Shown here one piece after another: positions 1 to 64,000 of a stretch of 64,000 nt of DNA. The stretch covers positions 1 through 64,000 of the forward strand of contig NZ_JAFCLS010000006.1 of assembly GCF_018131075.1 (NCBI RefSeq). Reading direction: 5' to 3'. This stretch comes from Bradyrhizobium sp. JYMT SZCCT0428 (lineage in GTDB: Bacteria; Pseudomonadota; Alphaproteobacteria; Rhizobiales; Xanthobacteraceae). Position 1 is the stretch's first letter, and the number at the start of each line of letters is the position of its first letter. Below the pieces are notes generated by a model. That model was not told where the DNA came from, did not search any database, and worked only from the letters and a program-made list of their open reading frames with translations. Both the position numbers and the translations under genes were made by a program.

Positions 1-365
1 AGAGGGCGCAGGGAAGACCGGGTGCGCGCTGCACCCGCGGTCCCGTGTGCGGTTTGCACTAAGTAGGCTGCACACGAGCATACAGGGCAGCGGAGAACAC
101 CCGGCCTTCCCTGCGCAGTGGCTTTACGGCTTATGCCGTGATCTCCCCGGAGACGAGTTCTTGGTTGACTCCGTCACCGCCGTTTCCGCTTGCGCTTCTC
201 CGACAGCTTGACGCCTGCAACGGGCGCCAGGACCACACGGTTTTGCCGTACGCTTAGTCCACGCCATCGTCTCAGCGTAAACCAGCGTCCACCGCAACCC
301 GTCCAACGTCCGTGACGACGGCCGACGCCCTCTGAGTGGGACGGGATGGGCAAACACATACTCCT
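1..365. repeat. Bradyrhizobium-type long intergenic repeat (probable)
   Basis: This stretch has GC-rich, non-protein-like sequence, and the short open frames in it (for example 124-357 minus) look like the spurious proteins that such repeats give. I recall closely similar DNA, including the 'accaggaccacacggttttgccgt' type core near 226-250, from many intergenic regions of Bradyrhizobium and Rhodopseudomonas genomes; that is memory, not a search. It starts at the window edge, so its left end is unknown. From 366 to 655 I see no gene. Confidence 0.45.
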
Positions 366-655
366 GATTTTATCTTCTGGTAAACAGAAATATTTTCATT
401 TCGGGGCTTGACACGATTTCCGGAAAACAGAATTGATTTGCCCGTCGGGTTGTTTTGTCGCGCCTCGGCTTGCAGATTGCTATTGCGCTCGCCTCGACGC
501 AGTTCTCAAGGCGCAGGCAGATTGCAGGTGAATCAAGCCATCACCCGGCGTCTGCTTTACCCTGGACGACGGACGCAATTCAGGCGTGGCGTGAGGCCCG
601 CAAAGTGCCAAAAGCAGCCTCAGCGCTGACAGCGACTTCCTGCCGGTAGCGCCGG

Positions 656-1000
656 TTATTGCTCAAGCGATTTGAGGAAGCTGATGAAGTCACCAACTTG
701 CCCAGGATCCAACCTGAACTCGGGCATACTCGGATGGCCCGTGGAAAGCCCTTCGCCAAGCGCTTCTTCAAGCGATTCGACAGGATACTGTAGATGGAGA
801 GTTCGAAACGGCGGGGCAATGGCTAAGGAACTCGGGGTAAACTTATCGATGGAATGGCAATGCGAACAGTTGGCTTGTGCAAACGCCTTGCCCGCCGCGA
901 CGTTGGGTTCGGCGCTGCATAAGGTTGCGTTGATCAACACGCTCAATGCGATAGCAACCGGTGCTGCGACACTCACCTTAAGTTGGTGTAAGCAAATCAA
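656..1000 (-). CDS. small secreted c-type cytochrome
   Basis: A 114-residue protein with a signal peptide (hydrophobic VSVAAPVAIALSVLINA, cleavage near CSAE) and one CxxCH heme site (CSHCH), with a later Met in HPSMPEF that could be the sixth heme ligand. It should be a periplasmic mono-heme electron carrier. The start chosen is TTG at 1000, preceded by GGGAG seven bases upstream; a TTG at 1063 gives an unlikely longer leader. It follows the copper nitrite reductase and a small protein on the same strand, so it may donate electrons to that enzyme or be co-expressed with it. The partner is inferred from position only. Confidence 0.75.
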   Translation of the reverse strand: MICLHQLKVSVAAPVAIALSVLINATLCSAEPNVAAGKAFAQANCSHCHSIDKFTPSSLAIAPPFRTLHLQYPVESLEEALGEGLSTGHPSMPEFRLDPGQVGDFISFLKSLEQ

Positions 1001-1066
1001 GTAAGCGCTCCCGGCCAACGTGTTTGTTATGCCCGTCAAGAGACCGCCGTGACGGCCTTTCAAGTG

Positions 1067-1276
1067 TCAGGCTAACTGCGTTGGCTTTGCTGGATGAGCC
1101 GTCTTCGGATGGTGGTCGTGCAGGTACGAAGCCAAATGTCTTCCCACTATGATATCTCCGGCCATAGCAGTTTCGAAAAGGCTCTCCTGTACGTCGCGAG
1201 GGAACTCGGGCCACAATGCAAGTGCGGCCTTGCCCAACAAGCGTTCGAATTCGAGAGTTGAGTTAGCTATCATCAT
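1067..1276 (-). CDS. conserved small hypothetical protein
   Basis: A 69-residue protein starting at the double ATG at 1276/1273, with GACGAG a few bases upstream. It is rich in Leu, Ala and His, ends in a His/Pro/Lys-rich tail (HDHHPKTAHPAKPT), and has no signal peptide or membrane segment. It lies 40 bases after the nitrite reductase stop and just before the small cytochrome c, so the three probably form one transcript. Similar short proteins occur in Bradyrhizobium as far as I recall, but I know no function for them. Confidence 0.6.
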   Translation of the reverse strand: MMIANSTLEFERLLGKAALALWPEFPRDVQESLFETAMAGDIIVGRHLASYLHDHHPKTAHPAKPTQLA

Positions 1277-1316
1277 TAGACTCGTCGGTTGCCTCGAGTT
1301 CCGCAGCCCATCAGCA

Positions 1317-3397
1317 TCAATGGCCCGTCCCAGGCTCGACTTTGCCGTCGAAAATTTCCGGATTGGGTGGCCCTTCAACATGCAACATGCCGACCAGGCC
1401 GCGCTCGGCGCGCGACAGGGCATGATCAACCAGCATATAGTTGCCGGGAACCTCGACCTTGAATTCCGTGATGACTGCACCACCCGCTGGAACGGTGACG
1501 GTCTGCACGCCACGCAATGGCTCGCTCAGCAAGCCGCCGAGATTGTAGACTCGGTCGAAAATTTCACCGATGACGTGGAAGGAGGACGTGTAGTTGGGTC
1601 CGCCGACGCCGAAATAGATTCGAACGGTTTCACCGACCTTGGCCTCCAGCGGATGCAATTTTGAAAGCGCCCCCACCGAACCGTTGAAAACGAAATATTC
1701 CGGCCGCTCGTTCAGCAATTTTTCAACACTGAATTCCTGACTGCCGCGATGGCCGAACGGCGCCTCAGTATAGATCTCGCCCTGCATAACGTAGAACTCG
1801 CGATCCACCGCCGGCAGTCCGCCTTCGGGCTCGACCAGCATGAGACCATACATCCCGTTGGCGATATGATGGGCCACCATTGGCGTGGCGCAGTGGTAGA
1901 CATACAGTCCCGGAATAAGCGCTTTGAATTTGAATGATTTCTCCGCCCCGGGGTCGACTTGTGTGGAAGCGGCTCCGCCCCCGGGTCCGGTGGTCGCATG
2001 GAAGTCGACCGAATGAACCATCGTACTGTCAGCGGAATTCTTGACGCGCACATCCACGGTGTCTCCGACGCGAACGCGCAGCATCGGCCCGGGAACGCGG
2101 CTGTTGAACGTCCAATAGCCGAACGTAGTACCTTCCGCGAGGCGGCCTTCGAGTTCGACTGCATTGAGTTCGACTTGCACTGTCTGCGGCGGACGTTGGC
2201 CGACCGGCGGTGGAACCTCGGTCGATTTCCTCGAGATGTCGGCTTCGACCAGCACCTGATCGGGCAGACGCGGCGTGACGACGAGTTGTCCGCGCATGCC
2301 CGCCAACTCGTGACCTGGAACGCTACACAGGTAGGTGAAATCTCCGGCGCGCGTGGCGCGGAACGCGAACGCTGTGCTTGCGCCAGGGCTAAATATACGT
2401 GACGACCTTGCATTTTGTTCCGGAAATACGATGTCGTGCTCGGCACCTTCTCCGTTGATCAGGATGATCTGCACCGTCTGTCCCTCCGCGGCTGAAAGAA
2501 GCGGATTGACTTGTCCGTCGATGGTGCCGCCGACGCCAAGATAGACCATCCGTCCTTCTGCAATGCCGGTACGCAGTGTGTAGCGGGCCTCCGGCAAATA
2601 AACAGAAGCGCGCTGTTCGCCCGGGGCCGACGGTTGCGCCGGCGCAGCCGCCGGCGAGGGCGAACGCTGCGCAACAGCCGGCGCGCCGGCCGGAGACGCG
2701 GCCGCAACCAGATAGGCGATCACATCCTTGCGCTCGTTCACGGTCTTCAATCCCGCGAACGGCATTTTGTTCTGCGGAACCAGCTTTGATGGATTAAGCA
2801 GATAGGCGTCGAGTGTCGCTGCGTCCCAAATCAAATTGGCAGCCTTCATCGCAGGCGAATAATTGTAGTTGGGCACCTCGCCGGACTTCTTGCCAATGAT
2901 GCCGGCGAGGCTCGGGCCAAGGGCGTTCTTGCCGACCTCCAGCGAGTGGCAGGCTTGGCATTTTCTGTAGACCTGGCGGCCTGTCGCCGCATCGCCGTCG
3001 ACGGCTGTCCCGCCAGCCAGTGTTGGAGGTGGCGCGGGAGTAACGGGTTGCGTCGGAGGAGCGTTCGTCGCAGCAGCCGTGAGCGCGGGAGCGCTCGACG
3101 GCTGCGTTGGTGCGTGGCCATGCATCTGGTGTGCCGTCGGTCCGGACGACGCCGGGGGCGGCTTGGCGTCGCCGGGTCCGCTGGTGCCGCGGCCGAACTT
3201 TGTGGCGCCGCCACGGAATTCCTGGAAGCAACTGAAGACGCCTGCGGCTGAGAACTGGCGGCAGTGGGCGCGACCGCCAGCGATTCCGGCGGTGTTGATG
3301 AGAAGGAAGCTGCGTACAAGATTCCCACAAGAGCAATACAAAGCGCGGTTATAAGGATGGACCATTCGCGGAGTTTCGCAAGTATCGTTGCCTGCAT
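1317..3397 (-). CDS. nirK: trimodular copper nitrite reductase: heme c, cupredoxin and NirK (one frameshift)
   Basis: This reduces nitrite to nitric oxide in the periplasm. From ATG 3397 (GGAGG eight bases upstream) the N-terminus is a signal anchor (LITALCIALVGILYAA) and an Ala/Pro linker. A +1 base is then needed, most simply in the G5 run at 3154-3158, to enter the frame of the rest (open from 3365). That frame holds a heme c domain (CQACH near 2946-2960, Met in NKMPFAG), a cupredoxin with type-1 ligands His, Cys, His, Met (EHDIVF; CSVPGHELAGM), and an AniA-like NirK core. The core keeps all copper ligands: HSVDFH, YHCATP, HHIANGM and SSFHVIG, plus the catalytic Asp and His (KLHPL). With one added base the length is 693 residues. 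Fused heme-cupredoxin-NirK proteins are known. The frameshift may be an error, phase variation or decay. Confidence 0.8.
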
Positions 3398-3927
3398 ATG
3401 CGACCTCCGCTCTGAGCTAAAGATGAGAAAACCCGGTCCAACAACACTTCGGAACGACTCTCCTTTCGACCTCAACGAGAGCGGCGAGGCGCTCAATACC
3501 GGTCAAGAAAATTAGATGAGGGGCACAAAGGATTCCCTGAGCGGGAACATTGCTTACTCACTGTTATCAACGCCGTGCGACTGGGACGGTGATGGAAGCA
3601 GCATGCGCTTCCGAATCCGATTTGGCTGGTCAGTATTGACCACTATTCAAAATTCTACACCCCAGGGGAAATGGTCCAACTCGGGAGAATGGAGGTCATC
3701 ATATCGAGGCACGGCGTCGGCGGTCGGATCATTTCTTCCCTAACAACCTCAGCCAAAACTGGAAAAATTTGCGGGTCTTCAATATGTCCGTTCTGGGGCA
3801 TCTGCGGACGTGAGCGTCTGCGTCGGCGACTTCCGATTTGCCCCCAAAAGCAGACATCACGACCTTTGCCCGGATTCCTGCTTTGCTCCCAAGACCGGCT
3901 CGAGGAGATGGCGGAGGCGTTGTCCGT
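3398..3927. other. 530-base gap upstream of nirK
   Basis: This holds the nirK promoter side (3398-3500) and no convincing gene; the short frames here lack ribosome sites and protein-like composition. A TTGA-N7-TCAA sequence at 3636-3650 resembles an FNR/FixK box but has the wrong spacing. I see no terminator. Confidence 0.5.
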
Positions 3928-4665
3928 CTAGCTTGCGCCCGAGCCGGGCGCAGGACTGAGCGGAGCGCCCCCTACCGAAAAGGGGCCGGCAGGCTTGGGA
4001 AGTGGAGGAAGAACTGGCGGGAGTACTGGAGGGAGTACTTTTCGCGACGCCTGGATGACGCGCGTCCGAGGATTTGGACGTGGGATGCTGGAAGTCGTGA
4101 GCGCTGGGATGCTGGAAGTCGTCAGCGGCGCCGCCTGATTCTGCAGAGAACTCACCTGCGCCGTCAGCAACGAGAGTTGACGGGTTATTCTTTTCAAATC
4201 CGCCTGTTGGGCTGCGGAGCTCTGCATGAGCGACATCATCACATCGGCGTTTTGCTCCTGCGACGTCTGAATGTCCCGCAGTCCCGCCCTGACAACCGGA
4301 TCCGGTACGAGGACTGGGGCCGGGGTCGGCGGAGGAGGCGCAGCGACGCGTTTGAAATTTGGCGGGGAGAAGCGGCTGAAATCCGGCAAGGCGAACCGGT
4401 CGACGCTCGGCAAAGAGAACTGATTGAAATCCGGCAGGGAGAGGCCGCGGAAACTCGGCAAGGAATTGGCGGTGGCGGCACCCATGATGGCCAGGGCAGC
4501 CAGGGACACCGCTATCACCGGCGCCCGGTTTGAGGCCATCTGCGGTGGCGCCTCGGGCTGTTTGCCCCCTTGCGTTTCCCTGCCCGGTGCTTCGGTCAAC
4601 CTGCGTTCCCTACGTCTCAGCCCAGTCGCGAGATTCTTCCCATCGCCGGTCAGCAAAAGAGCCAT
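3928..4665 (-). CDS. proline-rich single-pass membrane protein, unknown function
   Basis: A 245-residue protein with a basic N-terminus, one membrane segment (VIAVSLAALAIMGAATA, about residues 49-65), then a repeated LP-x-F pattern (LPSF, LPDF, FSLPS, FALPDF), a Pro-rich stretch, a heptad-like Leu/Gln segment (about residues 145-185) and a Pro-rich tail. Short internal duplications are visible (LTTSSIPALTTSSIP; PPVLPPVLPPLP). The start is uncertain: ATG 4665 gives a long cytosolic arm, while ATG 4539 has GAGGCG upstream and puts the membrane segment at the N-terminus. The pattern suggests an inner-membrane anchored periplasmic coiled coil. I do not recognise a family. Confidence 0.5.
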   Translation of the reverse strand: MALLLTGDGKNLATGLRRRERRLTEAPGRETQGGKQPEAPPQMASNRAPVIAVSLAALAIMGAATANSLPSFRGLSLPDFNQFSLPSVDRFALPDFSRFSPPNFKRVAAPPPPTPAPVLVPDPVVRAGLRDIQTSQEQNADVMMSLMQSSAAQQADLKRITRQLSLLTAQVSSLQNQAAPLTTSSIPALTTSSIPRPNPRTRVIQASRKVLPPVLPPVLPPLPKPAGPFSVGGAPLSPAPGSGAS

Positions 4666-4833
4666 CGTGGTGACAAACCAGCAATGGCTCGTGCGCGCTT
4701 GCCCACCTGAATTCGGCTCAAATCATGGGCTCGTATGGTTAATGTTCAGTTATTCAGAGACCAGCCGACCTCGATGAGCGTCCGGGCCAGGTCGCAAGCG
4801 TCATCGGTGAACAGGCTTGTGGTCCCGCCATCG

Positions 4834-6765
4834 TCAGTTCGGCTTTGTGCCCTCGGCCGCCGCCGGTGCCGCCGGCCTTGGGCCGCCGCCGGTGATCCGC
4901 TCGATCACCGAGCGCACGGCGTCGCGGGTCTTGCGATCCTTTACCGCATCCAGCAGCGGGGCAGCACCCGGCGAGCGGCGGATCAGGCTTTCGGGATCGG
5001 GGAACACCAATGGATCATCCCACGGTCCCTGCACCACGAACGGCAGGTCGAAGCCGGGCGGCGCGTTGGGGGCCGCGGTCAGGCTGGCGACGCCCTTCAG
5101 ATCGTATTCGCGCGCCGGCACCGAGGCGGTGCCGGTCAGCGTGAGACGCGTCGTGGGACCCTCGACGCGGACGTCTTCGGCGGTCGCGATGCCGTCGTTG
5201 AACTTTACCGCCACGTTGAGCGTATCGAACGGCGTCGAGCCGTTGCGGAAATTGCCGCTGCCGGACAGCGGCCGCCGTTCCAGCCGCTTCAACAGCTGCT
5301 CGACATTGAAGCCCGCGATCGCGCCGTCACGGCCGGTCAGGGTCGCGGTGCCGTCGAGCGAGGTGACGAGCCCGAACGGGCTGGAGCCCGAGGCCACCAG
5401 CGAGACATTGAGATTGCCACGGCCGGAGAGCTTGTTGATACCGAACAATTCGGATGCGCAGGCGTGCAGGTCGACATCGGTGAACTGGAACTGGGCCTTG
5501 ACGTCGGCGATCGCGTCCGAGCGCGCGACGCCGAACGTGCCCTTGGCGATGCCGCCATACATCTGCGCCTCGGCGACCGAGAGCGCGAGCGCGCCGCCGC
5601 GCAGATTGGCGCCGAAGGCGGTGCGGCCGAGCTTGGTCGAGCCGACCGTCACCCTGGCGGCCGACAGCCGCATGTCGAGATCGGTGGTCGACAATGAGTT
5701 CAGGTCGAACAATTGCCGATTCCAGTCACGCGCGCCGCTCGCCAGCAGTCGGAAGGTCGAGATGTAGGGCGTGAAATCCAGTGCCCCGGCGGCCAGCGTT
5801 GCCTGCAGCGTCTGCCGGCCGTTATTGGCAAAGGTCATCACGCCTTCGGCGACGTTGCCGTCGAGTTCGACATTCACATTGGTCAGCGCAACGGAACCGC
5901 CGACCACATTGGCGCGGGCCTTCAGCGCGAAGCGGCCGAAGCCGCCGCCGGGCGGCGACTGTCCCATCCAGCGCAACGCGTTGCGCAGCGACGGGCTGTC
6001 GATCGTCACCGTGCCTTCCATCATCAGGCTGGTGCGGTTGGCGAGCGCGCCATCGAAGGCCAGTTTCAGCGGCGCGCTGACCAGCCGCGCCTTCACGCCG
6101 GAGCGGTCGCCCGACAGCAGCGCGACGAAATCGCTGGCGCTGACCGAGCCGTCGACGCGCTCGCCGCGCCAGTCGAACTGCCCGGTGGCGGCGAACGACC
6201 GCGAGATCGACGGCCAGGCCAGCGACAGGTCGATATCGCTTAGCGCCTCGGAGACCTGGCTGGTGGCGTCTTCATAGTTGAGCACGCCGTCCTGGATCCG
6301 GATCTCGGAGAACGACACCTGATTCTCGGCGCCCGGCTTCATGGCGCGCGCGATGGTCTCGACGAACGGCGTCCAGTTGCTCTCGCCATTGCCGTCCCTG
6401 ACGACGCGGATATGCGGCCGCAGCATCATGACGTCGGCGATCTCGAACCGTCGCAGCAACAGCGGCAGCAAGCGCAGATTCGCCGTCAGCACGTCGACCT
6501 GCAGCGCGGGGTCGACGGTGGCGCCGCCCTTCAGCCTGACATTGTGAAACGAGACATAGCTGCCGGGAAATACCGAGACGTCGATCGCACCCGAGACGAC
6601 CAGATCGAGCCCGGTGACGGCGCGAATCTGCGCCTCGACCGCCTGGCGCAGCGCGTCCCGGTTGAGGAACCAGGAGGTCCCGATCAGGCCGATCAAAGCC
6701 AAGCCGAGAAACGCCGCAATCGGCATCCCCAGGCGCTTCATTCCTTGGGCCATCGTCAAAGACAT
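4834..6765 (-). CDS. AsmA-family envelope protein
   Basis: A 643-residue protein with an N-terminal membrane helix (LGMPIAAFLGLALIGLIGTSWF) followed directly by the AsmA-type start of the periplasmic domain (RDALRQAVEAQIRAVTGLDLVVSG, with SVFPGSYVSFHNVRLKGG). The rest is the repetitive beta-strand pattern of this family with AsmA C-terminal repeats (SGRGNLNVSLVASGSSPFGLVTSLDGTATLTGRDG). AsmA proteins are inner-membrane anchored and span the periplasm; relatives move phospholipid to the outer membrane. ATG 6765 is preferred over 6840 because it places the helix close to the N-terminus. It is divergent from scoA and stands alone. Confidence 0.85.
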   Translation of the reverse strand: MSLTMAQGMKRLGMPIAAFLGLALIGLIGTSWFLNRDALRQAVEAQIRAVTGLDLVVSGAIDVSVFPGSYVSFHNVRLKGGATVDPALQVDVLTANLRLLPLLLRRFEIADVMMLRPHIRVVRDGNGESNWTPFVETIARAMKPGAENQVSFSEIRIQDGVLNYEDATSQVSEALSDIDLSLAWPSISRSFAATGQFDWRGERVDGSVSASDFVALLSGDRSGVKARLVSAPLKLAFDGALANRTSLMMEGTVTIDSPSLRNALRWMGQSPPGGGFGRFALKARANVVGGSVALTNVNVELDGNVAEGVMTFANNGRQTLQATLAAGALDFTPYISTFRLLASGARDWNRQLFDLNSLSTTDLDMRLSAARVTVGSTKLGRTAFGANLRGGALALSVAEAQMYGGIAKGTFGVARSDAIADVKAQFQFTDVDLHACASELFGINKLSGRGNLNVSLVASGSSPFGLVTSLDGTATLTGRDGAIAGFNVEQLLKRLERRPLSGSGNFRNGSTPFDTLNVAVKFNDGIATAEDVRVEGPTTRLTLTGTASVPAREYDLKGVASLTAAPNAPPGFDLPFVVQGPWDDPLVFPDPESLIRRSPGAAPLLDAVKDRKTRDAVRSVIERITGGGPRPAAPAAAEGTKPN

Positions 6766-7002
6766 ATCCAGGTCGGGTTGAGGTCGAGGGTTTGGTTGTC
6801 CGGGGCGGCCGCGCCTAGCTTTCAGCCCTTGCCAACCCACACAACCTGAAGGGTTTTCTTGACGCTTTCAAGGCCATCCTGGCGTTGTGAACCGCGGCCG
6901 ATGGTCCAAAAGGGCGCGCATTGACGCAGTGCGAAGATTTCGCCTAATAATCCTTAAGATTATGCCGGCCTTAAGCCGTTTCCTCCATCAGGTCAGACAT
7001 CC

Positions 7003-7710
7003 ATGAACAAGGTTTACCCCGACGCCAAATCGGCACTCGATGGCGTTCTCAAGGACGGCATGATGATCATGTCGGGTGGTTTCGGTCTTTGCGGTATCGC
7101 CGAGACCCTGTCGGACGCGATCCGCGAATCCGGCGTCAAGAACCTCACCGTCATCTCCAACAATGCCGGGGTCGACGGCATCGGGCTGAGCCGGCTTCTG
7201 GAAACCCGGCAGATCAAGAAGATGATCTCGTCCTATGTCGGCGAGAACAAGCTGTTCGCCCAGCAATACCTCGCCGGCGAACTGGAACTCGAATTCAATC
7301 CGCAGGGCACGCTGGCCGAGCGCATCCGCGCCGGCGGCGCCGGTATCCCGGCCTTCTTCACCAAGACCGGCGTCGGCACCCTGATCGCCGAAGGCAAGGA
7401 AGTGAAGGAATTCGACGGCGAGAAATACATCATGGAGCGCGGCCTGTTCGCCGACCTCGCCATCGTCCACGCCTGGAAGGGCGATACCGCCGGGAACCTG
7501 GTCTATCGCAAGACCGCGCGCAATTTTAACCCGATGATGGCAACCGCTGCCAAGATCACCATCGCCGAGGTCGAGCACCTGGTGCCGGCCGGCGAGATCG
7601 ACCCCGATCACATCCACACGCCCGGCATTTTCGTCAAACGCATCATCGACGTCGGCACCGGCAAGAAGCGGATCGAGTTCCGCAACACCCGTCCGCGCCC
7701 CGCGGCGTAA
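7003..7710 (+). CDS. scoA: succinyl-CoA:3-ketoacid CoA-transferase subunit A
   Basis: The alpha subunit (235 residues) of the enzyme that moves CoA from succinyl-CoA to acetoacetate, a step in using ketone bodies and degraded polyhydroxybutyrate. The Gly-rich MSGGFGLCGIAETL and SNNAGVDGIGL segments and the RKTARNFNP region are typical of CoA-transferase family I subunit A, and the length is right. scoB starts 78 bases downstream, with a palindromic repeat in the gap. The enzyme fits the two phasin genes at 18-19 kb, which suggest PHB storage. Confidence 0.93.
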   Translation: MNKVYPDAKSALDGVLKDGMMIMSGGFGLCGIAETLSDAIRESGVKNLTVISNNAGVDGIGLSRLLETRQIKKMISSYVGENKLFAQQYLAGELELEFNPQGTLAERIRAGGAGIPAFFTKTGVGTLIAEGKEVKEFDGEKYIMERGLFADLAIVHAWKGDTAGNLVYRKTARNFNPMMATAAKITIAEVEHLVPAGEIDPDHIHTPGIFVKRIIDVGTGKKRIEFRNTRPRPAA

Positions 7711-7720
7711 CCAAATTACA

Positions 7721-7774
7721 GCGCATGATCCGGAAAGTGGATACCGGTTTTCCGACAAGATCATGCGCCAACAA
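7721..7774. repeat. palindromic repeat, family R, between scoA and scoB
   Basis: A perfect ten-base outer stem GCGCATGATC/GATCATGCGC encloses GGAAAGTGG-ATA-CCGGTTTTCC, and the element ends in CAACAA. It sits inside the scoAB operon, so its transcript would fold between the two genes and could set the ratio or stability of the halves. Relatives in this window are at 18661, 24664, 44654 and 45454. Confidence 0.75.
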
Positions 7775-7788
7775 TAGTGGAGAGCCCC

Positions 7789-8439
7789 ATGGCCTGGACC
7801 CGTGAACAGATGGCCGCTCGTGCCGCGAAAGAGTTGCGCGACGGTTATTACGTCAATCTCGGCATCGGCATTCCGACGCTGGTCTCGAACTACATCCCCG
7901 ACGGTATCGACGTCAGCCTGCAGAGCGAGAACGGCATGCTCGGCATGGGCCCGTTCCCCTATGAGGGCGAGGAAGACGCCGATCTGATCAACGCCGGCAA
8001 GCAGACGGTCAGCGAACTGCCGTCCACCAGCTATTTTTCCTCAGCCGAATCCTTCGGCATGGTGCGCGGCGGGCATATCGATCTGTCGATCCTCGGCGCA
8101 ATGCAGGTGGCGCAGAACGGCGACCTCGCCAACTGGATGATCCCGGGCAAGATGGTCAAGGGCATGGGCGGCGCGATGGACCTCGTCGCCGGCGTCAAGC
8201 GCGTCGTCGTGGTGATGGAGCATTCCGCCAAGGACGGCCCGAAACTGCTGAAGACCTGCAACCTGCCGCTGACCGGCGAGAAGGTCGTCGACATGGTGGT
8301 GACGGATCTGGCTGTCTTCACCATCGACAAGCACGGCAAGGACGGCATGGCGCTGATCGAACTCGCCGACGGCGTCACGCTGGACGAGGTCAAGGCCAAG
8401 ACCGAAGCCGAATTCCGCGTCGCGCTAAAGAACGCGTAA
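7789..8439 (+). CDS. scoB: succinyl-CoA:3-ketoacid CoA-transferase subunit B
   Basis: The beta subunit (216 residues) carries the active-site glutamate in [10 protein letters not shown], to which CoA becomes thioester-linked during transfer. The Gly-rich [13 protein letters not shown] start and the [19 protein letters not shown] segment are typical of the family. ATG 7789 has GGAGAG five bases upstream, so it is preferred over GTG 7777. It forms the complete enzyme with scoA. A diverged palindromic repeat follows it. Confidence 0.94.
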
Positions 8440-8458
8440 GGCGCGACGCGCGCATTAT

Positions 8459-8620
8459 CGTCGTCCCTGCGAACGCTCAGTTGCGCAATTGCGCATCGGG
8501 GGACCCATACGCCGCGGCCTCTCGTTAGAGTGCTGAAGTCGAGACCTTCTTCAAGCAATAGATGACCGGGATTATGGGTCCAGGATCGGCGCTCGCTGTG
8601 CTCGCTTGTCCGGGACGACG
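8459..8620. repeat. long inverted intergenic repeat, family P (diverged copy)
   Basis: The ends (CGTCGTCCCTGCGAACGC and GTCCGGGACGACG) and the internal GGGACCCATA and ATGGGTC boxes match the two better copies at 46051 and 51694, but the middle is rearranged. It fills the space between the convergent scoB and the iron permease gene and holds no protein gene. Confidence 0.6.
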
Positions 8621-8633
8621 GGTGTTGTTTGCT

Positions 8634-10280
8634 CTACGCCGGCCCTGACGGCACGTCGGAGAACCGCGTCAGCCACGCCACCGGGCCGATGCTGGCGGCG
8701 ACGATCAGCAGCGCCGCGAGCGCGCCATCCTCAAAACTGCCCCGGCTGGCGAACTGGTAGATCGAGGTCGCCAGCGTATCGACGTTGAGCGGACGCAGCA
8801 GCAGCGTCGCCGGCAATTCCTTCAGACAGTCCACGAACACAATGATGACGGCGCCCAGCATCGCCGGCCGGAGCAGCGGCAGATGGATCAGCCGCATCGT
8901 GGTTGCCTGCCTTGCGCCGGCGGCGCGCGCGCTGTCGTCGTAGTCGTGCGGGATTCGCTCGAAGCCCGCCTTGATCAGTCCGGTCGGCACCGCCAGGAAG
9001 CGGATCACATAGGCGATCACGACGGCAGCGCCCGAGCCGACCAGGATCAGCCCCGGCAATGAACCTCCGAGCCATCCACCGAGCGCGCTCAGGCCATTGT
9101 CGATCGCGAGCACCGGGGTCAGCAAGCCCAGCGCGAGAACCAGCCCGGGCAGGGCGTAGCCGGTTTGCGATATGTTCATCGCAATGAGGCGCACCGGATC
9201 CGGGCGCCAGCGCCAGGCCAGGATGGTGGCAAAGCCGAGCCCGAGCGCGATCAGTGTCGCCAGCGTCGCGAACGCCACCGAATTGAAGGCATCGCGTCCC
9301 AGCGTCATGTCGAAATTGGTCAAGAGCCCGCGCTTGAAACTCTGCTGCAGCAGAAACAGCACCGGCACGATGAAGCCGAGCAGTACCGGCGTGAGGCAGG
9401 CAGCAAACGTCCACCAGCCCCGGCTGCCGTGCAATCGCGTGCGCGGCGTCAGCCGCGGGCTCTCGGCGGAAAACCCGGTCGCGACGTTGCGGCGGCCATA
9501 ACGTTCGATCGCGATCAGGCCAGCGACGATTGCCAGCATGAAGCAGGACAATTGCGCCGCGCCGGCGAGGCTGCCGCGGTTGAGCCAGGTCGTGAAGATC
9601 GACACGGTGAGCGTGCGGACGCCGAGATATTCGCTGGCGCCGATGTCGTTCAGCGTTTCCAGCGCCACCAGCGCCACGCCGACCGCCAGCGCCGGCCGTG
9701 CCATCGGCAGCGAGACGCGGAAGAATATCTGCAGGCGGCTGGCGCCGAGGGTTCGCGCGGCCTCGGCGAATTCGGCGCTCTGGAACTGAAACATCGTTCG
9801 CGCCGAAAGATAGACGTAAGGGTAGAGCACGAGGCCGATGACGATGATCGCGCCCGGCATCGAACGCAGATTGGGCAGGGCGGCCACCGTGTCGCGCAGC
9901 GGAAACCAGATTGCCAGTGTGCGGTGAACGAGGCCGAGCGGCTCGAACAGGTCGGCATAGACGTAGGCGGCGATATAGGTCGGAATCGCCAGCGGCAACG
10001 GCATCAGCCACAACAACAGCGCGCGGCCGGGAAAATCATGCAGCGTGATCATCCACGCCGTGCCGGCGCCGATCACAAGCGCCAGCGCGCCGACGCCGAA
10101 CAGCAACAGCGCGGTGTCGAGCATCGCCCGCGGCAACACATAGGCGATCAGATCCCGCCACAGATCGGGCGCGGGATTCATCGCCAGCGCGATGACCGCG
10201 ATCACGGGCGCGGCGACCATGATCGCGGTCATGACAGCGATTGCCGCCGAGATCCGTCCGGCGTGCGCGGAAGGGTTCAC
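8634..10280 (-). CDS. ferric iron ABC transporter, fused permease
   Basis: A 548-residue inner-membrane protein with about twelve hydrophobic segments in two homologous halves. Each half carries an EAA-type loop: EFAEAARTLGASRLQIFFRV in the first and DYDDSARAAGARQATTMRLI in the second. This is the FbpB/AfuB/SfuB layout for ferric iron uptake from a periplasmic binding protein. The start is GTG 10280. The binding protein gene lies upstream on the same strand, separated by about 200 bases that hold a palindromic repeat. No ATPase gene is present nearby, so the energising subunit must be encoded elsewhere. Confidence 0.88.
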   Translation of the reverse strand: MNPSAHAGRISAAIAVMTAIMVAAPVIAVIALAMNPAPDLWRDLIAYVLPRAMLDTALLLFGVGALALVIGAGTAWMITLHDFPGRALLLWLMPLPLAIPTYIAAYVYADLFEPLGLVHRTLAIWFPLRDTVAALPNLRSMPGAIIVIGLVLYPYVYLSARTMFQFQSAEFAEAARTLGASRLQIFFRVSLPMARPALAVGVALVALETLNDIGASEYLGVRTLTVSIFTTWLNRGSLAGAAQLSCFMLAIVAGLIAIERYGRRNVATGFSAESPRLTPRTRLHGSRGWWTFAACLTPVLLGFIVPVLFLLQQSFKRGLLTNFDMTLGRDAFNSVAFATLATLIALGLGFATILAWRWRPDPVRLIAMNISQTGYALPGLVLALGLLTPVLAIDNGLSALGGWLGGSLPGLILVGSGAAVVIAYVIRFLAVPTGLIKAGFERIPHDYDDSARAAGARQATTMRLIHLPLLRPAMLGAVIIVFVDCLKELPATLLLRPLNVDTLATSIYQFASRGSFEDGALAALLIVAASIGPVAWLTRFSDVPSGPA

Positions 10281-10332
10281 GGGAGGTCACATGTGAATGG
10301 GGGAGACCAATGAATCGGCTGGTGGAGGTGGA

Positions 10333-10436
10333 CTCCCTCCCCCCTTGCGGGGGAGGGCAGGGGAGAGGGGTAGCCGCGGGGTCGATGGTCGTGGCTTACC
10401 CCTCTCCCTAACCCTCCCCCGCAAGGGGGGAGGGGA
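10333..10436. repeat. palindromic repeat, family C, inside the iron transporter unit
   Basis: Two arms (CCCTCCCCCCTTGCGG... and its near complement ending ...CCGCAAGGGGGGAGG) form a long hairpin between the binding-protein and permease genes. A copy of the same end type begins near 63938. Such a hairpin may lower permease expression relative to the binding protein; that is inference. Confidence 0.65.
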
Positions 10437-10483
10437 CGCAATTGCGGTCGCCGCGCGATCACGATCCTATCGCTTCGCGAACA

Positions 10484-11512
10484 TCAATTATCAAAGCCGA
10501 CCTTGTCTACCAGCGTCGCGGCCGCCTTGCGGTTGGCGGCGACCTTGGCGATCGGCAGGGTATCGGCGTTGAGCTTGCCATAGCCCGCAATCGTCGGGTT
10601 GATGGCGACGCCGGCGCGCACCGGGTATTCGTAGTTCTGGTCGGCATACATCTGCTGCGCTTTTTCACCGGCCAGCCATTCGATCAGCTTGACGGCATTG
10701 GCCTTGTTCGGCGCGTGCTTGGCCAGCAGCACGCCGGACAGATTGACGTGGGTGCCGCCGTCCGCAAACGTCGGCAGGATCACCTTGGTGGCTTCCGCCC
10801 ACGGCTTCTTTTCGGGATCGTTGTTCATCATCAGCGCCCAGTAATAGGTGTTGCCGATGCCGATGTCGCACTTGCCGGCGGCAACGTCGCGCGCGGCCTC
10901 GCGATCTCCGCCCGAGGGTTTTTGCGCCAGATTGGCCTTGATGCCGCGCAGCCATTCTTCGGCTTTGGCCTCGCCGTACTTCGCGGTGTAGGCCGCGAAC
11001 AGTCCGTTGTTGTAGATGTGCTGGCCGGAGCGGATGCAGATCTTGCCCTTCCACTTGGGATCGGCGAGCTCTTCATAGGTGATGGCGTCCTGCTTGACGC
11101 GATCCTTCGAGGCGTAGATCACGCGCGCGCGCATCGAGATGCCGGCCCAGTGCCCGTCGGGGTCGCGGTATTGCGCCGGCACGACCTTGTCGAGCGCCTC
11201 CGACTTGATCGGCTGGGTCACGTCGGCCTTCACGGCCTCGTCCATGCGGCCGATATCGACCGTCAGCAGCACGTCGGCCGGGCTGTTGGCGCCCTCGGCC
11301 TTCATGCGCTGCTCGAGCCCTGAACTCGCCGAGACGACGTTGACCTTGACGCCGGTATCCTTGGTAAAGGCATCGAACAGCGGCTGGATCAGCTTGGTTT
11401 CGCGATAGGTATAGACGTTGACTTCGCCGTTATCGGCGGAAGCCGTGGTGATGGCGGTCGAGGCCAAACCAAGCAACGCCGCTGATGCGGCGAAGACGCG
11501 AAATTTAATCAT
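10484..11512 (-). CDS. ferric iron ABC transporter, periplasmic binding protein
   Basis: A 342-residue protein with a Sec signal (VFAASAALLGLASTAITTASA) and a mature start VNVYTYRE typical of FbpA/FutA/AfuA proteins. The C-terminal tyrosine pair expected to bind Fe(III) is present in QMYADQNYEYPV, and KWKGKICIRSGQHIYN and GNTYYWALM fit the family. ATG 11512 has GGAGC seven to twelve bases upstream. It should capture ferric iron for the permease encoded downstream. Two Irr-box-like sequences lie 90-130 bases upstream, so iron-dependent control by Irr is likely. Confidence 0.9.
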   Translation of the reverse strand: MIKFRVFAASAALLGLASTAITTASADNGEVNVYTYRETKLIQPLFDAFTKDTGVKVNVVSASSGLEQRMKAEGANSPADVLLTVDIGRMDEAVKADVTQPIKSEALDKVVPAQYRDPDGHWAGISMRARVIYASKDRVKQDAITYEELADPKWKGKICIRSGQHIYNNGLFAAYTAKYGEAKAEEWLRGIKANLAQKPSGGDREAARDVAAGKCDIGIGNTYYWALMMNNDPEKKPWAEATKVILPTFADGGTHVNLSGVLLAKHAPNKANAVKLIEWLAGEKAQQMYADQNYEYPVRAGVAINPTIAGYGKLNADTLPIAKVAANRKAAATLVDKVGFDN

Positions 11513-11603
11513 GAGGGCTGCTCCGGCAGGCACGAGGATGATGCGGTTTCACTAGCCCAGCGGATAGCGCGCACGAAGCGCCGCGATGTCGCGACGGCAT
11601 TCT

Positions 11604-11643
11604 TTTAGAGCGATTCCAGATTGTAGTTTAGAAACATTCCAAA
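11604..11643. promoter_or_regulatory. two Irr/ICE-like operator boxes
   Basis: TTTAGAAACATTCCAAA at 11627-11643 differs at one base from the ICE consensus TTTAGAA-N3-TTCTAAA bound by the iron regulator Irr in Bradyrhizobium and relatives. A weaker copy, TTTAGAG-CGA-TTCCAGA, is at 11604-11620, 23 bases away. They lie between the divergent iron-binding protein and cyclic-nucleotide-domain genes and could act on both promoters. The match is read by eye. Confidence 0.65.
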
Positions 11644-11702
11644 ATATCTGTTCGACCTTGGCTCGCTCCGTGCCTAATCTCGGCCTTAGCGGAGGTGAGC
11701 CG

Positions 11703-12188
11703 ATGCGCGACATTCTCGAATATTGCATTGGCGGTACGAGGCGGAGCGTCGCCGCCGGCGCCGAAGTTCTTCACGAGGGTGCCCGCACCGGACATCTATA
11801 CGTGCTGATCGAGGGACGGCTCGAGGTCATCAAGGGCGACACCATCGTTGCCACCATTGCCGAGCCAGGCGCGGTGCTCGGCGAAATGTCGGTGCTGCTC
11901 GACACGCCGCATACCGCCACCGTGCGTGCGGCGCAGGATTCGGCGATCTACGAGATCGACGATGCCGCGTCCTTCCTGCGGCAGCAGCCGGTGGTATCGC
12001 TGATGATCGCGAGGATGCTGGCGCAGCGGCTCAACGTCGCCAACACCTATCTCGCCGATCTCAAGCGGCAATATGCCGGCCACGGCAACCACCTCGCGAT
12101 GGTCGGAGACGTCCTGCAGAGCATGATCAACCTTCCGCCGACACAGGTTTCACCAGGCTCGGATCGGCAATCTGATCCAAGGATATGA
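11703..12188 (+). CDS. cyclic-nucleotide-binding domain protein without DNA-binding domain
   Basis: A 161-residue protein made almost only of one cNMP-binding beta-barrel: EGARTGHLYVLIEGRLEVIKG, then PGAVLGEMSVLLDTPHTATVRA, the segment that holds the ligand in Crp. A helical tail follows, but there is no helix-turn-helix, so it is not a Crp/Fnr regulator by itself. ATG 11703 has GGAGG seven bases upstream. It is divergent from the iron-binding protein gene and shares its Irr-like boxes. Its last 62 bases overlap the convergent phosphoesterase gene. Its partner is unknown. Confidence 0.8.
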   Translation: MRDILEYCIGGTRRSVAAGAEVLHEGARTGHLYVLIEGRLEVIKGDTIVATIAEPGAVLGEMSVLLDTPHTATVRAAQDSAIYEIDDAASFLRQQPVVSLMIARMLAQRLNVANTYLADLKRQYAGHGNHLAMVGDVLQSMINLPPTQVSPGSDRQSDPRI

Positions 12189-12954
12189 GCCAGGGCGGCG
12201 CGGTTTGAATCGTTGCCGCCGGCCGCTGCAACGGCGCCTTGAGGTCGATCGATTGCGCGTGGTCCGCCGAAAGCCAGAACGCGGTCGCCTCGTCGAGATC
12301 GAGCACGATGTAGGTGGGCGGCCGGCCAGGCTGCAATCCGGTATTGAATACCCAGGTATCGCCGAGCCGGTCGAACCATGAGCCCTCGGAAATGAAGGGC
12401 GACTGGTGGACATGGCCCGAGATCACCATCGAGGGCTGGTGGCGCGCGATCCACTGCACGAGATCGACATCGCCGAAATACCGCTTGCCGCCCCAGCTGG
12501 TTGGCGAATTCGCAGGCGGCGCGTGATGCACCCAGATCCAGTGCGGCAGCCGCTCCACCGAGGCCTCCCGCAACTGCGTTTCGAGGCGCTGCTTGACCAA
12601 GGGACCGTCCCACCACGGACATACCGTGAAGAGCGTGTCGCCGATGGTCAGGCTGTCGCCGTCGCAGGCGATGCCGAGTTCGCGGACCTCGCCGATCCAG
12701 CGCGAGATTTTTTCGCCCTCGGCGCTATGGTCGTCGAGGTCATGATTGCCCGAGCAAACGATCACGCGGGTGATGCGTGAAAGCACAGAGAGGTACTTCT
12801 TCACGACGACGATCTGGGCGCGGAAATCGACCATCGAGCCGATATCGAGCGCATCGCCGGCAAAGATCACGAGATCGAACTGGGGTGCAGCGCTGAGCAG
12901 CCAGTCGAACTGCGGCAATGAATAATGCAGGTCCGCGACAACGAGACAGCGCAT
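12127..12954 (-). CDS. calcineurin-like metallophosphoesterase
   Basis: A 275-residue cytoplasmic enzyme with all metal motifs of the family in order: D-x-H in VADLHYS, GD-x-x-D in GDALD, GNHD, the HH of WVHHAPP, and GHVH. It should hydrolyse phosphomono- or diesters with a two-metal centre; the substrate cannot be read from sequence. ATG 12954 (MRCLVVADLHY) is chosen because the phosphoesterase fold begins there. The 3' end overlaps the convergent cNMP-domain gene by 62 bases, which makes antisense interference possible. Confidence 0.85.
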   Translation of the reverse strand: MRCLVVADLHYSLPQFDWLLSAAPQFDLVIFAGDALDIGSMVDFRAQIVVVKKYLSVLSRITRVIVCSGNHDLDDHSAEGEKISRWIGEVRELGIACDGDSLTIGDTLFTVCPWWDGPLVKQRLETQLREASVERLPHWIWVHHAPPANSPTSWGGKRYFGDVDLVQWIARHQPSMVISGHVHQSPFISEGSWFDRLGDTWVFNTGLQPGRPPTYIVLDLDEATAFWLSADHAQSIDLKAPLQRPAATIQTAPPWLISLDQIADPSLVKPVSAEG

Positions 12955-13082
12955 AATCGGCCAATCCAGTTGCCTGACAAATGGGCGATCCGGGTCCGGA
13001 TGCATTCAGGCAGCTGGATTCGAGCAAAAATTGTGCCGTGACGCAGCGATCCGGGAGCGGCAGATACCCGCAGTTCGCCTTC

Positions 13083-14039
13083 TCAGCGCGTGATGTCGAA
13101 GTTCACCGCGGCCGTGTTGCCGCCGCTGACGACAACGGCCACGCGTTCGCCGTCGGCCGGCCGATAGGCGCCTGACAGAATCGCCGAAAAGGCGGCGGCG
13201 CCGCCCGGCTCCGCCACGATGCGCAAGGCGCGCCACAGCGTCTGCTGCGCTTCGGCGATCGCGTCGTCGGTCACCAGCACGGTTCGCGGCGCGTATTTCT
13301 GCACGATCGGGAATACAATTTCACCGACGCGGCGCGGCGCCAGCGAATCCGCCGCCAGCCCGCCGGCCTCCGCATCGACGGGATGTCCGGCCTCCAACGC
13401 CCTGGTCAGCGTCGGCGACGCAAACGGCTCGACGCCGATCACCTTGATGCGGCCGGCGTACCAGGCCGCTATCCCTGCAACCAGTCCGCCGCCGCCAACT
13501 GCAACGAGGACCGTGTCGATGTTGGGAAGTTGTTGCTCGAGCTCCAGGCCGATCGTTCCCTGACCCATGATGGTTTCGTTCTGGTCGAATGCGTGAACCG
13601 GCAGCGCGCCGGTCTGCTTCGCCCATGCTTCGCTTCCGGCGAGCGCGTCCGCATAGCCATCGCCCTCGATGGTAAGATCGGCGCCGTATTCGCGGATGCG
13701 CGCGGTCTTGGCCGGGGAAGACACGCTGGGAACGAAAATCTTGGCCGGTATGCCGAGCCTCATCGCAGCATAGGCGACGGCAGCGCCGTGGTTGCCGCCC
13801 GACGCTGCGACGACGCCCGCTTTGGGGATCGCCCGGGTCAACAGATTGGTGAAGGCGCCACGGGCCTTGAACGCTCCCGAGTGCTGCAGCAATTCGAGCT
13901 TGAGGCAGATTGCGCCGACTGACAGCCCGAACTCGCGGCCATCGGTCTCGATCACGGGCGTGCGCCGGATATAGGGCCGGATGATCTTCTCGCACGCTGA
14001 GATGGCTTGCGGCGTTACGGCTTCACCAGGTCCATCCAT
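13083..14039 (-). CDS. threonine/serine dehydratase-like PLP enzyme
   Basis: A 318-residue fold-type II pyridoxal phosphate enzyme. The cofactor lysine is in SGAFKARGA, the substrate loop is ASGGNHGAAVAYA, and the phosphate-binding glycines are in VAVGGGGLVAG. It lacks the regulatory ACT domain of IlvA, so it resembles catabolic threonine dehydratase or serine/threo-hydroxyaspartate dehydratase and would release ammonia and a 2-oxoacid. It is followed at a short distance on the same strand by nothing related; the upstream sensor kinase ends 18 bases before it, so the two may be co-transcribed. Confidence 0.85.
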   Translation of the reverse strand: MDGPGEAVTPQAISACEKIIRPYIRRTPVIETDGREFGLSVGAICLKLELLQHSGAFKARGAFTNLLTRAIPKAGVVAASGGNHGAAVAYAAMRLGIPAKIFVPSVSSPAKTARIREYGADLTIEGDGYADALAGSEAWAKQTGALPVHAFDQNETIMGQGTIGLELEQQLPNIDTVLVAVGGGGLVAGIAAWYAGRIKVIGVEPFASPTLTRALEAGHPVDAEAGGLAADSLAPRRVGEIVFPIVQKYAPRTVLVTDDAIAEAQQTLWRALRIVAEPGGAAAFSAILSGAYRPADGERVAVVVSGGNTAAVNFDITR

Positions 14040-14057
14040 GGCAGTCTCCGGCCGCGC

Positions 14058-17000
14058 TTACGCCTTCGCGGTCGCGTGTGAGAACACCACCTCGATCAGC
14101 GTGCCCGAACGCGCGCCGGTCTTGATCTGGAATCGGGCGCGGTTGGCTTCGACCAGCGCCTTGGTCAGCGACAGGCTGACGCCGGCGCCGTCGGAGGCCT
14201 GATCGGACGGTGCCGGGGTGCGGAACGGCTCCAGGGCGGCGGCGACTTCATTGTCGTTGAGGCCGTGGCCGGTGTCGCGGACCCGCAGCATCACCTCGCC
14301 GAAATCGGACAACGCCGTGGAGACGATGACCTGGCCGCCGGCATTGGCGAGATGAATCGAATTGCCGATCAGGTTGAGCGTGATCTGGCGCAACGCGCGC
14401 GCGTCCGCAACCACCGGCGGCAGCGTGTGCGCCAGCGAGGTGCGGATGATGATACGTTCGCGGTTGGCCTGCGGCTGCATCACGGCGACGCAACTCTCGA
14501 CCAGTTCGTTGAGATTCTGGTTGGTGAACGACAGATCGAGCTTGCCGGTCTCGATCCTCGAGAGATCAAGCAGGTCGTTGATGATGGATATCACCCGCTC
14601 GCCGGAAGCGCGGATGTCCTTCATGTATTCGACATAGCGCTCATTGCCGAGTGCGCCGAAGCGCTCGCCGATCATCACTTCGGAGAAGCCGATGATGGCG
14701 TTGAGCGGCGTGCGCACCTCATGGCTGATGCGGGCCAGCACATCGGCCTTGGCGCTGGCGGCGCGCTCGGCCAGCCGGCGCGCTTCCCGCAATTCGTTTT
14801 CGCTCTGCTTGGCCTGCGACAGGTCGCGGAACACCGCGAAGAAATTCCGGCCGTCGGCCTTGGTCCGTCCCATGGTCATCGACAGCGGAATGAAGCCGCC
14901 CTTGCTTTCGCGCCCGAGCGTCTCGCGGCCGTGCTCGAGCAGGCTGGCGACACCTTCGGATTTGATGCTGGCGAGATAGTCGAACACCTCGTGCTGGCTT
15001 TCCGGCGCGAACAGATCCGCCAGATTGCGCTGCGCCAGGTCCTCGCCGTCATAGCCGAACAGCGCTTCGGCGCTGCGATTGACCGAGCTGATATTGCCCT
15101 CGGCGTCGAACATCACGATGCCTTCGGCCGTGGTGTCGAGGATGGCGCCGAGTTCTTCGGCATCGGCGTGGCCCGCCGGCAACGGTTCGGGGGCGAGTGG
15201 TTCAGCAACCGGCGGTTCGGCAACCGGCACAGCTTCCGCGATCGCAGCGGCGACGGCCGCCGCTTCGCCGCGCGCGCCCGAGAAGATCAAAGCGAGCGCG
15301 GAATCGCCGTCCCATGAAATCGTGTAGAGGCGCGCGTCGGTCGCCGCCGGTGGCGTCGATGCCGGCCCGTCCGAGTCTTGTTCCGAGCCTTGTTCCGCAG
15401 CTTGCGGCTGGCTCGCGGAGATCATCACCGGCGTGCCGGTGTCCGACGTCGAGGGCGCGTTGGAGACGCCGGGCTCGACATAGAGCGCGTCGAGGCCGCC
15501 GGCATCTTCCAGCGCATGCAGGCTCGGATAGCCCATCTGCGTGAGGAAGGCGGGATTGGCGTAAAGCAGCCGGTCGAGCCGGTAGATCAGAATGCCGACC
15601 GGCAGCAGGTCGAGCAGCGCCTTGTCGCGCCTGCTTTCGCCGCGCGCCGGCGGCTCGGAGGGGGTCAGCCATTCCGGCTGCACCGGAGCATCGCTCGCGG
15701 CTTCCTGTGAAGCTGCCGCATACGCGTCCGTCGATGCGGCGTTCTCGACCACGGTTTCATCGAGGCCGGTGACGGCTGGTGTCGTCTCGTTGCCGTTCTC
15801 GTTCTCGAGCCGCGCCGACAATTGCCGCGCGAGTTCGTTGAAGGCGCTGTTTTCAACCGGCGTCAGCGATGGCGGCTTGGCGTCGCCGGGGGGGCGGAAC
15901 GGCAGAACGTTCTTCGGCGTTTCCGCCTGCGCTTCTGCCAGAGTATCCTTTGGGGTATCCACGGCGGCATCCAGATCGGTTGGGTGTGAAATCTCGGAAG
16001 CAATCGGCTCGGGCAATTCCGTAACGGGAGGCGACGCGACGCTGGTCTCGATGACAAATTCCGCGGGCGGGTCTTCTGCCGCGGTCGGCTGCGCGGTCAC
16101 GTTCTCGCTGAAATTTTCTTGCGGGAACGCTTCTTGAGGCGCGTCCTCTGCGGACGGGTCCTGTGCGGGCAGCTCCGGGCCGACCGAATCCGACGCTGGG
16201 CCCGCCTGGACGATATCAGCCGAGCGCGGTTCCGGCGCGACCGGCGCGGGTGCTCCACCGAAGAATTCGTAGCGGCGCAAGGCCGCCAGCCGTGCCAGGC
16301 CGTCGAGATCGCGGCACACGCCGAAGCCGCGAAAACCGGCAAAATGCCGCGCGCGATCGAAGATCGGCAGTCCCGACAATTCGACCGGCAGCCGCTCGCC
16401 GCCATCGACCGGCCAGTTCAGCGTGATGCTGCTCCAGGTCTGGCGCGTGGCAAACGCCTTCATGACGCGGCCTTCGGGATCGAGCCCGAAGGCTTGCGCG
16501 ATCTCGCTCCACAACCGGCCGAAGCCGGCGGTGGTGTGCGGGCCGATCAGCCGGGTGAATTCATCGGCGCCGAGCGTGAAGCGGCCTTCCTGATCCATCT
16601 GCCACATGAAGCGCAACGGAAGCCGCCGCGCATGCGGCGACGGCTCTTCGAACCAGGACGGCGCCTTGACGGGTGCGGCGGCGATCGGCGCTTTCAGGTT
16701 TTCGGCTGATGATTCAGGCGCGGCGGCGCCGGCGAATGAGGGCGTGGCTTCGTCGGTGATTGCTTCGACGTCAGGCGATGGTTCAGGCGGCAACGCGGCG
16801 GATGGTTCGCTGCTGGACGGCGCCGCCGCGGCGACCGGCCCGGTTTCGGGTTCTTCTTCCGGCGCCTCTGCGAGCGCGTCAAACAGCGCCAAGGCGGCCG
16901 GCGCTTCGCCCATCGGGGCGGGCTGCGGCGGTTCGGGTGCGGGATCGTTCGCGACAACGCCCGCCACCGGCGGCTCGCGTGGTTCAGGCAATACTTCTTG

Positions 17001-17723
17001 CGGCTGCTCTTCTTGCCGCTGCTCTTCTTGCGGCTGCGCCGCCGCGACGGGCTCCGGCGCTGCGGCAGGCACGGCGTCCGGCACGATCAGCGCGACGAGG
17101 CCGATGTCGGCGCCGGCGCCAACCCGTTGCAGCACCATGCGGCCGATGTCGATCGCGGTTGCGACGGCGCCCTGCTTCAGCGCGTCCTGGCGCGCGTCGT
17201 CGAGACCGGCCTCGACCAGATTCTGAAAGCCGAGCAGGGGACGCGCCGCATCGCTGGTGCCAACCAGGATGCCGTCACGGGTAAAGGCCGCGACTGGCAT
17301 CGCGAGACCCTCGACCAGCCGCTGCAGCCGTTCCGTCAGGGGCGTGGCGCGGCCCGAGATGTTGCCGGCGGCAATCAAGATACCGTGGCTGCCATCGGGC
17401 AGATCGAGCCGCGAACAGCCGCAGGTCGCGAGCATGCCGGGCGTCGCGCCAAAACCTTGCAGCCGCTCCAGCCGGACCGCGCCGCCCGCAAGCAGGCGGC
17501 CGGCGAGCCGCGCGATCTGCCGCCGATGCGGATCGGCCGGTCCGAAAATTTTTCCCGCCAGCGCCGTGCTGTTGGCCGCGCCGAACAAGCGGGCGCCGAC
17601 CGGATTGGCCCACAGAACCCGCGTGCCGTCGCTCGACCACAGCCAGGCGGCCAGGGCGCTCGTCGCGTGCCCCGCCAGCCGCGGATCGCCGAGCGCTAGC
17701 ATCTGGAGTTCGGCATTATTCAT
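14058..17723 (-). CDS. large PAS sensor histidine kinase, PdhS/PleC/DivJ type
   Basis: A 1221-residue, apparently cytoplasmic kinase. A long N-terminal part has PAS-like pieces and Ala/Pro/Glu-rich low-complexity linkers (about residues 225-345 and 500-690). PAS domains follow near 700-760 (LLPVGILIYRLDRLLYANPAF) and 870-990 (ILDTTAEGIVMFDAEGNI), then the HisKA box ISHEVRTPLNAIIGFSEVM and a HATPase domain. The dimerisation helix (ERFGALGNERYVEYMKDI) is like PdhS, PleC and DivJ, which act on the cell-cycle regulator DivK in Alphaproteobacteria; that target is inferred. The ATP lid is unusual: DTGHGL and GAGVSLSLTKAL replace the usual DTGIGM and GTGLGL. No response regulator is adjacent. Confidence 0.82.
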   Translation of the reverse strand: MNNAELQMLALGDPRLAGHATSALAAWLWSSDGTRVLWANPVGARLFGAANSTALAGKIFGPADPHRRQIARLAGRLLAGGAVRLERLQGFGATPGMLATCGCSRLDLPDGSHGILIAAGNISGRATPLTERLQRLVEGLAMPVAAFTRDGILVGTSDAARPLLGFQNLVEAGLDDARQDALKQGAVATAIDIGRMVLQRVGAGADIGLVALIVPDAVPAAAPEPVAAAQPQEEQRQEEQPQEVLPEPREPPVAGVVANDPAPEPPQPAPMGEAPAALALFDALAEAPEEEPETGPVAAAAPSSSEPSAALPPEPSPDVEAITDEATPSFAGAAAPESSAENLKAPIAAAPVKAPSWFEEPSPHARRLPLRFMWQMDQEGRFTLGADEFTRLIGPHTTAGFGRLWSEIAQAFGLDPEGRVMKAFATRQTWSSITLNWPVDGGERLPVELSGLPIFDRARHFAGFRGFGVCRDLDGLARLAALRRYEFFGGAPAPVAPEPRSADIVQAGPASDSVGPELPAQDPSAEDAPQEAFPQENFSENVTAQPTAAEDPPAEFVIETSVASPPVTELPEPIASEISHPTDLDAAVDTPKDTLAEAQAETPKNVLPFRPPGDAKPPSLTPVENSAFNELARQLSARLENENGNETTPAVTGLDETVVENAASTDAYAAASQEAASDAPVQPEWLTPSEPPARGESRRDKALLDLLPVGILIYRLDRLLYANPAFLTQMGYPSLHALEDAGGLDALYVEPGVSNAPSTSDTGTPVMISASQPQAAEQGSEQDSDGPASTPPAATDARLYTISWDGDSALALIFSGARGEAAAVAAAIAEAVPVAEPPVAEPLAPEPLPAGHADAEELGAILDTTAEGIVMFDAEGNISSVNRSAEALFGYDGEDLAQRNLADLFAPESQHEVFDYLASIKSEGVASLLEHGRETLGRESKGGFIPLSMTMGRTKADGRNFFAVFRDLSQAKQSENELREARRLAERAASAKADVLARISHEVRTPLNAIIGFSEVMIGERFGALGNERYVEYMKDIRASGERVISIINDLLDLSRIETGKLDLSFTNQNLNELVESCVAVMQPQANRERIIIRTSLAHTLPPVVADARALRQITLNLIGNSIHLANAGGQVIVSTALSDFGEVMLRVRDTGHGLNDNEVAAALEPFRTPAPSDQASDGAGVSLSLTKALVEANRARFQIKTGARSGTLIEVVFSHATAKA

Positions 17724-18093
17724 CAGCGCGACATGACCGTGGATGTGAGCCTTCTGCTCGAAGATGATTTTTGCGAATCGGCGGCCAAACGCTGACTGCC
17801 CTTACAGGATCGCAAGTGGATCACCAGTATCGCAAGCGCGGCGCGGCAGGTCCACGGCCGGGCGGACCCAAGCGGTATTCTAAGCCGCGATAACCTTAAT
17901 CCGGCTGAACCGAACCGGCCTCTGCGGCGTTGAGCTTGTTGCAAAAGACCGCCGGAGGTTCACGATGTGAACCCGAGGGCCACAGCCCAAGGTGCACGAT
18001 GCGGAACTGCCGACACGGGCATCATGCCGGTGAGGTCTTTTAGCGATACCTGGACGCCTGCCAAGCAGCCCCCAACGCCACAGGAGTGGGACC
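17724..18093. other. 370-base region upstream of the first phasin
   Basis: No gene is visible. It must contain the divergent promoters of the kinase and the phasin. A perfect 17-base palindrome, GGTTCAC-GAT-GTGAACC at 17957-17973, could be an operator. The phasin ribosome site (CAGGAG) is at its right end. Confidence 0.5.
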
Positions 18094-18471
18094 ATGAGCG
18101 ACGATGGCCGTTTCGAGATTCCAAAGGAAATGCGGTCGATGGCGGAGGCGAGCTTCGAGCAGGCCCGCCAGACCTTCGAGAAATTCCTCTCCTCCGCCCA
18201 CCAGGCCGCGGGCTCGTTCGAGGACCATGGCGCTGCCGCGCGCACCAACGTCAAGGATATCGGCAGCAGGGCGGTCGCCTTCGCCGAAAAGAACGTGCAG
18301 ACCTCGCTCGACTACGCGCAAGCGCTGCTGAAGGCCAAGGATCTGACCGAGGTGATGCGGCTGCACAGCGAGTATGTGCAGGGCCAGATGCGTGCGCTGG
18401 CGGAGCAGGCCAGCGAGATGGGTCAGATCGTCAGCCGCGCCGCGATGGATGCGGCGAAGCCCAAGAGCTGA
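18094..18471 (+). CDS. phasin family protein (polyhydroxybutyrate granule surface)
   Basis: A 125-residue, almost wholly helical and amphipathic protein with the phasin_2 signature: FEQARQTFEKFLSSA, the middle AVAFAEKNVQTSLDYAQALLKAKDLTEVMRL, and a C-terminal helix. Phasins coat polyhydroxybutyrate granules and set their size. The start has CAGGAG nine bases upstream. A second phasin gene follows at 18811, and the shared layout suggests duplication followed by divergence. A role in PHB storage agrees with scoAB in the same window. Confidence 0.9.
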   Translation: MSDDGRFEIPKEMRSMAEASFEQARQTFEKFLSSAHQAAGSFEDHGAAARTNVKDIGSRAVAFAEKNVQTSLDYAQALLKAKDLTEVMRLHSEYVQGQMRALAEQASEMGQIVSRAAMDAAKPKS

Positions 18472-18804
18472 GGAGCGGCCTGAAGGGCATTTACTTCAAA
18501 AGCCCCGCCTATTCTACTTTAGGGTATATAATCTTAAAGTACACCTTGGCATGAGCAATGTATCTCGCAGTGCACATTGTTTTGCTTTGCGTTGCACAAA
18601 ATTGACATGATAAGGGTGTTTATTGGGCATGCCCGACGATGGGCACTCCCCAAGACCGGAGTTCGATCCGGAAATATGTACCGGTATTCCGAGAAGATCG
18701 TGCTCAGACAAGCAGAGACCGTGTGATCCAGTACGGCGCGACCGGCGTTTTCACCGGTGGCGTTCGCAGGGGGTCACCACGATTCACCCCGTTGCGAAGG
18801 AAGC
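18472..18804. promoter_or_regulatory. region between the phasins with a TGC-rich promoter block
   Basis: The segment is more AT-rich than its surroundings. At 18569-18597 there are repeated TGC/TTGC units ending in a TGCAC on each side, followed at once by TTGACA-like sequence (18602). TGC-rich sites are what the PHB regulator PhaR binds in Paracoccus, so this is a candidate PhaR site; that link is inference. A family R repeat copy follows at 18661. No protein gene is seen. Confidence 0.45.
18661..18712. repeat. palindromic repeat, family R (short-stem copy)
   Basis: The core GGAAATATGTACCGGTATTCC with the flanks CGATC and GATCG and a terminal GACAA has the same layout as the copy at 7721, with a changed and shorter outer stem. 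It sits in the promoter region of the second phasin. Confidence 0.6.
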
Positions 18805-18810
18805 ATGCGA

Positions 18811-19245
18811 ATGACCAGTTCGACCGATCCGTTCTCCGCCTCCATCATTCCGTTCGAAGTCCCCGAGCAGGTGCGTGCGTTCGCCGAAAAGGGCGTTTCG
18901 CAGGCGCGCGACAACTACGCCAAATTCAAGGATGTGGCCGAGAGCCATAACGGCACCATGGAAGCCGTGTTCACCTCGGCCAGCAAGGGTGCCAGCGCCT
19001 ACTCGGCCAAGCTGTTCGAGTTCTTCAAGGCCAACACCACGTCCTCACTCGACTTCGCACAGGACCTGCTCAGCGTGAAGACGCCGGCAGCTGCCATGGA
19101 GCTGTGGACCTCGCACGCCAAGAAGCAGTTCGAGACGTTTTCGGCCCAGGCCAAGGAACTCGCCGAACTCGGCCAGAAGGTTGCGACTGAAACCGTCGAG
19201 CCGATCAAGGCGTCGGCCGCGAAGTACCAGCAGCCGGCCGCCTGA
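18811..19245 (+). CDS. second phasin family protein
   Basis: A 144-residue helical protein with the same plan as its neighbour: VPEQVRAFAEKGVSQARDNYAKFKDVAE, then AKLFEFFKANTTSSLDFAQDLLSVKTPAAAMELW, which parallels the central block of the first phasin. It ends with an Ala-rich tail. ATG 18811 lies nine bases after GAAGGA; an ATG at 18805 is too close to it. It has its own promoter region and a strong terminator 20 bases after the stop, so it is a monocistronic gene. PHB granule coating is the expected role. Confidence 0.9.
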   Translation: MTSSTDPFSASIIPFEVPEQVRAFAEKGVSQARDNYAKFKDVAESHNGTMEAVFTSASKGASAYSAKLFEFFKANTTSSLDFAQDLLSVKTPAAAMELWTSHAKKQFETFSAQAKELAELGQKVATETVEPIKASAAKYQQPAA

Positions 19246-19266
19246 GCCCGCATTAAGGTTCGAAGA

Positions 19267-19295
19267 AGCCCGGGCAGCTTAGCCCGGGCTTTTTT
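19267..19295 (+). terminator. intrinsic terminator of the second phasin
   Basis: AGCCCGGG and CCCGGGCT form a GC-rich stem with a short loop and a run of six T, 20 bases after the phasin stop codon. Confidence 0.9.
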
Positions 19296-19482
19296 GTTGC
19301 CCGTTTTGTCGCCCCTGGGGCGGTCTTTCGCAGGGGCGGGCCATCGATGCCCGAAGCAAATGAACTTTGTCCGTCCCCGAAACGACTGATAATCGGGTGG
19401 CTGGTGGCCTTGCCAAAGCGTGGCGTTGCACCTAGTTTCCCGCCCATTCGCCACCCCCTTTTTTCGGGGGCTCGCGCAGGAT

Positions 19483-19560
19483 GCAGTTGTAGCTCAGTCT
19501 GGTTAGAGCGCCTGTCTGTGGAACAGGAGGTCGGTGGTTCGAGCCCACCCAACTGTACCA
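19483..19560 (+). tRNA. tRNA-His (GTG)
   Basis: A complete 78-base cloverleaf with encoded CCA. The anticodon arm is CCTGT-CTGTGGA-ACAGG (anticodon GTG) and the T arm is GGTGG-TTCGAGC-CCACC. The acceptor pairs GCAGTTG with CAACTGT, so G1 faces U72 and the discriminator is A73. There is no encoded G-1:C73 pair. That is the non-canonical tRNA-His known from Alphaproteobacteria, where HisRS does not need G-1. It stands alone with no integrase or attachment site beside it. Confidence 0.96.
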
Positions 19561-19642
19561 ACCCCATCGCGGATATTCCCGGTGACCGCCCGATTCGTTG
19601 CGCTTGTCGCAGCGCGTGTCCGGTCAATGATGCCTGGCCGGA

Positions 19643-20389
19643 TCAGATCGGCACGCCCTTCACCTGATGGCCGATCCAGCCGTATAGCCGTGATGCGGTC
19701 GTGGCGGCCAACACCGTTGCCAGTAACTCGAGCGGGCTGTCGAACGCTATTCTGGCGGCGCTCCACCAGCTGGGCAGATCGTCGAGCTCGCTGATCAAGC
19801 CGACCGCCAGGAGCCCGGCCAATACCGGCAGCAGCACAATAAAAAAGCTTTTCAGGATCAACCAGCTTCGAGCCTTCGTATCCGCCAGCACATTGCGCAG
19901 CGAGGCACCGGGCGCATCAACCGCGATCGCCGGAAAAAGAATAGCCAGCCGCAGCAGGAGGACGACGACGACGATCGCGGTTGCGATGGTCGCGATTGAA
20001 TCTGCGTCCTCGGACGGCGCGATCAGGCCTGGCAAATAGGGTGGAAGGGTGATGAGCGCCCACAGCACGGCGGTCCAACCGAGTAACCGCCGGAAGCGTG
20101 GCGCGAAGATCGCGAAATCGTAGTTGGAAGTGGTTTCGCGGAGGATCAGCAGGCGGTAGATCGCGATCTCAAGCGGAAGAATGAGGATGGTCTTGATCGC
20201 ATCGAGACCTTCCCGGAGCAGCGGGTTGTCAGCGATATCAGGCGCAACGAATCCCAGAATCCCCGCGACGAGATAGATCAGCAGGCCGACCAGGGAAAGG
20301 AAGCGCAGCCGAACGAACACGTCGAGCATGCCATTCCACACCGAACGGAAGATGGCCCCTAAGGACAGGTCAGGTTGGTCGGCCAACAA
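19643..20389 (-). CDS. multi-pass membrane protein, unknown function
   Basis: A 248-residue protein with about five or six hydrophobic segments (for example FLSLVGLLIYLVAGILGFVA, TAVLWALITLPPYLPGLI, IATAIVVVVLLLRLAILFPAIAV and FFIVLLPVLAGLLAVGLI). There are no catalytic motifs I can recognise. It is convergent with tRNA-His and divergent from the small Cys-containing protein gene at 20631. The pattern (RFRRLLGWTAVLWAL..., cytosolic N-terminus) resembles small glycerophosphoryl-type or DUF membrane proteins, but I cannot name a family. Confidence 0.7.
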   Translation of the reverse strand: MLADQPDLSLGAIFRSVWNGMLDVFVRLRFLSLVGLLIYLVAGILGFVAPDIADNPLLREGLDAIKTILILPLEIAIYRLLILRETTSNYDFAIFAPRFRRLLGWTAVLWALITLPPYLPGLIAPSEDADSIATIATAIVVVVLLLRLAILFPAIAVDAPGASLRNVLADTKARSWLILKSFFIVLLPVLAGLLAVGLISELDDLPSWWSAARIAFDSPLELLATVLAATTASRLYGWIGHQVKGVPI

Positions 20390-20630
20390 TTTTATCCTTC
20401 GGCTCCGCGAACTGATCGCGGCAAGTTATGCGGTTAGCAGGCCCTTCCGAAAAGGTCATCGCGTTGCCAAGTTTGCCAATTCTCTAATTCACTTGCCTAT
20501 TCTGCCACCCGTCCGGCGGGTGAAATCAGCGCTGGTCGCCGCACTTGTGCTGTGACGTGTTGTCCACCCCTGCTTGCCAATCCCGGGCGGTTCACCCACA
20601 ATTCGTGGAATCATTGCCTCGGGGGGATTC

Positions 20631-20990
20631 ATGTCGACTGTTCGGATCAGCAATTTCGGGTGGGGTTTGGTGCTGGCGACCGCGCTCGCATTTTCATCGC
20701 TGCCGGCTTCGGGTCAGAGCTACACCCCTGAACAGGAACAGGCCTGCACCAGCGACGCCTTCCGGCTTTGCAGCTCCGAAATCCCCAATGTCGAGCGCGT
20801 CACGGCCTGCATGGTCGCCAAGAAGTCGCAGCTTTCGCCGCCGTGCCGGGCGCAATTCAGATCCGGTCCCGAACCGAGCCGGGCCGCTTCAGCGCCCGCC
20901 GGCAGGCCAATGGCGATCAAGCCGGCCCCGCGCAAATCCGCGGCCAAGGCGCGTAAACCCAAGAAATCGGCAAAACCAGCCTCGACCTGA
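20631..20990 (+). CDS. small secreted cysteine-containing protein
   Basis: A 119-residue protein with a signal peptide (WGLVLATALAFSSLPASGQ) and a short conserved domain with four cysteines (EQACTSDAFRLCSSEIPNVERVTACMVAKKSQLSPPC), followed by a basic Lys/Ala/Pro tail. The spacing C-x7-C-x13-C-x11-C resembles the cysteine-rich repeats of some periplasmic proteins, with two likely disulfides. GGGGGGA precedes ATG 20631. Function is unknown. It stands alone. Confidence 0.7.
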   Translation: MSTVRISNFGWGLVLATALAFSSLPASGQSYTPEQEQACTSDAFRLCSSEIPNVERVTACMVAKKSQLSPPCRAQFRSGPEPSRAASAPAGRPMAIKPAPRKSAAKARKPKKSAKPAST

Positions 20991-21085
20991 ACGCGGCACG
21001 CCATTTCAAGCCCCCTTCGCGCGACAGACTGACGCCTTGTGACTCCAGCTGCGAGTCAACATCTGTCAGCAGGAGGAGAGATTAA

Positions 21086-21397
21086 TTGAGCAAAGAATCG
21101 CAAATGGAGCTCGACCGGCATTTTGCCTGGTTCGAAGCCAAGCTGCCGGCCGGCCCGGCCAGATTCGTTAGCTGGCTGCGCAAGCCGTCGTCGCGCTACG
21201 TCAGGATTCCGATCGCTATTCTGCTGATCCTCGGCGGCATTTTCAGCATCTTGCCGGTGCTTGGACTCTGGATGCTGCCGCTCGGACTCCTTTTGTTCGC
21301 GCAGGATGTCCCGTTTCTGCAGCCGCCGATGGCGAAGCTGCTCGGATGGATCGAGCGCAAGTGGATCGAACGACAGCGCACAAAAAGCATGCACTGA
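21086..21397 (+). CDS. small membrane protein with a Pro-Gly-Trp-type hairpin
   Basis: A 103-residue protein with one long hydrophobic region, VRIPIAILLILGGIFSILPVLGLWMLPLGLLLFAQDVP, enough for two closely spaced helices, and a basic C-terminus (WIERKWIERQRTK). The ILPVLGLWMLPLGLLLF pattern is like the PGPGW-type putative transmembrane proteins. The start is TTG 21086 behind a perfect AGGAGG. Function unknown. Confidence 0.7.
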   Translation: MSKESQMELDRHFAWFEAKLPAGPARFVSWLRKPSSRYVRIPIAILLILGGIFSILPVLGLWMLPLGLLLFAQDVPFLQPPMAKLLGWIERKWIERQRTKSMH

Positions 21398-21534
21398 ATC
21401 GATCAAGCCCCTCTGGCGATTCCGTTTTTGCGATTCCATCACGGATTGTGCGGTCGCACGCAGTGTGACTCAAAAAGCAACTTTATTGGCTAATCAGTGG
21501 CTTCTTCGCAATAAGCAGCAAATTTTTCTTTCAC

Positions 21535-21552
21535 GAATCAGTGCGCTGATTC
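21535..21552. promoter_or_regulatory. inverted repeat upstream of the ParA-like gene
   Basis: GAATCAG-TGCG-CTGATTC lies 36 bases before the ATG of the ParA-like gene, in an AT-rich stretch with a further half site (AATCAG) near 21492. It is placed where an autoregulatory operator would be expected. Confidence 0.4.
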
Positions 21553-21588
21553 ATTTTCGGCTTCTGGGGTCAATCTGGAGGCCAAGGT

Positions 21589-22269
21589 ATGAACGTCATA
21601 GTTTTTGCTTCGCGTAAGGGGGGCTCGGGAAAAAGTACCCTGGCTGCCCACATTGCTGCGCACGTCCATAAGTCGACGAAGCCCTGTTTAATGGTTGATG
21701 CTGATCCGCAGGGATCGCTTACTCTCTGGCACAAATTGCGTGGAACGAACGAGCCGCCGATCAAGGCTGCGGTAAACTCTGTCAGCGGAATTATCGCCGC
21801 TGCCAAGCGCGACGGTATCGAATGGGTGTTCATCGACACGCCGCCGAATTTGTCGGCCGTCGTCGACGACGCCATCAAGAACGCCACGATGGTGATCATT
21901 CCGGCGCGGCCCGGCGTGTTTGACGTCAATGCCGTGCAGGAAACCATTCAGACCTGCCGTGCGGCGCGCAAGCCCTACGCGGTCGTCATCAACGGTGCCC
22001 CCGCGAGCCGGGACGGCGTTGAAAGCCGCATCGTCACCATCGCGCGTGAAGCATTGATCAAGTTCCGTGCGCCGGTGTGGAGCGGTCAGATCACCAACCG
22101 TGCCGATCTGTTGCTGGCGCTTGGCAACGGCGAAGGCGCCCGCGAATATTATGCGGAAGGCCGAGCCGCTGCGGAAATCAGCCGGCTGTGGGCTGCGATC
22201 GAACGTTCGATCAAGGCCATCCGCGGCAACGCGTCGGCTTCCGGCGCCATGCACAAGCAAGCGGCGTAA
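21589..22269 (+). CDS. orphan ParA/MinD-family ATPase
   Basis: A 226-residue ATPase with a deviant Walker A (KGGSGKST, with the signature lysine), Walker A' DADPQGSL and Walker B VFIDTPP. Such proteins position chromosomes, plasmids or protein clusters by ATP-dependent binding to DNA or membrane. There is no parB or parS cluster next to it, so it is not the chromosomal parAB pair and probably moves another cargo. The AT-rich upstream region and inverted repeat suggest autoregulation. A terminator hairpin follows directly. Confidence 0.85.
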   Translation: MNVIVFASRKGGSGKSTLAAHIAAHVHKSTKPCLMVDADPQGSLTLWHKLRGTNEPPIKAAVNSVSGIIAAAKRDGIEWVFIDTPPNLSAVVDDAIKNATMVIIPARPGVFDVNAVQETIQTCRAARKPYAVVINGAPASRDGVESRIVTIAREALIKFRAPVWSGQITNRADLLLALGNGEGAREYYAEGRAAAEISRLWAAIERSIKAIRGNASASGAMHKQAA

Positions 22270-22289
22270 CAACGCCGCTTATGGACTTA

Positions 22290-22319
22290 AAAAGACGCGC
22301 GGGACTCCGCGCGTTTTTC
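22290..22319 (+). terminator. intrinsic terminator of the ParA-like gene
   Basis: ACGCGCGG-GACT-CCGCGCGT with five T, 25 bases after the stop codon. Confidence 0.85.
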
Positions 22320-22372
22320 TTTGTCCGATGGGATGTTGATGCGCCCCGGAATGACCGACGGAGCAAGTCTGC

Positions 22373-22507
22373 TCACGCCACCATCAGCATATAGAATACG
22401 ACGACCGGCGACATGGTCAGGATCACCGACCAGATGCCGACCGCCCAAAGAACGTCCTCGGTCGTAAAGCCCTGTTGATCAGGGAGAGTATTGTTTTCGA
22501 TTTCCAC
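22373..22507 (-). CDS. tiny single-pass membrane protein (tandem member 2)
   Basis: A 44-residue frame from GTG 22507, with GGGGG about nine bases upstream. It reads as a short acidic head (VEIENNTLPDQQGFTTEDV) and one membrane helix (VGIWSVILTMSPVVVFYMLMVA). Its neighbour at 22641-22790 has the same plan and the shared elements x-DVL...PVV...LLMA/LMVA, so the two look like diverged duplicates. It was below usual gene-calling length. Function unknown. Confidence 0.6.
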   Translation of the reverse strand: MEIENNTLPDQQGFTTEDVLWAVGIWSVILTMSPVVVFYMLMVA

Positions 22508-22640
22508 GACGCGCCCCCGCGTTTTTTCCGTTGTGACGAGCTTGATACGCGACCGCTTTTAAAATCCCGGTCGCAATTTCGCTCGCATTTGACCGCAGGT
22601 GCTACCGCCGATTAACCACGGCAGCCCGCTGCGTTTCCGT

Positions 22641-22790
22641 TCAAGCCATCAGCAGGCGCCAGGTCACGACCGGCGCGAAGCCGATCAGTGTCGCCCACAA
22701 GGCAAAGGACGAAACCAGCAGAACGTCCTGCATGCGCTGGACGCGTTCGCTGGTCGGAAATTTCCAATTGTCACTGGTGTGGTCGATCAT
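22641..22790 (-). CDS. tiny single-pass membrane protein (tandem member 1)
   Basis: A 49-residue frame from ATG 22790, with GGGGGGA eight bases upstream. A charged head (MIDHTSDNWKFPTSERVQRMQ) is followed by DVLLVSSFALWATLIGFAPVVTWRLLMA, one membrane helix. It lies 133 bases upstream of a related frame on the same strand. The good ribosome site and the resemblance to the neighbour support that it is a real gene. Function unknown. Confidence 0.65.
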   Translation of the reverse strand: MIDHTSDNWKFPTSERVQRMQDVLLVSSFALWATLIGFAPVVTWRLLMA

Positions 22791-23085
22791 TTGATATCCC
22801 CCCGTTTTCTCAATGCGGACATCAATACGCCCGAGATTTTAAAGTTGACGGCAATGCTTTGGACGATTTTGAAGCGCCGCCCTCACCAGCCGTTAACCAG
22901 CGCTCCGGAAGGCCGCCGCGTTCGCAAAGGTGACGCGGCGATCGGCTGAGGCGAGCGCGGGCGAATGCGGTTAACATTGCGCCAACGCGGTCAGGCAATT
23001 TTTCCGGCCGGCGTCCACGCCATTGGAAGATATTCCGGTCACCTTGTGCGCCTCCGCATCATCCGAGCCGGTGTGGAGCGACAGA
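22791..23085. other. gap between the tiny membrane proteins and dapA-like gene
   Basis: I see no gene. The right end leads into a bidirectional terminator. The left end must carry the promoter of the two tiny membrane protein genes. Confidence 0.5.
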
Positions 23086-23126
23086 AAAGCCGTCGCCGCG
23101 GTCTTCCGCGTGCGGCGGCTTTTTTG
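23086..23126. terminator. bidirectional terminator after the dapA-like gene
   Basis: AGCCGTCGCCGCGG and its near complement form a strong hairpin with T6 on the plus side and T4 on the minus side. On the minus strand it lies about 50 bases after the dapA-like stop codon and should end that transcript. No plus-strand gene precedes it closely. Confidence 0.75.
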
Positions 23127-23173
23127 TGCGCAACGGCTCCCCATAAGCGAGGGACCCGGCTGCGACGCCTTTG

Positions 23174-24094
23174 CTAAGCCCGCCGCAACAGGGCCGGCGC
23201 GCGCCGTTCCCGCTCCGCATCGAGCCGCGCCGCGAGCTCCGTGCTGACTTCCACCATCCGCAGCCGGACCTCGGCGCTGTCGATCAACCCGCTGCGCGCC
23301 AGCCAGTATTTTGCAGGCGCCGGACTGGGTTCGGCGAACAACAGCCGCGTCAGTTCGGAAATATTGTCCCAGCACGCCTGTGCGCCCTGATGGTCGCCCT
23401 GCTGCATCAGCGTCCGCACCGAGGCGAACGCTTCGGTCTCCAGATGCGCCGACAACAGGATGGCGCCGTCGGCGCCGTCGACCAGCGCCTCGTGATAGTG
23501 CGCGTCCTCGCCGGTCAGCACGCGAAAACCTTTCGGCCGCCGCGCCAGGAACTCGATCGACTGGGCGCGGTCGGCAGAGCAATCCTTGATGCCGACGATG
23601 TTGCGATGTGCGGCGAGCTGCAGCAGGGTCTCGTTGGTGAGATTGACCGCGGTGCGGTAGGGGATGTTGTAGAGCACGATCGGCCATGAGGCGTGATCGG
23701 CAAGCACCGTGAAATGCCGCAGCAGGCCGCGCTGCGACGGCCGCGTGTAATAGGGGCTGGCGATCAAATAGAAGTCGATCGGCCAGGCGGCGGTCTCGTC
23801 CAGCGTATCCAGCATCTTGCGCGTGCTGGCGCCGGACAGGCCGAGACAGATCGGGATATAGCGGCCGCTGGCCGAGATCTCGGCCCGGGTCACCGACACC
23901 AGCTGCTCGAGCTCGCCCTGGTCGAGAGTCATGCCCTCGCCCGAGGTGGCGGCGAGGATCAAGCCGTCGACCGGGCTGTTGACGTAGTGCCTGATCATGC
24001 GGCGCAGCGACGGCTCATCGAGTTCGCCGTTGCGAAACGGCGTAACGAGGGGCAGCCACAGGCCCTGTAATCGGTTTTGCGAATCGGTAGACAT
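23174..24094 (-). CDS. dihydrodipicolinate synthase family aldolase
   Basis: A 306-residue class I aldolase/lyase of the DapA/NanA fold. The Schiff-base lysine is in IVGIKDCSAD, and the active-site tyrosine in LYNIPYRT. The loop that binds pyruvate in DapA (TTGE) reads ATSGEG here, so the substrate may still be pyruvate plus an aldehyde. It could be lysine-pathway DapA or a relative acting on another substrate; the standard DapA GTTGE motif is changed. ATG 24094 has AAGGAGAT upstream. The leader carries opposed terminator-like hairpins. Confidence 0.8.
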   Translation of the reverse strand: MSTDSQNRLQGLWLPLVTPFRNGELDEPSLRRMIRHYVNSPVDGLILAATSGEGMTLDQGELEQLVSVTRAEISASGRYIPICLGLSGASTRKMLDTLDETAAWPIDFYLIASPYYTRPSQRGLLRHFTVLADHASWPIVLYNIPYRTAVNLTNETLLQLAAHRNIVGIKDCSADRAQSIEFLARRPKGFRVLTGEDAHYHEALVDGADGAILLSAHLETEAFASVRTLMQQGDHQGAQACWDNISELTRLLFAEPSPAPAKYWLARSGLIDSAEVRLRMVEVSTELAARLDAERERRAPALLRRA

Positions 24095-24137
24095 GGTTCC
24101 ATCTCCTTGAAGGCTGTTGCCGGAGACGGGACACATG

Positions 24138-24166
24138 AAAAAACCCCGTCCAGACGGCGGGGTTTC
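24138..24166 (-). terminator. terminator-like hairpin in the dapA-like leader
   Basis: On the minus strand AAACCCCG and CGGGGTTT-type arms are followed by T6, about 45 bases before the dapA-like start codon. It is either an attenuator of that gene or the end of a short upstream transcript. Confidence 0.6.
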
Positions 24167-24208
24167 GGGATCGGCTTGGCGGTTGATCTATCGCGCGCGT
24201 CGATCTCG

Positions 24209-24232
24209 GGTCCCCGGGTGGGGACCTTTTTT
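24209..24232 (+). terminator. plus-strand terminator hairpin without an obvious gene
   Basis: GGTCCCC-GGGT-GGGGACC followed by T6 is a good intrinsic terminator on the plus strand, but no plus-strand gene precedes it. It may end a small RNA, or its hairpin may serve as an alternative fold in the dapA-like leader on the other strand. The rest of 24095-24401 holds no convincing gene. Confidence 0.55.
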
Positions 24233-24401
24233 CGACGACAGAGCGGCGCACGAATTCGTGATCATGTCTCGATGATGATGGTGCAACGGCGCGCTGTCAA
24301 TCCGCGCACGCTCGATGACGTTTGTTTTACGGGAGAAGAAAAGAACTGGAGACGAAGAAGGCTCAGCTGAAATCCTCTGCGGACGAAGCGATCCGGAGAA
24401 G

Positions 24402-24430
24402 AAAAAAAGCCGGGCCCAAAAGAGCCCGGC
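24402..24430 (-). terminator. minus-strand intrinsic terminator
   Basis: On the minus strand GCCGGGCTC-TTTT-GGGCCCGGC is followed by seven T. It lies about 50 bases after the stop codon of the candidate small frame at 24479-24598 and shows that a transcript from the right ends here. Confidence 0.8.
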
Positions 24431-24478
24431 TTAAGGTATTGGCCACGTGAGGCCGACACAATCACCTTCCAAGAGGGA

Positions 24479-24598
24479 TTACTGAGCGCCCGCGCCACTG
24501 GAGGAGGGGGACATATGCGCGACACGATCGCTCAGCGTGTAAGCACTATGATCCCCATCTGCGGCTTGCGTAAACCGGTTAAGCCGCATGTCTGACAT
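24479..24598 (-). CDS. candidate 39-residue protein (or small RNA) before a terminator
   Basis: From ATG 24598 a frame reads MSDMRLNRFTQAADGDHSAY and ends in a Ser/Gly/Ala tail. A strong minus-strand terminator follows within 80 bases, which suggests a short independent transcript. No good Shine-Dalgarno is seen, so a small RNA is about equally likely. The neighbouring gene upstream is lsrB; in relatives LsrB/VtlR controls small RNAs, but a link here is speculation. Confidence 0.35.
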   Translation of the reverse strand: MSDMRLNRFTQAADGDHSAYTLSDRVAHMSPSSSGAGAQ

Positions 24599-24663
24599 GC
24601 GGAGACCGGGGGCTTTATAAGAGCCGCTAATCCGGAAGGCGGGAAACGTCAGCGGCTGCGAAA

Positions 24664-24745
24664 GCGTTTTCGAGCGAAGCCCGTGCCGCACGTGATGCGG
24701 AATCGATACCGGCTCGCATCAGGAAAACGCGTCAAAACAAGAATC
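24664..24745. repeat. palindromic repeat, family R (long copy)
   Basis: Outer stem GCGTTTTC/GAAAACGC as in the copies at 44654 and 45454, but the interior is longer and diverged, and it ends in GTCAAAACAAG. It lies downstream of lsrB. Confidence 0.65.
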
Positions 24746-24783
24746 TAGAGCTTCGGTTATGATTCAATAGCTCTAGATTCTTG
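24738..24783. terminator. perfect 15-base inverted repeat after lsrB
   Basis: CAAGAATCTAGAGCT and its exact complement are separated by 16 bases, starting 32 bases after the lsrB stop codon. On the minus strand it is followed by TTTTG. It overlaps the end of the family R repeat and probably works as a weak terminator or 3' stabiliser of lsrB mRNA. Confidence 0.55.
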
Positions 24784-24814
24784 CAGAACCGAAATTCCAG
24801 TCACAACCGAAATG

Positions 24815-25708
24815 CTAGGAGGGCCAGCGCTGCGCCTTGCTCACCACGAAATCGCGGAACACCTGCACCCGCGCCACCGTCTTCAACTCTTCGGGATACA
24901 CAAAATAGGTGTCGATCTGGATCGAGTCGGTCTCGCCGAACAGCTGCACCAGACGGTTGTTCTCCTCGACCAGGTAGTCGGGCAGGGCGGCGATGCCGAG
25001 CCCCTGCTGACAGGCCCTGACAAGACCCAGGATGTTGTTGACCTTGAAATAAGCCTCGCGCGGACCCGAGCCGTTGCGGCCGGCGTCAATCAGCCAGCTG
25101 CGGTTCTGCAGATGCGGCGGCACCTGGGAATCGCCGAGCATGATGATGCGATGCGAGTCGAGGTCGTCGAGGGTGCGCGGCGTGCCGAAGCGCTTGATGT
25201 ATTCCGGCGAGCAATAGGCGTGGAATCCGATCGAGAACAGCTTGCGCTGGATCAGATCCGGCTGGGTCGGCTTGCGGGTCCGGATCGCGACATCGGCCTC
25301 GCGCATCGACAGATCGAGATCCTCGTCGGTCACGATCAGCGAGATGCGGATATCCGGATAGAGGCTGGTGAACTCGTCCAGCCGCGGAATCAGCCAGTTG
25401 ATGCCGAGCGCCGGCGGCGTGGTGATCTTGAGGTCGCCTGACGGCCGCTCGCGGCTGTCGGTGAGCTTGGCGCGCGCCGCCTGCAGCTGCATGAACACGT
25501 CATGCGCGGTGCGGAACAGCAGGTCGCCCTGTTCGGTGAGGATCAGCCCGCGCGCATGGCGATGGAACAGCGACACCGCAAGCTCCTGCTCCAGCGCCGA
25601 GACTTGCCGCGATACCGCCGATTGCGAAAGCCCGAGTTGCTCGCCGGCATGGGTGAAGCTGCCCGCTTCCGCCGCCGCGTGAAACACCTTCAGCTTGTCC
25701 CAATCCAT
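24815..25708 (-). CDS. lsrB: LysR-type regulator LsrB (VtlR)
   Basis: A 297-residue LysR regulator with the N-terminal helix-turn-helix (FTHAGEQLGLSQSAVSRQVSALE) and an effector domain. The start MDWDKLKVFHAAAEAGSFTH and RHARGLILTEQG match LsrB of Sinorhizobium/Agrobacterium and VtlR of Brucella, which control redox, envelope and small RNA genes. The order lrp, trxB, lsrB is also the one I recall from Sinorhizobium. The start at 25708 follows the family; an ATG at 25744 overlaps the trxB stop as ATGA, which suggests translational coupling of the two genes. Confidence 0.88.
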   Translation of the reverse strand: MDWDKLKVFHAAAEAGSFTHAGEQLGLSQSAVSRQVSALEQELAVSLFHRHARGLILTEQGDLLFRTAHDVFMQLQAARAKLTDSRERPSGDLKITTPPALGINWLIPRLDEFTSLYPDIRISLIVTDEDLDLSMREADVAIRTRKPTQPDLIQRKLFSIGFHAYCSPEYIKRFGTPRTLDDLDSHRIIMLGDSQVPPHLQNRSWLIDAGRNGSGPREAYFKVNNILGLVRACQQGLGIAALPDYLVEENNRLVQLFGETDSIQIDTYFVYPEELKTVARVQVFRDFVVSKAQRWPS

Positions 25709-25740
25709 GTCCGTGAATCCGTCCCGTGTTCGACGCGTAA

Positions 25741-26706
25741 TCATTCTGCTGCCGCCCGATCACTCGCACGCAAGGCGAGAAAGCGCTCGGCCTCGAGGGC
25801 CGCCATACAACCAAGGCCGGCGGCCGTGACCGCCTGCCGCCAGGTTTCGTCCGCGACGTCGCCGGCGGCGAACAGGCCGGGCACCGACGTCGCCGTCGAG
25901 TTCGGCGCTACCTCGACATAGCCGGAGGGTTTCAGCTTGACCTGGCCGGCGACGAGTTCGGTTGCCGGCGCGTGGCCGATGGCGATGAAGACGCCGTCAG
26001 CGGGCACCTCCGTCAGCGCGCCGCTCTTGACGTTCTTCAGGCGCACATGGGTGACCTTGCCCGGATTGTCGGTGCCGCAGATTTCGTCGATTGCACTGTC
26101 CCAGACCACCTTGATCTTCGGGTTCTTGAACAGGCGATCCTGCAGGATGCGCTCGGCGCGGAAATGATCGCGGCGGTGCACGATGGTGACTTGCGAGGCG
26201 AAGTTGGTGAGGAACAGCGCTTCCTCGACCGCGGTGTTGCCGCCGCCGACCACCATGACTTCCTTGCCGCGATAGAAGAAGCCGTCGCAGGTCGCGCAGG
26301 CCGAAACGCCAAAGCCCTTGAACTTCTCTTCCGATGGCATGCCGAGCCAGCGCGCCTGCGCGCCGGTGGCAAGGATCACGGTTTCGGCGAGATAGACATC
26401 GCCGCTGTCGCAGGTCAGGCGGAACGGCCGCTGCGTGGTGTCGAGTTTGGTGACGAGATCGGTGACGAGCTTGGTGCCGACATGGGCCGCCTGTTTTTCC
26501 ATCTGCTCCATCAGCCAAGGACCCTGGATGACATCCGCAAAGCCCGGATAGTTTTCCACGTCGGTGGTGATGGTGAGCTGGCCGCCGGGCTGGATGCCCT
26601 GGATCAGCACCGGCTCAAGCATCGCCCGCGCGGCGTAGATCGCTGCGGTGTACCCGGCGGGGCCGGAACCGATAATGACGACCTTGGCATGGATAGGCGC
26701 GGGCAT
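25741..26706 (-). CDS. trxB: thioredoxin-disulfide reductase
   Basis: A 321-residue FAD enzyme that passes electrons from NADPH to thioredoxin. It has the N-terminal FAD motif IIGSGPAGYTAAIYAA, the redox-active CATC in SACATCDGFF, the NADPH motif VVGGGNTAVEEALFL with HRRDHFRAE, and the C-terminal FAD motif GLFAAGDVAD. The length is normal. lsrB overlaps its stop codon, so the two are co-transcribed; lrp is divergent. LsrB is known to respond to oxidative stress in rhizobia, which fits the pairing. Confidence 0.97.
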   Translation of the reverse strand: MPAPIHAKVVIIGSGPAGYTAAIYAARAMLEPVLIQGIQPGGQLTITTDVENYPGFADVIQGPWLMEQMEKQAAHVGTKLVTDLVTKLDTTQRPFRLTCDSGDVYLAETVILATGAQARWLGMPSEEKFKGFGVSACATCDGFFYRGKEVMVVGGGNTAVEEALFLTNFASQVTIVHRRDHFRAERILQDRLFKNPKIKVVWDSAIDEICGTDNPGKVTHVRLKNVKSGALTEVPADGVFIAIGHAPATELVAGQVKLKPSGYVEVAPNSTATSVPGLFAAGDVADETWRQAVTAAGLGCMAALEAERFLALRASDRAAAE

Positions 26707-27016
26707 CGGCGATTCCCTCTCTTTGGAGGATTTTGATGAGGACTTGTGCGGGAAGCGCCGGGAAATGCGTCGCGCGGCGCTAAAAGTGTCAAATCCAAGT
26801 CTATGATATCTGGGTAGCCATGCAAGATTTGCAATTCAAATAAGCGAATTTTCCCCGGAACTGCGGTATTTTCTCCCGATTCACGCAAAATGGCGCAGTG
26901 CACGCGCAATAAAATTGCGCAATCGATGGCAGCTGCGCTAAGAGTGTTGCCGGCAAACACCTTCCCAAGCCCAGCCAGCCCCAAAGAACCTAGGGAACCC
27001 AAAGGAACCGGACCGC
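26707..27016. promoter_or_regulatory. divergent trxB/lrp promoter region
   Basis: About 310 bases without a gene, AT-richer in the middle (26820-26930). It must carry the trxB and lrp promoters. I see no clear operator; AsnC/Lrp proteins often bind such divergent regions. Confidence 0.5.
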
Positions 27017-27496
27017 GTGTCGAAGAATCTCGACGAAATCGACCTTAGAATTCTTTCCGAAATCCAGGCCGATGGCCGAATCACCAACGTCGAACTGGCC
27101 AAACGGGTCGGCATCTCGCCGCCGCCTTGCCTGCGCCGGGTCAGGACGCTGGAGGAAGAAGGCTACATCCAGGGCTACCGCGGCATGCTGGATCCGCGCC
27201 GGCTCGGCTTCGACGTCACCGTGTTTGCCTCCGTGCACCTGTCGAGCCAGGCCGAAGCGGACTTGCGCGCCTTCGAGGAATTTGTCCGCGCCGAGCCCCT
27301 GGTGCGCGAATGCTGGATGCTGTCGGGGGAGGTCGATTTCATCCTGAAATGCGTGGCGCCCGACATGGCGACGTTCCAGGATTTCGTCACCCATCTGACG
27401 TCGGCGCCCCATGTGCGCAATGTCAGGACGTCGCTGGTGCTGCACAATTCGAAATACGAGGCGGCGGTGCCGCTCGATTTGAAGGTGACGGGATAA
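27017..27496 (+). CDS. lrp: Lrp/AsnC family regulator
   Basis: A 159-residue regulator with an N-terminal winged helix (LDEIDLRILSEIQADGRITNVELAKRVGISPPPCLRRVRTLEEEGYI) and a C-terminal RAM/ligand domain (SGEVDFILKCVAPDM). Such proteins bind amino acids and form octamers on DNA. GTG 27017 has AAGGAA about eight bases upstream. It is divergent from trxB-lsrB, an order kept in other Rhizobiales. The last codons lie in a perfect nine-base palindrome (GGATAACGC/GCGTTATCC) that begins a repeat. Confidence 0.88.
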   Translation: MSKNLDEIDLRILSEIQADGRITNVELAKRVGISPPPCLRRVRTLEEEGYIQGYRGMLDPRRLGFDVTVFASVHLSSQAEADLRAFEEFVRAEPLVRECWMLSGEVDFILKCVAPDMATFQDFVTHLTSAPHVRNVRTSLVLHNSKYEAAVPLDLKVTG

Positions 27497-27682
27497 CGCT
27501 GCGCGTTATCCCGTCATCCCGGGGCGATGCAAAGCATCGAACCCCCGATATTGCGCATCTGGGGGCGCGAGGCGAACCCGGGATCTCGAGATTCCCAGGT
27601 GCGCAATTGCGTACCTGCGATCTGCTCCTTCGGAGCATTGCGGAATGACGAGATCAATTCAAGCGACGCTCGCAATGACGTG
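27491..27682. repeat. palindromic repeat mosaic after lrp
   Basis: Several nested inverted repeats follow the lrp stop: GGATAACGC/GCGTTATCC, GATGC-AAA-GCATC, CCCGGGATCTCGAGATTCCC-like and GCGCAATTGCG. The 'cattccgg ... tctcgagattcc' type is a common Bradyrhizobium intergenic repeat as I recall. It fills the space between the convergent lrp and DoxX genes and holds no gene. Confidence 0.65.
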
Positions 27683-27690
27683 GGTAACGC

Positions 27691-28110
27691 TCAACGCTTC
27701 CCGCGCGCTGCGTCGACGCTGAGCGGTCCGCCGCCGGCCGTCGACAGATAGAGACAGGCGAAGCAGAACAGGATCGCGGCGGTACCGCCATTGAGGAGTG
27801 GCAGGAACACCGGCTTGGCGGCATCCTTGAACATGTGGCCCATGAAATAGGCGAACGCCATTTCGCCCGACAGGATGAACGCGGAGAGGCGCGTGAACAG
27901 GCCGATCATCAATAGCCCGCCCAACACAAGTTCGAGCGTGCCGGCCGCGCCGTAAAGCGACATCAGCTCGACCTTGGCGAACATCGGTACGGGCGGATAT
28001 TTGAAGAGCTTGGCGATGCCGTACTGAAACAGCAAAAGCCCGGTGATGAAACGAAACAGGCTCAGCGCCACCGGCTGAAATTTCGCAAGTGCATTGTCGA
28101 TTGCGTCCAT
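27691..28110 (-). CDS. DoxX family membrane protein
   Basis: A 139-residue protein with four membrane helices and the DoxX pattern: LSLFRFITGLLLFQYGIAKLF, then GAAGTLELVLGGLLMIGLFTRLSAFIL, EMAFAYFMGHM and LPLLNGGTAAILFCFACLYLS. The family acts in the inner membrane in redox or sulfur-linked roles, but most members have no proven reaction. ATG 28110 has GGGGGAC upstream. It stands alone and is convergent with lrp. Confidence 0.88.
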   Translation of the reverse strand: MDAIDNALAKFQPVALSLFRFITGLLLFQYGIAKLFKYPPVPMFAKVELMSLYGAAGTLELVLGGLLMIGLFTRLSAFILSGEMAFAYFMGHMFKDAAKPVFLPLLNGGTAAILFCFACLYLSTAGGGPLSVDAARGKR

Positions 28111-28407
28111 GTAGTCCCCCAAGTTGGATCGAGTTCCACTTGGTATCGTGTCGCGGCCTGGAGGAAAAGCGCGCGGCGGCCGGAATCCGATGACGTTTTG
28201 GCGAGCAGCAAAGGAATTATGCGGAGCGCTGCGTGTTTGCCGCGTCTTGCGCGAGGTTACTTCCAGGTGACTTCGCTGCGGCACTCTGCCGCTACAGCGT
28301 ACTCCGGTTCAGCGATCTGAGGTCGGAGACCCTCATGGTGGGGAGCGGCGAGGCGGTGCGTCGCGAACTACGAGGCCATCCAACCCAAGCAGGAAGCCGC
28401 ACTGGAA

Positions 28408-28686
28408 TCACTGCGCGCCGAGGCAGCGGATGGCTTTGGGCTGACAGGCAAAGCCGATGTTGGAGCAAGTCGCGGGCTCATCCTTGGCGCCGCGCGTGCA
28501 GTTGACGCAGCCGTCGGTCCAGCGGCCGCAGTTCGGTGGACCGGATTGCAACGAAAAATTGCCGGTGTCTTTGGGCGCTTTGCGCGGCGGAATCGCAAGC
28601 TCGGCCGCGGCCGCGATGTTGCATCCGGCGATCACGCTCGTCAGTGCGAAAGCGAGGCACGCAACGAGATTGTGGTCTGGCCGCAT
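28408..28686 (-). CDS. small secreted cysteine-rich protein
   Basis: A 92-residue protein with a hydrophobic N-terminus ending in SVIAGC, a possible lipobox, then a mature part with six cysteines (CGRWTDGCVNCTRGAKDEPATCSNIGFACQPKAIRCL) that could form three disulfides. GAGGAAG precedes ATG 28686. It would be periplasmic or outer-membrane linked. It lies just after greA on the same strand. I know no function. The 300 bases to its left hold nothing I can name. Confidence 0.6.
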   Translation of the reverse strand: MRPDHNLVACLAFALTSVIAGCNIAAAAELAIPPRKAPKDTGNFSLQSGPPNCGRWTDGCVNCTRGAKDEPATCSNIGFACQPKAIRCLGAQ

Positions 28687-28767
28687 GCCATCTTCCTCAA
28701 GGCGATGAACGCATGTACCGGCCCCGGACCGGCGGGCAGTGCCCGCCGGGGCAAACCTGACTTTAGC

Positions 28768-29244
28768 CTAGCGCCACTCGACCTTGGTGATCTCGTAGGC
28801 CTTGGCGCCGCCGGGCGCCATGACCTCGACGGTGGTGCCCTTTTTCTTGCCGATCAACGCGCGGGCCAGCGGCGAGGTGATGGAGATGCGGCCCTTCTTG
28901 GCATCGGCCTCCGGCTCGCCGACGATCTGCCACACCGCTTTCTTCTCGGTGTCCTCGTCGACCAGCGTGACGGTGGCGCCGAACATGATGGTGTCGCCGG
29001 AGAGCTTTGAAATGTCGATGATGTCGGCGCGCGCGAGCTTGTCTTCGATCTCGGCGATGCGGCCTTCATTATGCGACTGCTCTTCCTTGGCGGCGTGATA
29101 TTCCGCGTTCTCCGAAAGGTCGCCATGCGAGCGCGCCTCGGCGATGTGCTCGATGATGCGCGGCCGGTCTTCCGACTGGCGCTTCTTCAACTCGACCTCG
29201 AGGGCGGCATACCCGCCGGCGGTCATCGGAACCTTTTCCATCAT
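28768..29244 (-). CDS. greA: transcription elongation factor GreA
   Basis: A 158-residue factor of the usual length. The N-terminal coiled coil ([42 protein letters not shown]) carries the acidic tip DLSENAEY that enters the RNA polymerase channel, and the C-terminal FKBP-like domain ends [23 protein letters not shown]. It stimulates cleavage of backtracked RNA. ATG 29244 (MMEKVPMT) has AAGGACGG upstream. It follows carB on the same strand, and is probably expressed separately or by read-through. Confidence 0.97.
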
Positions 29245-29465
29245 CTTTTCCGTCCTTCGCCCGTGCGAGCCGCTCCTTGAGAAGTTGCGCGCACGAAGCA
29301 GTCTTTCGATTTCGATTCGGAGCCTTTCGGGCCCGAAACGCGAGCCCGCCAGCCTATTAATTTTCGGCCCCGTCAAGGGCCGATACAACTTCCAAACGAG
29401 CGGTGGGTTCCAGCCATACGGCTTTGTTGCCAATCGTTTAGCGGGCAATTTGGCCCGGCGAACGA

Positions 29466-32930
<3,465 letters not shown>

Positions 32931-33068
32931 CAGGTCTCGCGGACTGGAATTTTGGCACAAAAAAAGGGCGCGCATGCTGCGCGTCCCCTAAGCCAAGAGC
33001 GCGGGTTACCCTCGCGCGCGGGTGGTCTTTAGACCAGATTCCGCACCCGCGAAACCCCCAAAAACGGG
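32931..33068 (-). promoter_or_regulatory. structured carB leader (candidate cis-regulatory RNA)
   Basis: Read on the minus strand, the motif at 33046-33068 (containing CGTTTTTGGGGGT, shared with carA) comes first. A stem CGCGGGTG/CACCCGCG encloses a GGTCT-AA-AGACC hairpin, another hairpin GCGCGAGGG/CCCGCGC follows, and then a strong intrinsic terminator at 32959-32987 about 28 bases before carB. The CGCGGG strand can pair either with CCCG of the motif or with CACCCGCG, so two exclusive folds are possible. This layout is what an attenuator or riboswitch would show. It is a reading of sequence only. Confidence 0.5.
32959..32987 (-). terminator. intrinsic terminator in the carB leader
   Basis: On the minus strand GGG-A-CGCGC-AGCAU-GCGCG-CCC is followed by seven U, ending 28 bases before the carB ATG. 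It could end transcripts starting at the tRNA-like element, or attenuate carB. Confidence 0.85.
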
Positions 33069-33118
33069 CCATCAACCGGCATTTTGCGGGAATTTGGCTG
33101 CGGCTTGGTGTGAGGGGG

Positions 33119-33217
33119 AAGGCTGGCTGAGGCCCGTCTTCGCCCTTCGGGCTACGCCGCGGCAGCCTTCGCTACGACGGGGCTTGCCGAGCCGTAGCTT
33201 GCGCAGCAAGCGAAGGC
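33119..33217. repeat. inverted repeat between the carB leader and the tRNA-like element
   Basis: AGCCTTCGCT at 33171 and AGCGAAGGCT at 33209 are inverted around a GCTTGCC...GCGCAGC core, and a further inverted pair (CCCTTCGGGC) lies to the left. This is a common style of Bradyrhizobium intergenic repeat. No gene. Confidence 0.55.
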
Positions 33218-33293
33218 TGGAGGCCCGGCCTGGATTTGAACCAGGATAAAGAACGATGCACCGTTCTCGCGTTGTCGCTTCCGCCACCGGGCC
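33218..33293 (-). tRNA. tRNA-like element with atypical anticodon arm
   Basis: On the minus strand a 76-base element ends in CCA. The acceptor (GGCCCGG/CCGGGCC) and T arm (CCTGG-TTCAAAT-CCAGG) are perfect, U8 is present, and the D arm closes with GCG/CGC but its loop lacks the G18-G19 pair. The anticodon stem is AGAAC/GTTCT around an eight-base loop (GGTGCATC), with a four-base variable region. A normal tRNA would have a seven-base loop and U33. It may be a decayed tRNA, a tRNA-like regulatory RNA, or a tRNA with an expanded loop; I cannot assign an amino acid. Confidence 0.5.
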
Positions 33294-33387
33294 AAGGCGA
33301 TCATTACCGATCACGGGCCGGTGAGCCATGTTTACCTTTGATTAACCCTAACCGGCTGGCAATCGCGAAAAACCGCTTCAAAAGGCG

Positions 33388-34089
33388 CTATCGCGCCATG
33401 GGATGGTGCGCCACGAAGGTCATCCGCCAGGGATTATGGCCGATATTGTCGGGGGCGCGCGAAGCGGCGAAGCCGGCGCGGCCGAGTTTTTCGATCATCT
33501 CGCTTTCGCTGTAGCGTTGCAGGCCGACGCGGGTGCGCAATTGCCGGTAGTCCGACAGCGCGGTCGAGGCGAGGCCGTAGAGCGCGTCCGTCAGGAAGCC
33601 GTGGGTGCTTGCGAATCTCAACAGCGCCAGCACGTCTCGCCCCATGCCGACCTCGGGCCGCAGGATATCGCCCAGCACCAGCCGCCCGCTCGGCTTCAGC
33701 AGCCGGCGAATAACCGCGAATGCGGAATCCAGCTCTTGCGGCGTCATGTATTGCGCCACCGAGTTCATGACGACGAGATCGACCGAGTGCGCCTCCATAC
33801 TCCGGAGCTCATCGAGCGAACGGACGCGGATTTTGGTGTTCGGCGCAAAGCGCGCGATCAGCCGGCCGCGCACGCCGGGGGCGGGTTCGGCGAGATAGAG
33901 TTTTGCGCAGGCGTCCGCCACCCTGGCCGCCGACAGCGCCTCGCCGCAGGCATAGTCCAGCACGACGGCGTCAGGCGATGAGATGTAGCCGATGATGTCG
34001 CGCGCGATGATCTGGAAATGCAGGTCCCGGTGCAGCTTGCTCGCATAGATCGTATGCGTGGAATCGTAATAGTCGATCCATTCGTCCAT
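33388..34089 (-). CDS. SAM-dependent methyltransferase
   Basis: A 233-residue class I methyltransferase: SAM motif I VVLDYACGEALSAARVAD, the acidic end of strand 2 (LYLAEPAPGVR), motif IV SVDLVVMNSVAQYMTPQEL, and a later LLKPSGRLVLGDIL. The substrate is unknown. ATG 34089 (MDEWIDYYDST) is preferred to 34311 because the fold starts there and the upstream residues look like untranslated sequence. It is divergent from dps; the 125 bases between them hold both promoters. Confidence 0.8.
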   Translation of the reverse strand: MDEWIDYYDSTHTIYASKLHRDLHFQIIARDIIGYISSPDAVVLDYACGEALSAARVADACAKLYLAEPAPGVRGRLIARFAPNTKIRVRSLDELRSMEAHSVDLVVMNSVAQYMTPQELDSAFAVIRRLLKPSGRLVLGDILRPEVGMGRDVLALLRFASTHGFLTDALYGLASTALSDYRQLRTRVGLQRYSESEMIEKLGRAGFAASRAPDNIGHNPWRMTFVAHHPMAR

Positions 34090-34213
34090 CGGGGCTGCGT
34101 CCGGCAAAACAGGGGTTTCCGGCAAGGAACCGCCGGGAAAGTGATGCGTTAGGGTGTTCGGCGGCCAATGTCCAATGCCACCGCTGTCCGGTTTCCTAAC
34201 AGGAAGGTTCAAC

Positions 34214-34744
34214 GTGAGCAAAGCCAACAAATCCGAAAAAGTATCCCCCGAACTCGATACGCCGACCGATCTGCCGCAGGCTGCGGTGGACAAGATTTCG
34301 GCGTCGCTCAACGTGCTGCTGGCCGACGCCTTCGCGCTCTACATGAAGACCAAGAATTTCCACTGGCACGTCTCCGGCCGGCATTTCCGCGACTACCATC
34401 TGATGCTGGACGAGCAGGCGGAAGCGATCTTCGGTACCACCGACCAGCTAGCCGAGCGGGTGCGCAAGCTTGGCGGCGTCACGCTGCGCTCGATCGGGCA
34501 GATCGCAAAGCTGCAGACCATTCAGGACAACAACGAGGCTTACGTCCCGCCGCGCGAAATGCTGCGCGAATTGATGGAGGACAACAAGCACATGGCGGCT
34601 GCCATGCGCAAAGCCCACAAGCTTTGCGACGACCACGAAGATACCGGCACCGCGCAGTTGCTCGAATTGTTCGTCGACGAGACCGAGCGCCGCACCTGGT
34701 TCCTGTTCGAAGCCAGCCGCCAGGAAAGCGCCAACGCGGCGTGA
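34214..34744 (+). CDS. dps: Dps/ferritin-like DNA-protecting protein
   Basis: A 176-residue ferritin-fold protein. The ferroxidase ligands are seen in KTKNFHWHVSGRHFRDYHLMLDEQAEAIFGTTDQLAERVRKLGG, which is the Dps signature. A 12-mer would oxidise ferrous iron with hydrogen peroxide, store iron and protect DNA. The start is GTG 34214 behind AGGAAGG. It stands alone, with a palindromic repeat after it. Iron or peroxide control is likely, though no operator is evident. Confidence 0.92.
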   Translation: MSKANKSEKVSPELDTPTDLPQAAVDKISASLNVLLADAFALYMKTKNFHWHVSGRHFRDYHLMLDEQAEAIFGTTDQLAERVRKLGGVTLRSIGQIAKLQTIQDNNEAYVPPREMLRELMEDNKHMAAAMRKAHKLCDDHEDTGTAQLLELFVDETERRTWFLFEASRQESANAA

Positions 34745-34748
34745 TCTT

Positions 34749-34899
34749 TCTTCCCTCGCCCCTTGTGGGAGAGGGTGGCGCCTCACGCAGTGAGGCGACG
34801 GGTGAGGGGTTCTCTCCTCACTGTAAGACTTGCGATGAGGATAGAACCCCTCATCCGTCGCGCTTCGCGCGCCACCTTCTCCCACAAGGGGAGAAGGAA
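34749..34899. repeat. palindromic repeat mosaic between dps and the enolase-superfamily gene
   Basis: Long arms CCCCTTGTGGGAGAGGGTGG and CCACCTTCTCCCACAAGGGG face each other around CTCACGCAGTGAG and further short palindromes. It separates two convergent genes, has no coding signal, and its ends resemble the elements at 52795 and 10333. Confidence 0.7.
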
Positions 34900-34910
34900 G
34901 TGAGACGCCG

Positions 34911-36008
34911 CTAAATCCTGAACTTCATCACCTCTTCCTTGAATTGCAGCCCGTGTCCGGGCCGCTCCGGCGCGGTGATCATGCCGTTGGCAATCTCGGG
35001 CGGATCGACCCAGAGGTCGTCGATCAGCCCCATGTTCTCGCACCAGATGCCGTTCGGGATCGAGGCCAGGAGGTGCACGTTGAGTTCGGGAAACAGATGC
35101 GGCGCGATGGTGATGCCAAACGTGTCCGCCAGCGCCGCGATCTTGCGCAGGTCCGTCATGCCGCCGCGCATCGGGTCGGGCTGCAGGATCGGCAGGCAGG
35201 GATTCATAAAGAACGGCCGCAGATCGTAGCGCGTGAAATGAGTCTCGCCGCCGACCACGCGCATGTCGAGCGCTGCGGCGATGCGCTGGTAGCCGGCGAA
35301 ATCGTCGGCCGGCACCGGCTCCTCGAGCCAGTAGATATCGTATTTTTCGAATTTGCGTCCCATCTCGATCGCGACATCGGCGCTCCAGCCCATGTTGACG
35401 TCGATCATGATGTCGATGTCGGGCCCGAGCGCCTCGCGCATGCGGCGTACATTGTCGAGGTCCTGCGCGGGTGTGTGAACATGCGCGACCTGCATCTTGA
35501 TCGCCTTGTAGCCCTGTTTGACGAAGCGCAGCGCCTTCTCGATCATGCCGTCGCCGCCCGCGCCGCGGAAACAACCCGAGCCGTAGATCGGGATTTCCGA
35601 GCGATAATGGCCCCACAGCCGGTGCAGCGGCAGGCCGGCGCGCTTGCCGACCGCATCCCACAGCGCGATGTCGATCGCCGACATCGCCATCGCGGCGATG
35701 CCGCCACGGCCATAGGTCATCGTCGCCGTCCACAGATCGCGCCAGATCGCCTCGATCGCGGTGGCATCCTTGCCCTTCACGCGGGGGATGATGCACTCGT
35801 CGAGGCAGGCCGCGATCGACTTGATCCCCGGGCGGAACACGAACAGATAGCCCATGCCGGTGACACCGCCTGCGGTCTCGACCTCGCAGATCAGGATGTC
35901 GCGCGTCGGGCCCAGCGCGGCCCCCTTCAGCCAGGGATCGTCGGCCCAGGGCAGGCGCAGCATCGTCACGCGGATGTCACGGATGGTCATGTCTGGGTTG
36001 GCTGTCAT
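34911..36008 (-). CDS. mandelate racemase/muconate lactonizing enzyme family dehydratase
   Basis: A 365-residue enolase-superfamily enzyme. Metal ligands appear in order: DIMIDVNMGWS (Asp), YWLEEPVPADD (Glu) and VVGGETHF (Glu). The general-base lysine is expected in YKAIKMQVAHV, and the His of the MR subgroup in TIAPHLFPELNVHL. These enzymes abstract a proton next to a carboxylate, usually in acid-sugar dehydration or racemisation; the substrate is not evident. ATG 36008 follows GGGAAA. No transporter or sugar genes are adjacent, so its pathway cannot be read from context. Confidence 0.85.
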   Translation of the reverse strand: MTANPDMTIRDIRVTMLRLPWADDPWLKGAALGPTRDILICEVETAGGVTGMGYLFVFRPGIKSIAACLDECIIPRVKGKDATAIEAIWRDLWTATMTYGRGGIAAMAMSAIDIALWDAVGKRAGLPLHRLWGHYRSEIPIYGSGCFRGAGGDGMIEKALRFVKQGYKAIKMQVAHVHTPAQDLDNVRRMREALGPDIDIMIDVNMGWSADVAIEMGRKFEKYDIYWLEEPVPADDFAGYQRIAAALDMRVVGGETHFTRYDLRPFFMNPCLPILQPDPMRGGMTDLRKIAALADTFGITIAPHLFPELNVHLLASIPNGIWCENMGLIDDLWVDPPEIANGMITAPERPGHGLQFKEEVMKFRI

Positions 36009-36250
36009 CGGACGTTTCCCTGTGCTGGCCCGGATCATGTTGGTCTGATCTCGGGCAGGGGAAAGTCAATCACATAACGGCGGCGCTGATCCAGCGCCGT
36101 GCGTCATGCCTCCAATGCGGGGACGCGACGCGCGTTCGCGCGACCCGTTGGTTGTGCTCACCCTGCGCACGCTACAGTAGCCAAATATTACTAGCGGTCC
36201 GGCCGGCTTGCGCTACGATGCAAGCGAGCCAGAGTAGCAGGAGGTCGGAA

Positions 36251-36559
36251 ATGCCTATGTCCGTCTCTATGATCGTATTGGGTTCGCAACTGGTTATGCC
36301 CGTCGCTGACGGCGTGCCGAAGTTCGATATCACGCGAAACTGCAAGCTCGACATTGCCGCTACCGCCGGACTCACCGTCGATCAGTCGCTCAAGACCTGC
36401 ATCAGCGATGAACAGAAAGCGCGCCAGCAGCTCGGAAGCCAGTGGTCCAAATTCCCTGCATCCAGCCGCGCGAGCTGTGTCTCGCAGGAGAGCATTGGCG
36501 GCACGCCAAGTTACGTCAGCCTGCAGACCTGCCTCCAGATGGGTCAGTGGGCGCGTTGA
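36251..36559 (+). CDS. small secreted cysteine-containing protein
   Basis: A 102-residue protein with a short signal-like N-terminus (MPMSVSMIVLGSQLVMPVADG) and four cysteines spread over the mature part (NCKLD, TCISDEQKARQQ, SCVSQE, TCLQMGQW). AGGAGG precedes ATG 36251. It resembles the small secreted protein at 20631 in layout, though not closely in sequence. Function unknown; Bradyrhizobium genomes carry similar proteins as I recall. Confidence 0.65.
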   Translation: MPMSVSMIVLGSQLVMPVADGVPKFDITRNCKLDIAATAGLTVDQSLKTCISDEQKARQQLGSQWSKFPASSRASCVSQESIGGTPSYVSLQTCLQMGQWAR

Positions 36560-36653
36560 TCCGTCACTTCGTGGCGATCGGATTGATCAACCCTCGATTC
36601 GCATCGATGCTGCGGCCGCCGTCACCACGGTGGTGACGGCGGCCGGTCGGGTG

Positions 36654-38096
36654 CTAGTTCGCCACCATGATCGCCGGCGGCTTCCAGGTGCCATCGCCCG
36701 GAGGCAAGACGGACGGCGCTTCGGTCTTCGGCCAGTAGAGCCGCATCACCAGATAGATCGGACCGTTCGGCGCTGGCAACCAGTTGGAGTCCTTGTCCGT
36801 GCCGGGGGAGTCCTTTTGAACATGCAGCGTGAGGGACCCGTCCGCATTCTGCTTCATGCCTGGCAGCATCGGTGAGTTGATCAGATACCGGTTGATCGGG
36901 TTTTCGATCAGCAACTGGCTCTTGCCGTCGTACATGGTCACTGACCAGAATGCTTCCACCGGCGGAAGTTGTCCGGCGGGGAAGGTGATCGTGTATTTGT
37001 GCTTCGAGCCATCGAGCACATCGCCGTTGGCCAGGTTCTTGGTAAAGGGGTACACGGCCTCCGCGGCGTCGTTGCCATAGATGCCGCCCTTGGCGCCAGC
37101 CGCCCGCCTCAACCAGTCGCCGCTGAAAAAAGCCCGGTCTCCGAAGAAAGATCCGATTTTCCAACCGTTGACGATTTTGAAGCCGTCCTCGAGGTACTTG
37201 TCGACCTTTTCCTCGCCGTCCTTCATGCCAAGGCCGATTTCAAGTTTGTGTGCGATCGGCAGGTCCTTGAATTCAAAGGTCTTGCCGGCACCGACGCCAA
37301 TGCGCGCGAGCTTGGCACGAATTTCCTTCTCCTCCGGAGTGGCTGGCGCAAACTGCAGGGAAAAGTCGAGGTATTCAAAGAAGTTCTTCTTCACCAGTTC
37401 CTTGTCGACCTTGGGGAAGTCTATTGCTGACGAGGCGGTCGTCATTGGTTGCTTCAGATAGGCCGAGAGCGGCTGCGCCTTGTAACCCGCCTGGACCTTC
37501 TCGACGTTGGGCATGTCGTCCGCACCGAACAACTGGGTGCGATAGCCCGCCACGGAAAACTGTGTCGTGGATCGAAATACCTTCTTGACGCCCGGAGGCG
37601 TCGTGCCGTTCCAGTCCGGGCCAACGACCATATAGTCGCCGGGCTCAGTGCCGGTGGCGCGGCTGCCGATGTAGCCGTAATTGTAGGTATTGCCGTCTTC
37701 GAGCTGCACCGCGTAGTAGCGGCCCTTTTCCACCGCCGGCACCGACAGCACCATCGGCTCCGCGCGCAAATCCATCCAGAGGAAGGAATAGGGCGTGTCG
37801 CTGTTGGGGGTGACGATCGATGTGTCCTTGTAGGTAAAGACGCGCGCCTCGTTTTTGATCTGATTGAATGGCGCCTTGAATTGCTCCGAATTCCTGTCGA
37901 CCGAATATTCGTACATGACCGCGTAGTTCATCACGATCGGCAGTCCGTAGATGAAGCCTTCCTCGGCGATGGCCTTGGCCTCGCGGATGTCAGGCCATTC
38001 GGCTTTAGCCTGCGCGTTCGCCGGGACAGGCGTTGTTGTCGCAATTGTCATCGCAGCAAGTGCGGCGGAACGAAGGAGATCGCGTTTCGTCAACAT
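36654..38096 (-). CDS. DUF1254/DUF1214 secreted protein, copy 1
   Basis: A 480-residue protein with a signal peptide (LLRSAALAAMTIATTTPVPANA), an N-terminal DUF1254 domain (IVTPNSDTPYSFLWMDLRAEPMVLSVPAVEKGRYYAVQLEDG) and a C-terminal DUF1214 domain (FWSVTMYDG, then LPAPNGPIYLVMRLYWPK). The family has a two-domain beta fold and no established reaction. GAGGAGCC precedes ATG 38096. A paralogue lies 80 bases upstream on the same strand, so the two form a tandem pair and may be co-transcribed. Confidence 0.88.
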   Translation of the reverse strand: MLTKRDLLRSAALAAMTIATTTPVPANAQAKAEWPDIREAKAIAEEGFIYGLPIVMNYAVMYEYSVDRNSEQFKAPFNQIKNEARVFTYKDTSIVTPNSDTPYSFLWMDLRAEPMVLSVPAVEKGRYYAVQLEDGNTYNYGYIGSRATGTEPGDYMVVGPDWNGTTPPGVKKVFRSTTQFSVAGYRTQLFGADDMPNVEKVQAGYKAQPLSAYLKQPMTTASSAIDFPKVDKELVKKNFFEYLDFSLQFAPATPEEKEIRAKLARIGVGAGKTFEFKDLPIAHKLEIGLGMKDGEEKVDKYLEDGFKIVNGWKIGSFFGDRAFFSGDWLRRAAGAKGGIYGNDAAEAVYPFTKNLANGDVLDGSKHKYTITFPAGQLPPVEAFWSVTMYDGKSQLLIENPINRYLINSPMLPGMKQNADGSLTLHVQKDSPGTDKDSNWLPAPNGPIYLVMRLYWPKTEAPSVLPPGDGTWKPPAIMVAN

Positions 38097-38175
38097 GATG
38101 CTGGCTCCTCTTTTGGGATATTTCACGTTCGCGCGATTGCACGCCGGCGCACGAGCGCCGGCGTGCCGTCAGCCT

Positions 38176-39630
38176 TCACTGGGCCGATATACCGACCGTT
38201 GTCTGCGACTTCGCGACCGGCGGCGGATTCCATTTTCCGGTCAGCGCCTCCGACTTCGGCGCGTACAGCCGCATCGTCAGATTGAACGGCGCCTTCGGTG
38301 CGGGAAGCCAGTTGGCTTCGAGGTCTTTGCCGGGGCTCGCGTTCTGGAAATAGAGATCGAGCGAACCATCCGCGTTGTACTTGAACGGCATCCAGCTGCT
38401 CACCGCAAAGCGGTTCAGGGTGTTGCCGACCTGGAATCCGTCCTGATCGTAGAGCGTGATCGACCAGAACGCATTGACGGGTGGCGTGGCCCCCTTCTCG
38501 AAGGTGACGGTGTATTTGTTGGCGCCATCCAGCGGCTTGCCGGATTCGTCGGCGAGATTGAGCGGATAGATGGCATCCTCGACCACGTTCGCGCCAAGCC
38601 CTTGCTGCGCGAGAATGGCCCGCTTCAGGTAGTAGTTGCCGTAGACGCCCACCGTGTCGGTGTTCATCGACCAGCCGTTGGCAACCCGCGCCAGTGTCGG
38701 CAGCTTCCAGGCCATCAGCTTCTGCGCGTCCTGCGGTGCGGTTTCCAGCGCCCTTTGCACGGCGGGGTCGAGCTTGCCGATGTCAAAGCTCTTGCCGGGC
38801 TCGATGCCGATTTTCTTCATCTGCGCGATGATCGGCTCGTCGGTGACGTGCGGCGGATGCAGCTTGAGCAATTCGGCTGCATTGGCGAAATACACGCCGG
38901 CCGACATCGTATCGACTTGCGTCTTCGGCGGCGTCTTCATGTCGACACTGGGGTCCGGCTTGAATTCGACCGGTTTTGGCGTTTTGCCATACTCGGAAAG
39001 CAGCGCGACCTTGTAGCCGGCCTGAATCTTGCGGACCGCGTCATAGTCCGGCGGTCCGTCGGTCTTGGTCCGGCCGATCAGCCAGACGTAAGGCGTCGGC
39101 GCGTCGATGCGCTGGGTGTCCTTTGGAAGCTTGAACTCCTCGGCGAACCTGTCGCGCAGATCTGGCCGCCAGCTTGCCGGTGCCACCAGGAATGTCGCGG
39201 CCTTGGTGCCGGTGGTTCGCCAGCCCGGCGACGCAAAGACATCGGTCCACATGTCGAGCATCGGCAGCAAATAGTAACGTCCATCGGTATCGGGCGCCGA
39301 GATGACGACAGGCTCCTTGGTCATGTCGAGCCAGGAGACGGAATACAGCGTGTCGAAGTTGGAGCGTACGACACCCTTGAAATCCGCCGGCGGGTATTCG
39401 GCCACGTTGACGAAGGTGTTCATCGGGCCCCTGAAATCGGTGGTGCCGTTGGTGAATTGCTTGCGGGATATGTCCATCGACATGATGGAGTAAAAATACA
39501 CATAGGCGTCCACCGCGATGGCGTGCGCCTCCTGTTCGGTGACGGGCGCCGCCGCCTGGGCCAGCGCACGTGGCGCAGCGGCTGCGCCAAGGCAGAGAGA
39601 CAATGTCAGCGTCAGAATTCCTCGAAGCAT
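38176..39630 (-). CDS. DUF1254/DUF1214 secreted protein, copy 2
   Basis: A 484-residue paralogue of its downstream neighbour. It has a signal peptide (LTLTLSLCLGAAAAPRALA), the DUF1254 core (NFDTLYSVSWLDMTKEPVVISAPDTDGRYYLLPMLDMW) and the DUF1214 end (FWSITLYDQDGFQVG, LPAPKAPFNLTMRLYAPK). The pair differ enough to be an old duplication. ATG 39630 has GAGGAGG nine bases upstream. Function is unknown; both would be periplasmic. Confidence 0.88.
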   Translation of the reverse strand: MLRGILTLTLSLCLGAAAAPRALAQAAAPVTEQEAHAIAVDAYVYFYSIMSMDISRKQFTNGTTDFRGPMNTFVNVAEYPPADFKGVVRSNFDTLYSVSWLDMTKEPVVISAPDTDGRYYLLPMLDMWTDVFASPGWRTTGTKAATFLVAPASWRPDLRDRFAEEFKLPKDTQRIDAPTPYVWLIGRTKTDGPPDYDAVRKIQAGYKVALLSEYGKTPKPVEFKPDPSVDMKTPPKTQVDTMSAGVYFANAAELLKLHPPHVTDEPIIAQMKKIGIEPGKSFDIGKLDPAVQRALETAPQDAQKLMAWKLPTLARVANGWSMNTDTVGVYGNYYLKRAILAQQGLGANVVEDAIYPLNLADESGKPLDGANKYTVTFEKGATPPVNAFWSITLYDQDGFQVGNTLNRFAVSSWMPFKYNADGSLDLYFQNASPGKDLEANWLPAPKAPFNLTMRLYAPKSEALTGKWNPPPVAKSQTTVGISAQ

Positions 39631-40152
39631 GTCGAATCCTCCTCGTCTGATGTGTGCAGTCTCTTGATGTTCGCCGTCGCTGCTTGCGCCGTGTCCTCCT
39701 GCGGGATTCTGCTGTCGTGAGAACATGCCGCACCGGCCGCATAAACGCCCCAGCGTACGCGGAATCGAAACAGGGTCGATAAAAGTAGATTCGATTAGGC
39801 TGACTTTACGGATGTCGCTTGTGAATGTCGCTTCAAGGGCCGCTTCACCTGCCTGTCATGCGGGCCTTCGACGAAGAGTACTTTATCACAGACGGCTCAT
39901 CAGGAACAGTCGCGGTCGCTGCGCCATCCTTTGCATGTTCGCGTTGCAGGTGACGTCTTCAAATTCCGTTTCGCGCAACGCGCTGGTTGTTTGCGACCGT
40001 CGCTGCGTCGTCAGCGTTTGTTCTCGCAAAATTATTCACGTTCTCGAATGATCGCGCGCCGCGTATGCAGTTTGTGCCAAGCAACTGATACAGGTGAGTC
40101 GATGCCCTGACGTGACGGGACAAATCGTCGCAAGCGCACGCGAACTGAAGTG
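39631..40152. other. 520-base gap upstream of DUF1254 copy 2
   Basis: I see no gene. The left part must carry the promoter of the DUF1254 pair. The right end (about 40120-40152) may share some sequence with the region just after the intact cupin gene (near 42010), extending the duplicated cupin segment. Confidence 0.45.
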
Positions 40153-40241
40153 TCAGCCCCGCTTCCACAGTTTTACCAGCGGACCATTCGCTCCCATCAC
40201 CGGATCGGCCTTCGGCAGCTTCACGTTTGGAATCGTCTTCA
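40153..40241 (-). pseudogene. C-terminal remnant of a cupin gene
   Basis: On the minus strand this reads LKTIPNVKLPKADPVMGANG and on to the end PLVKLWKRG-stop, almost the same as the last 29 residues of the intact cupin at 42046-42573 (LKTIPEVKLPKTDPVMGADG...). About 86 percent of bases agree by eye over some 104 positions, and most changes are at third codon positions. It starts three bases after the emfourin stop codon. No start or cupin barrel is left. It marks one edge of the protease-inhibitor cassette. Confidence 0.8.
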
Positions 40242-40244
40242 GCG

Positions 40245-40544
40245 TTATTTGCCGGATTGGCGCTGCAGCCAGGCCAGCAGCTTGCCGAACTCGGCCGACA
40301 TCGCGGTATCGGACTGCGAGAGCACGGTTTCGCGTCCGTCATCCTCGATGGTGATGGTATAGCTCATCTCGTCCCGCGCTCGTCCGGAACGTACGGGCGC
40401 AGGTGTTGAGGTCGCGGCCGCCGCGAGCCTTTCGAGCTCGGAAGCCTGGGACTCGTCCAAAGCTGCCGAGTCTACGATCTTGGGCGGGCGGCGCAGATTG
40501 ATCCCCGCCGCCTGACCGCCGTGTTGGGCAAGCGTAACTTTCAT
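40245..40544 (-). CDS. emfourin-type inhibitor of the M4 protease
   Basis: A 99-residue protein that begins MKVTLAQHGGQAAGINLRRPP and has SYTITIEDDGRETVLSQSDTAMSAEFGKLLAWLQRQ, the pattern of emfourin, the inhibitor encoded beside protealysin-like metalloproteases. It should block its neighbour inside the cell. ATG 40544 has AGGTAGG upstream. In the mRNA, ten-base arms CCTGACCGCC and GGCGGTCAGG (genome 40511-40520 and 40561-40570) can pair and hold the ribosome site and start codon in the loop. A cupin remnant follows the stop codon. Confidence 0.8.
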   Translation of the reverse strand: MKVTLAQHGGQAAGINLRRPPKIVDSAALDESQASELERLAAAATSTPAPVRSGRARDEMSYTITIEDDGRETVLSQSDTAMSAEFGKLLAWLQRQSGK

Positions 40545-40599
40545 GCCTACCTATCTAGGCGGCGGTCAGGCCCAAGACAATGCTCGCATCCCGCCACCG

Positions 40600-41832
40600 C
40601 TAATGATGCGGCTTGGGTTTCAGGCCTGCGACCTCCTTCGTCAGCTTCGATAGCTGGCCCGAGAGCTGCTCGATCTTCCGCACCATCTCCGCCGAATCGT
40701 CGTGGCGTCCATTGGAGGCTGCCGCGGCCGGTTGGTAGCGCATCCGGCTGGTCACTGCAGCCAATGCCTGAATGCCGCTGATGCGGATGCCGACATCTTT
40801 CCAAGCAGACACCACGGCCTGTTGCTCCGCGCTCTGCGGCCCGTAGAGCTGGCCGGCAGTGACGTGGGTCAGATCTGCGAACTCCTGGAAATTGGTGAAT
40901 TGCGAAGATGCCTTCAGAGCGGCGTACCAGATGTGTCCCGGCGCTTCCCAGGCGTGTCCGCCGATGCCCATCGCGGTAAGATAGAACGCCTTGTTCGGAA
41001 TCCCAGAATTGATGTGGACGCCGCCATTGTCGCCGTCATCGGTGTTAGGCAGCATCACAAACTTGCTCATGTGATCGGGCTGTGGATCGCGTCCGAACAG
41101 CGAGTTGTTGAAAGCCGTTCCCGGCGCCTTCATCGATCGCAGGGCATCCGCGTCGATTTCAGGTGTGAAAATCTCTGCGCCGATCAGCCAGTCGGCCTGG
41201 TCGGATGTCTCCTTGCGCGCCCACTGCTTGACCAGCGAGCCGAAGACGTCGGACATCGACTCGTTCAGCGCACCTGACTGATTTTCATATTCCAGTCCGG
41301 CCGTGAACTCGGTGACCCCGTGCGTCAGCTCGTGGGCGATGACGTCGAGGGATCTGGTGAAGTCGGTGAATAGCACGCCGTCGCCGTCGCCGAAAACCAT
41401 CCGGCTACCGTTCCAGAACGCATTATTGAAGTCCGCGCCGAAATGAACGTAGCCATTCAGGCGCATGCCTTGTCCGTCAATCGAGTCCCTATCGAGCACC
41501 TCCTTGTAGAAATCGCGGGTACTTCCGAGGCCTTCGAATGCGTTATTTACCGAGTTGTCCGCCGAGGCGGGACCATCCTCGGTCCGTGCAACCGTTGCCA
41601 ACGAAAGACTGGTGCTGTTGCTGCAGTCGAAGACCGTGCGTCGGCCATGCGTTGAGGTCGCCAAGGCGGACGCAAGGAGCCCCCTTACAGCTCGCTCGCC
41701 GCGCAGGCGTGAGGTCGATAGCAGCGTTCGTAGCGCAGCATCGCGAATCCTGCGCTCCGGATTTTCGAGCAGCTTCTTCAGGATGTGAGGCGGGGTAATG
41801 CAGTTGATGCAGCGACATTGGTTCGTGAACAT
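40600..41832 (-). CDS. protealysin-like M4 metallopeptidase
   Basis: A 410-residue thermolysin-family zinc protease. The short propeptide begins CRCINCITPPHILKKLL, the protealysin-precursor type rather than the long thermolysin type. Zinc ligands and catalytic residues are HELTH (about 167-171), Glu in GALNESMSDVFG and the proton-donor His in GGVHINSGIPNKAFYL. There is no signal peptide, as in protealysin. The C-terminus has an extra coiled coil (MVRKIEQLSGQLSKLTKEVAGLK). The inhibitor gene follows 55 bases later. Related pairs are linked to invasion and interaction with hosts or other cells in other bacteria. Confidence 0.9.
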   Translation of the reverse strand: MFTNQCRCINCITPPHILKKLLENPERRIRDAALRTLLSTSRLRGERAVRGLLASALATSTHGRRTVFDCSNSTSLSLATVARTEDGPASADNSVNNAFEGLGSTRDFYKEVLDRDSIDGQGMRLNGYVHFGADFNNAFWNGSRMVFGDGDGVLFTDFTRSLDVIAHELTHGVTEFTAGLEYENQSGALNESMSDVFGSLVKQWARKETSDQADWLIGAEIFTPEIDADALRSMKAPGTAFNNSLFGRDPQPDHMSKFVMLPNTDDGDNGGVHINSGIPNKAFYLTAMGIGGHAWEAPGHIWYAALKASSQFTNFQEFADLTHVTAGQLYGPQSAEQQAVVSAWKDVGIRISGIQALAAVTSRMRYQPAAAASNGRHDDSAEMVRKIEQLSGQLSKLTKEVAGLKPKPHH

Positions 41833-42045
41833 GGCGACCCTCCATCTAATTTACATAATGTCGAAACGAATGGGCGCGGGCGTAAGGAAACGATAATTTC
41901 GCGACTATCTACCCAAGGTAGAAAGCGTCAAGCCCAAATGCTCACACGGATTCAAAAATACTTGAGCCGAAGGGTCAGTCTCGTTTCCGTAACCGCGTCA
42001 ATGGCTCTTGCGCGCCCTCGTCGCAATCCCGTTCGAACCGAACTG

Positions 42046-42573
42046 TCAGCCACGCTTCCACAGTTTCACGAGCGGACCGTCCGCGCCCATCACAGGATCG
42101 GTCTTCGGCAGCTTCACTTCCGGGATCGTCTTCAGCGCCTTCGCGCGGTTCTCCGGCGTTGCGCGCGTGATTTCGGCGGGCGGGCCGGGCGGATAGGCGC
42201 CGACGACGGAAAAATCAGCGCTCGACGACAGGCATTGATGGCCGGTGCCGGCGGGCAGGATCGCGACGTCACCGGCCGCGATCGCGAGGTCGGTGCCATT
42301 GTCGCCGCCGAACCGCACGATGGCGTTGCCGCGGGCGACCCCGAGCACTTCGTGCACGGTGGCGTGGTAGTGCAGATAATCATAGACGCCGTTGCGCCAC
42401 ATCGCGCCCCAGCCATTGGCGCCGAACAGGCCCTCGATGGTTTTTTCGGGATGGTCGTTGTCGACGTCGATCGCGCGCTTGTAGACCAGGAACGGCATCT
42501 TGCTGTTCGGCACCAGGCCGTCATCGACGAAGTCGAAGGTGAGCGGCTGAAGGTCTTCGCTGACGACGGACAT
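42046..42573 (-). CDS. cupin domain protein
   Basis: A 175-residue single-cupin protein. The metal-site histidines are in YDYLHYHATVHEVLGVARGNAIVRFGG and the second cupin box in VAILPAGTGHQCLSSS. Its reaction is unknown; related proteins are sugar isomerases, dioxygenases or small-molecule binders. ATG 42573 has GGGAGA upstream. Its last 29 codons are duplicated as a remnant at 40153-40241, next to the protease-inhibitor genes. The 213 bases to the left (41833-42045) hold the promoter of the M4 gene. Confidence 0.82.
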   Translation of the reverse strand: MSVVSEDLQPLTFDFVDDGLVPNSKMPFLVYKRAIDVDNDHPEKTIEGLFGANGWGAMWRNGVYDYLHYHATVHEVLGVARGNAIVRFGGDNGTDLAIAAGDVAILPAGTGHQCLSSSADFSVVGAYPPGPPAEITRATPENRAKALKTIPEVKLPKTDPVMGADGPLVKLWKRG

Positions 42574-42641
42574 GATCGTTCTCCCGCGTACACACCATAT
42601 GTCGGGATTCAACCGCTGTCAGGGCCTCGCGTTCCCCTGGC

Positions 42642-43136
42642 TCATGCTTTCGGGATTTCAAACACCAGGCAGGTCGTGGTGGCGTGGGCGAGCAGGCGGC
42701 CCTTGGAATCGGTGATGCGCGCCTCCGCGGTGGCGGTGCGGCGGCCGACGCTGAGCGTGCGGCCCTCCGACTTCACAGGGCCGGTATCCTTGGTCATGCC
42801 CTTGATGAAGGAAATCTTGAATTCCAGCGTGGTGTAGCCGGTGCCGGCCGGCAGCGTGGTGTGGACGGCGAGGCCCATCGCGGAATCCAGCAGGATCGCG
42901 GCGTAGCCGCCATGCACCGAGCCGATCGGGTTGTAGTGCCGGAAGCCCGGCACGCTGTGAAAGGTCACCACGCCGTTCTCGGCGGTGGAAGCGAACGGCT
43001 CGACATTCTCCATGATCGGCGGCGCCGGCAGTTTGCCCTCGAAGATCGCGCGGACGAATTCGAGACCGGTCATCGACGCCATCACGCTGGTCGGCGTCAC
43101 GCCGTATTCGACCTTGGGGGCGGGGGCGGTGTCCAT
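42642..43136 (-). CDS. PaaI-type hotdog thioesterase
   Basis: A 164-residue single-hotdog protein. The catalytic-loop and central helix read FRHYNPIGSVHGGYAAILLDSAMGLAVHTTLP, the PaaI/YbgC-like pattern with HGG before the helix, and TLEFKISFIKGMTKDTGPVKSEGRTLSVGRRTATAEARI follows. It should hydrolyse an acyl- or aryl-CoA; the substrate is unknown. ATG 43136 is chosen because the upstream part is repeat-like. It is on the same strand as the cupin gene, 68 bases upstream of it. Confidence 0.85.
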   Translation of the reverse strand: MDTAPAPKVEYGVTPTSVMASMTGLEFVRAIFEGKLPAPPIMENVEPFASTAENGVVTFHSVPGFRHYNPIGSVHGGYAAILLDSAMGLAVHTTLPAGTGYTTLEFKISFIKGMTKDTGPVKSEGRTLSVGRRTATAEARITDSKGRLLAHATTTCLVFEIPKA

Positions 43137-43223
43137 GAGGAGGTTCCTGTTTAATATTACCGACATCATACTAAGACTTTGGACGGCAATCCAGTGACAG
43201 ATTGTCATATGCGGACGACAGAT

Positions 43224-43336
43224 TGTCATGCCCGGACTTGATCCGGGCATCCATCGATCTTCAAAGAGCATGGATTGCCGGGTCCTAGGCGAGCGGAAGC
43301 GACGCCGTCCTTCAGACGGCTTTGCCCGGCAATGAC
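43224..43336. repeat. palindromic repeat, family N
   Basis: TGTCATGCCCGGACTTGAT begins a stem-loop unit and TTGCCCGGCAATGAC ends it; GATCCGGGCATCCATCG and GGATTGCCGGGTC face each other inside. A partial relative (TGTCATTGCCGGGCTTGACC) is at 63766. It fills the space between the thioesterase gene and the end of carA. Confidence 0.65.
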
Positions 43337-43345
43337 GGTGGCGGC

Positions 43346-44536
43346 TTACGCCTTGTTGTTCGCCCGCATCAAATCCGCGAACCGCTTGAACAGGTAGTGC
43401 GAATCGCGCGGGCCGGGTGAGGCTTCCGGGTGATACTGCACCGAGAATACCGGCTTGCCGTCAAGCTGGATGCCGCAATTGGAGCCGTCGAACAGCGAGA
43501 TGTGGGTTTGGGTGGCTCCCTTCGGCAGCGTCTTTTCGTCCACCGCAAAGCCGTGGTTCATGGACGTGATTTCCACCTTGCCGGTGGTCTCGTCCTTGAC
43601 CGGATGATTGGCGCCGTGATGGCCCTGATGCATCTTCTTGGTCCTGGCGCCGACGGCGAGGCCCAGCATCTGATGGCCGAGGCAGATGCCGAAGGTCGGC
43701 GTGCCCGAATCGATCACCTGCTTGATCACAGGCACCGCGTATTTGCCGGTCTCGGCGGGATCGCCGGGGCCGTTGGAGAGAAACACGCCGTCCGGCTTCA
43801 TCGCCAGAATGTCTTCGGCTGATGTCGTCGCCGGCACCACGGTGATCTTGCAGCCTTCGCCGGCGAGCAGCCGCAGGATGTTGCGCTTGATGCCGTAGTC
43901 GATCGCGACCACGTTGAATTCGGGCGCGGTCTGGCGGCCAAAGCCCTTTTCCCAGCCCCATGGCGTCTCGTCCCAGGTGAAGCGCTGGCTGGAAGTCACC
44001 ATCGGCACCAGGTCCATGCCTTCGAGGCCGGGCCATTCGCGCGCTTCTTCCTTGAGGCCGTGCAGGTCGAACTTGCCGTCCTTGGCGTGCGCGATCACGG
44101 CATTGGGCATGCCCTTGGAGCGGATCAGCGCGGTCAGGGCGCGGGTGTCGATGCCGGAAAGGCCGATGATGCCGCGCGCCTTCAGCCATCCGTCGAGATG
44201 TTTTGCCGAGCGGTAGTTCGAGGGATCGGTGATGGCGGAGCGCAGGATCACGCCGCGCGCACCCGGCGTCGCCGCCATGTTCACCGTCTCGATATCCTCG
44301 TCGTTGGTGCCGACGTTGCCGATATGCGGGAAGGTGAAGGTGATGAGCTGCCCGGCATAGGAGGGATCGGTGAGGATCTCCTCATAACCGGTCATCGCGG
44401 TGTTGAAGCAGACTTCGCCAACGGCCTGGCCTTCCGCGCCGAGGCCAAAGCCTTCCAGCACGGTGCCATCGGCGAGCACGAGGAGCGCGGTCGGTTTGAG
44501 GTCCGGCCAGGCTGACGAGTTTTCAGGGATTGTCAT
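43346..44536 (-). CDS. carA: carbamoyl-phosphate synthase small subunit
   Basis: The 396-residue glutaminase subunit feeds ammonia to CarB. The N-terminal CPSase domain ([31 protein letters not shown]) and the class I glutamine amidotransferase domain are complete, with nucleophile Cys in [11 protein letters not shown] and the His-Glu pair in [10 protein letters not shown]. It is unlinked from carB, 10.4 kb to the left. Its upstream region shares a conserved motif with carB. Confidence 0.97.
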
Positions 44537-44564
44537 GAGCGCATTACATAGTCGGCGTACCCCG

Positions 44565-44588
44565 CCGCGTGAACCCCCAAAAACGCGG
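44565..44588 (-). promoter_or_regulatory. carA leader motif shared with carB
   Basis: The plus-strand core ACCCCCAAAAACG is identical in carA and carB leaders, and in both it is bounded by short complementary arms (CCGCG/CGCGG here, CCCG/CGGG in carB). In carA it lies 29 bases before the ATG; a GTGAA/TTCAC pair overlaps it so that a pseudoknot or alternative fold is possible. No other copy is seen in this window. Confidence 0.5.
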
Positions 44589-44653
44589 ATTCACACGCGT
44601 TTCACTGCATATTTGACAGGCTGTGCCACCAGCCTAATCTGGAGTTCCCATTT

Positions 44654-44719
44654 CATAGCGTTTTCGAGCGAAGTGGACGCCGGTTCGCGTCAAGAAAACG
44701 CGTCAAAACAAGAAGCTAG
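44654..44719 (+). repeat. family R repeat, left inverted copy beside the hydrolase gene
   Basis: A 66-base element, 63 of 66 bases identical to the reverse complement of 45454-45519. Outer stem GCGTTTTC/GAAAACGC, inner GCGAA/TTCGC around GTGGACGCCGG. Together the two copies bracket an alpha/beta hydrolase gene. Confidence 0.85.
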
Positions 44720-44758
44720 GGCCGCTTTTCACCCCAAAGCGCCCAATCAGGAGTCCGC

Positions 44759-45457
44759 ATGGACAATACGATGCCGATCCTGCTCGTTCCGGGTCTCGCG
44801 TGCTCGCCGCGGCTCTTTGGGCCCGTGCTGCCGGCCCTGTGGCAGCTCGGGCCGGTGACGGTCGCCAACCACAAGCGCGACGACAATATGGGCGCGATCG
44901 CGCGGCGGATTCTGGCCGAGGCGCCGCCGCGCTTTGCGCTCGCCGGGCATTCCATGGGCGGCTACATCGCCTTCGAGATCATGCGGCAGGCGCCGGAGCG
45001 GGTGGCGAAGCTGGCGCTGATCAACACCCAGGCGCGGCCCGACACCGGCGAGGCGACGACCCGCCGCCAGGGCATGATCGCCCGTGCCAAAGGCGGCGAA
45101 TACCGCGCCGTGCTCGACGAGCTGTTTCCCGGCTTCGTGCACCCGTCGCGGCAGGGCGATGCCGCGTTGCGCCAGCTTGTCCATGACATGGGCGACGATA
45201 TCGGGCCGGAGGCGTTTGTCCGCCAGCAGACCGCCGTGATCGGCCGGCCGGATTCGCGCCCCACGCTGGCGTGGATCAGATGTCCGACGCTGGTGCTGAC
45301 CGGCGACCAGGACAACACCATCCCGAACTCGCTCTCGATGGAGATGGCGAGCGGCATTCCCGGGGCCAAACTGGTGGTGCTGGCCAATTGCGGTCACCTG
45401 CCACCGGTGGAAGCGCCGCAGGAGACCGCCGACGCGCTGACGGAATGGTTGCGCTAG
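44759..45457 (+). CDS. alpha/beta hydrolase
   Basis: A 232-residue hydrolase with the nucleophile elbow AGHSMGGYIAFEIM, the acid in LVLTGDQDNTIP and the histidine in VVLANCGHLPPVEAP, a complete triad. It resembles esterase/lactonase or RutD-like relatives; the substrate is unknown. ATG 44759 follows GGAG. Its TAG stop lies inside the right-hand inverted repeat, so the repeat supplies the end of the gene. The gene and the flanking repeats look like a mobile or repeat-bounded unit. Confidence 0.85.
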   Translation: MDNTMPILLVPGLACSPRLFGPVLPALWQLGPVTVANHKRDDNMGAIARRILAEAPPRFALAGHSMGGYIAFEIMRQAPERVAKLALINTQARPDTGEATTRRQGMIARAKGGEYRAVLDELFPGFVHPSRQGDAALRQLVHDMGDDIGPEAFVRQQTAVIGRPDSRPTLAWIRCPTLVLTGDQDNTIPNSLSMEMASGIPGAKLVVLANCGHLPPVEAPQETADALTEWLR

Positions 45458-45519
45458 ATTCTTGTTTTGACGCGTTTTCTTGACGCGAACCGGTCTCCAC
45501 TTCGCTCGAAAACGCTATG
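45454..45519 (-). repeat. family R repeat, right inverted copy beside the hydrolase gene
   Basis: Reverse-complement partner of 44654-44719. It contains the hydrolase TAG stop and ends 58 bases before the next gene. Confidence 0.85.
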
Positions 45520-45577
45520 GTTGTTCTGCCGGCGCGAAGCGCCTAGATCAGGACTCTGAAAGCCAAAGGATACGAAA

Positions 45578-46033
45578 ATGCTGCGCGACGACATCAACAA
45601 TGCGGTCAAGGACGCGATGCGGGCCAAGGACGAGCGCAAGCTGTCCACGCTGCGGATGGTCAATTCAACCATCAAGAACGCCGACATCGCCGCACGCGGG
45701 GAGGGCAAGCCGCCGCTCAGCGATGCCGACCTGCTCGGCGTGTTCCAGAAGATGATCAAGCAGCGCCAGGAATCCGTCGAACTCTACGACAAGGGCGGCC
45801 GCGCCGAACTTGCCGCGCAGGAGCGCGAGGAGATCGCGGTGATTTCCGCTTATTTGCCGAAGCAGATGTCGGAGGACGACGTCAAGGCGGCGATATCGGC
45901 CGCGGTCACTGAAACCGGCGCCGCGGGCATGAAGGACATGGGCAAGGTGATCGCGGTGCTGAAGGCGAAATACGCCGGCCAGATGGATTTCGGCAAAGCC
46001 AGCGGATTGGTGAAGGCGGCGCTGGCGGGGTGA
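45578..46033 (+). CDS. GatB/YqeY domain protein
   Basis: A 151-residue protein of the YqeY family: LRDDINNAVKDAMRAKDERKLSTLRMVNSTIKNADIAARG, then the VISAYLPKQMSEDD and AGMKDMGKVIAVLKAKYAGQMDFGKASGLVKAAL segments that resemble the tail of the GatB subunit of tRNA amidotransferase. In Rhizobiales it usually lies between carA and dnaG-rpoD, as it does broadly here. Its role is thought to touch on tRNA-dependent amidation, but is unproven. Confidence 0.88.
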   Translation: MLRDDINNAVKDAMRAKDERKLSTLRMVNSTIKNADIAARGEGKPPLSDADLLGVFQKMIKQRQESVELYDKGGRAELAAQEREEIAVISAYLPKQMSEDDVKAAISAAVTETGAAGMKDMGKVIAVLKAKYAGQMDFGKASGLVKAALAG

Positions 46034-46050
46034 GTGGGATCTAGATTGCT

Positions 46051-46176
46051 GTCGTCCCGGCGAAGGCCGGGACCCATAGCCACCGGCGGTAATTGTTTTT
46101 ACGCGCTGGTCATTGTCTTTCTTGTCCAACAACAACTGCCGCGGAGTATGGGTCCCGGCTCAAGGCCGGGACGACA
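46051..46176. repeat. long inverted intergenic repeat, family P (copy 1)
   Basis: A 126-base unit with terminal stems CCCGGC-GAA-GGCCGGG at the left and TCCCGGC-TCAA-GGCCGGGA at the right, and a middle with TTGTCCAACAACAACTG. The other good copy at 51694 has the left stem CCCTGC-GAA-CGCAGGG, which keeps the pairing with changed bases. It lies 18 bases after the YqeY stop. Confidence 0.75.
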
Positions 46177-46206
46177 AACCCGAAAAATTCGAGGGCCGCT
46201 CTCCCC

Positions 46207-47817
46207 ATGCTCACGGAAGCCAAAACCTACGACGAGCTCTACAAGAACTTCCGCTGGGACATCCCGGCGCGGTTCAACATCGCGACCGGGTGCTGCGACC
46301 GCCATGCCGATGGCTCCGGCCGCCTTGCGCTGATCTATATCGACGAGGACGGCACCGCGACGCGAACCTCGTTCGACGAGGTCGCTGACATGTCGCGCCG
46401 CTTCGCCAATGTGCTGAAAGCCGATGGCCTCATCCGCGGCGACCGCGTCGCGGTGTTCCTGTCGCAATCGCTGGAATTGCCGATCGCGCATCTGGCGGCG
46501 TTTCGCTCCGGCCTGATCTCTATCCCCCTGTTCGCGCTGTTCGGCGAGGACGCGCTGGAGTTTCGTCTCGGTAACTCCGAGGCCAGGGCTGTCATCACCG
46601 ACGAGGCCGGCTGGGACAAGCTCGCAAAAATCCGCGGCCGCCTGCCCGAGCTGAAGACCATCTATGTGATCGGCGATCGCGCGCCCACGGGCACCAAGCC
46701 GTTCTGGTCTTCGTTGAAAGCCGCATCACCTGACTTTGCGACCGTCGATACGTCGGCCGACGATTCCGGCCTGATCATCTACACCTCGGGCACCACGGGA
46801 AATCCCAAGGGCGCGCTGCACGCGCACCGCGTCGTGCTCGGCCATCTGCCCAATGTCGAGATGTGCCACGACTTCATTCCGAAACCCGGCGACCTGATGT
46901 GGACGCCGGCGGACTGGGCGTGGATCGGGGGCCTGATCAACGGCCTGTTTGCCTTCTGGTATCACGGCGTGCCGCTGGTCGGTCACCGCGCCCGCAAATT
47001 CGAACCGCAGGCGGCGATGGCGGTCATGGCCGAGCACGGCATCCGCAACGTGTTCCTGCCGCCGACCGCGCTGAAGCTGATGCGGCAGGCCGGCGTGAAG
47101 AACGCGGGCGTAAATCTTCGCAGCATCTTCACCGGCGGCGAGTCGCTCGGCGGCGAACTGCTGGACTGGGTGCGCGCGACCTTCGGCGTCGATGCCCATG
47201 AAGTGTTCGGCCAGACCGAATGCAATCTCGTCATCGGCAGCAATTCAAAACTGTTTCCGATCCGGCCGGGTTCGATGGGCCGGGCGACGCCCGGTTTTGA
47301 CGTGCGCATCGTCAACGACCAGGGCGAGGAGCTGCCGCGTGGCACCCGCGGCGTCATCGGCGTTCGCCAGCCTTGTCCCTGCACCATGATCGAATATTGG
47401 CGCAATCCGGAAGCGACGGCGAAGAAGTATGCCGGCGAGTTTCTGCTGACCGGCGATCTCGGCGTGCAGGATGAGGACGGTTACTTCTGGTATGTCAGCC
47501 GCGAGGACGACGTCATCACCACGGCCGGCTATCGCGTCGGGCCGTCGGAGATCGAGCACACCTTGATGAAGCACCCGGCGGTGGCGATGTCGGCGGTGGT
47601 CGGTATTCCCGATCCGATCCGTACCGAATCGATCAAGGCCTGGATCGTGCTGCGTCCGGGCTTTGCGCCCAGCGACGCGCTGGCGCGCGAGATCCAGGAA
47701 TTCGTCAAGGTGCAACTCGCCGCCCACGAATATCCGCGCTTCGTGCAGTTCGCGGAAAGCCTCCCGATGACCGCGACCGGCAAGGTACTGCGACGCGAAC
47801 TAAGGGCGCTGGGGTAA
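46207..47817 (+). CDS. AMP-forming acyl-CoA synthetase
   Basis: A 536-residue acid:CoA ligase of the ANL superfamily. The phosphate loop is IIYTSGTTGNPKGALHAH, the adenylate site GQTECNLVI, the hinge YFWYVSREDDVITTAGYRVGPSEIE, and the C-terminal catalytic lysine GKVLRREL. It activates a carboxylic acid with ATP and CoA; the pattern is close to acetyl/propionyl or medium-chain acyl synthetases of this group. A MarR gene follows 31 bases later and may control it. ATG 46207 is chosen because earlier codons lie in a repeat. Confidence 0.9.
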   Translation: MLTEAKTYDELYKNFRWDIPARFNIATGCCDRHADGSGRLALIYIDEDGTATRTSFDEVADMSRRFANVLKADGLIRGDRVAVFLSQSLELPIAHLAAFRSGLISIPLFALFGEDALEFRLGNSEARAVITDEAGWDKLAKIRGRLPELKTIYVIGDRAPTGTKPFWSSLKAASPDFATVDTSADDSGLIIYTSGTTGNPKGALHAHRVVLGHLPNVEMCHDFIPKPGDLMWTPADWAWIGGLINGLFAFWYHGVPLVGHRARKFEPQAAMAVMAEHGIRNVFLPPTALKLMRQAGVKNAGVNLRSIFTGGESLGGELLDWVRATFGVDAHEVFGQTECNLVIGSNSKLFPIRPGSMGRATPGFDVRIVNDQGEELPRGTRGVIGVRQPCPCTMIEYWRNPEATAKKYAGEFLLTGDLGVQDEDGYFWYVSREDDVITTAGYRVGPSEIEHTLMKHPAVAMSAVVGIPDPIRTESIKAWIVLRPGFAPSDALAREIQEFVKVQLAAHEYPRFVQFAESLPMTATGKVLRRELRALG

Positions 47818-47848
47818 ATCTGTTCGGTCAATTCCATGCGGTAGGAAA

Positions 47849-48319
47849 ATGCAAAAAACTGTGCCTCACGCTGCGGGCTTGCACCGCGCCTCGATCAAGA
47901 AGCTCCATGATTTGGATGCGGCGCTGGAGCTGATGTATTACGGCTGGCGCGGGATGACGCTTTCCGCCGATCAGTATCTTGCGACCCTTGGCCTGTCGCG
48001 CCCGCACCACCGCATTCTCTATGTGGTGGCCAGGCAGCCCGACGTCTCGATCGGTTCGCTGATCGAAATTCTCGGCATATCCAAACAAGCCTTGAACCGG
48101 CCGCTCAACCTGCTGCTGGAGCGCAAAATGCTGACATCGAGGCGGTCGCCCGAGCAGCATCGCTCCAAATTGCTGCGGCTGACGGAAGCAGGAAAACGCA
48201 CGGAACAACGGGCATCAGACTACGAGCGCAAGGTCGTGAGCGAGGCGTTTGATCGTGTCGGACCCCGTGGCGCTGCGGCGTGGATGGCCGTCATGGGGGC
48301 CATCGCTGACAGCAATTGA
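47849..48319 (+). CDS. MarR family transcriptional regulator
   Basis: A 156-residue winged-helix regulator: HHRILYVVARQPDVSIGSLIEILGISKQALNRPLNLLLERKMLTSRRSPEQHRSKLLRLTEAGKRT is the MarR core with recognition helix and wing. It lies 31 bases after the acyl-CoA synthetase and just before a SnoaL-like gene, so it likely regulates the local unit in response to a small organic acid or its CoA ester. The ligand is unknown. Confidence 0.87.
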   Translation: MQKTVPHAAGLHRASIKKLHDLDAALELMYYGWRGMTLSADQYLATLGLSRPHHRILYVVARQPDVSIGSLIEILGISKQALNRPLNLLLERKMLTSRRSPEQHRSKLLRLTEAGKRTEQRASDYERKVVSEAFDRVGPRGAAAWMAVMGAIADSN

Positions 48320-48398
48320 TTTCTAAGGTCAACATAGTTGACTTGAAAGCCGTGCCGTGACAACTTTCTCTGCAGTGATGCCGGGGAGGTGCGGGAGC

Positions 48399-48767
48399 TT
48401 GAGCAAACAGACGATGGACCGGGCAGCCGCCGGACGCTTTGTCGAGGCGTGGTGCGCAAACTGGTGCAAGGTTGATATCGACGCCGTCGTCTCGCACTTT
48501 GCCGAGAACGCGGAGATGCGCTCCCCTTTGGCGATCAAACTGACGGATTCCCCTGTGGTCGCGGGCGCCGAAAACATTCGTGACTACTGGCGCAAGGCCT
48601 ACGGACACATCGAGAGCGCGGACCTTAAAATCCTGAGCTGGAGCTGGGACGACGCGATCGCACGCCTGACGGTCTGGTGGCAACTGGGCGAGACGCGCGC
48701 CAGCGAATTCATGGACTTCGACGCTGCGGGCCGTGTGGTGCGCAGCGAGGCCTTCTACGGAAAATAG
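48399..48767 (+). CDS. SnoaL/NTF2-like small protein
   Basis: A 122-residue alpha+beta cone protein: RFVEAWCANWCKVDIDAVVSHFAENAEMRSPLAIKL is the SnoaL_2/nuclear-transport-factor-2 pattern, followed by WSWDDAIARLTVWWQLGETRASEFMDFDAAGRVVRSEAFYGK. Such proteins bind small molecules, and some isomerise them. The start is probably TTG 48399, nine bases after GGGGAGG; ATG 48414 is the alternative. It follows the MarR gene and precedes a small membrane protein. Confidence 0.75.
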   Translation: MSKQTMDRAAAGRFVEAWCANWCKVDIDAVVSHFAENAEMRSPLAIKLTDSPVVAGAENIRDYWRKAYGHIESADLKILSWSWDDAIARLTVWWQLGETRASEFMDFDAAGRVVRSEAFYGK

Positions 48768-48786
48768 CCATGTACGGAAAGTAACG

Positions 48787-49224
48787 ATGCGATTTTCGGA
48801 TTTCGTTCTGCTTCTCAACACACTCTGGTTCGGCGGCGCCTTCATCCAGTTCAGCATTGCCCAGAGCAATACGCTGAAAATACTGGTGCCGCGGGAAGAG
48901 CGGGGAAATCCGATCGCGCCGACCTTGTCGGCCAGCGTGGCGTTCCTGGGCGGGATCAATCTGCCGATCGGCCTGCTGTCGCTGTATCTCTTGGCCCGGC
49001 CGCCCTTCTTTGGGGCCACCGACGCGCAGCTTGCGTTATTCCTGTTCTTTGCCGCGTGTCACTTCAGTCAGTTCGCCTATAACCTTCCGGTCCTGATGCG
49101 TGGGGGGCGAGTCGGGGTCGCATACTGGCCCGTGTTGAAGGGCCCGATGCTCCGGATCTTTGTCATCGACGCAACACTGTTCGTGGCAAACCTTGTCGTG
49201 GTCTTCCTGCTGCTGTCGTCCTGA
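48787..49224 (+). CDS. small four-helix membrane protein
   Basis: A 145-residue protein with four hydrophobic segments: FSDFVLLLNTLWFGGAFIQF, NLPIGLLSLYLLA, LALFLFFAACHFSQFAY and IFVIDATLFVANLVVVFLLL. ATG 48787 follows GGAAAG. It starts 20 bases after the SnoaL-like gene, so it is probably in the same transcript, and is convergent with the kinase that follows. Function unknown. Confidence 0.7.
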   Translation: MRFSDFVLLLNTLWFGGAFIQFSIAQSNTLKILVPREERGNPIAPTLSASVAFLGGINLPIGLLSLYLLARPPFFGATDAQLALFLFFAACHFSQFAYNLPVLMRGGRVGVAYWPVLKGPMLRIFVIDATLFVANLVVVFLLLSS

Positions 49225-49228
49225 TCGT

Positions 49229-51454
49229 TCAACCGCCCTTCAGCACCAGCCTCAGCATCAGCGCCAGATCGTTTCGCCGGTACGGCTTGTTCAGAATTTT
49301 CGCTTCACTGTCGAGGCCGTCGAGCTTCTGGACCGGATGTTCGGTGTAGCCTGAAGTGAAGAGCACCTTAAGTTCGGGCCGCAGCCGCGATGCCTCCCTG
49401 GCAAGCTGTGGTCCAAACATGCCGCCGGGCATCACGACATCCGTAAACAGCAGATCGATTTCATTGCGTTGGCGCAATACCTCCAGCGCCTCGCGCCCGT
49501 TGCGTGCCACGATGACGCGATAGCCAAGCTCCTTCAGCTCCTTTTCAACATACGCACGCACCAGATCATTGTCCTCGACAACGAGAATGGTTTCGGTGCC
49601 GGCATGCGCGGCGAGCGGGTCAGCGGGCGGCGCGGCGCCTCGGTGCGGCGCATCGATGCGGGGGAAGAAAAGCCTGACGGCGGTGCCTCGTCCCGGCTCG
49701 GAGCGTATTTGCATCGCGCCGCCGGATTGTTTTGCAAACCCATAGACCATGCTGAGGCCGAGGCCGGTGCCTTTGCCCACCTCCTTGGTGGTAAAGAACG
49801 GTTCGAAGGCGCGGCTGGCCACTTCGGCAATCATGCCGCTGCCGGTATCGGTCACGGACACCTTGACGTAATCGCCCGGCCGGGCCTCGCCATTGACGTC
49901 GAGGTCGGATTCATCGAGCGCGATATTGCGGACCTCGACCGTCAGCTTGCCGCCTTGCGGCATCGCATCGCGCGCGTTGAGCACCAGATTGAGCAGCGCG
50001 GACGCCAGCTGACCGGGATCGACGCTGGCGCGCCACAAGTCCCGATCGATCAGGAATTCGCATTCGATATGTTCGCCCAGGGTCCGCCGCAGCAATTGTT
50101 CCATGCCGAGAATTTTCTGGCCGATGTCGATGTCCTGCGGCGTCAAGGGCTGCTTGCGGGCGAAGGCGAGCAGGCTCCTTGTGAGGTCCGAGCCGCGCTC
50201 GGCGGCGGTTGCGATGCTGTCGGCGATGCTGTGCAGTTCCCGGTTCGCGGCCAGCTTCTCGGCGAGGTATTCCGCGTTGCCCAGGATGACGGTCAGCAGA
50301 TTGTTGAAATCGTGCGCGACGCCGCCGGTGAGTTGACCCATCGCCTCCATCTTCTGGGATTGGCTGAGCTTTTGATTGAGCTCGTCGATGGCGGCGCGCT
50401 GCCGCTCGAGCGACTCGGCGGTGTCGTTGAGCAGCGTCATCAGCCCGCCCAGTTCGCCGCCTGGATGCGGCTCGGGAATCCGCGCGCTCAAGTCGCCAAG
50501 CCCGAGCCTTCGCGCCATCCCGGCGAGCCGTCCGACCTGACGGCCGATACCCAAAGTCGCCAGCAGCAATACGCCGGCAAGCAGCAGCAGCGAGGCCACC
50601 GCAAGCATCGCCAGATCCTCGTAGAGGCGGCGGTTGGCGGCGGCAAACAGGCCGTCCTTGGGCAGCCCCACCATGATATAGAGGCCGGCATCCCGGGTCG
50701 AAGGCGAGCGGGCGACGGCCCACACATGCGTCCGGCCCTCAGCATTCTTCATCTCGTGAAACGGCCCTCGGTCAGCTGCGGCCGCAAACCGGAACAGATC
50801 CGAGTTTGCGATCGATGCACCGGCGGGCACGGTCCATCCCTTGCCCTGCGGGGCAACCAGGACGGTGCCTTTCCTGTCAACCAGCAGCACGTCCTTGCCG
50901 TTCAGGAGGCGCGTGTCGTACTCGGCGAATTTGCGCAAGTTGAACGACGCAAGCAGGACGAATTTCAGCTCGCCGGATTCCGTGCGGGTAGGGTACGCGA
51001 TCTGCAGCACGGAGGTGCCGGTCAGCCGGCCGAACACCGGCTCCAGCGTGACGATACCGTGCGCCGTCAGGGCCTGCTTGAAATAGGCGCGGTCCCGCAA
51101 GTCGAGGGTGCGGTTGGTCCGCAGCGAGTCGCAGAACAGGGCGCCGTCAGGCGTGATGGTCAGGATGCCGGTGAACTGCGGGTATTCCTCGCGCACCGCG
51201 GAGAGGAAGGCCGAACACGCCACCTTGTCTGACGTGTCGAGGTCGCGGGCGCGGGCCAGGCCATAGTGAAGTTGCGCCGTGCCCTGAATTTTCTCGTCCA
51301 GATCCTTGGAAATGTCGTCGGCCGTCGCCGACAAATTGCTGAGCGCCGCGTTTACTTCGCTGGTGCGATTTTGAGCGAAGCGCAGTCCCACGAGGATGGC
51401 CGGCACCAGCATGGCCGCGATAACGAGTATCAGTAGCCGGGTGCGCAGGCTCAT
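49229..51454 (-). CDS. hybrid sensor histidine kinase/response regulator
   Basis: A 741-residue membrane kinase. It has an N-terminal helix (LLILVIAAMLVPAILVGL), a periplasmic Cache-type sensor (YPQFTGILTITPDGALFCDSLRTNR to about residue 280), a second membrane helix (LAMLAVASLLLLAGVLLLATLG), HAMP, the HisKA box VAHDFNNLLTVILGNAEYL (the HWE/hybrid-like PhyR-independent type with DFNN), a HATPase domain (TDTGSGM, KGTGLGLSMVYGFAKQSGG) and a C-terminal receiver (VVEDNDLVRAYVEKELKEL, Asp in LLFTDVVMPGG, Lys in ILNKPYR). The ligand is unknown. It is convergent with the small membrane protein gene. Confidence 0.9.
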   Translation of the reverse strand: MSLRTRLLILVIAAMLVPAILVGLRFAQNRTSEVNAALSNLSATADDISKDLDEKIQGTAQLHYGLARARDLDTSDKVACSAFLSAVREEYPQFTGILTITPDGALFCDSLRTNRTLDLRDRAYFKQALTAHGIVTLEPVFGRLTGTSVLQIAYPTRTESGELKFVLLASFNLRKFAEYDTRLLNGKDVLLVDRKGTVLVAPQGKGWTVPAGASIANSDLFRFAAAADRGPFHEMKNAEGRTHVWAVARSPSTRDAGLYIMVGLPKDGLFAAANRRLYEDLAMLAVASLLLLAGVLLLATLGIGRQVGRLAGMARRLGLGDLSARIPEPHPGGELGGLMTLLNDTAESLERQRAAIDELNQKLSQSQKMEAMGQLTGGVAHDFNNLLTVILGNAEYLAEKLAANRELHSIADSIATAAERGSDLTRSLLAFARKQPLTPQDIDIGQKILGMEQLLRRTLGEHIECEFLIDRDLWRASVDPGQLASALLNLVLNARDAMPQGGKLTVEVRNIALDESDLDVNGEARPGDYVKVSVTDTGSGMIAEVASRAFEPFFTTKEVGKGTGLGLSMVYGFAKQSGGAMQIRSEPGRGTAVRLFFPRIDAPHRGAAPPADPLAAHAGTETILVVEDNDLVRAYVEKELKELGYRVIVARNGREALEVLRQRNEIDLLFTDVVMPGGMFGPQLAREASRLRPELKVLFTSGYTEHPVQKLDGLDSEAKILNKPYRRNDLALMLRLVLKGG

Positions 51455-51693
51455 CGGTTCGTAATTTTCGCGCTCGAATCAGACAGTTGCATTTTTAACT
51501 AATAATGTGCGGCAATCATGTGCCGCTGCGTCCGCCGCGGGATGACAAATGCCCCTTGCGACAAACCGGGGCGGCGCTTTCAAATAGCTTCTATTGGAAT
51601 CCCTCGGAGCGACCCTACAGACTCTGGTCGGCTATCGCAATCATGGCGGGTGATGGGGCGTCGTGTGGCGCTGGGATGCCGGCAACTTCCGCC
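51455..51693. other. intergenic region upstream of the hybrid kinase
   Basis: No gene is visible before the family P repeat begins. It must carry the kinase promoter. Confidence 0.5.
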
Positions 51694-51816
51694 GTCGTCC
51701 CTGCGAACGCAGGGACCCATAACCACCGGCGATCATTATTTTGGACGCTGGTCGTTATCTTCCTTTTCTAACAACAACGGCCGCGGCGTATGGGTCCCGG
51801 CGTCCGCCGGGACGAC
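51694..51816. repeat. long inverted intergenic repeat, family P (copy 2)
   Basis: 123 bases with the same order as 46051-46176: a left stem CCCTGC/GCAGGG, GACCCATA, a middle ending in TCTAACAACAACGGCC, and a right GGGTCCCGGC... The left stem differs from copy 1 by paired changes. Confidence 0.75.
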
Positions 51817-51845
51817 GAAAGAAGTTCGCCGGGACGACGCCGGCA

Positions 51846-52352
51846 CTACGGCGTCCCGATCCCCATCGCCTTCAGGGCGTCCAGCATGCGCTGCGGCGGC
51901 GCCATCTTGATCGCGAGCGGCTGACCCGTCTCCAGCACGCTCTTGAGGCTGGAGAGGATCGCCGGCCAGCCCTGGCGGCCGCCGGAGAGGATATCGTCGC
52001 TGATGATGCGGTCGTGCGATTGCAGCATCGTCAGCTTCACCACCTCGCCCGACAGCTCGATCTCGTAGGTCACCAGCGTGGGCCCCGAGTCTTTCCACCA
52101 ATGCCGGCCAGTTGACGTTCCAGGTCACGGTCAATTTCCGTGGCGGATCGCATTCGATCACCTCGCCGCTGATATGCACCGAACCGTCAGGCGCGCGGGC
52201 GATCCGCCGATCTTCAGGTCGGCCTCGATCGCAAAGCCGGAAAAATACTGCCGGCTGAACTCGGCCGATGTCAGCGCCTGCCAAACCTTCTCCGGCGTGG
52301 CAGCGATGTAGATGGTGTAGACGATCGCGGGTTTGAATTTGTCGATGTTCAT
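51846..52352 (-). pseudogene. AHSA1/SRPBCC domain protein with two compensating frameshifts
   Basis: The START-like protein reads in three pieces. MNIDKFKPAIVYTIYIAATP... runs in one frame to about 52205; ARAPDGSVHISGEVIECDPP is in the next frame to about 52112; then WWKDSGPTLVTYEIELSGEV returns to the first frame and runs to the stop at 51846. So one base is missing near 52205 and one is extra near 52112, and the whole length (168 residues) is restored. The frames meet the same stop only because the shifts compensate. This is either two sequence errors or a damaged gene. The upstream ArsR gene is its usual partner. Confidence 0.7.
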
Positions 52353-52391
52353 GACACGCCCTCGATGCCGAGGCGGGCGACGAATTCCACC

Positions 52392-52706
52392 TTACTCATC
52401 ACGCTTCTCCAGCTGCCGTTTCAATTCGCTGAGCGCGGTGAGCTTGCCGCGCTCGAATTTCCTGATCCAGCGTTCGCCGATCTGATGGATCGGAACCGGG
52501 TTCAGATAGTGCAGCTTCTCGCGGCCATGCCTGAGCGTGGTGACGAGGCTGGCTGCTTCGAGGATTCCAAGGTGCTTGGTTACGGCTTGCCGCGTCATGG
52601 CGAGGCCATCGCACAGTTCGCCCAATGTCTGTCCGTTCCTGGCATGAAGCCGGTCCAGCAGCGCGCGTCGCGAGGTATAGGCCAACGCTCGGAAGACTTC
52701 ATCCAT
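52392..52706 (-). CDS. ArsR family regulator
   Basis: A 104-residue winged-helix repressor: VFRALAYTSRRALLDRLHARNGQTLGELCDGLAMTRQAVTKHLGILEAASLVTTLRHGREKLHYLNP is the ArsR pattern without metal-binding cysteines. Such genes are often followed by AHSA1 genes, as here with a 39-base gap. ATG 52706 (MDEVFRALAY) is the family-like start. Confidence 0.85.
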   Translation of the reverse strand: MDEVFRALAYTSRRALLDRLHARNGQTLGELCDGLAMTRQAVTKHLGILEAASLVTTLRHGREKLHYLNPVPIHQIGERWIRKFERGKLTALSELKRQLEKRDE

Positions 52707-52794
52707 GGCAGCAATAATAGGCAACCAAAAGGTTGCGTGTCAAGCGTGTGGTACCGGCGCGTCGGTTGGTGGTTGCGATGATGAGAAGGCGAGG

Positions 52795-52903
52795 CCGCTT
52801 TTCTTCCCTTCTCCCATCGAAGTCGGATTTATCCGACTTCGACAATTTGATATGCCCAACTCGCGTAAACCCGAGTTGGGTGGGAGAAGGAAGAAAGCGC
52901 CGC
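52795..52903. repeat. cruciform-type intergenic repeat
   Basis: Outer arms TTCCCTTCTCCCA and TGGGAGAAGGAA enclose two perfect hairpins: CGAAGTCGGAT/ATCCGACTTCG and CCAACTCG/CGAGTTGG. It lies between the ArsR gene and the LysE gene; its ends resemble the element at 34749. No gene. Confidence 0.7.
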
Positions 52904-52930
52904 TTCCATCTCCAGTCCTCACGTGCATAA

Positions 52931-53581
52931 ATGGCGCAAGCTCCTCCCACCCCGAGTTCCACCATGTCCCTCCAGGTCTATCTCGCTTTCGTCGCCGCCT
53001 GCATCGCGCTGGCGTTGCTGCCAGGTCCGGTGGTCACGCTCATCATCGCCAACGGCCTGCGCCACGGCACCCGCGCGGCGCTGATCAATGTCGCCGGCGC
53101 CCAGGTCGGCCTTGCCATCGTGATCGGCATCGTCGCGGTTGGCCTGACCTCGCTGATGGCGACGATGGGCTACTGGTTCGACTGGGTGCGTTTCGCCGGT
53201 GCGGCCTATCTGATCTGGCTCGGCATCAAGCTGGTTCGTGAGCCGGTGGAGGGCATCAAATCAGACGAACCGCCACCGCCGCCGCGCGGCGGCTTCTTCC
53301 TGCAGGGCTTTCTGGTGCTGCTCTCGAACCCCAAGGTGCTGGTGTTCTTCGGCGCCTTCATCCCGCAATTCATGGACATGAATCAGGACCACTTCCCGCA
53401 AGTGGCGCTGCTTGGCGCGACGTTCATGGTGACTGCCGCCATGACCGACGCGGTCTATGCGCTGCTCGCCGGCCGGGCCCGGCTTTTCTTCTCGGCGGAG
53501 CGCACACGGCTGGTGTCGCGGATTTCAGGCGGCTTCATGATCGGCGGCGGCATCTGGCTGGCGCTGACAAGGGCAAAATAG
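52931..53581 (+). CDS. LysE-family amino-acid exporter
   Basis: A 216-residue inner-membrane protein with about five or six helices and the LysE/RhtB motifs: LALLPGPVVTLIIANGLRHGTRAALINVAGAQVG near the N-terminus and SNPKVLVFFGAFIPQF in the middle. It should export an amino acid or a related small molecule; which one is not evident. ATG 52931 has no good ribosome site, and ATG 52964 (MSLQVYL) is the alternative start. Confidence 0.85.
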   Translation: MAQAPPTPSSTMSLQVYLAFVAACIALALLPGPVVTLIIANGLRHGTRAALINVAGAQVGLAIVIGIVAVGLTSLMATMGYWFDWVRFAGAAYLIWLGIKLVREPVEGIKSDEPPPPPRGGFFLQGFLVLLSNPKVLVFFGAFIPQFMDMNQDHFPQVALLGATFMVTAAMTDAVYALLAGRARLFFSAERTRLVSRISGGFMIGGGIWLALTRAK

Positions 53582-53648
53582 CACGCTTGAACCGCGGGCG
53601 GCGATGACGCGTCTAATGCAACGCGCCGTCGTCTGAGGGAAAATCTTC

Positions 53649-54623
53649 GTGCCCGATCTGCCCTGGTTCGTCTTTGCGATGCTGCTCGCGCCGCTCGGGC
53701 TGTTGCTTGGCGCCGCGGTCTACAAGACGCTGCAGGTGCGCGCCGCCCGCGAATGGCCGTCAGCGGCCGGCAAGATCGTGGCCTCGCACGCCCAGGTGCG
53801 CGAGGTCAGGGTGATCGACAGCAACCGGGAAGGCGGCTATCGCACCGAGCAGCGCAACTTCGCCAACGTCATCTACGAATATTCCGTGGCCGGCAAAACG
53901 CTGCGCAACAACCGTGTCAGCATCGGCGAGGACCTCGGCAATTTCGAGGTCGCTGAGACCATCGCCAGATATCCGGTCGGCGCCGCCGTGACAGTCTATT
54001 ACAATCCGCGGCATCCAAAGGAAGCGGTGCTGGAACGCGATCTGCCCAAGGGGCTGTGGGGCTGCCTCGGGATCGGCACCGCGATCACGCTCGTGATCGT
54101 GTTCGGCTCGGCGATCGGGCTGAACAAGCTGAGCGAATTCGTCGCCACGATGCTGCCCCATCCGACGGCGTCGCCATTGGTCATTGCCTTCGGCGCGTTC
54201 GGCAGCGTCATCGCGCTGTTCGCGCTCGCGATGCACAAGCAGGTGTCGCTCGCGAGGAAATGGCCAATCGTAGACGGCACCATCAAACTGTCCGGTCTCG
54301 AGCAATACCGCGCCGCGCGAACCGATGACGGGCCGCGCGGGCAGATCATGTATCAGCGCAAGGTGCTCTACACCTACACTTACAACGACCAGTCCTACAC
54401 CGGTACGCACGCAACCCTCGCCAGCAACGTCGCGTCGAGCTCGGACTGGCTGACGCGAAAACTCACGCCGCCTTATCAGGACGGCGCCAGGGTCAAGGTC
54501 TGGGTCAATCCGGCCAATCCATCCGAAGCGACGCTGGAGCCGCGCGCATCGTTCGTGTGGTTCCTGTGGCTGCTGGTGCTCGCCTTTGCGGGGCTGACCT
54601 ATTACGTCGCCCTCCACGGTTAG
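53649..54623 (+). CDS. DUF3592 membrane protein with two repeats
   Basis: A 324-residue protein with an N-terminal helix (WFVFAMLLAPLGLLLGAAVY), a first DUF3592 unit (EWPSAAGKIVASHAQVREVR ... NVIYEYSVAGK ... VTVYYNPRHPKEAVLE), two central helices, a second unit (KWPIVDGTIKLS ... VLYTYTYNDQ ... VKVWVNPANPSEATLE) and a C-terminal helix. The duplicated order shows an internal repeat. Function unknown. The start is GTG 53649. Confidence 0.82.
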   Translation: MPDLPWFVFAMLLAPLGLLLGAAVYKTLQVRAAREWPSAAGKIVASHAQVREVRVIDSNREGGYRTEQRNFANVIYEYSVAGKTLRNNRVSIGEDLGNFEVAETIARYPVGAAVTVYYNPRHPKEAVLERDLPKGLWGCLGIGTAITLVIVFGSAIGLNKLSEFVATMLPHPTASPLVIAFGAFGSVIALFALAMHKQVSLARKWPIVDGTIKLSGLEQYRAARTDDGPRGQIMYQRKVLYTYTYNDQSYTGTHATLASNVASSSDWLTRKLTPPYQDGARVKVWVNPANPSEATLEPRASFVWFLWLLVLAFAGLTYYVALHG

Positions 54624-54733
54624 GTTGCCTGAAGAACCCTCGGTGACGCGTCTCCCTCAAGGTCTGTGAGCGTAATCACAGTGAGCACGCCTGGCCTGTC
54701 GTACCCTTGCCGCTCATCACAAGAGAAAATCCC

Positions 54734-55462
54734 GTGCGACCTTTGCAGATCCCGAGCCTCCGATCATTGACAGTTCTGCTGATCCTTTTCAGCGCAACGA
54801 CCTGCGTGGCGGCTGATGTCGGAAAAGATTGCCAGTCCGGCCGGGTCGATTCATGCACGCAAATCCTTCAGTCAAATCCCGCAGACCTCAATGCGCTCGC
54901 CAACAGAGGCATCGGGCTCAGGGTTGGCGGCGAGTATGACCGTGCCATCGCCGATCTCGACGCCGCGCTCCGCATCGATCCCGATATTGCCGGGCTGTAT
55001 CTTGAACGGGGCCTGGCTTACGACGCCAAAGGTGAACACCAACTTGCGATACGCGATTTCGACGAAGCCATAGGGCGCGACCCCGATCTGGTGCAGGCGC
55101 ATTTCGGCAGGGCAATGGCCCATCAAGCCGTCGGTCAACGCGAACTTTCGACCGTCGATATGGACAACGCCATGCGCCTCAATCGAACTCTGGTGGCCGC
55201 GCTGTATATGCAGCGAGGCAATCAGTTGAGAGCTATCGGGCATCACGGCGAAGCCATTGCTGCCTTCGATCGCACGATAGATATCAATGCCGGCTGGCCT
55301 TTGGCATGGTTCGGCCGTGCCGCATCGTTTGAGGAGACGGGCAACTCCAAGCGGGCCGCGGCGGATTACCGAAAGTGCATCGAACTGCCGGCGAAAACCG
55401 ACATCGAACGTCAGCGGCAGAAAGAAGCCCGCGAGCGGCTGGATAAATTGGGCGGCCGATGA
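54734..55462 (+). CDS. secreted tetratricopeptide-repeat protein
   Basis: A 242-residue protein with a signal peptide (LRSLTVLLILFSATTCVAAD) and four to five TPR units (LNALANRGIGLRVGGEYDRAIADLDAALRIDPD; LYLERGLAYDAKGEHQLAIRDFDEAIGRDPD and so on). It would be a periplasmic adaptor for other proteins. GTG 54734 has AAGAGAAA upstream. It is convergent with the next gene, with 10 bases between the stops. No partner is evident. Confidence 0.8.
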   Translation: MRPLQIPSLRSLTVLLILFSATTCVAADVGKDCQSGRVDSCTQILQSNPADLNALANRGIGLRVGGEYDRAIADLDAALRIDPDIAGLYLERGLAYDAKGEHQLAIRDFDEAIGRDPDLVQAHFGRAMAHQAVGQRELSTVDMDNAMRLNRTLVAALYMQRGNQLRAIGHHGEAIAAFDRTIDINAGWPLAWFGRAASFEETGNSKRAAADYRKCIELPAKTDIERQRQKEARERLDKLGGR

Positions 55463-55472
55463 GCCGGTGAAG

Positions 55473-56276
55473 CTAAATCACCTGCCGCGACCGAAAAATC
55501 TTCTCGATCTCTCCAAGAATCCGCGCCAGGCGTTCGGCCCAGGCTTTCTCGCCGGCCTGATCCGAAATCAGATCCTGGCGGATTTCGATTCCCGTGTTCA
55601 TCAGGCCGCGCGCCTCGGCGTGAACGGGGATGGTGTAGTCGGTCTGGTCGCTCACCGCGTAGGGTTCGTTGTCGCCGACGACGAGATCAGGCTCCGCGCG
55701 CAGCAATTGCAGCAGCAGCGGCGGCAATAGCTTGTCGCGCTGATAGAGCGTGCCGATGTGCCAGGGACGCGCGATGCCGGCATAGACAGGCGTGAAGCTG
55801 TGCAGCGAGACCAGTATCGTCGGCATCTTCCGCTCTCGGCGCGCGTCGATGATCTCGCCGATGCGGTGGTGATAGGGCTCGAAGATCTGCGTTCGGCGCA
55901 ATTCCGCGGCTTCTCGCGCGATGCCTTCATTGCCGGGGATCGTCGTGGTTTCGCTGATCAGCGGGATCGAGCTTGCGACATCAGGCGGGCGGTTGCAGTC
56001 GATCACCAGCCGCGAATAGCGCTGCACGATCAGATGCGCGCCGAGATGTTTCGACAGCATCTCGGCGACCCCCGCGATGCCGATGTCCCACGCGATGTGC
56101 CGCACGAGTTCGCTTTCCGGCAATCCGAGATCGCCGAGCGCTTGCGGAATCAGCCGCCCGTAATGGTCACAAGTGAGCAGAAACGGCGAGCGTCTCGAAT
56201 CACAATATTCGCCGACCGGGGGAACATCCGCAGGCCCCAGGAGTAATGATGTGTCGCCGGCGAGGTTCAATGCCAT
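55473..56276 (-). CDS. N-formylglutamate amidohydrolase-like enzyme
   Basis: A 267-residue zinc hydrolase: FLLTCDHYGRLIPQALGDLGLPE, HIAWDIGIAGVAEML and ILVSLHSFTPVYAG carry the acidic and histidine residues of the FGase/HutG family. It would release glutamate from N-formylglutamate or act on a similar N-acyl amino acid. No hut genes are nearby, so a role in histidine breakdown is not supported by context. Confidence 0.82.
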   Translation of the reverse strand: MALNLAGDTSLLLGPADVPPVGEYCDSRRSPFLLTCDHYGRLIPQALGDLGLPESELVRHIAWDIGIAGVAEMLSKHLGAHLIVQRYSRLVIDCNRPPDVASSIPLISETTTIPGNEGIAREAAELRRTQIFEPYHHRIGEIIDARRERKMPTILVSLHSFTPVYAGIARPWHIGTLYQRDKLLPPLLLQLLRAEPDLVVGDNEPYAVSDQTDYTIPVHAEARGLMNTGIEIRQDLISDQAGEKAWAERLARILGEIEKIFRSRQVI

Positions 56277-56375
56277 TTTTCCTTACGTATTGCCTATCGA
56301 AGCGGCATATCGGTCTACAAATGAGCAGGTTTTTGTATAGATTAGCTGGCCCAAAATCACGATGATTGTTTGACG

Positions 56376-57275
56376 ATGCCGTTACTCACGATTCACCACA
56401 AGACCGTATATCGCTACACGCACCCGGTGGCGTTCGGCGAACATCGCATCATGCTGCGTCCGCGCGACGGCCATGACCTGCGCGTGCTGTCCGGCAGCCT
56501 CGAGATCGAGCCGCAGCCGATGCAGCTGCGCTGGATCCATGACGTGTTCGGCAACAGCGTCGCGATCGCGACCTTCGACGAGCGCGCGCAGACGCTGTCG
56601 TTCACGTCGATGGCTACGATCGAGCACAACCCGGCGGAAGAATTCGCGCTGACGGCGGATGACCCGGCCTACTTCTATCCCTTCCAGTACGACGACGAAG
56701 AGTTTCCCGACCTGGTGCAGTTCATCACGCCGCAATATGGCGATCCCAACGGGGAGCTGTCGTTCTGGGCGCGGGGATTTCTCGAAGCCGACGGGCCGAC
56801 GCGGACCTACAACATTCTCAGCGGCATGACCCATGGCATCCGCGAAGCGTTCACCTATCGCAAGCGTCACGAGCAGGGCACACAGCATCCTCTCGATACG
56901 CTGCAGACGAAGTCGGGTACCTGCCGCGACTATGCGCTGTTCATGATCGAGGCGCTGCGGCGGCTCGGCATCGCCGCGCGATTTGTGTCCGGCTATCTCT
57001 TCATTCCCGGCGATAGTGCGCATGGTTATGTCGGTGGCGGCTCGACGCATGCATGGGTGCAGGTCTATCTGCCGAGCGCGGGCTGGATCGAGTTCGATCC
57101 GACCAATGGCATCATCGGCACCCGCGACCTCATTCGTGTGGCGGTAGCGCGCGATCCGCGCCAGGCGATCCCGCTGCACGGCGCCTATCTCGGCTCGGCG
57201 GACGCCTTCGTTGGCATGGAAGTCAATATCAACGTCGTTTCCGTCATTGACGAAGCGCAGGCGGAAAAGGTCTGA
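56376..57275 (+). CDS. transglutaminase-like cysteine protease/peptidase
   Basis: A 299-residue protein with the N-terminal Bact_transglu_N domain (YRYTHPVAFGEHRIMLRPRDGHDLRV) and a transglutaminase core with the full triad: Cys in SGTCRDYALFMIEALR, His in GGGSTHAWVQVYLP and Asp in EFDPTNG. These enzymes act on amide bonds, usually as proteases. ATG 56376 follows TTTGACG. The next transglutaminase-like gene starts two bases after its stop, so the two are translationally linked. Confidence 0.88.
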   Translation: MPLLTIHHKTVYRYTHPVAFGEHRIMLRPRDGHDLRVLSGSLEIEPQPMQLRWIHDVFGNSVAIATFDERAQTLSFTSMATIEHNPAEEFALTADDPAYFYPFQYDDEEFPDLVQFITPQYGDPNGELSFWARGFLEADGPTRTYNILSGMTHGIREAFTYRKRHEQGTQHPLDTLQTKSGTCRDYALFMIEALRRLGIAARFVSGYLFIPGDSAHGYVGGGSTHAWVQVYLPSAGWIEFDPTNGIIGTRDLIRVAVARDPRQAIPLHGAYLGSADAFVGMEVNINVVSVIDEAQAEKV

Positions 57276-57277
57276 TT

Positions 57278-58090
57278 ATGGAGATCAAGGTCGGCTTCGA
57301 GATTGCCTATGCGGCCGTGCAGCCGACGCCGATGGTGATCATGCTCTCGATCCATCCGTCGCGTTTTTCCGACATCGTCGGCACGGAAAGCATTGTCGCC
57401 GAGCCTCACGTGCCGATCGGTTTCTATCGCGACATCTTCGGCAATGTCTGCGGACGCCTGGTGGCGCCCGCCGGCGGCGTGACCTTGCGCGGCAGCGCGC
57501 TGGTGCGCGATTCCGGCCTGCCTGACATTGTGATGCCGACGGCGCAGCAGCTCCCGATCGACCAGTTGCCGGACGAGGTGCTGCAATATCTGATGCCGAG
57601 CCGCTATTGCGAGACCGACAAGCTCACCGACATCGCCTGGTCGCTGTTCGGCAACACGCCCGAGGGCTGGGCGCGGGTGCAGGCGATCGTCGAGTTCGTG
57701 CACAACCATGTCACCTTCGGCTACGAGCATGCGCATCACATGAAGTCGGCGCACGACGTTTACGAGCAGGGCGCCGGCGTCTGTCGCGATTTTGCGCATC
57801 TGGCGCTGACCTTCTGCCGCTGCATGAACATCCCGGCGCGCTATTGCACCGGCTATATGGGCGACATCGGCATCCCGCCGGATCCGGCGCCGATGGATTT
57901 CTCCGGCTGGTTTCAGGTCTACCTGTCCGGCCAGTGGTACACCTTCGACGCGCGGCACAATCATCCGCGGATCGGCCGCATCCTGATGGGCACCGGCCGC
58001 GACGCCGCCGACGTGGCGCTGACCACGAGTTTTGGCCGCATGGACCTCGTGAAGTTCGTCGTCGTCAGCGACGAGGTGGTGGTGGCTTAG
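57278..58090 (+). CDS. transglutaminase-like protein lacking the usual histidine
   Basis: A 270-residue paralogue. The cysteine is kept in QGAGVCRDFAHLALTFCRCMN and the acidic residue in YTFDARHNHP, but the position of the catalytic His reads PMDFSGWFQVYLS, with Ser-Gly where His-Ala is expected. Other members of this subfamily have a similar DFS-x-W, so it may be a family feature rather than a mutation. It may be a partner or regulator of the active upstream protein. A perfect 28-base inverted repeat follows. Confidence 0.85.
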   Translation: MEIKVGFEIAYAAVQPTPMVIMLSIHPSRFSDIVGTESIVAEPHVPIGFYRDIFGNVCGRLVAPAGGVTLRGSALVRDSGLPDIVMPTAQQLPIDQLPDEVLQYLMPSRYCETDKLTDIAWSLFGNTPEGWARVQAIVEFVHNHVTFGYEHAHHMKSAHDVYEQGAGVCRDFAHLALTFCRCMNIPARYCTGYMGDIGIPPDPAPMDFSGWFQVYLSGQWYTFDARHNHPRIGRILMGTGRDAADVALTTSFGRMDLVKFVVVSDEVVVA

Positions 58091-58107
58091 GTCGCGCACT
58101 CTCCGCC

Positions 58108-58182
58108 GTCATTGCGAGCGCAGCGAAGCAATCCAGTTCTTGCGCCGCTCACAATGGATTGCTTCGCTGCGCTCGCAATGAC
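58108..58182. repeat. perfect 28-base inverted repeat
   Basis: GTCATTGCGAGCGCAGCGAA and the next eight bases at 58108-58135 are exactly complementary to 58155-58182, around a 19-base loop. It lies in the 100 bases between the transglutaminase pair and the next gene and is a common Bradyrhizobium-type repeat. Confidence 0.85.
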
Positions 58183-58192
58183 ATGAAGGGCC

Positions 58193-58591
58193 ATGATTTC
58201 AGATCGTCTGTTCGTCTACGGCACCCTGATGCGCGGCTTCGACCATCCGATGGCGAAGCTGCTGTCGCGCAGCGCCGACTTCATCGGCGAAGCGCAATGC
58301 CGCGGCCGGCTCTATCTCATCAAGCACTATCCGGGGTTGGTGCTGTCGGACGATCCTGCGGACATCGTGTCCGGCGAATTGTATCGCCTGCGCGACCGCG
58401 ATGCGTTGCTCGGCGAGTTCGACATGTATGAGGCCTGCGGCCCGGGCTTTCCGGCGCCGACCGAATATTTGCGGCAGATGCTGAACGTCACGTTCGATGA
58501 CGGCAGCGCGAGCGAGGCGTGGACGTATGTCTACAATTGGCCGGTTACCGGCCTGCCGCGGATCGTATCGGGGCGCTTCCTCGAAAATTAA
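58193..58591 (+). CDS. gamma-glutamylcyclotransferase family protein
   Basis: A 132-residue protein of the AIG2/GGCT fold: LFVYGTLMRGFDHPMAKLL is the signature substrate loop, and FDMYEACGPGF carries the catalytic Glu. It should release 5-oxoproline from gamma-glutamyl dipeptides or related compounds. Its end overlaps the convergent gene by four bases. The start lies just after an inverted repeat. Confidence 0.85.
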   Translation: MISDRLFVYGTLMRGFDHPMAKLLSRSADFIGEAQCRGRLYLIKHYPGLVLSDDPADIVSGELYRLRDRDALLGEFDMYEACGPGFPAPTEYLRQMLNVTFDDGSASEAWTYVYNWPVTGLPRIVSGRFLEN

Positions 58592-59154
58592 CCCGCCCCG
58601 AGCGGTTCCTGCTCCAGCCGTACATCGACCTCACGCTCGACGTAACTCCATTCCTCGGTCGCGCGCAGCATCGCGACCAGTTCATCGAACAGCGCAGCAT
58701 TCGCCGGGTCGTATTCGAACCAGGTCAGGAAATCGAAGGGCTCACCTAAGTCGCGGCAGTGATAGAGCTGGCGCGCGATGGCGGGGAGATATTTCAGGCT
58801 GGCGGCGATGTGCTGCGACTTGTCCTCGAAAATCCCGCGCCGCTCTTCCTGCGTCAGGTCCCACCACGCGGCGCTCTTCTTGATCGGGATCAGCGCCGCG
58901 CAGGTCGCTTCGGGGCGCCCGAGCCCGGCCTGCGCCGCCACCAGCTTTTCCTTCTCGGCGCGCTCGGTATAGCGCACATGGCTCGCGATCCCGGCGAGCC
59001 GCCAGGAGGTCTGCGAGGGCAGGATCGGCAGCGCGATCGAGGGGGAATGGACGATCGAGAGCGCCGGCGCCCGCAATAGCCCCGTGCCCTTGACGGCGGC
59101 CTGCGACACCACCTGCCAGGCCCCGCTTTGTCCGCCTCTGAAGGTCGTGAACAT
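58588..59154 (-). CDS. chlorite-dismutase-family protein, probably without Cld activity
   Basis: A 188-residue dimeric-Cld-like protein: YLPAIARQLYHCRDLGEPFDFLTWFEYDP carries the proximal heme His in LYH. In studied dimeric chlorite dismutases the distal arginine is 13 residues after this His (His114/Arg127); here that residue is Trp. The protein would then bind heme but not readily split chlorite. The alignment to those enzymes is from memory. ATG 59154 starts MFTTFRGGQSGAW. It is convergent with the cyclotransferase and divergent from dnaG. Confidence 0.72.
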   Translation of the reverse strand: MFTTFRGGQSGAWQVVSQAAVKGTGLLRAPALSIVHSPSIALPILPSQTSWRLAGIASHVRYTERAEKEKLVAAQAGLGRPEATCAALIPIKKSAAWWDLTQEERRGIFEDKSQHIAASLKYLPAIARQLYHCRDLGEPFDFLTWFEYDPANAALFDELVAMLRATEEWSYVEREVDVRLEQEPLGAG

Positions 59155-59340
59155 GGCGACATGGAAGCGTGGAACCGGGCGGGGGGCAAGATGTCATCCG
59201 GGCCATCCGGGATAACAGGGGCTGTGAATAGCGGCGAGAAGCCCGATTAGCTTCGTATTTTACCGGCGCGTCGCTATATCCATGGCCGGTTGGCCAACGT
59301 GCTAGAATCCGGCCCAGCGACTCAAAGGCCCCAATTCACC

Positions 59341-61365
59341 ATGCGCTTTACGCCCCAATTCCTCGAAGAACTGCGCGCCCGGCTTCCGGTCTCCGAAGTC
59401 GTGGGGCGGCGCGTCAAGCTGAAGAAGGCGGGACGGGAGTGGAAGGGGCTGTCGCCGTTCCAGCAGGAGAAGTCGCCGTCCTTCACGGTCAACGACCAGA
59501 AGGGCTTTTACCACGACTTCTCCTCCGGCAAGCATGGCGACATCATCTCGTTCCTGATGGAGACCGAAGGCGTCGGTTTTACCGAGGCGGTTGAGCGCCT
59601 CGCCTCGATGGCCGGCATGGCGCTCCCGGCGGTGACGCCGGATGCGGCAAAGCACGAGCAGCGCCGCAGGACGCTGTATGACGTGATGGAGCTCGCCGCC
59701 AAATTCTTCGCCGACACGCTGGCTTCGCGGGGCGGCGCCAAGGCGCGCGGCTATCTCGCCGACCGCGCGATTTCGCCGGCGACGCAGCTGCAATTCCGCA
59801 TCGGTTACGCGCCCGGCGAACGCTTTGCGCTGAAGGAATATTTGGGCGCGCAGGGCATTCCGACCGAGGACATGGTCGAGGCGGGGTTGCTCAACGGCGG
59901 CGAAGATATCCCGGTGCCGTACGACAAATTCCGCGACCGCGTGATGTTTCCCATCACCGATGTTCGTAATCGTGTGATCGCGTTCGGCGGCCGGGCGCTG
60001 GAAAAGGACGTCCCCGCCAAATACATGAATTCGCCGGAAACCCCGCTGTTTCATAAGGGCGACAATCTCTACAACCTCGCCACCGCGCGCCAGGCCACGC
60101 ATGACGGCGCGCCGCTCATCGTGGTCGAAGGCTATGTCGACGTCATCGCGATGGTCACCACGGGCTTCAAGGCCAGTGTCGCGCCGCTTGGCACCGCGCT
60201 GACCGAAAACCAGCTGATGCTGCTGTGGAAGATGGTGGACGAGCCGATCCTTTGTTTCGACGGCGACAAGGCCGGCAAGAAAGCGGCGTGGCGCGCGGCT
60301 GATCTGGCGCTGCCGCACTTGAAGCCCGGAAAAAGTCTGCGCTTTGCGCTGCTGCCCGAGGGACAGGATCCCGACGACCTCGCGCGCTCCGGCGGCCGCG
60401 CCGCGATCGAGGAAGTTATTTCGGCGGCGCGCGGGCTCGCCGATATCGTCTGGTCGCGCGAGATCGAAGGCGGCACGTTTGCAACGCCGGAGCGGCGCGC
60501 GGCGCTGGAAGCGCGGATCGGCGAACTCTCGAACGGCATCCGCGACGAAGTGGTGCGGCGCTACTATCGCCAGGATCTCTCCGAGCGGCTTCGCAACACC
60601 TTCGCGCCCGAAGGCGGCCGCGGCGGCTATGGCCGAAGCAATTTCGGCGGCGGCGGAAGAGCGAGCGAATCAGGCCGCCGTTTTGCCTCCCGCGCCTCCT
60701 TCACCCCGGGCCCGGCGGGCCGGGTCGCCCCCTATGGCGGCCGCGGGCAGGCGGGCTCCGCCAGCCAGACCATCAACCGCGGCCCCTACCAGGCCGCCAG
60801 CCCCCAGCTTGCAAACAGCCCGATCATGCGCGGCCAGCGCAGCGCGATGTCCCGCCGGGAAGCTCTGATTCTGCAGTCCCTGATCAACCACCCCTGGCTG
60901 CTGCACGACCATCTGGAGGAGGTGGCGGCCCTGGAACTGGCCCATCCGGAGGCCAACAAGCTCCGCGCTGGTATTATTGCAGCCTTTGCCAGCGACCATC
61001 ACCATTCCCCCGATGTCGAAGAACAGGCCGAGAAAATGCGCGCCGATCTCGAATCGCGCGGATTTTCACAAGTACTTCAAAGGGTTGGCAGCGCGATCAC
61101 GACCGGGGCGGTGTGGGGGGTGCAAATCGGCGCCGCCCGGGAAGACGTTCTTTCCACCTGGCAGCAACTCGTTGCCTTGCATCAGAAAACGCACGCCCTA
61201 CTTAGGGAAAAGAAGGATGCCGAGCTGGCCCTGGGCGAGGAGTCCAGCGAGGCCAATCTGGCGTGGTTAAAGGACGTCAGCGCCCGTTTGGAGTCGCTGG
61301 ACGGCACCGAGGCCCTGATTGAGGGTTTTGGCGAGCTTTCAGGCCGGTTCCGGCAAAGCGTCTGA
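59341..61365 (+). CDS. dnaG: DNA primase with lost zinc-ligand residues
   Basis: A 674-residue primase that makes RNA primers for replication. The N-terminal domain keeps the primase context (GLSPFQQEKSPSFTVNDQKGFYHDFSSGKHGDI), but the four zinc ligands of the usual CPFH...CFGC pattern are Ser38, Gln41, Asp59 and Ser62. The catalytic TOPRIM domain is intact (VVEGYVDVIAMVT, CFDGDKAGKKAAWRAADLAL), and the C-terminal helicase-interaction region follows a Gly/Arg/Pro-rich linker (about 425-510). ATG 59341 (MRFTPQFLEELRARL) is the primase start. rpoD follows, the usual order. Confidence 0.95.
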   Translation: MRFTPQFLEELRARLPVSEVVGRRVKLKKAGREWKGLSPFQQEKSPSFTVNDQKGFYHDFSSGKHGDIISFLMETEGVGFTEAVERLASMAGMALPAVTPDAAKHEQRRRTLYDVMELAAKFFADTLASRGGAKARGYLADRAISPATQLQFRIGYAPGERFALKEYLGAQGIPTEDMVEAGLLNGGEDIPVPYDKFRDRVMFPITDVRNRVIAFGGRALEKDVPAKYMNSPETPLFHKGDNLYNLATARQATHDGAPLIVVEGYVDVIAMVTTGFKASVAPLGTALTENQLMLLWKMVDEPILCFDGDKAGKKAAWRAADLALPHLKPGKSLRFALLPEGQDPDDLARSGGRAAIEEVISAARGLADIVWSREIEGGTFATPERRAALEARIGELSNGIRDEVVRRYYRQDLSERLRNTFAPEGGRGGYGRSNFGGGGRASESGRRFASRASFTPGPAGRVAPYGGRGQAGSASQTINRGPYQAASPQLANSPIMRGQRSAMSRREALILQSLINHPWLLHDHLEEVAALELAHPEANKLRAGIIAAFASDHHHSPDVEEQAEKMRADLESRGFSQVLQRVGSAITTGAVWGVQIGAAREDVLSTWQQLVALHQKTHALLREKKDAELALGEESSEANLAWLKDVSARLESLDGTEALIEGFGELSGRFRQSV

Positions 61366-61618
61366 TTAAGCGTCAGATGAAAAAATGATGCGGACGGCTC
61401 GTGCCGGAGCCGTTAAAAGACTCGCCAAACCCATGGTTTGGCTGCAAAAACAGGGTTAAGCGAAGCTTAAGAGCCTTACGGCTAGTAGACATAACCGGCG
61501 AAACGGGGATTCGGGGTGGCGATAGTCTGCGCCGCCCTTTCCGCGTCGAGTAACTTTTGTTTTCTTTGCAAGGTGCGGCGGCCGCATCCTGCATGAGCGC
61601 GTTTCGGGAGCTTGATGA
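61366..61618. promoter_or_regulatory. dnaG-rpoD intergenic region
   Basis: A palindrome GCCAAACC-CAT-GGTTTGGC near 61424-61442 and a TTAAGC-GAA-GCTTAA palindrome near 61456-61470 are visible. They could terminate dnaG or be part of the rpoD promoter region. No gene is seen. Confidence 0.45.
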
Positions 61619-63748
<2,130 letters not shown>

Positions 63749-63765
63749 TTTCAGTCAGTGCTGAC

Positions 63766-63796
63766 TGTCATTGCCGGGCTTGACCCGGCAATCCAT
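63766..63796. repeat. short palindromic repeat, family N partial
   Basis: TGTCATTGCCGGGCTTGACC with the facing CCGGCAATCCATCC, the same unit type as 43224-43336. Confidence 0.5.
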
Positions 63797-63806
63797 CCAA
63801 AAGCAA

Positions 63807-63833
63807 AACGGCGGGCCTAGGCCCGCCGTTTTT
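63807..63833 (+). terminator. intrinsic terminator of rpoD
   Basis: AACGGCGGGCC and GGCCCGCCGTT form a long GC stem followed by T5. It lies 58 bases after the rpoD stop. Confidence 0.9.
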
Positions 63834-63937
63834 GTTTGTTGCGCGATCGCGCCTGCACGTGCCTTGCATCAAGCTGCCGCCGCGATGAGCGCGATGAGAC
63901 CGGATCACGCTGCCTCCACGCCGCCGGTGCGCTCCCT

Positions 63938-63975
63938 CTCCCGCGCTTGCGGGGGAGGGCCGGGGTGGGGGTGCC
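63938..63975. repeat. start of a family C palindromic repeat at the window edge
   Basis: CCCTCTCCCGCGCTTGCGGGGGAGGG is the same arm type as 10333-10436. The window ends soon after, so the second arm is not seen. Confidence 0.5.
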
Positions 63976-64000
63976 TCCGCGAGTCACGCTGAGTCACAGG

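Follow-up and report, generated by a model that had tools for sequence, protein, structure and literature searches.

Carbamoyl-phosphate synthase stands at the entry shared by arginine and pyrimidine synthesis, and the gene for its large subunit is preceded, in Bradyrhizobium sp. JYMT SZCCT0428, by what appears to be a terminator. The stretch of DNA analysed here, hereafter the window, comprises 64,000 nucleotides, and the gene is an open reading frame which, from knowledge of its family, we take to be carB (Table 1). The reading put forward here, to which a probability of roughly 0.6 is given, is that a predicted intrinsic terminator would end many transcripts some 60-65 nt after their likely start, and that carB expression would depend on transcripts reading through it, to an extent set by the polymerase. 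As the best explanation of the hairpin, its conservation, a promoter-like box at fixed spacing and a search of the leaders that yielded no aptamer, leader peptide or antiterminator, it is proposed that transcription would start at this box upstream of the hairpin and that the hairpin with its U7 tract would terminate many transcripts. A preceding hairpin, P1, would hold its GC-rich 5' strand away from the terminator arm, which would make termination more likely, and read-through would depend, somewhat as proposed for the GraL leader, on the polymerase (its supply of nucleotides, or an elongation factor such as GreA) and not on an RNA switch. If the terminator works in this manner, the shared entry enzyme of both pathways would be under early-termination control across a large family and in parts of the order. 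As the RNA has yielded no sensor, this would be a compact case in which to ask how terminators lacking an aptamer or leader peptide are regulated.

Table 1. Features at and around carB, in window coordinates
Feature	Positions	Strand	Basis
greA-like elongation factor gene (presumed), 224 nt after carB	28768..29241	-	ORF
carB (presumed), carbamoyl-phosphate synthase large subunit, start MPKRTDIS	29466..32930	-	ORF; start aligned by tblastn in relatives
GUGCC right after the U-run	32954..32958	-	letters in 73 sequences
U7 tract of the terminator	32959..32965	-	run length across 73 sequences
Terminator hairpin GGG-A-CGCGC/AGCAU/GCGCG-CCC	32966..32987	-	letters, folding, family conservation
P1, GC-rich leader hairpin before the terminator	32993..33021	-	predicted structure
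Predicted transcription start region	33020..33023	-	distance of 5-8 nt past the -10 element
Predicted extended -10 element TGG-TCTAAA	33028..33036	-	information content, 62 sequences
Predicted -35 element GTTTC (family consensus CTTYC)	33051..33055	-	spacing kept in leaders
tRNA-Cys-like RNA, ~180 nt upstream of the predicted carB promoter	33218..33293	-	tRNA scan, covariation

A conserved hairpin in front of carB

A sequence-only reading had described a hairpin with seven U 28 bases before carB, and this is borne out at 32987-32959 of the minus strand, where the bulged A, the loop AGCAU and the U7 tract are all present and 28 nt lie between the terminator and the carB ATG at 32930. Folding gives the hairpin -14.0 kcal/mol (z -2.83), and its pattern of arms plus T-run has a single occurrence in the 9.24-Mb genome. 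The carB frame is open back to an in-frame ATG within the hairpin loop (32975, minus strand), which is unlikely to be the carB start because it is absent in most relatives.

The family sample consisted of 80 genomes, own genome included, all of which match the carB-region query, and upstream regions were taken from 70 of them (30 + 40 loci; 10 not included). Among named carB records, those nearest to the window's gene belong to Bradyrhizobium. A hairpin with dG <= -8 ending at a T-run was found in the last 260 nt before carB in 63 of the 70, the exceptions being four without a hairpin match (L121, L134, L145, L146) and three with weak ones (L029, L136, L142); in L003 the terminator is present, though the best-scoring hairpin is a different one. 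When only the last 160 nt are considered the figure is 59/70, against 3/70 for the antisense strand, 12/700 for mononucleotide shuffles and 3/69 for more distal DNA, and the 260 nt upstream of carA, used as a further control, gave a hairpin with a T-run in 1/21, that one being 205 nt away. The motif filter was passed by 65 of the 70 family regions, and these together with eight named relatives, which include Bradyrhizobium sp. CSA112, B. hipponense and Pseudolabrys, form a set of 73 sequences. The filter left L116, L121, L134, L145, L146 and L046 outside this set, L116 and L046 possessing a different hairpin with U7; L045 and L140 are apparently one species. Across the 73 sequences the U-run measures 7 nt in 61, 6 in five, 8 in four and 5 in three, and judging from these alignments the terminator is nearly frozen in sequence within the family. 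Its near-invariance, together with the single occurrence of the arms-plus-T pattern in the genome, indicates that the hairpin is not a chance match.

Covariation, which the sequence-only reading had proposed as a check, does not rise above shuffles in the family hairpin alignment (41 of 62 distinct hairpins). Two-sided changes in three pairs and five cells were matched by 118/500 and 86/500 shuffles, and the covariation score of 0.110, compared with 0.097 in shuffles, was reached by 30/500. This follows from arms that are self-complementary, hardly vary and shift in register: 88.1% of the cells are paired, and after the alignment is slid by +2 columns 82.3% still pair. The evidence for the hairpin therefore comes from its invariance, from register-shifted variants (L112, L119, L118, L028) and from the hairpins of other families.

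Directly 3' of the U-run the letters GTG occur in 47/73 sequences, GCG in 10/73 and ATG in 8/73, so that G[T/C]G is kept in 57/73, and similar letters stand behind the T-run in some other families. An outer helix between the GUGCC after the U-run and the bases before the hairpin was considered for the 73 sequences and rejected, since own partners gave -8.99 and swapped ones -8.80 kcal/mol; with the upstream strand shuffled the value was -8.21 kcal/mol. The bases flanking the terminator and U-run can pair and enclose the U-run in L038, L043, L044, L211, L217, L231 and L236, and a larger enclosing hairpin is thus predicted for some other families only, while in the family of the window it is not supported.

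A promoter-like box at fixed spacing

The DNA upstream of the hairpin in the 73 leaders was searched for CTTYC plus TGGTCTAAG, with a score of at least 11 of 14. Such a pair is present in 70/73 leaders, compared with 12/365 in shuffled DNA, and the spacing between the -35 element and TGGTCTARR is exactly 14 nt in 62/73. Over 62 sequences the -10 positions carry 0.9-2.0 bits (seven of nine at 1.5-2.0) and CTTYC 1.0-2.0, while the 14 spacer positions are mostly below 1.2 bits with one at 1.8, a profile as in a bipartite promoter. In its own genome CTTYC-N14-TGGTCTARR has no match, as the window has GTTTC. It is predicted that transcription starts at the GTTTC-N14-TGG-TCTAAA box, probably 5-8 nt after TGGTCTAA.

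A methyltransferase-like gene and the tRNA-like RNA lie upstream of carB on the same strand, and it may be asked whether the hairpin ends a transcript coming from these genes, with the carB promoter placed between hairpin and ATG. Such an arrangement is scarcely probable, given that the fixed-spacing promoter box lies between those genes and the hairpin, that in 64/73 sequences no more than 22-54 nt separate the start of the U-run from the ATG, and that a -10-like box just before the carB ATG occurs in only 2/70. On the other hand, a predicted promoter, a short RNA and a terminator make up a complete small-RNA unit, so that the leader of about 65 nt could be mainly a trans-acting small RNA, the terminator before carB being incidental. 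Of the explanations weighed here this is given the least credence, because the sequence of the RNA body is unconserved whereas the terminator is conserved.

Leader folding and the search for a sensor

An attenuator with a strong terminator, as first suggested from the letters alone, is the part of the earlier model that has gained support, from the conservation of the hairpin, from its place after the promoter box and from the terminator-like hairpins of some other families; the carB leader is thus likely to be an attenuator, its promoter being predicted. A riboswitch or attenuator with two exclusive folds that senses a ligand such as arginine or pyrimidine is, by comparison, very unlikely, even though the window does contain long GC-rich self-complementary stretches. 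The leaders, measured from the -10 element to the U-run, range from 53 to 168 nt (70 leaders with a promoter), and many members have a GCGC-rich P1 hairpin; in the family comparison no shared core was seen beyond the terminator and P1, and a conserved aptamer, a leader peptide and an antiterminator were looked for in the family leaders without any being found. Rfam release 15 returned a single tRNA for the whole window at the gathering score, and for 32900-33400 up to E 5 three matches, all far below that score.

Leader folding and start codons were analysed in 62 of the 73 leaders (promoter spacing 13-15, leader <= 115 nt), a set of related sequences whose p-values are not independent. These leaders fold better than their own shuffles (mean z -0.91), and with the terminator's 5' arm they pair more weakly than shuffles do (mean z +0.44), which is the opposite of what an evolved antiterminator would give. 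For the predicted transcript of the window alone (33022-32959) z is -1.59. No start codon of the ATG or GTG type, TTG not being counted, precedes the hairpin in 42 of the 62 leaders.

The upstream arms of the two-fold model fare no better, since they lie in the fixed-spacing predicted promoter, where they read as DNA elements and are not conserved as a fold. The GGTCT-AA-AGACC hairpin described there holds the -10 element, and over 62 genomes no conservation of its pairing is seen. The full 138 nt do fold well (z -4.39) but include the predicted promoter, and the pairings read there are present as letters. Between the spacer strand and the strand after the -10 element, pairing is strong in the window itself (-16.6 kcal/mol); over 62 genomes it amounts to -9.01 kcal/mol with the own partner and -8.92 with swapped partners (p 0.94). 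Thus, when relatives were compared, the terminator was found to be kept and the upstream pairing was not.

A motif shared by the car genes had also been part of the earlier model. In this genome TTTTTNGGGGTTY is found at two places only, carA and carB, from which the pattern had itself been derived, and the carA box TTTTTGGGGGTT is common only to carB in this genome. As a conserved operator the motif was rejected, because TTTTNGGGGTTYC is scattered over 40/120 genomes of the order and two relatives of the same genus (L246, L247) lack the motif upstream of carA. A -10-like TATGTA box stands about 10 nt before the ATG of carA (44536, minus strand), so that carA looks nearly leaderless.

Since the leaders yielded neither a sensor nor an aptamer, leader peptide or antiterminator, a fixed throttle has to be considered, in which the terminator would reduce what a strong promoter delivers by an unchanging factor, without responding to any signal. 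The near-constant length of the U-run is as expected under selection for one efficiency. A weaker promoter would serve equally, however, and one terminator sequence kept over many genera would be hard to explain in this way, and for these reasons a throttle is considered unlikely and termination with polymerase-set read-through is preferred.

Terminators before carB in other families of the order

Outside the family the order was represented by 116 genomes, and carB upstream DNA was obtained from 86 of these (26 + 60 loci; 30 not included). In 24/86 the last 260 nt contain a hairpin with T-run at -8 kcal/mol or better. In 18/86, from eight families, it lies <= 80 nt from the ATG and after a promoter-like box, as judged by eye; in the remaining six of the 24 the hairpin is further off or before the promoter. 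In L219 the promoter-like box follows the hairpin, and this genome is therefore left out of the 18. By the same test 68/86 genomes have no such terminator, which indicates that carB can do without it.

Most of the stems outside the family are unrelated in sequence to the family type: that of L162 is GAGGCTGG../CCGGCCTC, those of L212, L236 and L211 are GCCCAG../CTGGGC, GCCGCGG/CCGCGGC and CGGGCGG/CCGCCCG, and the named records Ensifer sesbaniae (L038) and Shinella (L043) have CCGGCC-type hairpins, while the stem of L163 resembles the family type. In these predicted terminators the position is kept and the sequence differs in some other families.

Known leaders and a possible link to GreA

The literature search revealed no alphaproteobacterial carB leader terminator among the matches listed, which were mostly open-access main texts. 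Enterobacterial pyrBI, which belongs to the same pathway and likewise has a leader terminator, couples termination to a translated leader peptide; of the 62 carB leaders, 42 are without an ATG or GTG. Naville and Gautheret (2010) catalogued premature-terminator attenuators whose terminator reads in the direction of the gene and lies no more than 300 nt from its start codon, a layout that the carB terminator fits; their main text, which names neither carB nor Bradyrhizobium, notes that certain attenuators can do without a stable alternative pairing (PMC2965389). In SAM-II and other alphaproteobacterial leaders, promoter elements and a terminator have been reported ahead of a biosynthetic gene; a conserved aptamer belongs to SAM-II, whereas none was found in the carB leader, and the main text of that work does not mention carB (PMC1273637). 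The main text of a B. japonicum start-site paper does not name carB either (PMC4842269).

The nearest analogue appears to be E. coli GraL, the greA leader, which among the papers cited here is the main described example of a regulated terminator lacking an aptamer or leader peptide. In the GraL study GreA was found to act through the leader to reduce expression of greA in vivo, an effect that did not depend on the promoter; sequences upstream of and within the hairpin matter, and the authors consider the element hard to class as attenuator or riboswitch (PMC6829880). As described there, GraL and the carB leader both have an intrinsic terminator, predicted in the case of carB, between promoter and gene, the likeness being one of layout; GraL is very short, with 19 nt before the hairpin, compared with 53-168 nt from -10 element to U-run here. 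An antiterminator has been predicted for enterobacterial greA leaders in the text of PMC2965389, and none was found in carB leaders. On that description of GraL, greA is involved at both loci, as the leader's own and directly following gene in E. coli and, here, as the gene after carB, which itself comes first.

The downstream open reading frame is presumed to be greA-like from knowledge of its family. It invites the bolder reading that GreA or nucleotide supply sets read-through in a carB-greA unit of the order, as a second, independent GraL-type system, and if this were true the synthesis of arginine and pyrimidine precursors would be tied to the quality of elongation through a frozen terminator. 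This extension, made by analogy, is regarded as quite improbable. A greA-like gene in the same direction lies 3.3-4.2 kb past the carB start in 81/97 genomes compared (97 of 120; the other 23 left out) and follows carB in 14/18 genomes with a terminator outside the family, which is not above the general rate, and greA is not adjacent to carB in 3/3 f21 genomes having the carB terminator; the link to GreA thus does not track the terminator.

A tRNA-Cys-like RNA upstream of carB

The tRNA-Cys-like RNA of the window has U73, an encoded CCA and GCA in its loop, and cannot be typed by ARAGORN; a canonical tRNA-Cys is present elsewhere in the genome. Such an RNA was called upstream of carB in 26/44 relatives scanned, at a distance from carB that varies from about 0.2 to 2 kb. 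An alignment of 23 copies, consisting of 22 of the 26 and the window (L015, L030, L031 and L036 left out), shows an anticodon stem of six pairs, all of them changed on both sides, and the whole structure has 28 two-sided cells compared with 6.8 in shuffles, none of 500 reaching as many. As read by eye, 17/23 copies have the 6-nt loop GUGCAW, which is GUGCAU in the window, and two are without the sixth pair. Decoding in the usual way is unlikely for this RNA and a non-translational role is possible; among the matches listed, including PMC7609411, no description of it was found. Elsewhere in the sample, contig C1 of genome G000 contains 17 tRNA-family matches within 3.4 kb (24022-27405; L297).

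tRNA arrays like that at L297 are of a kind known from mobile elements.
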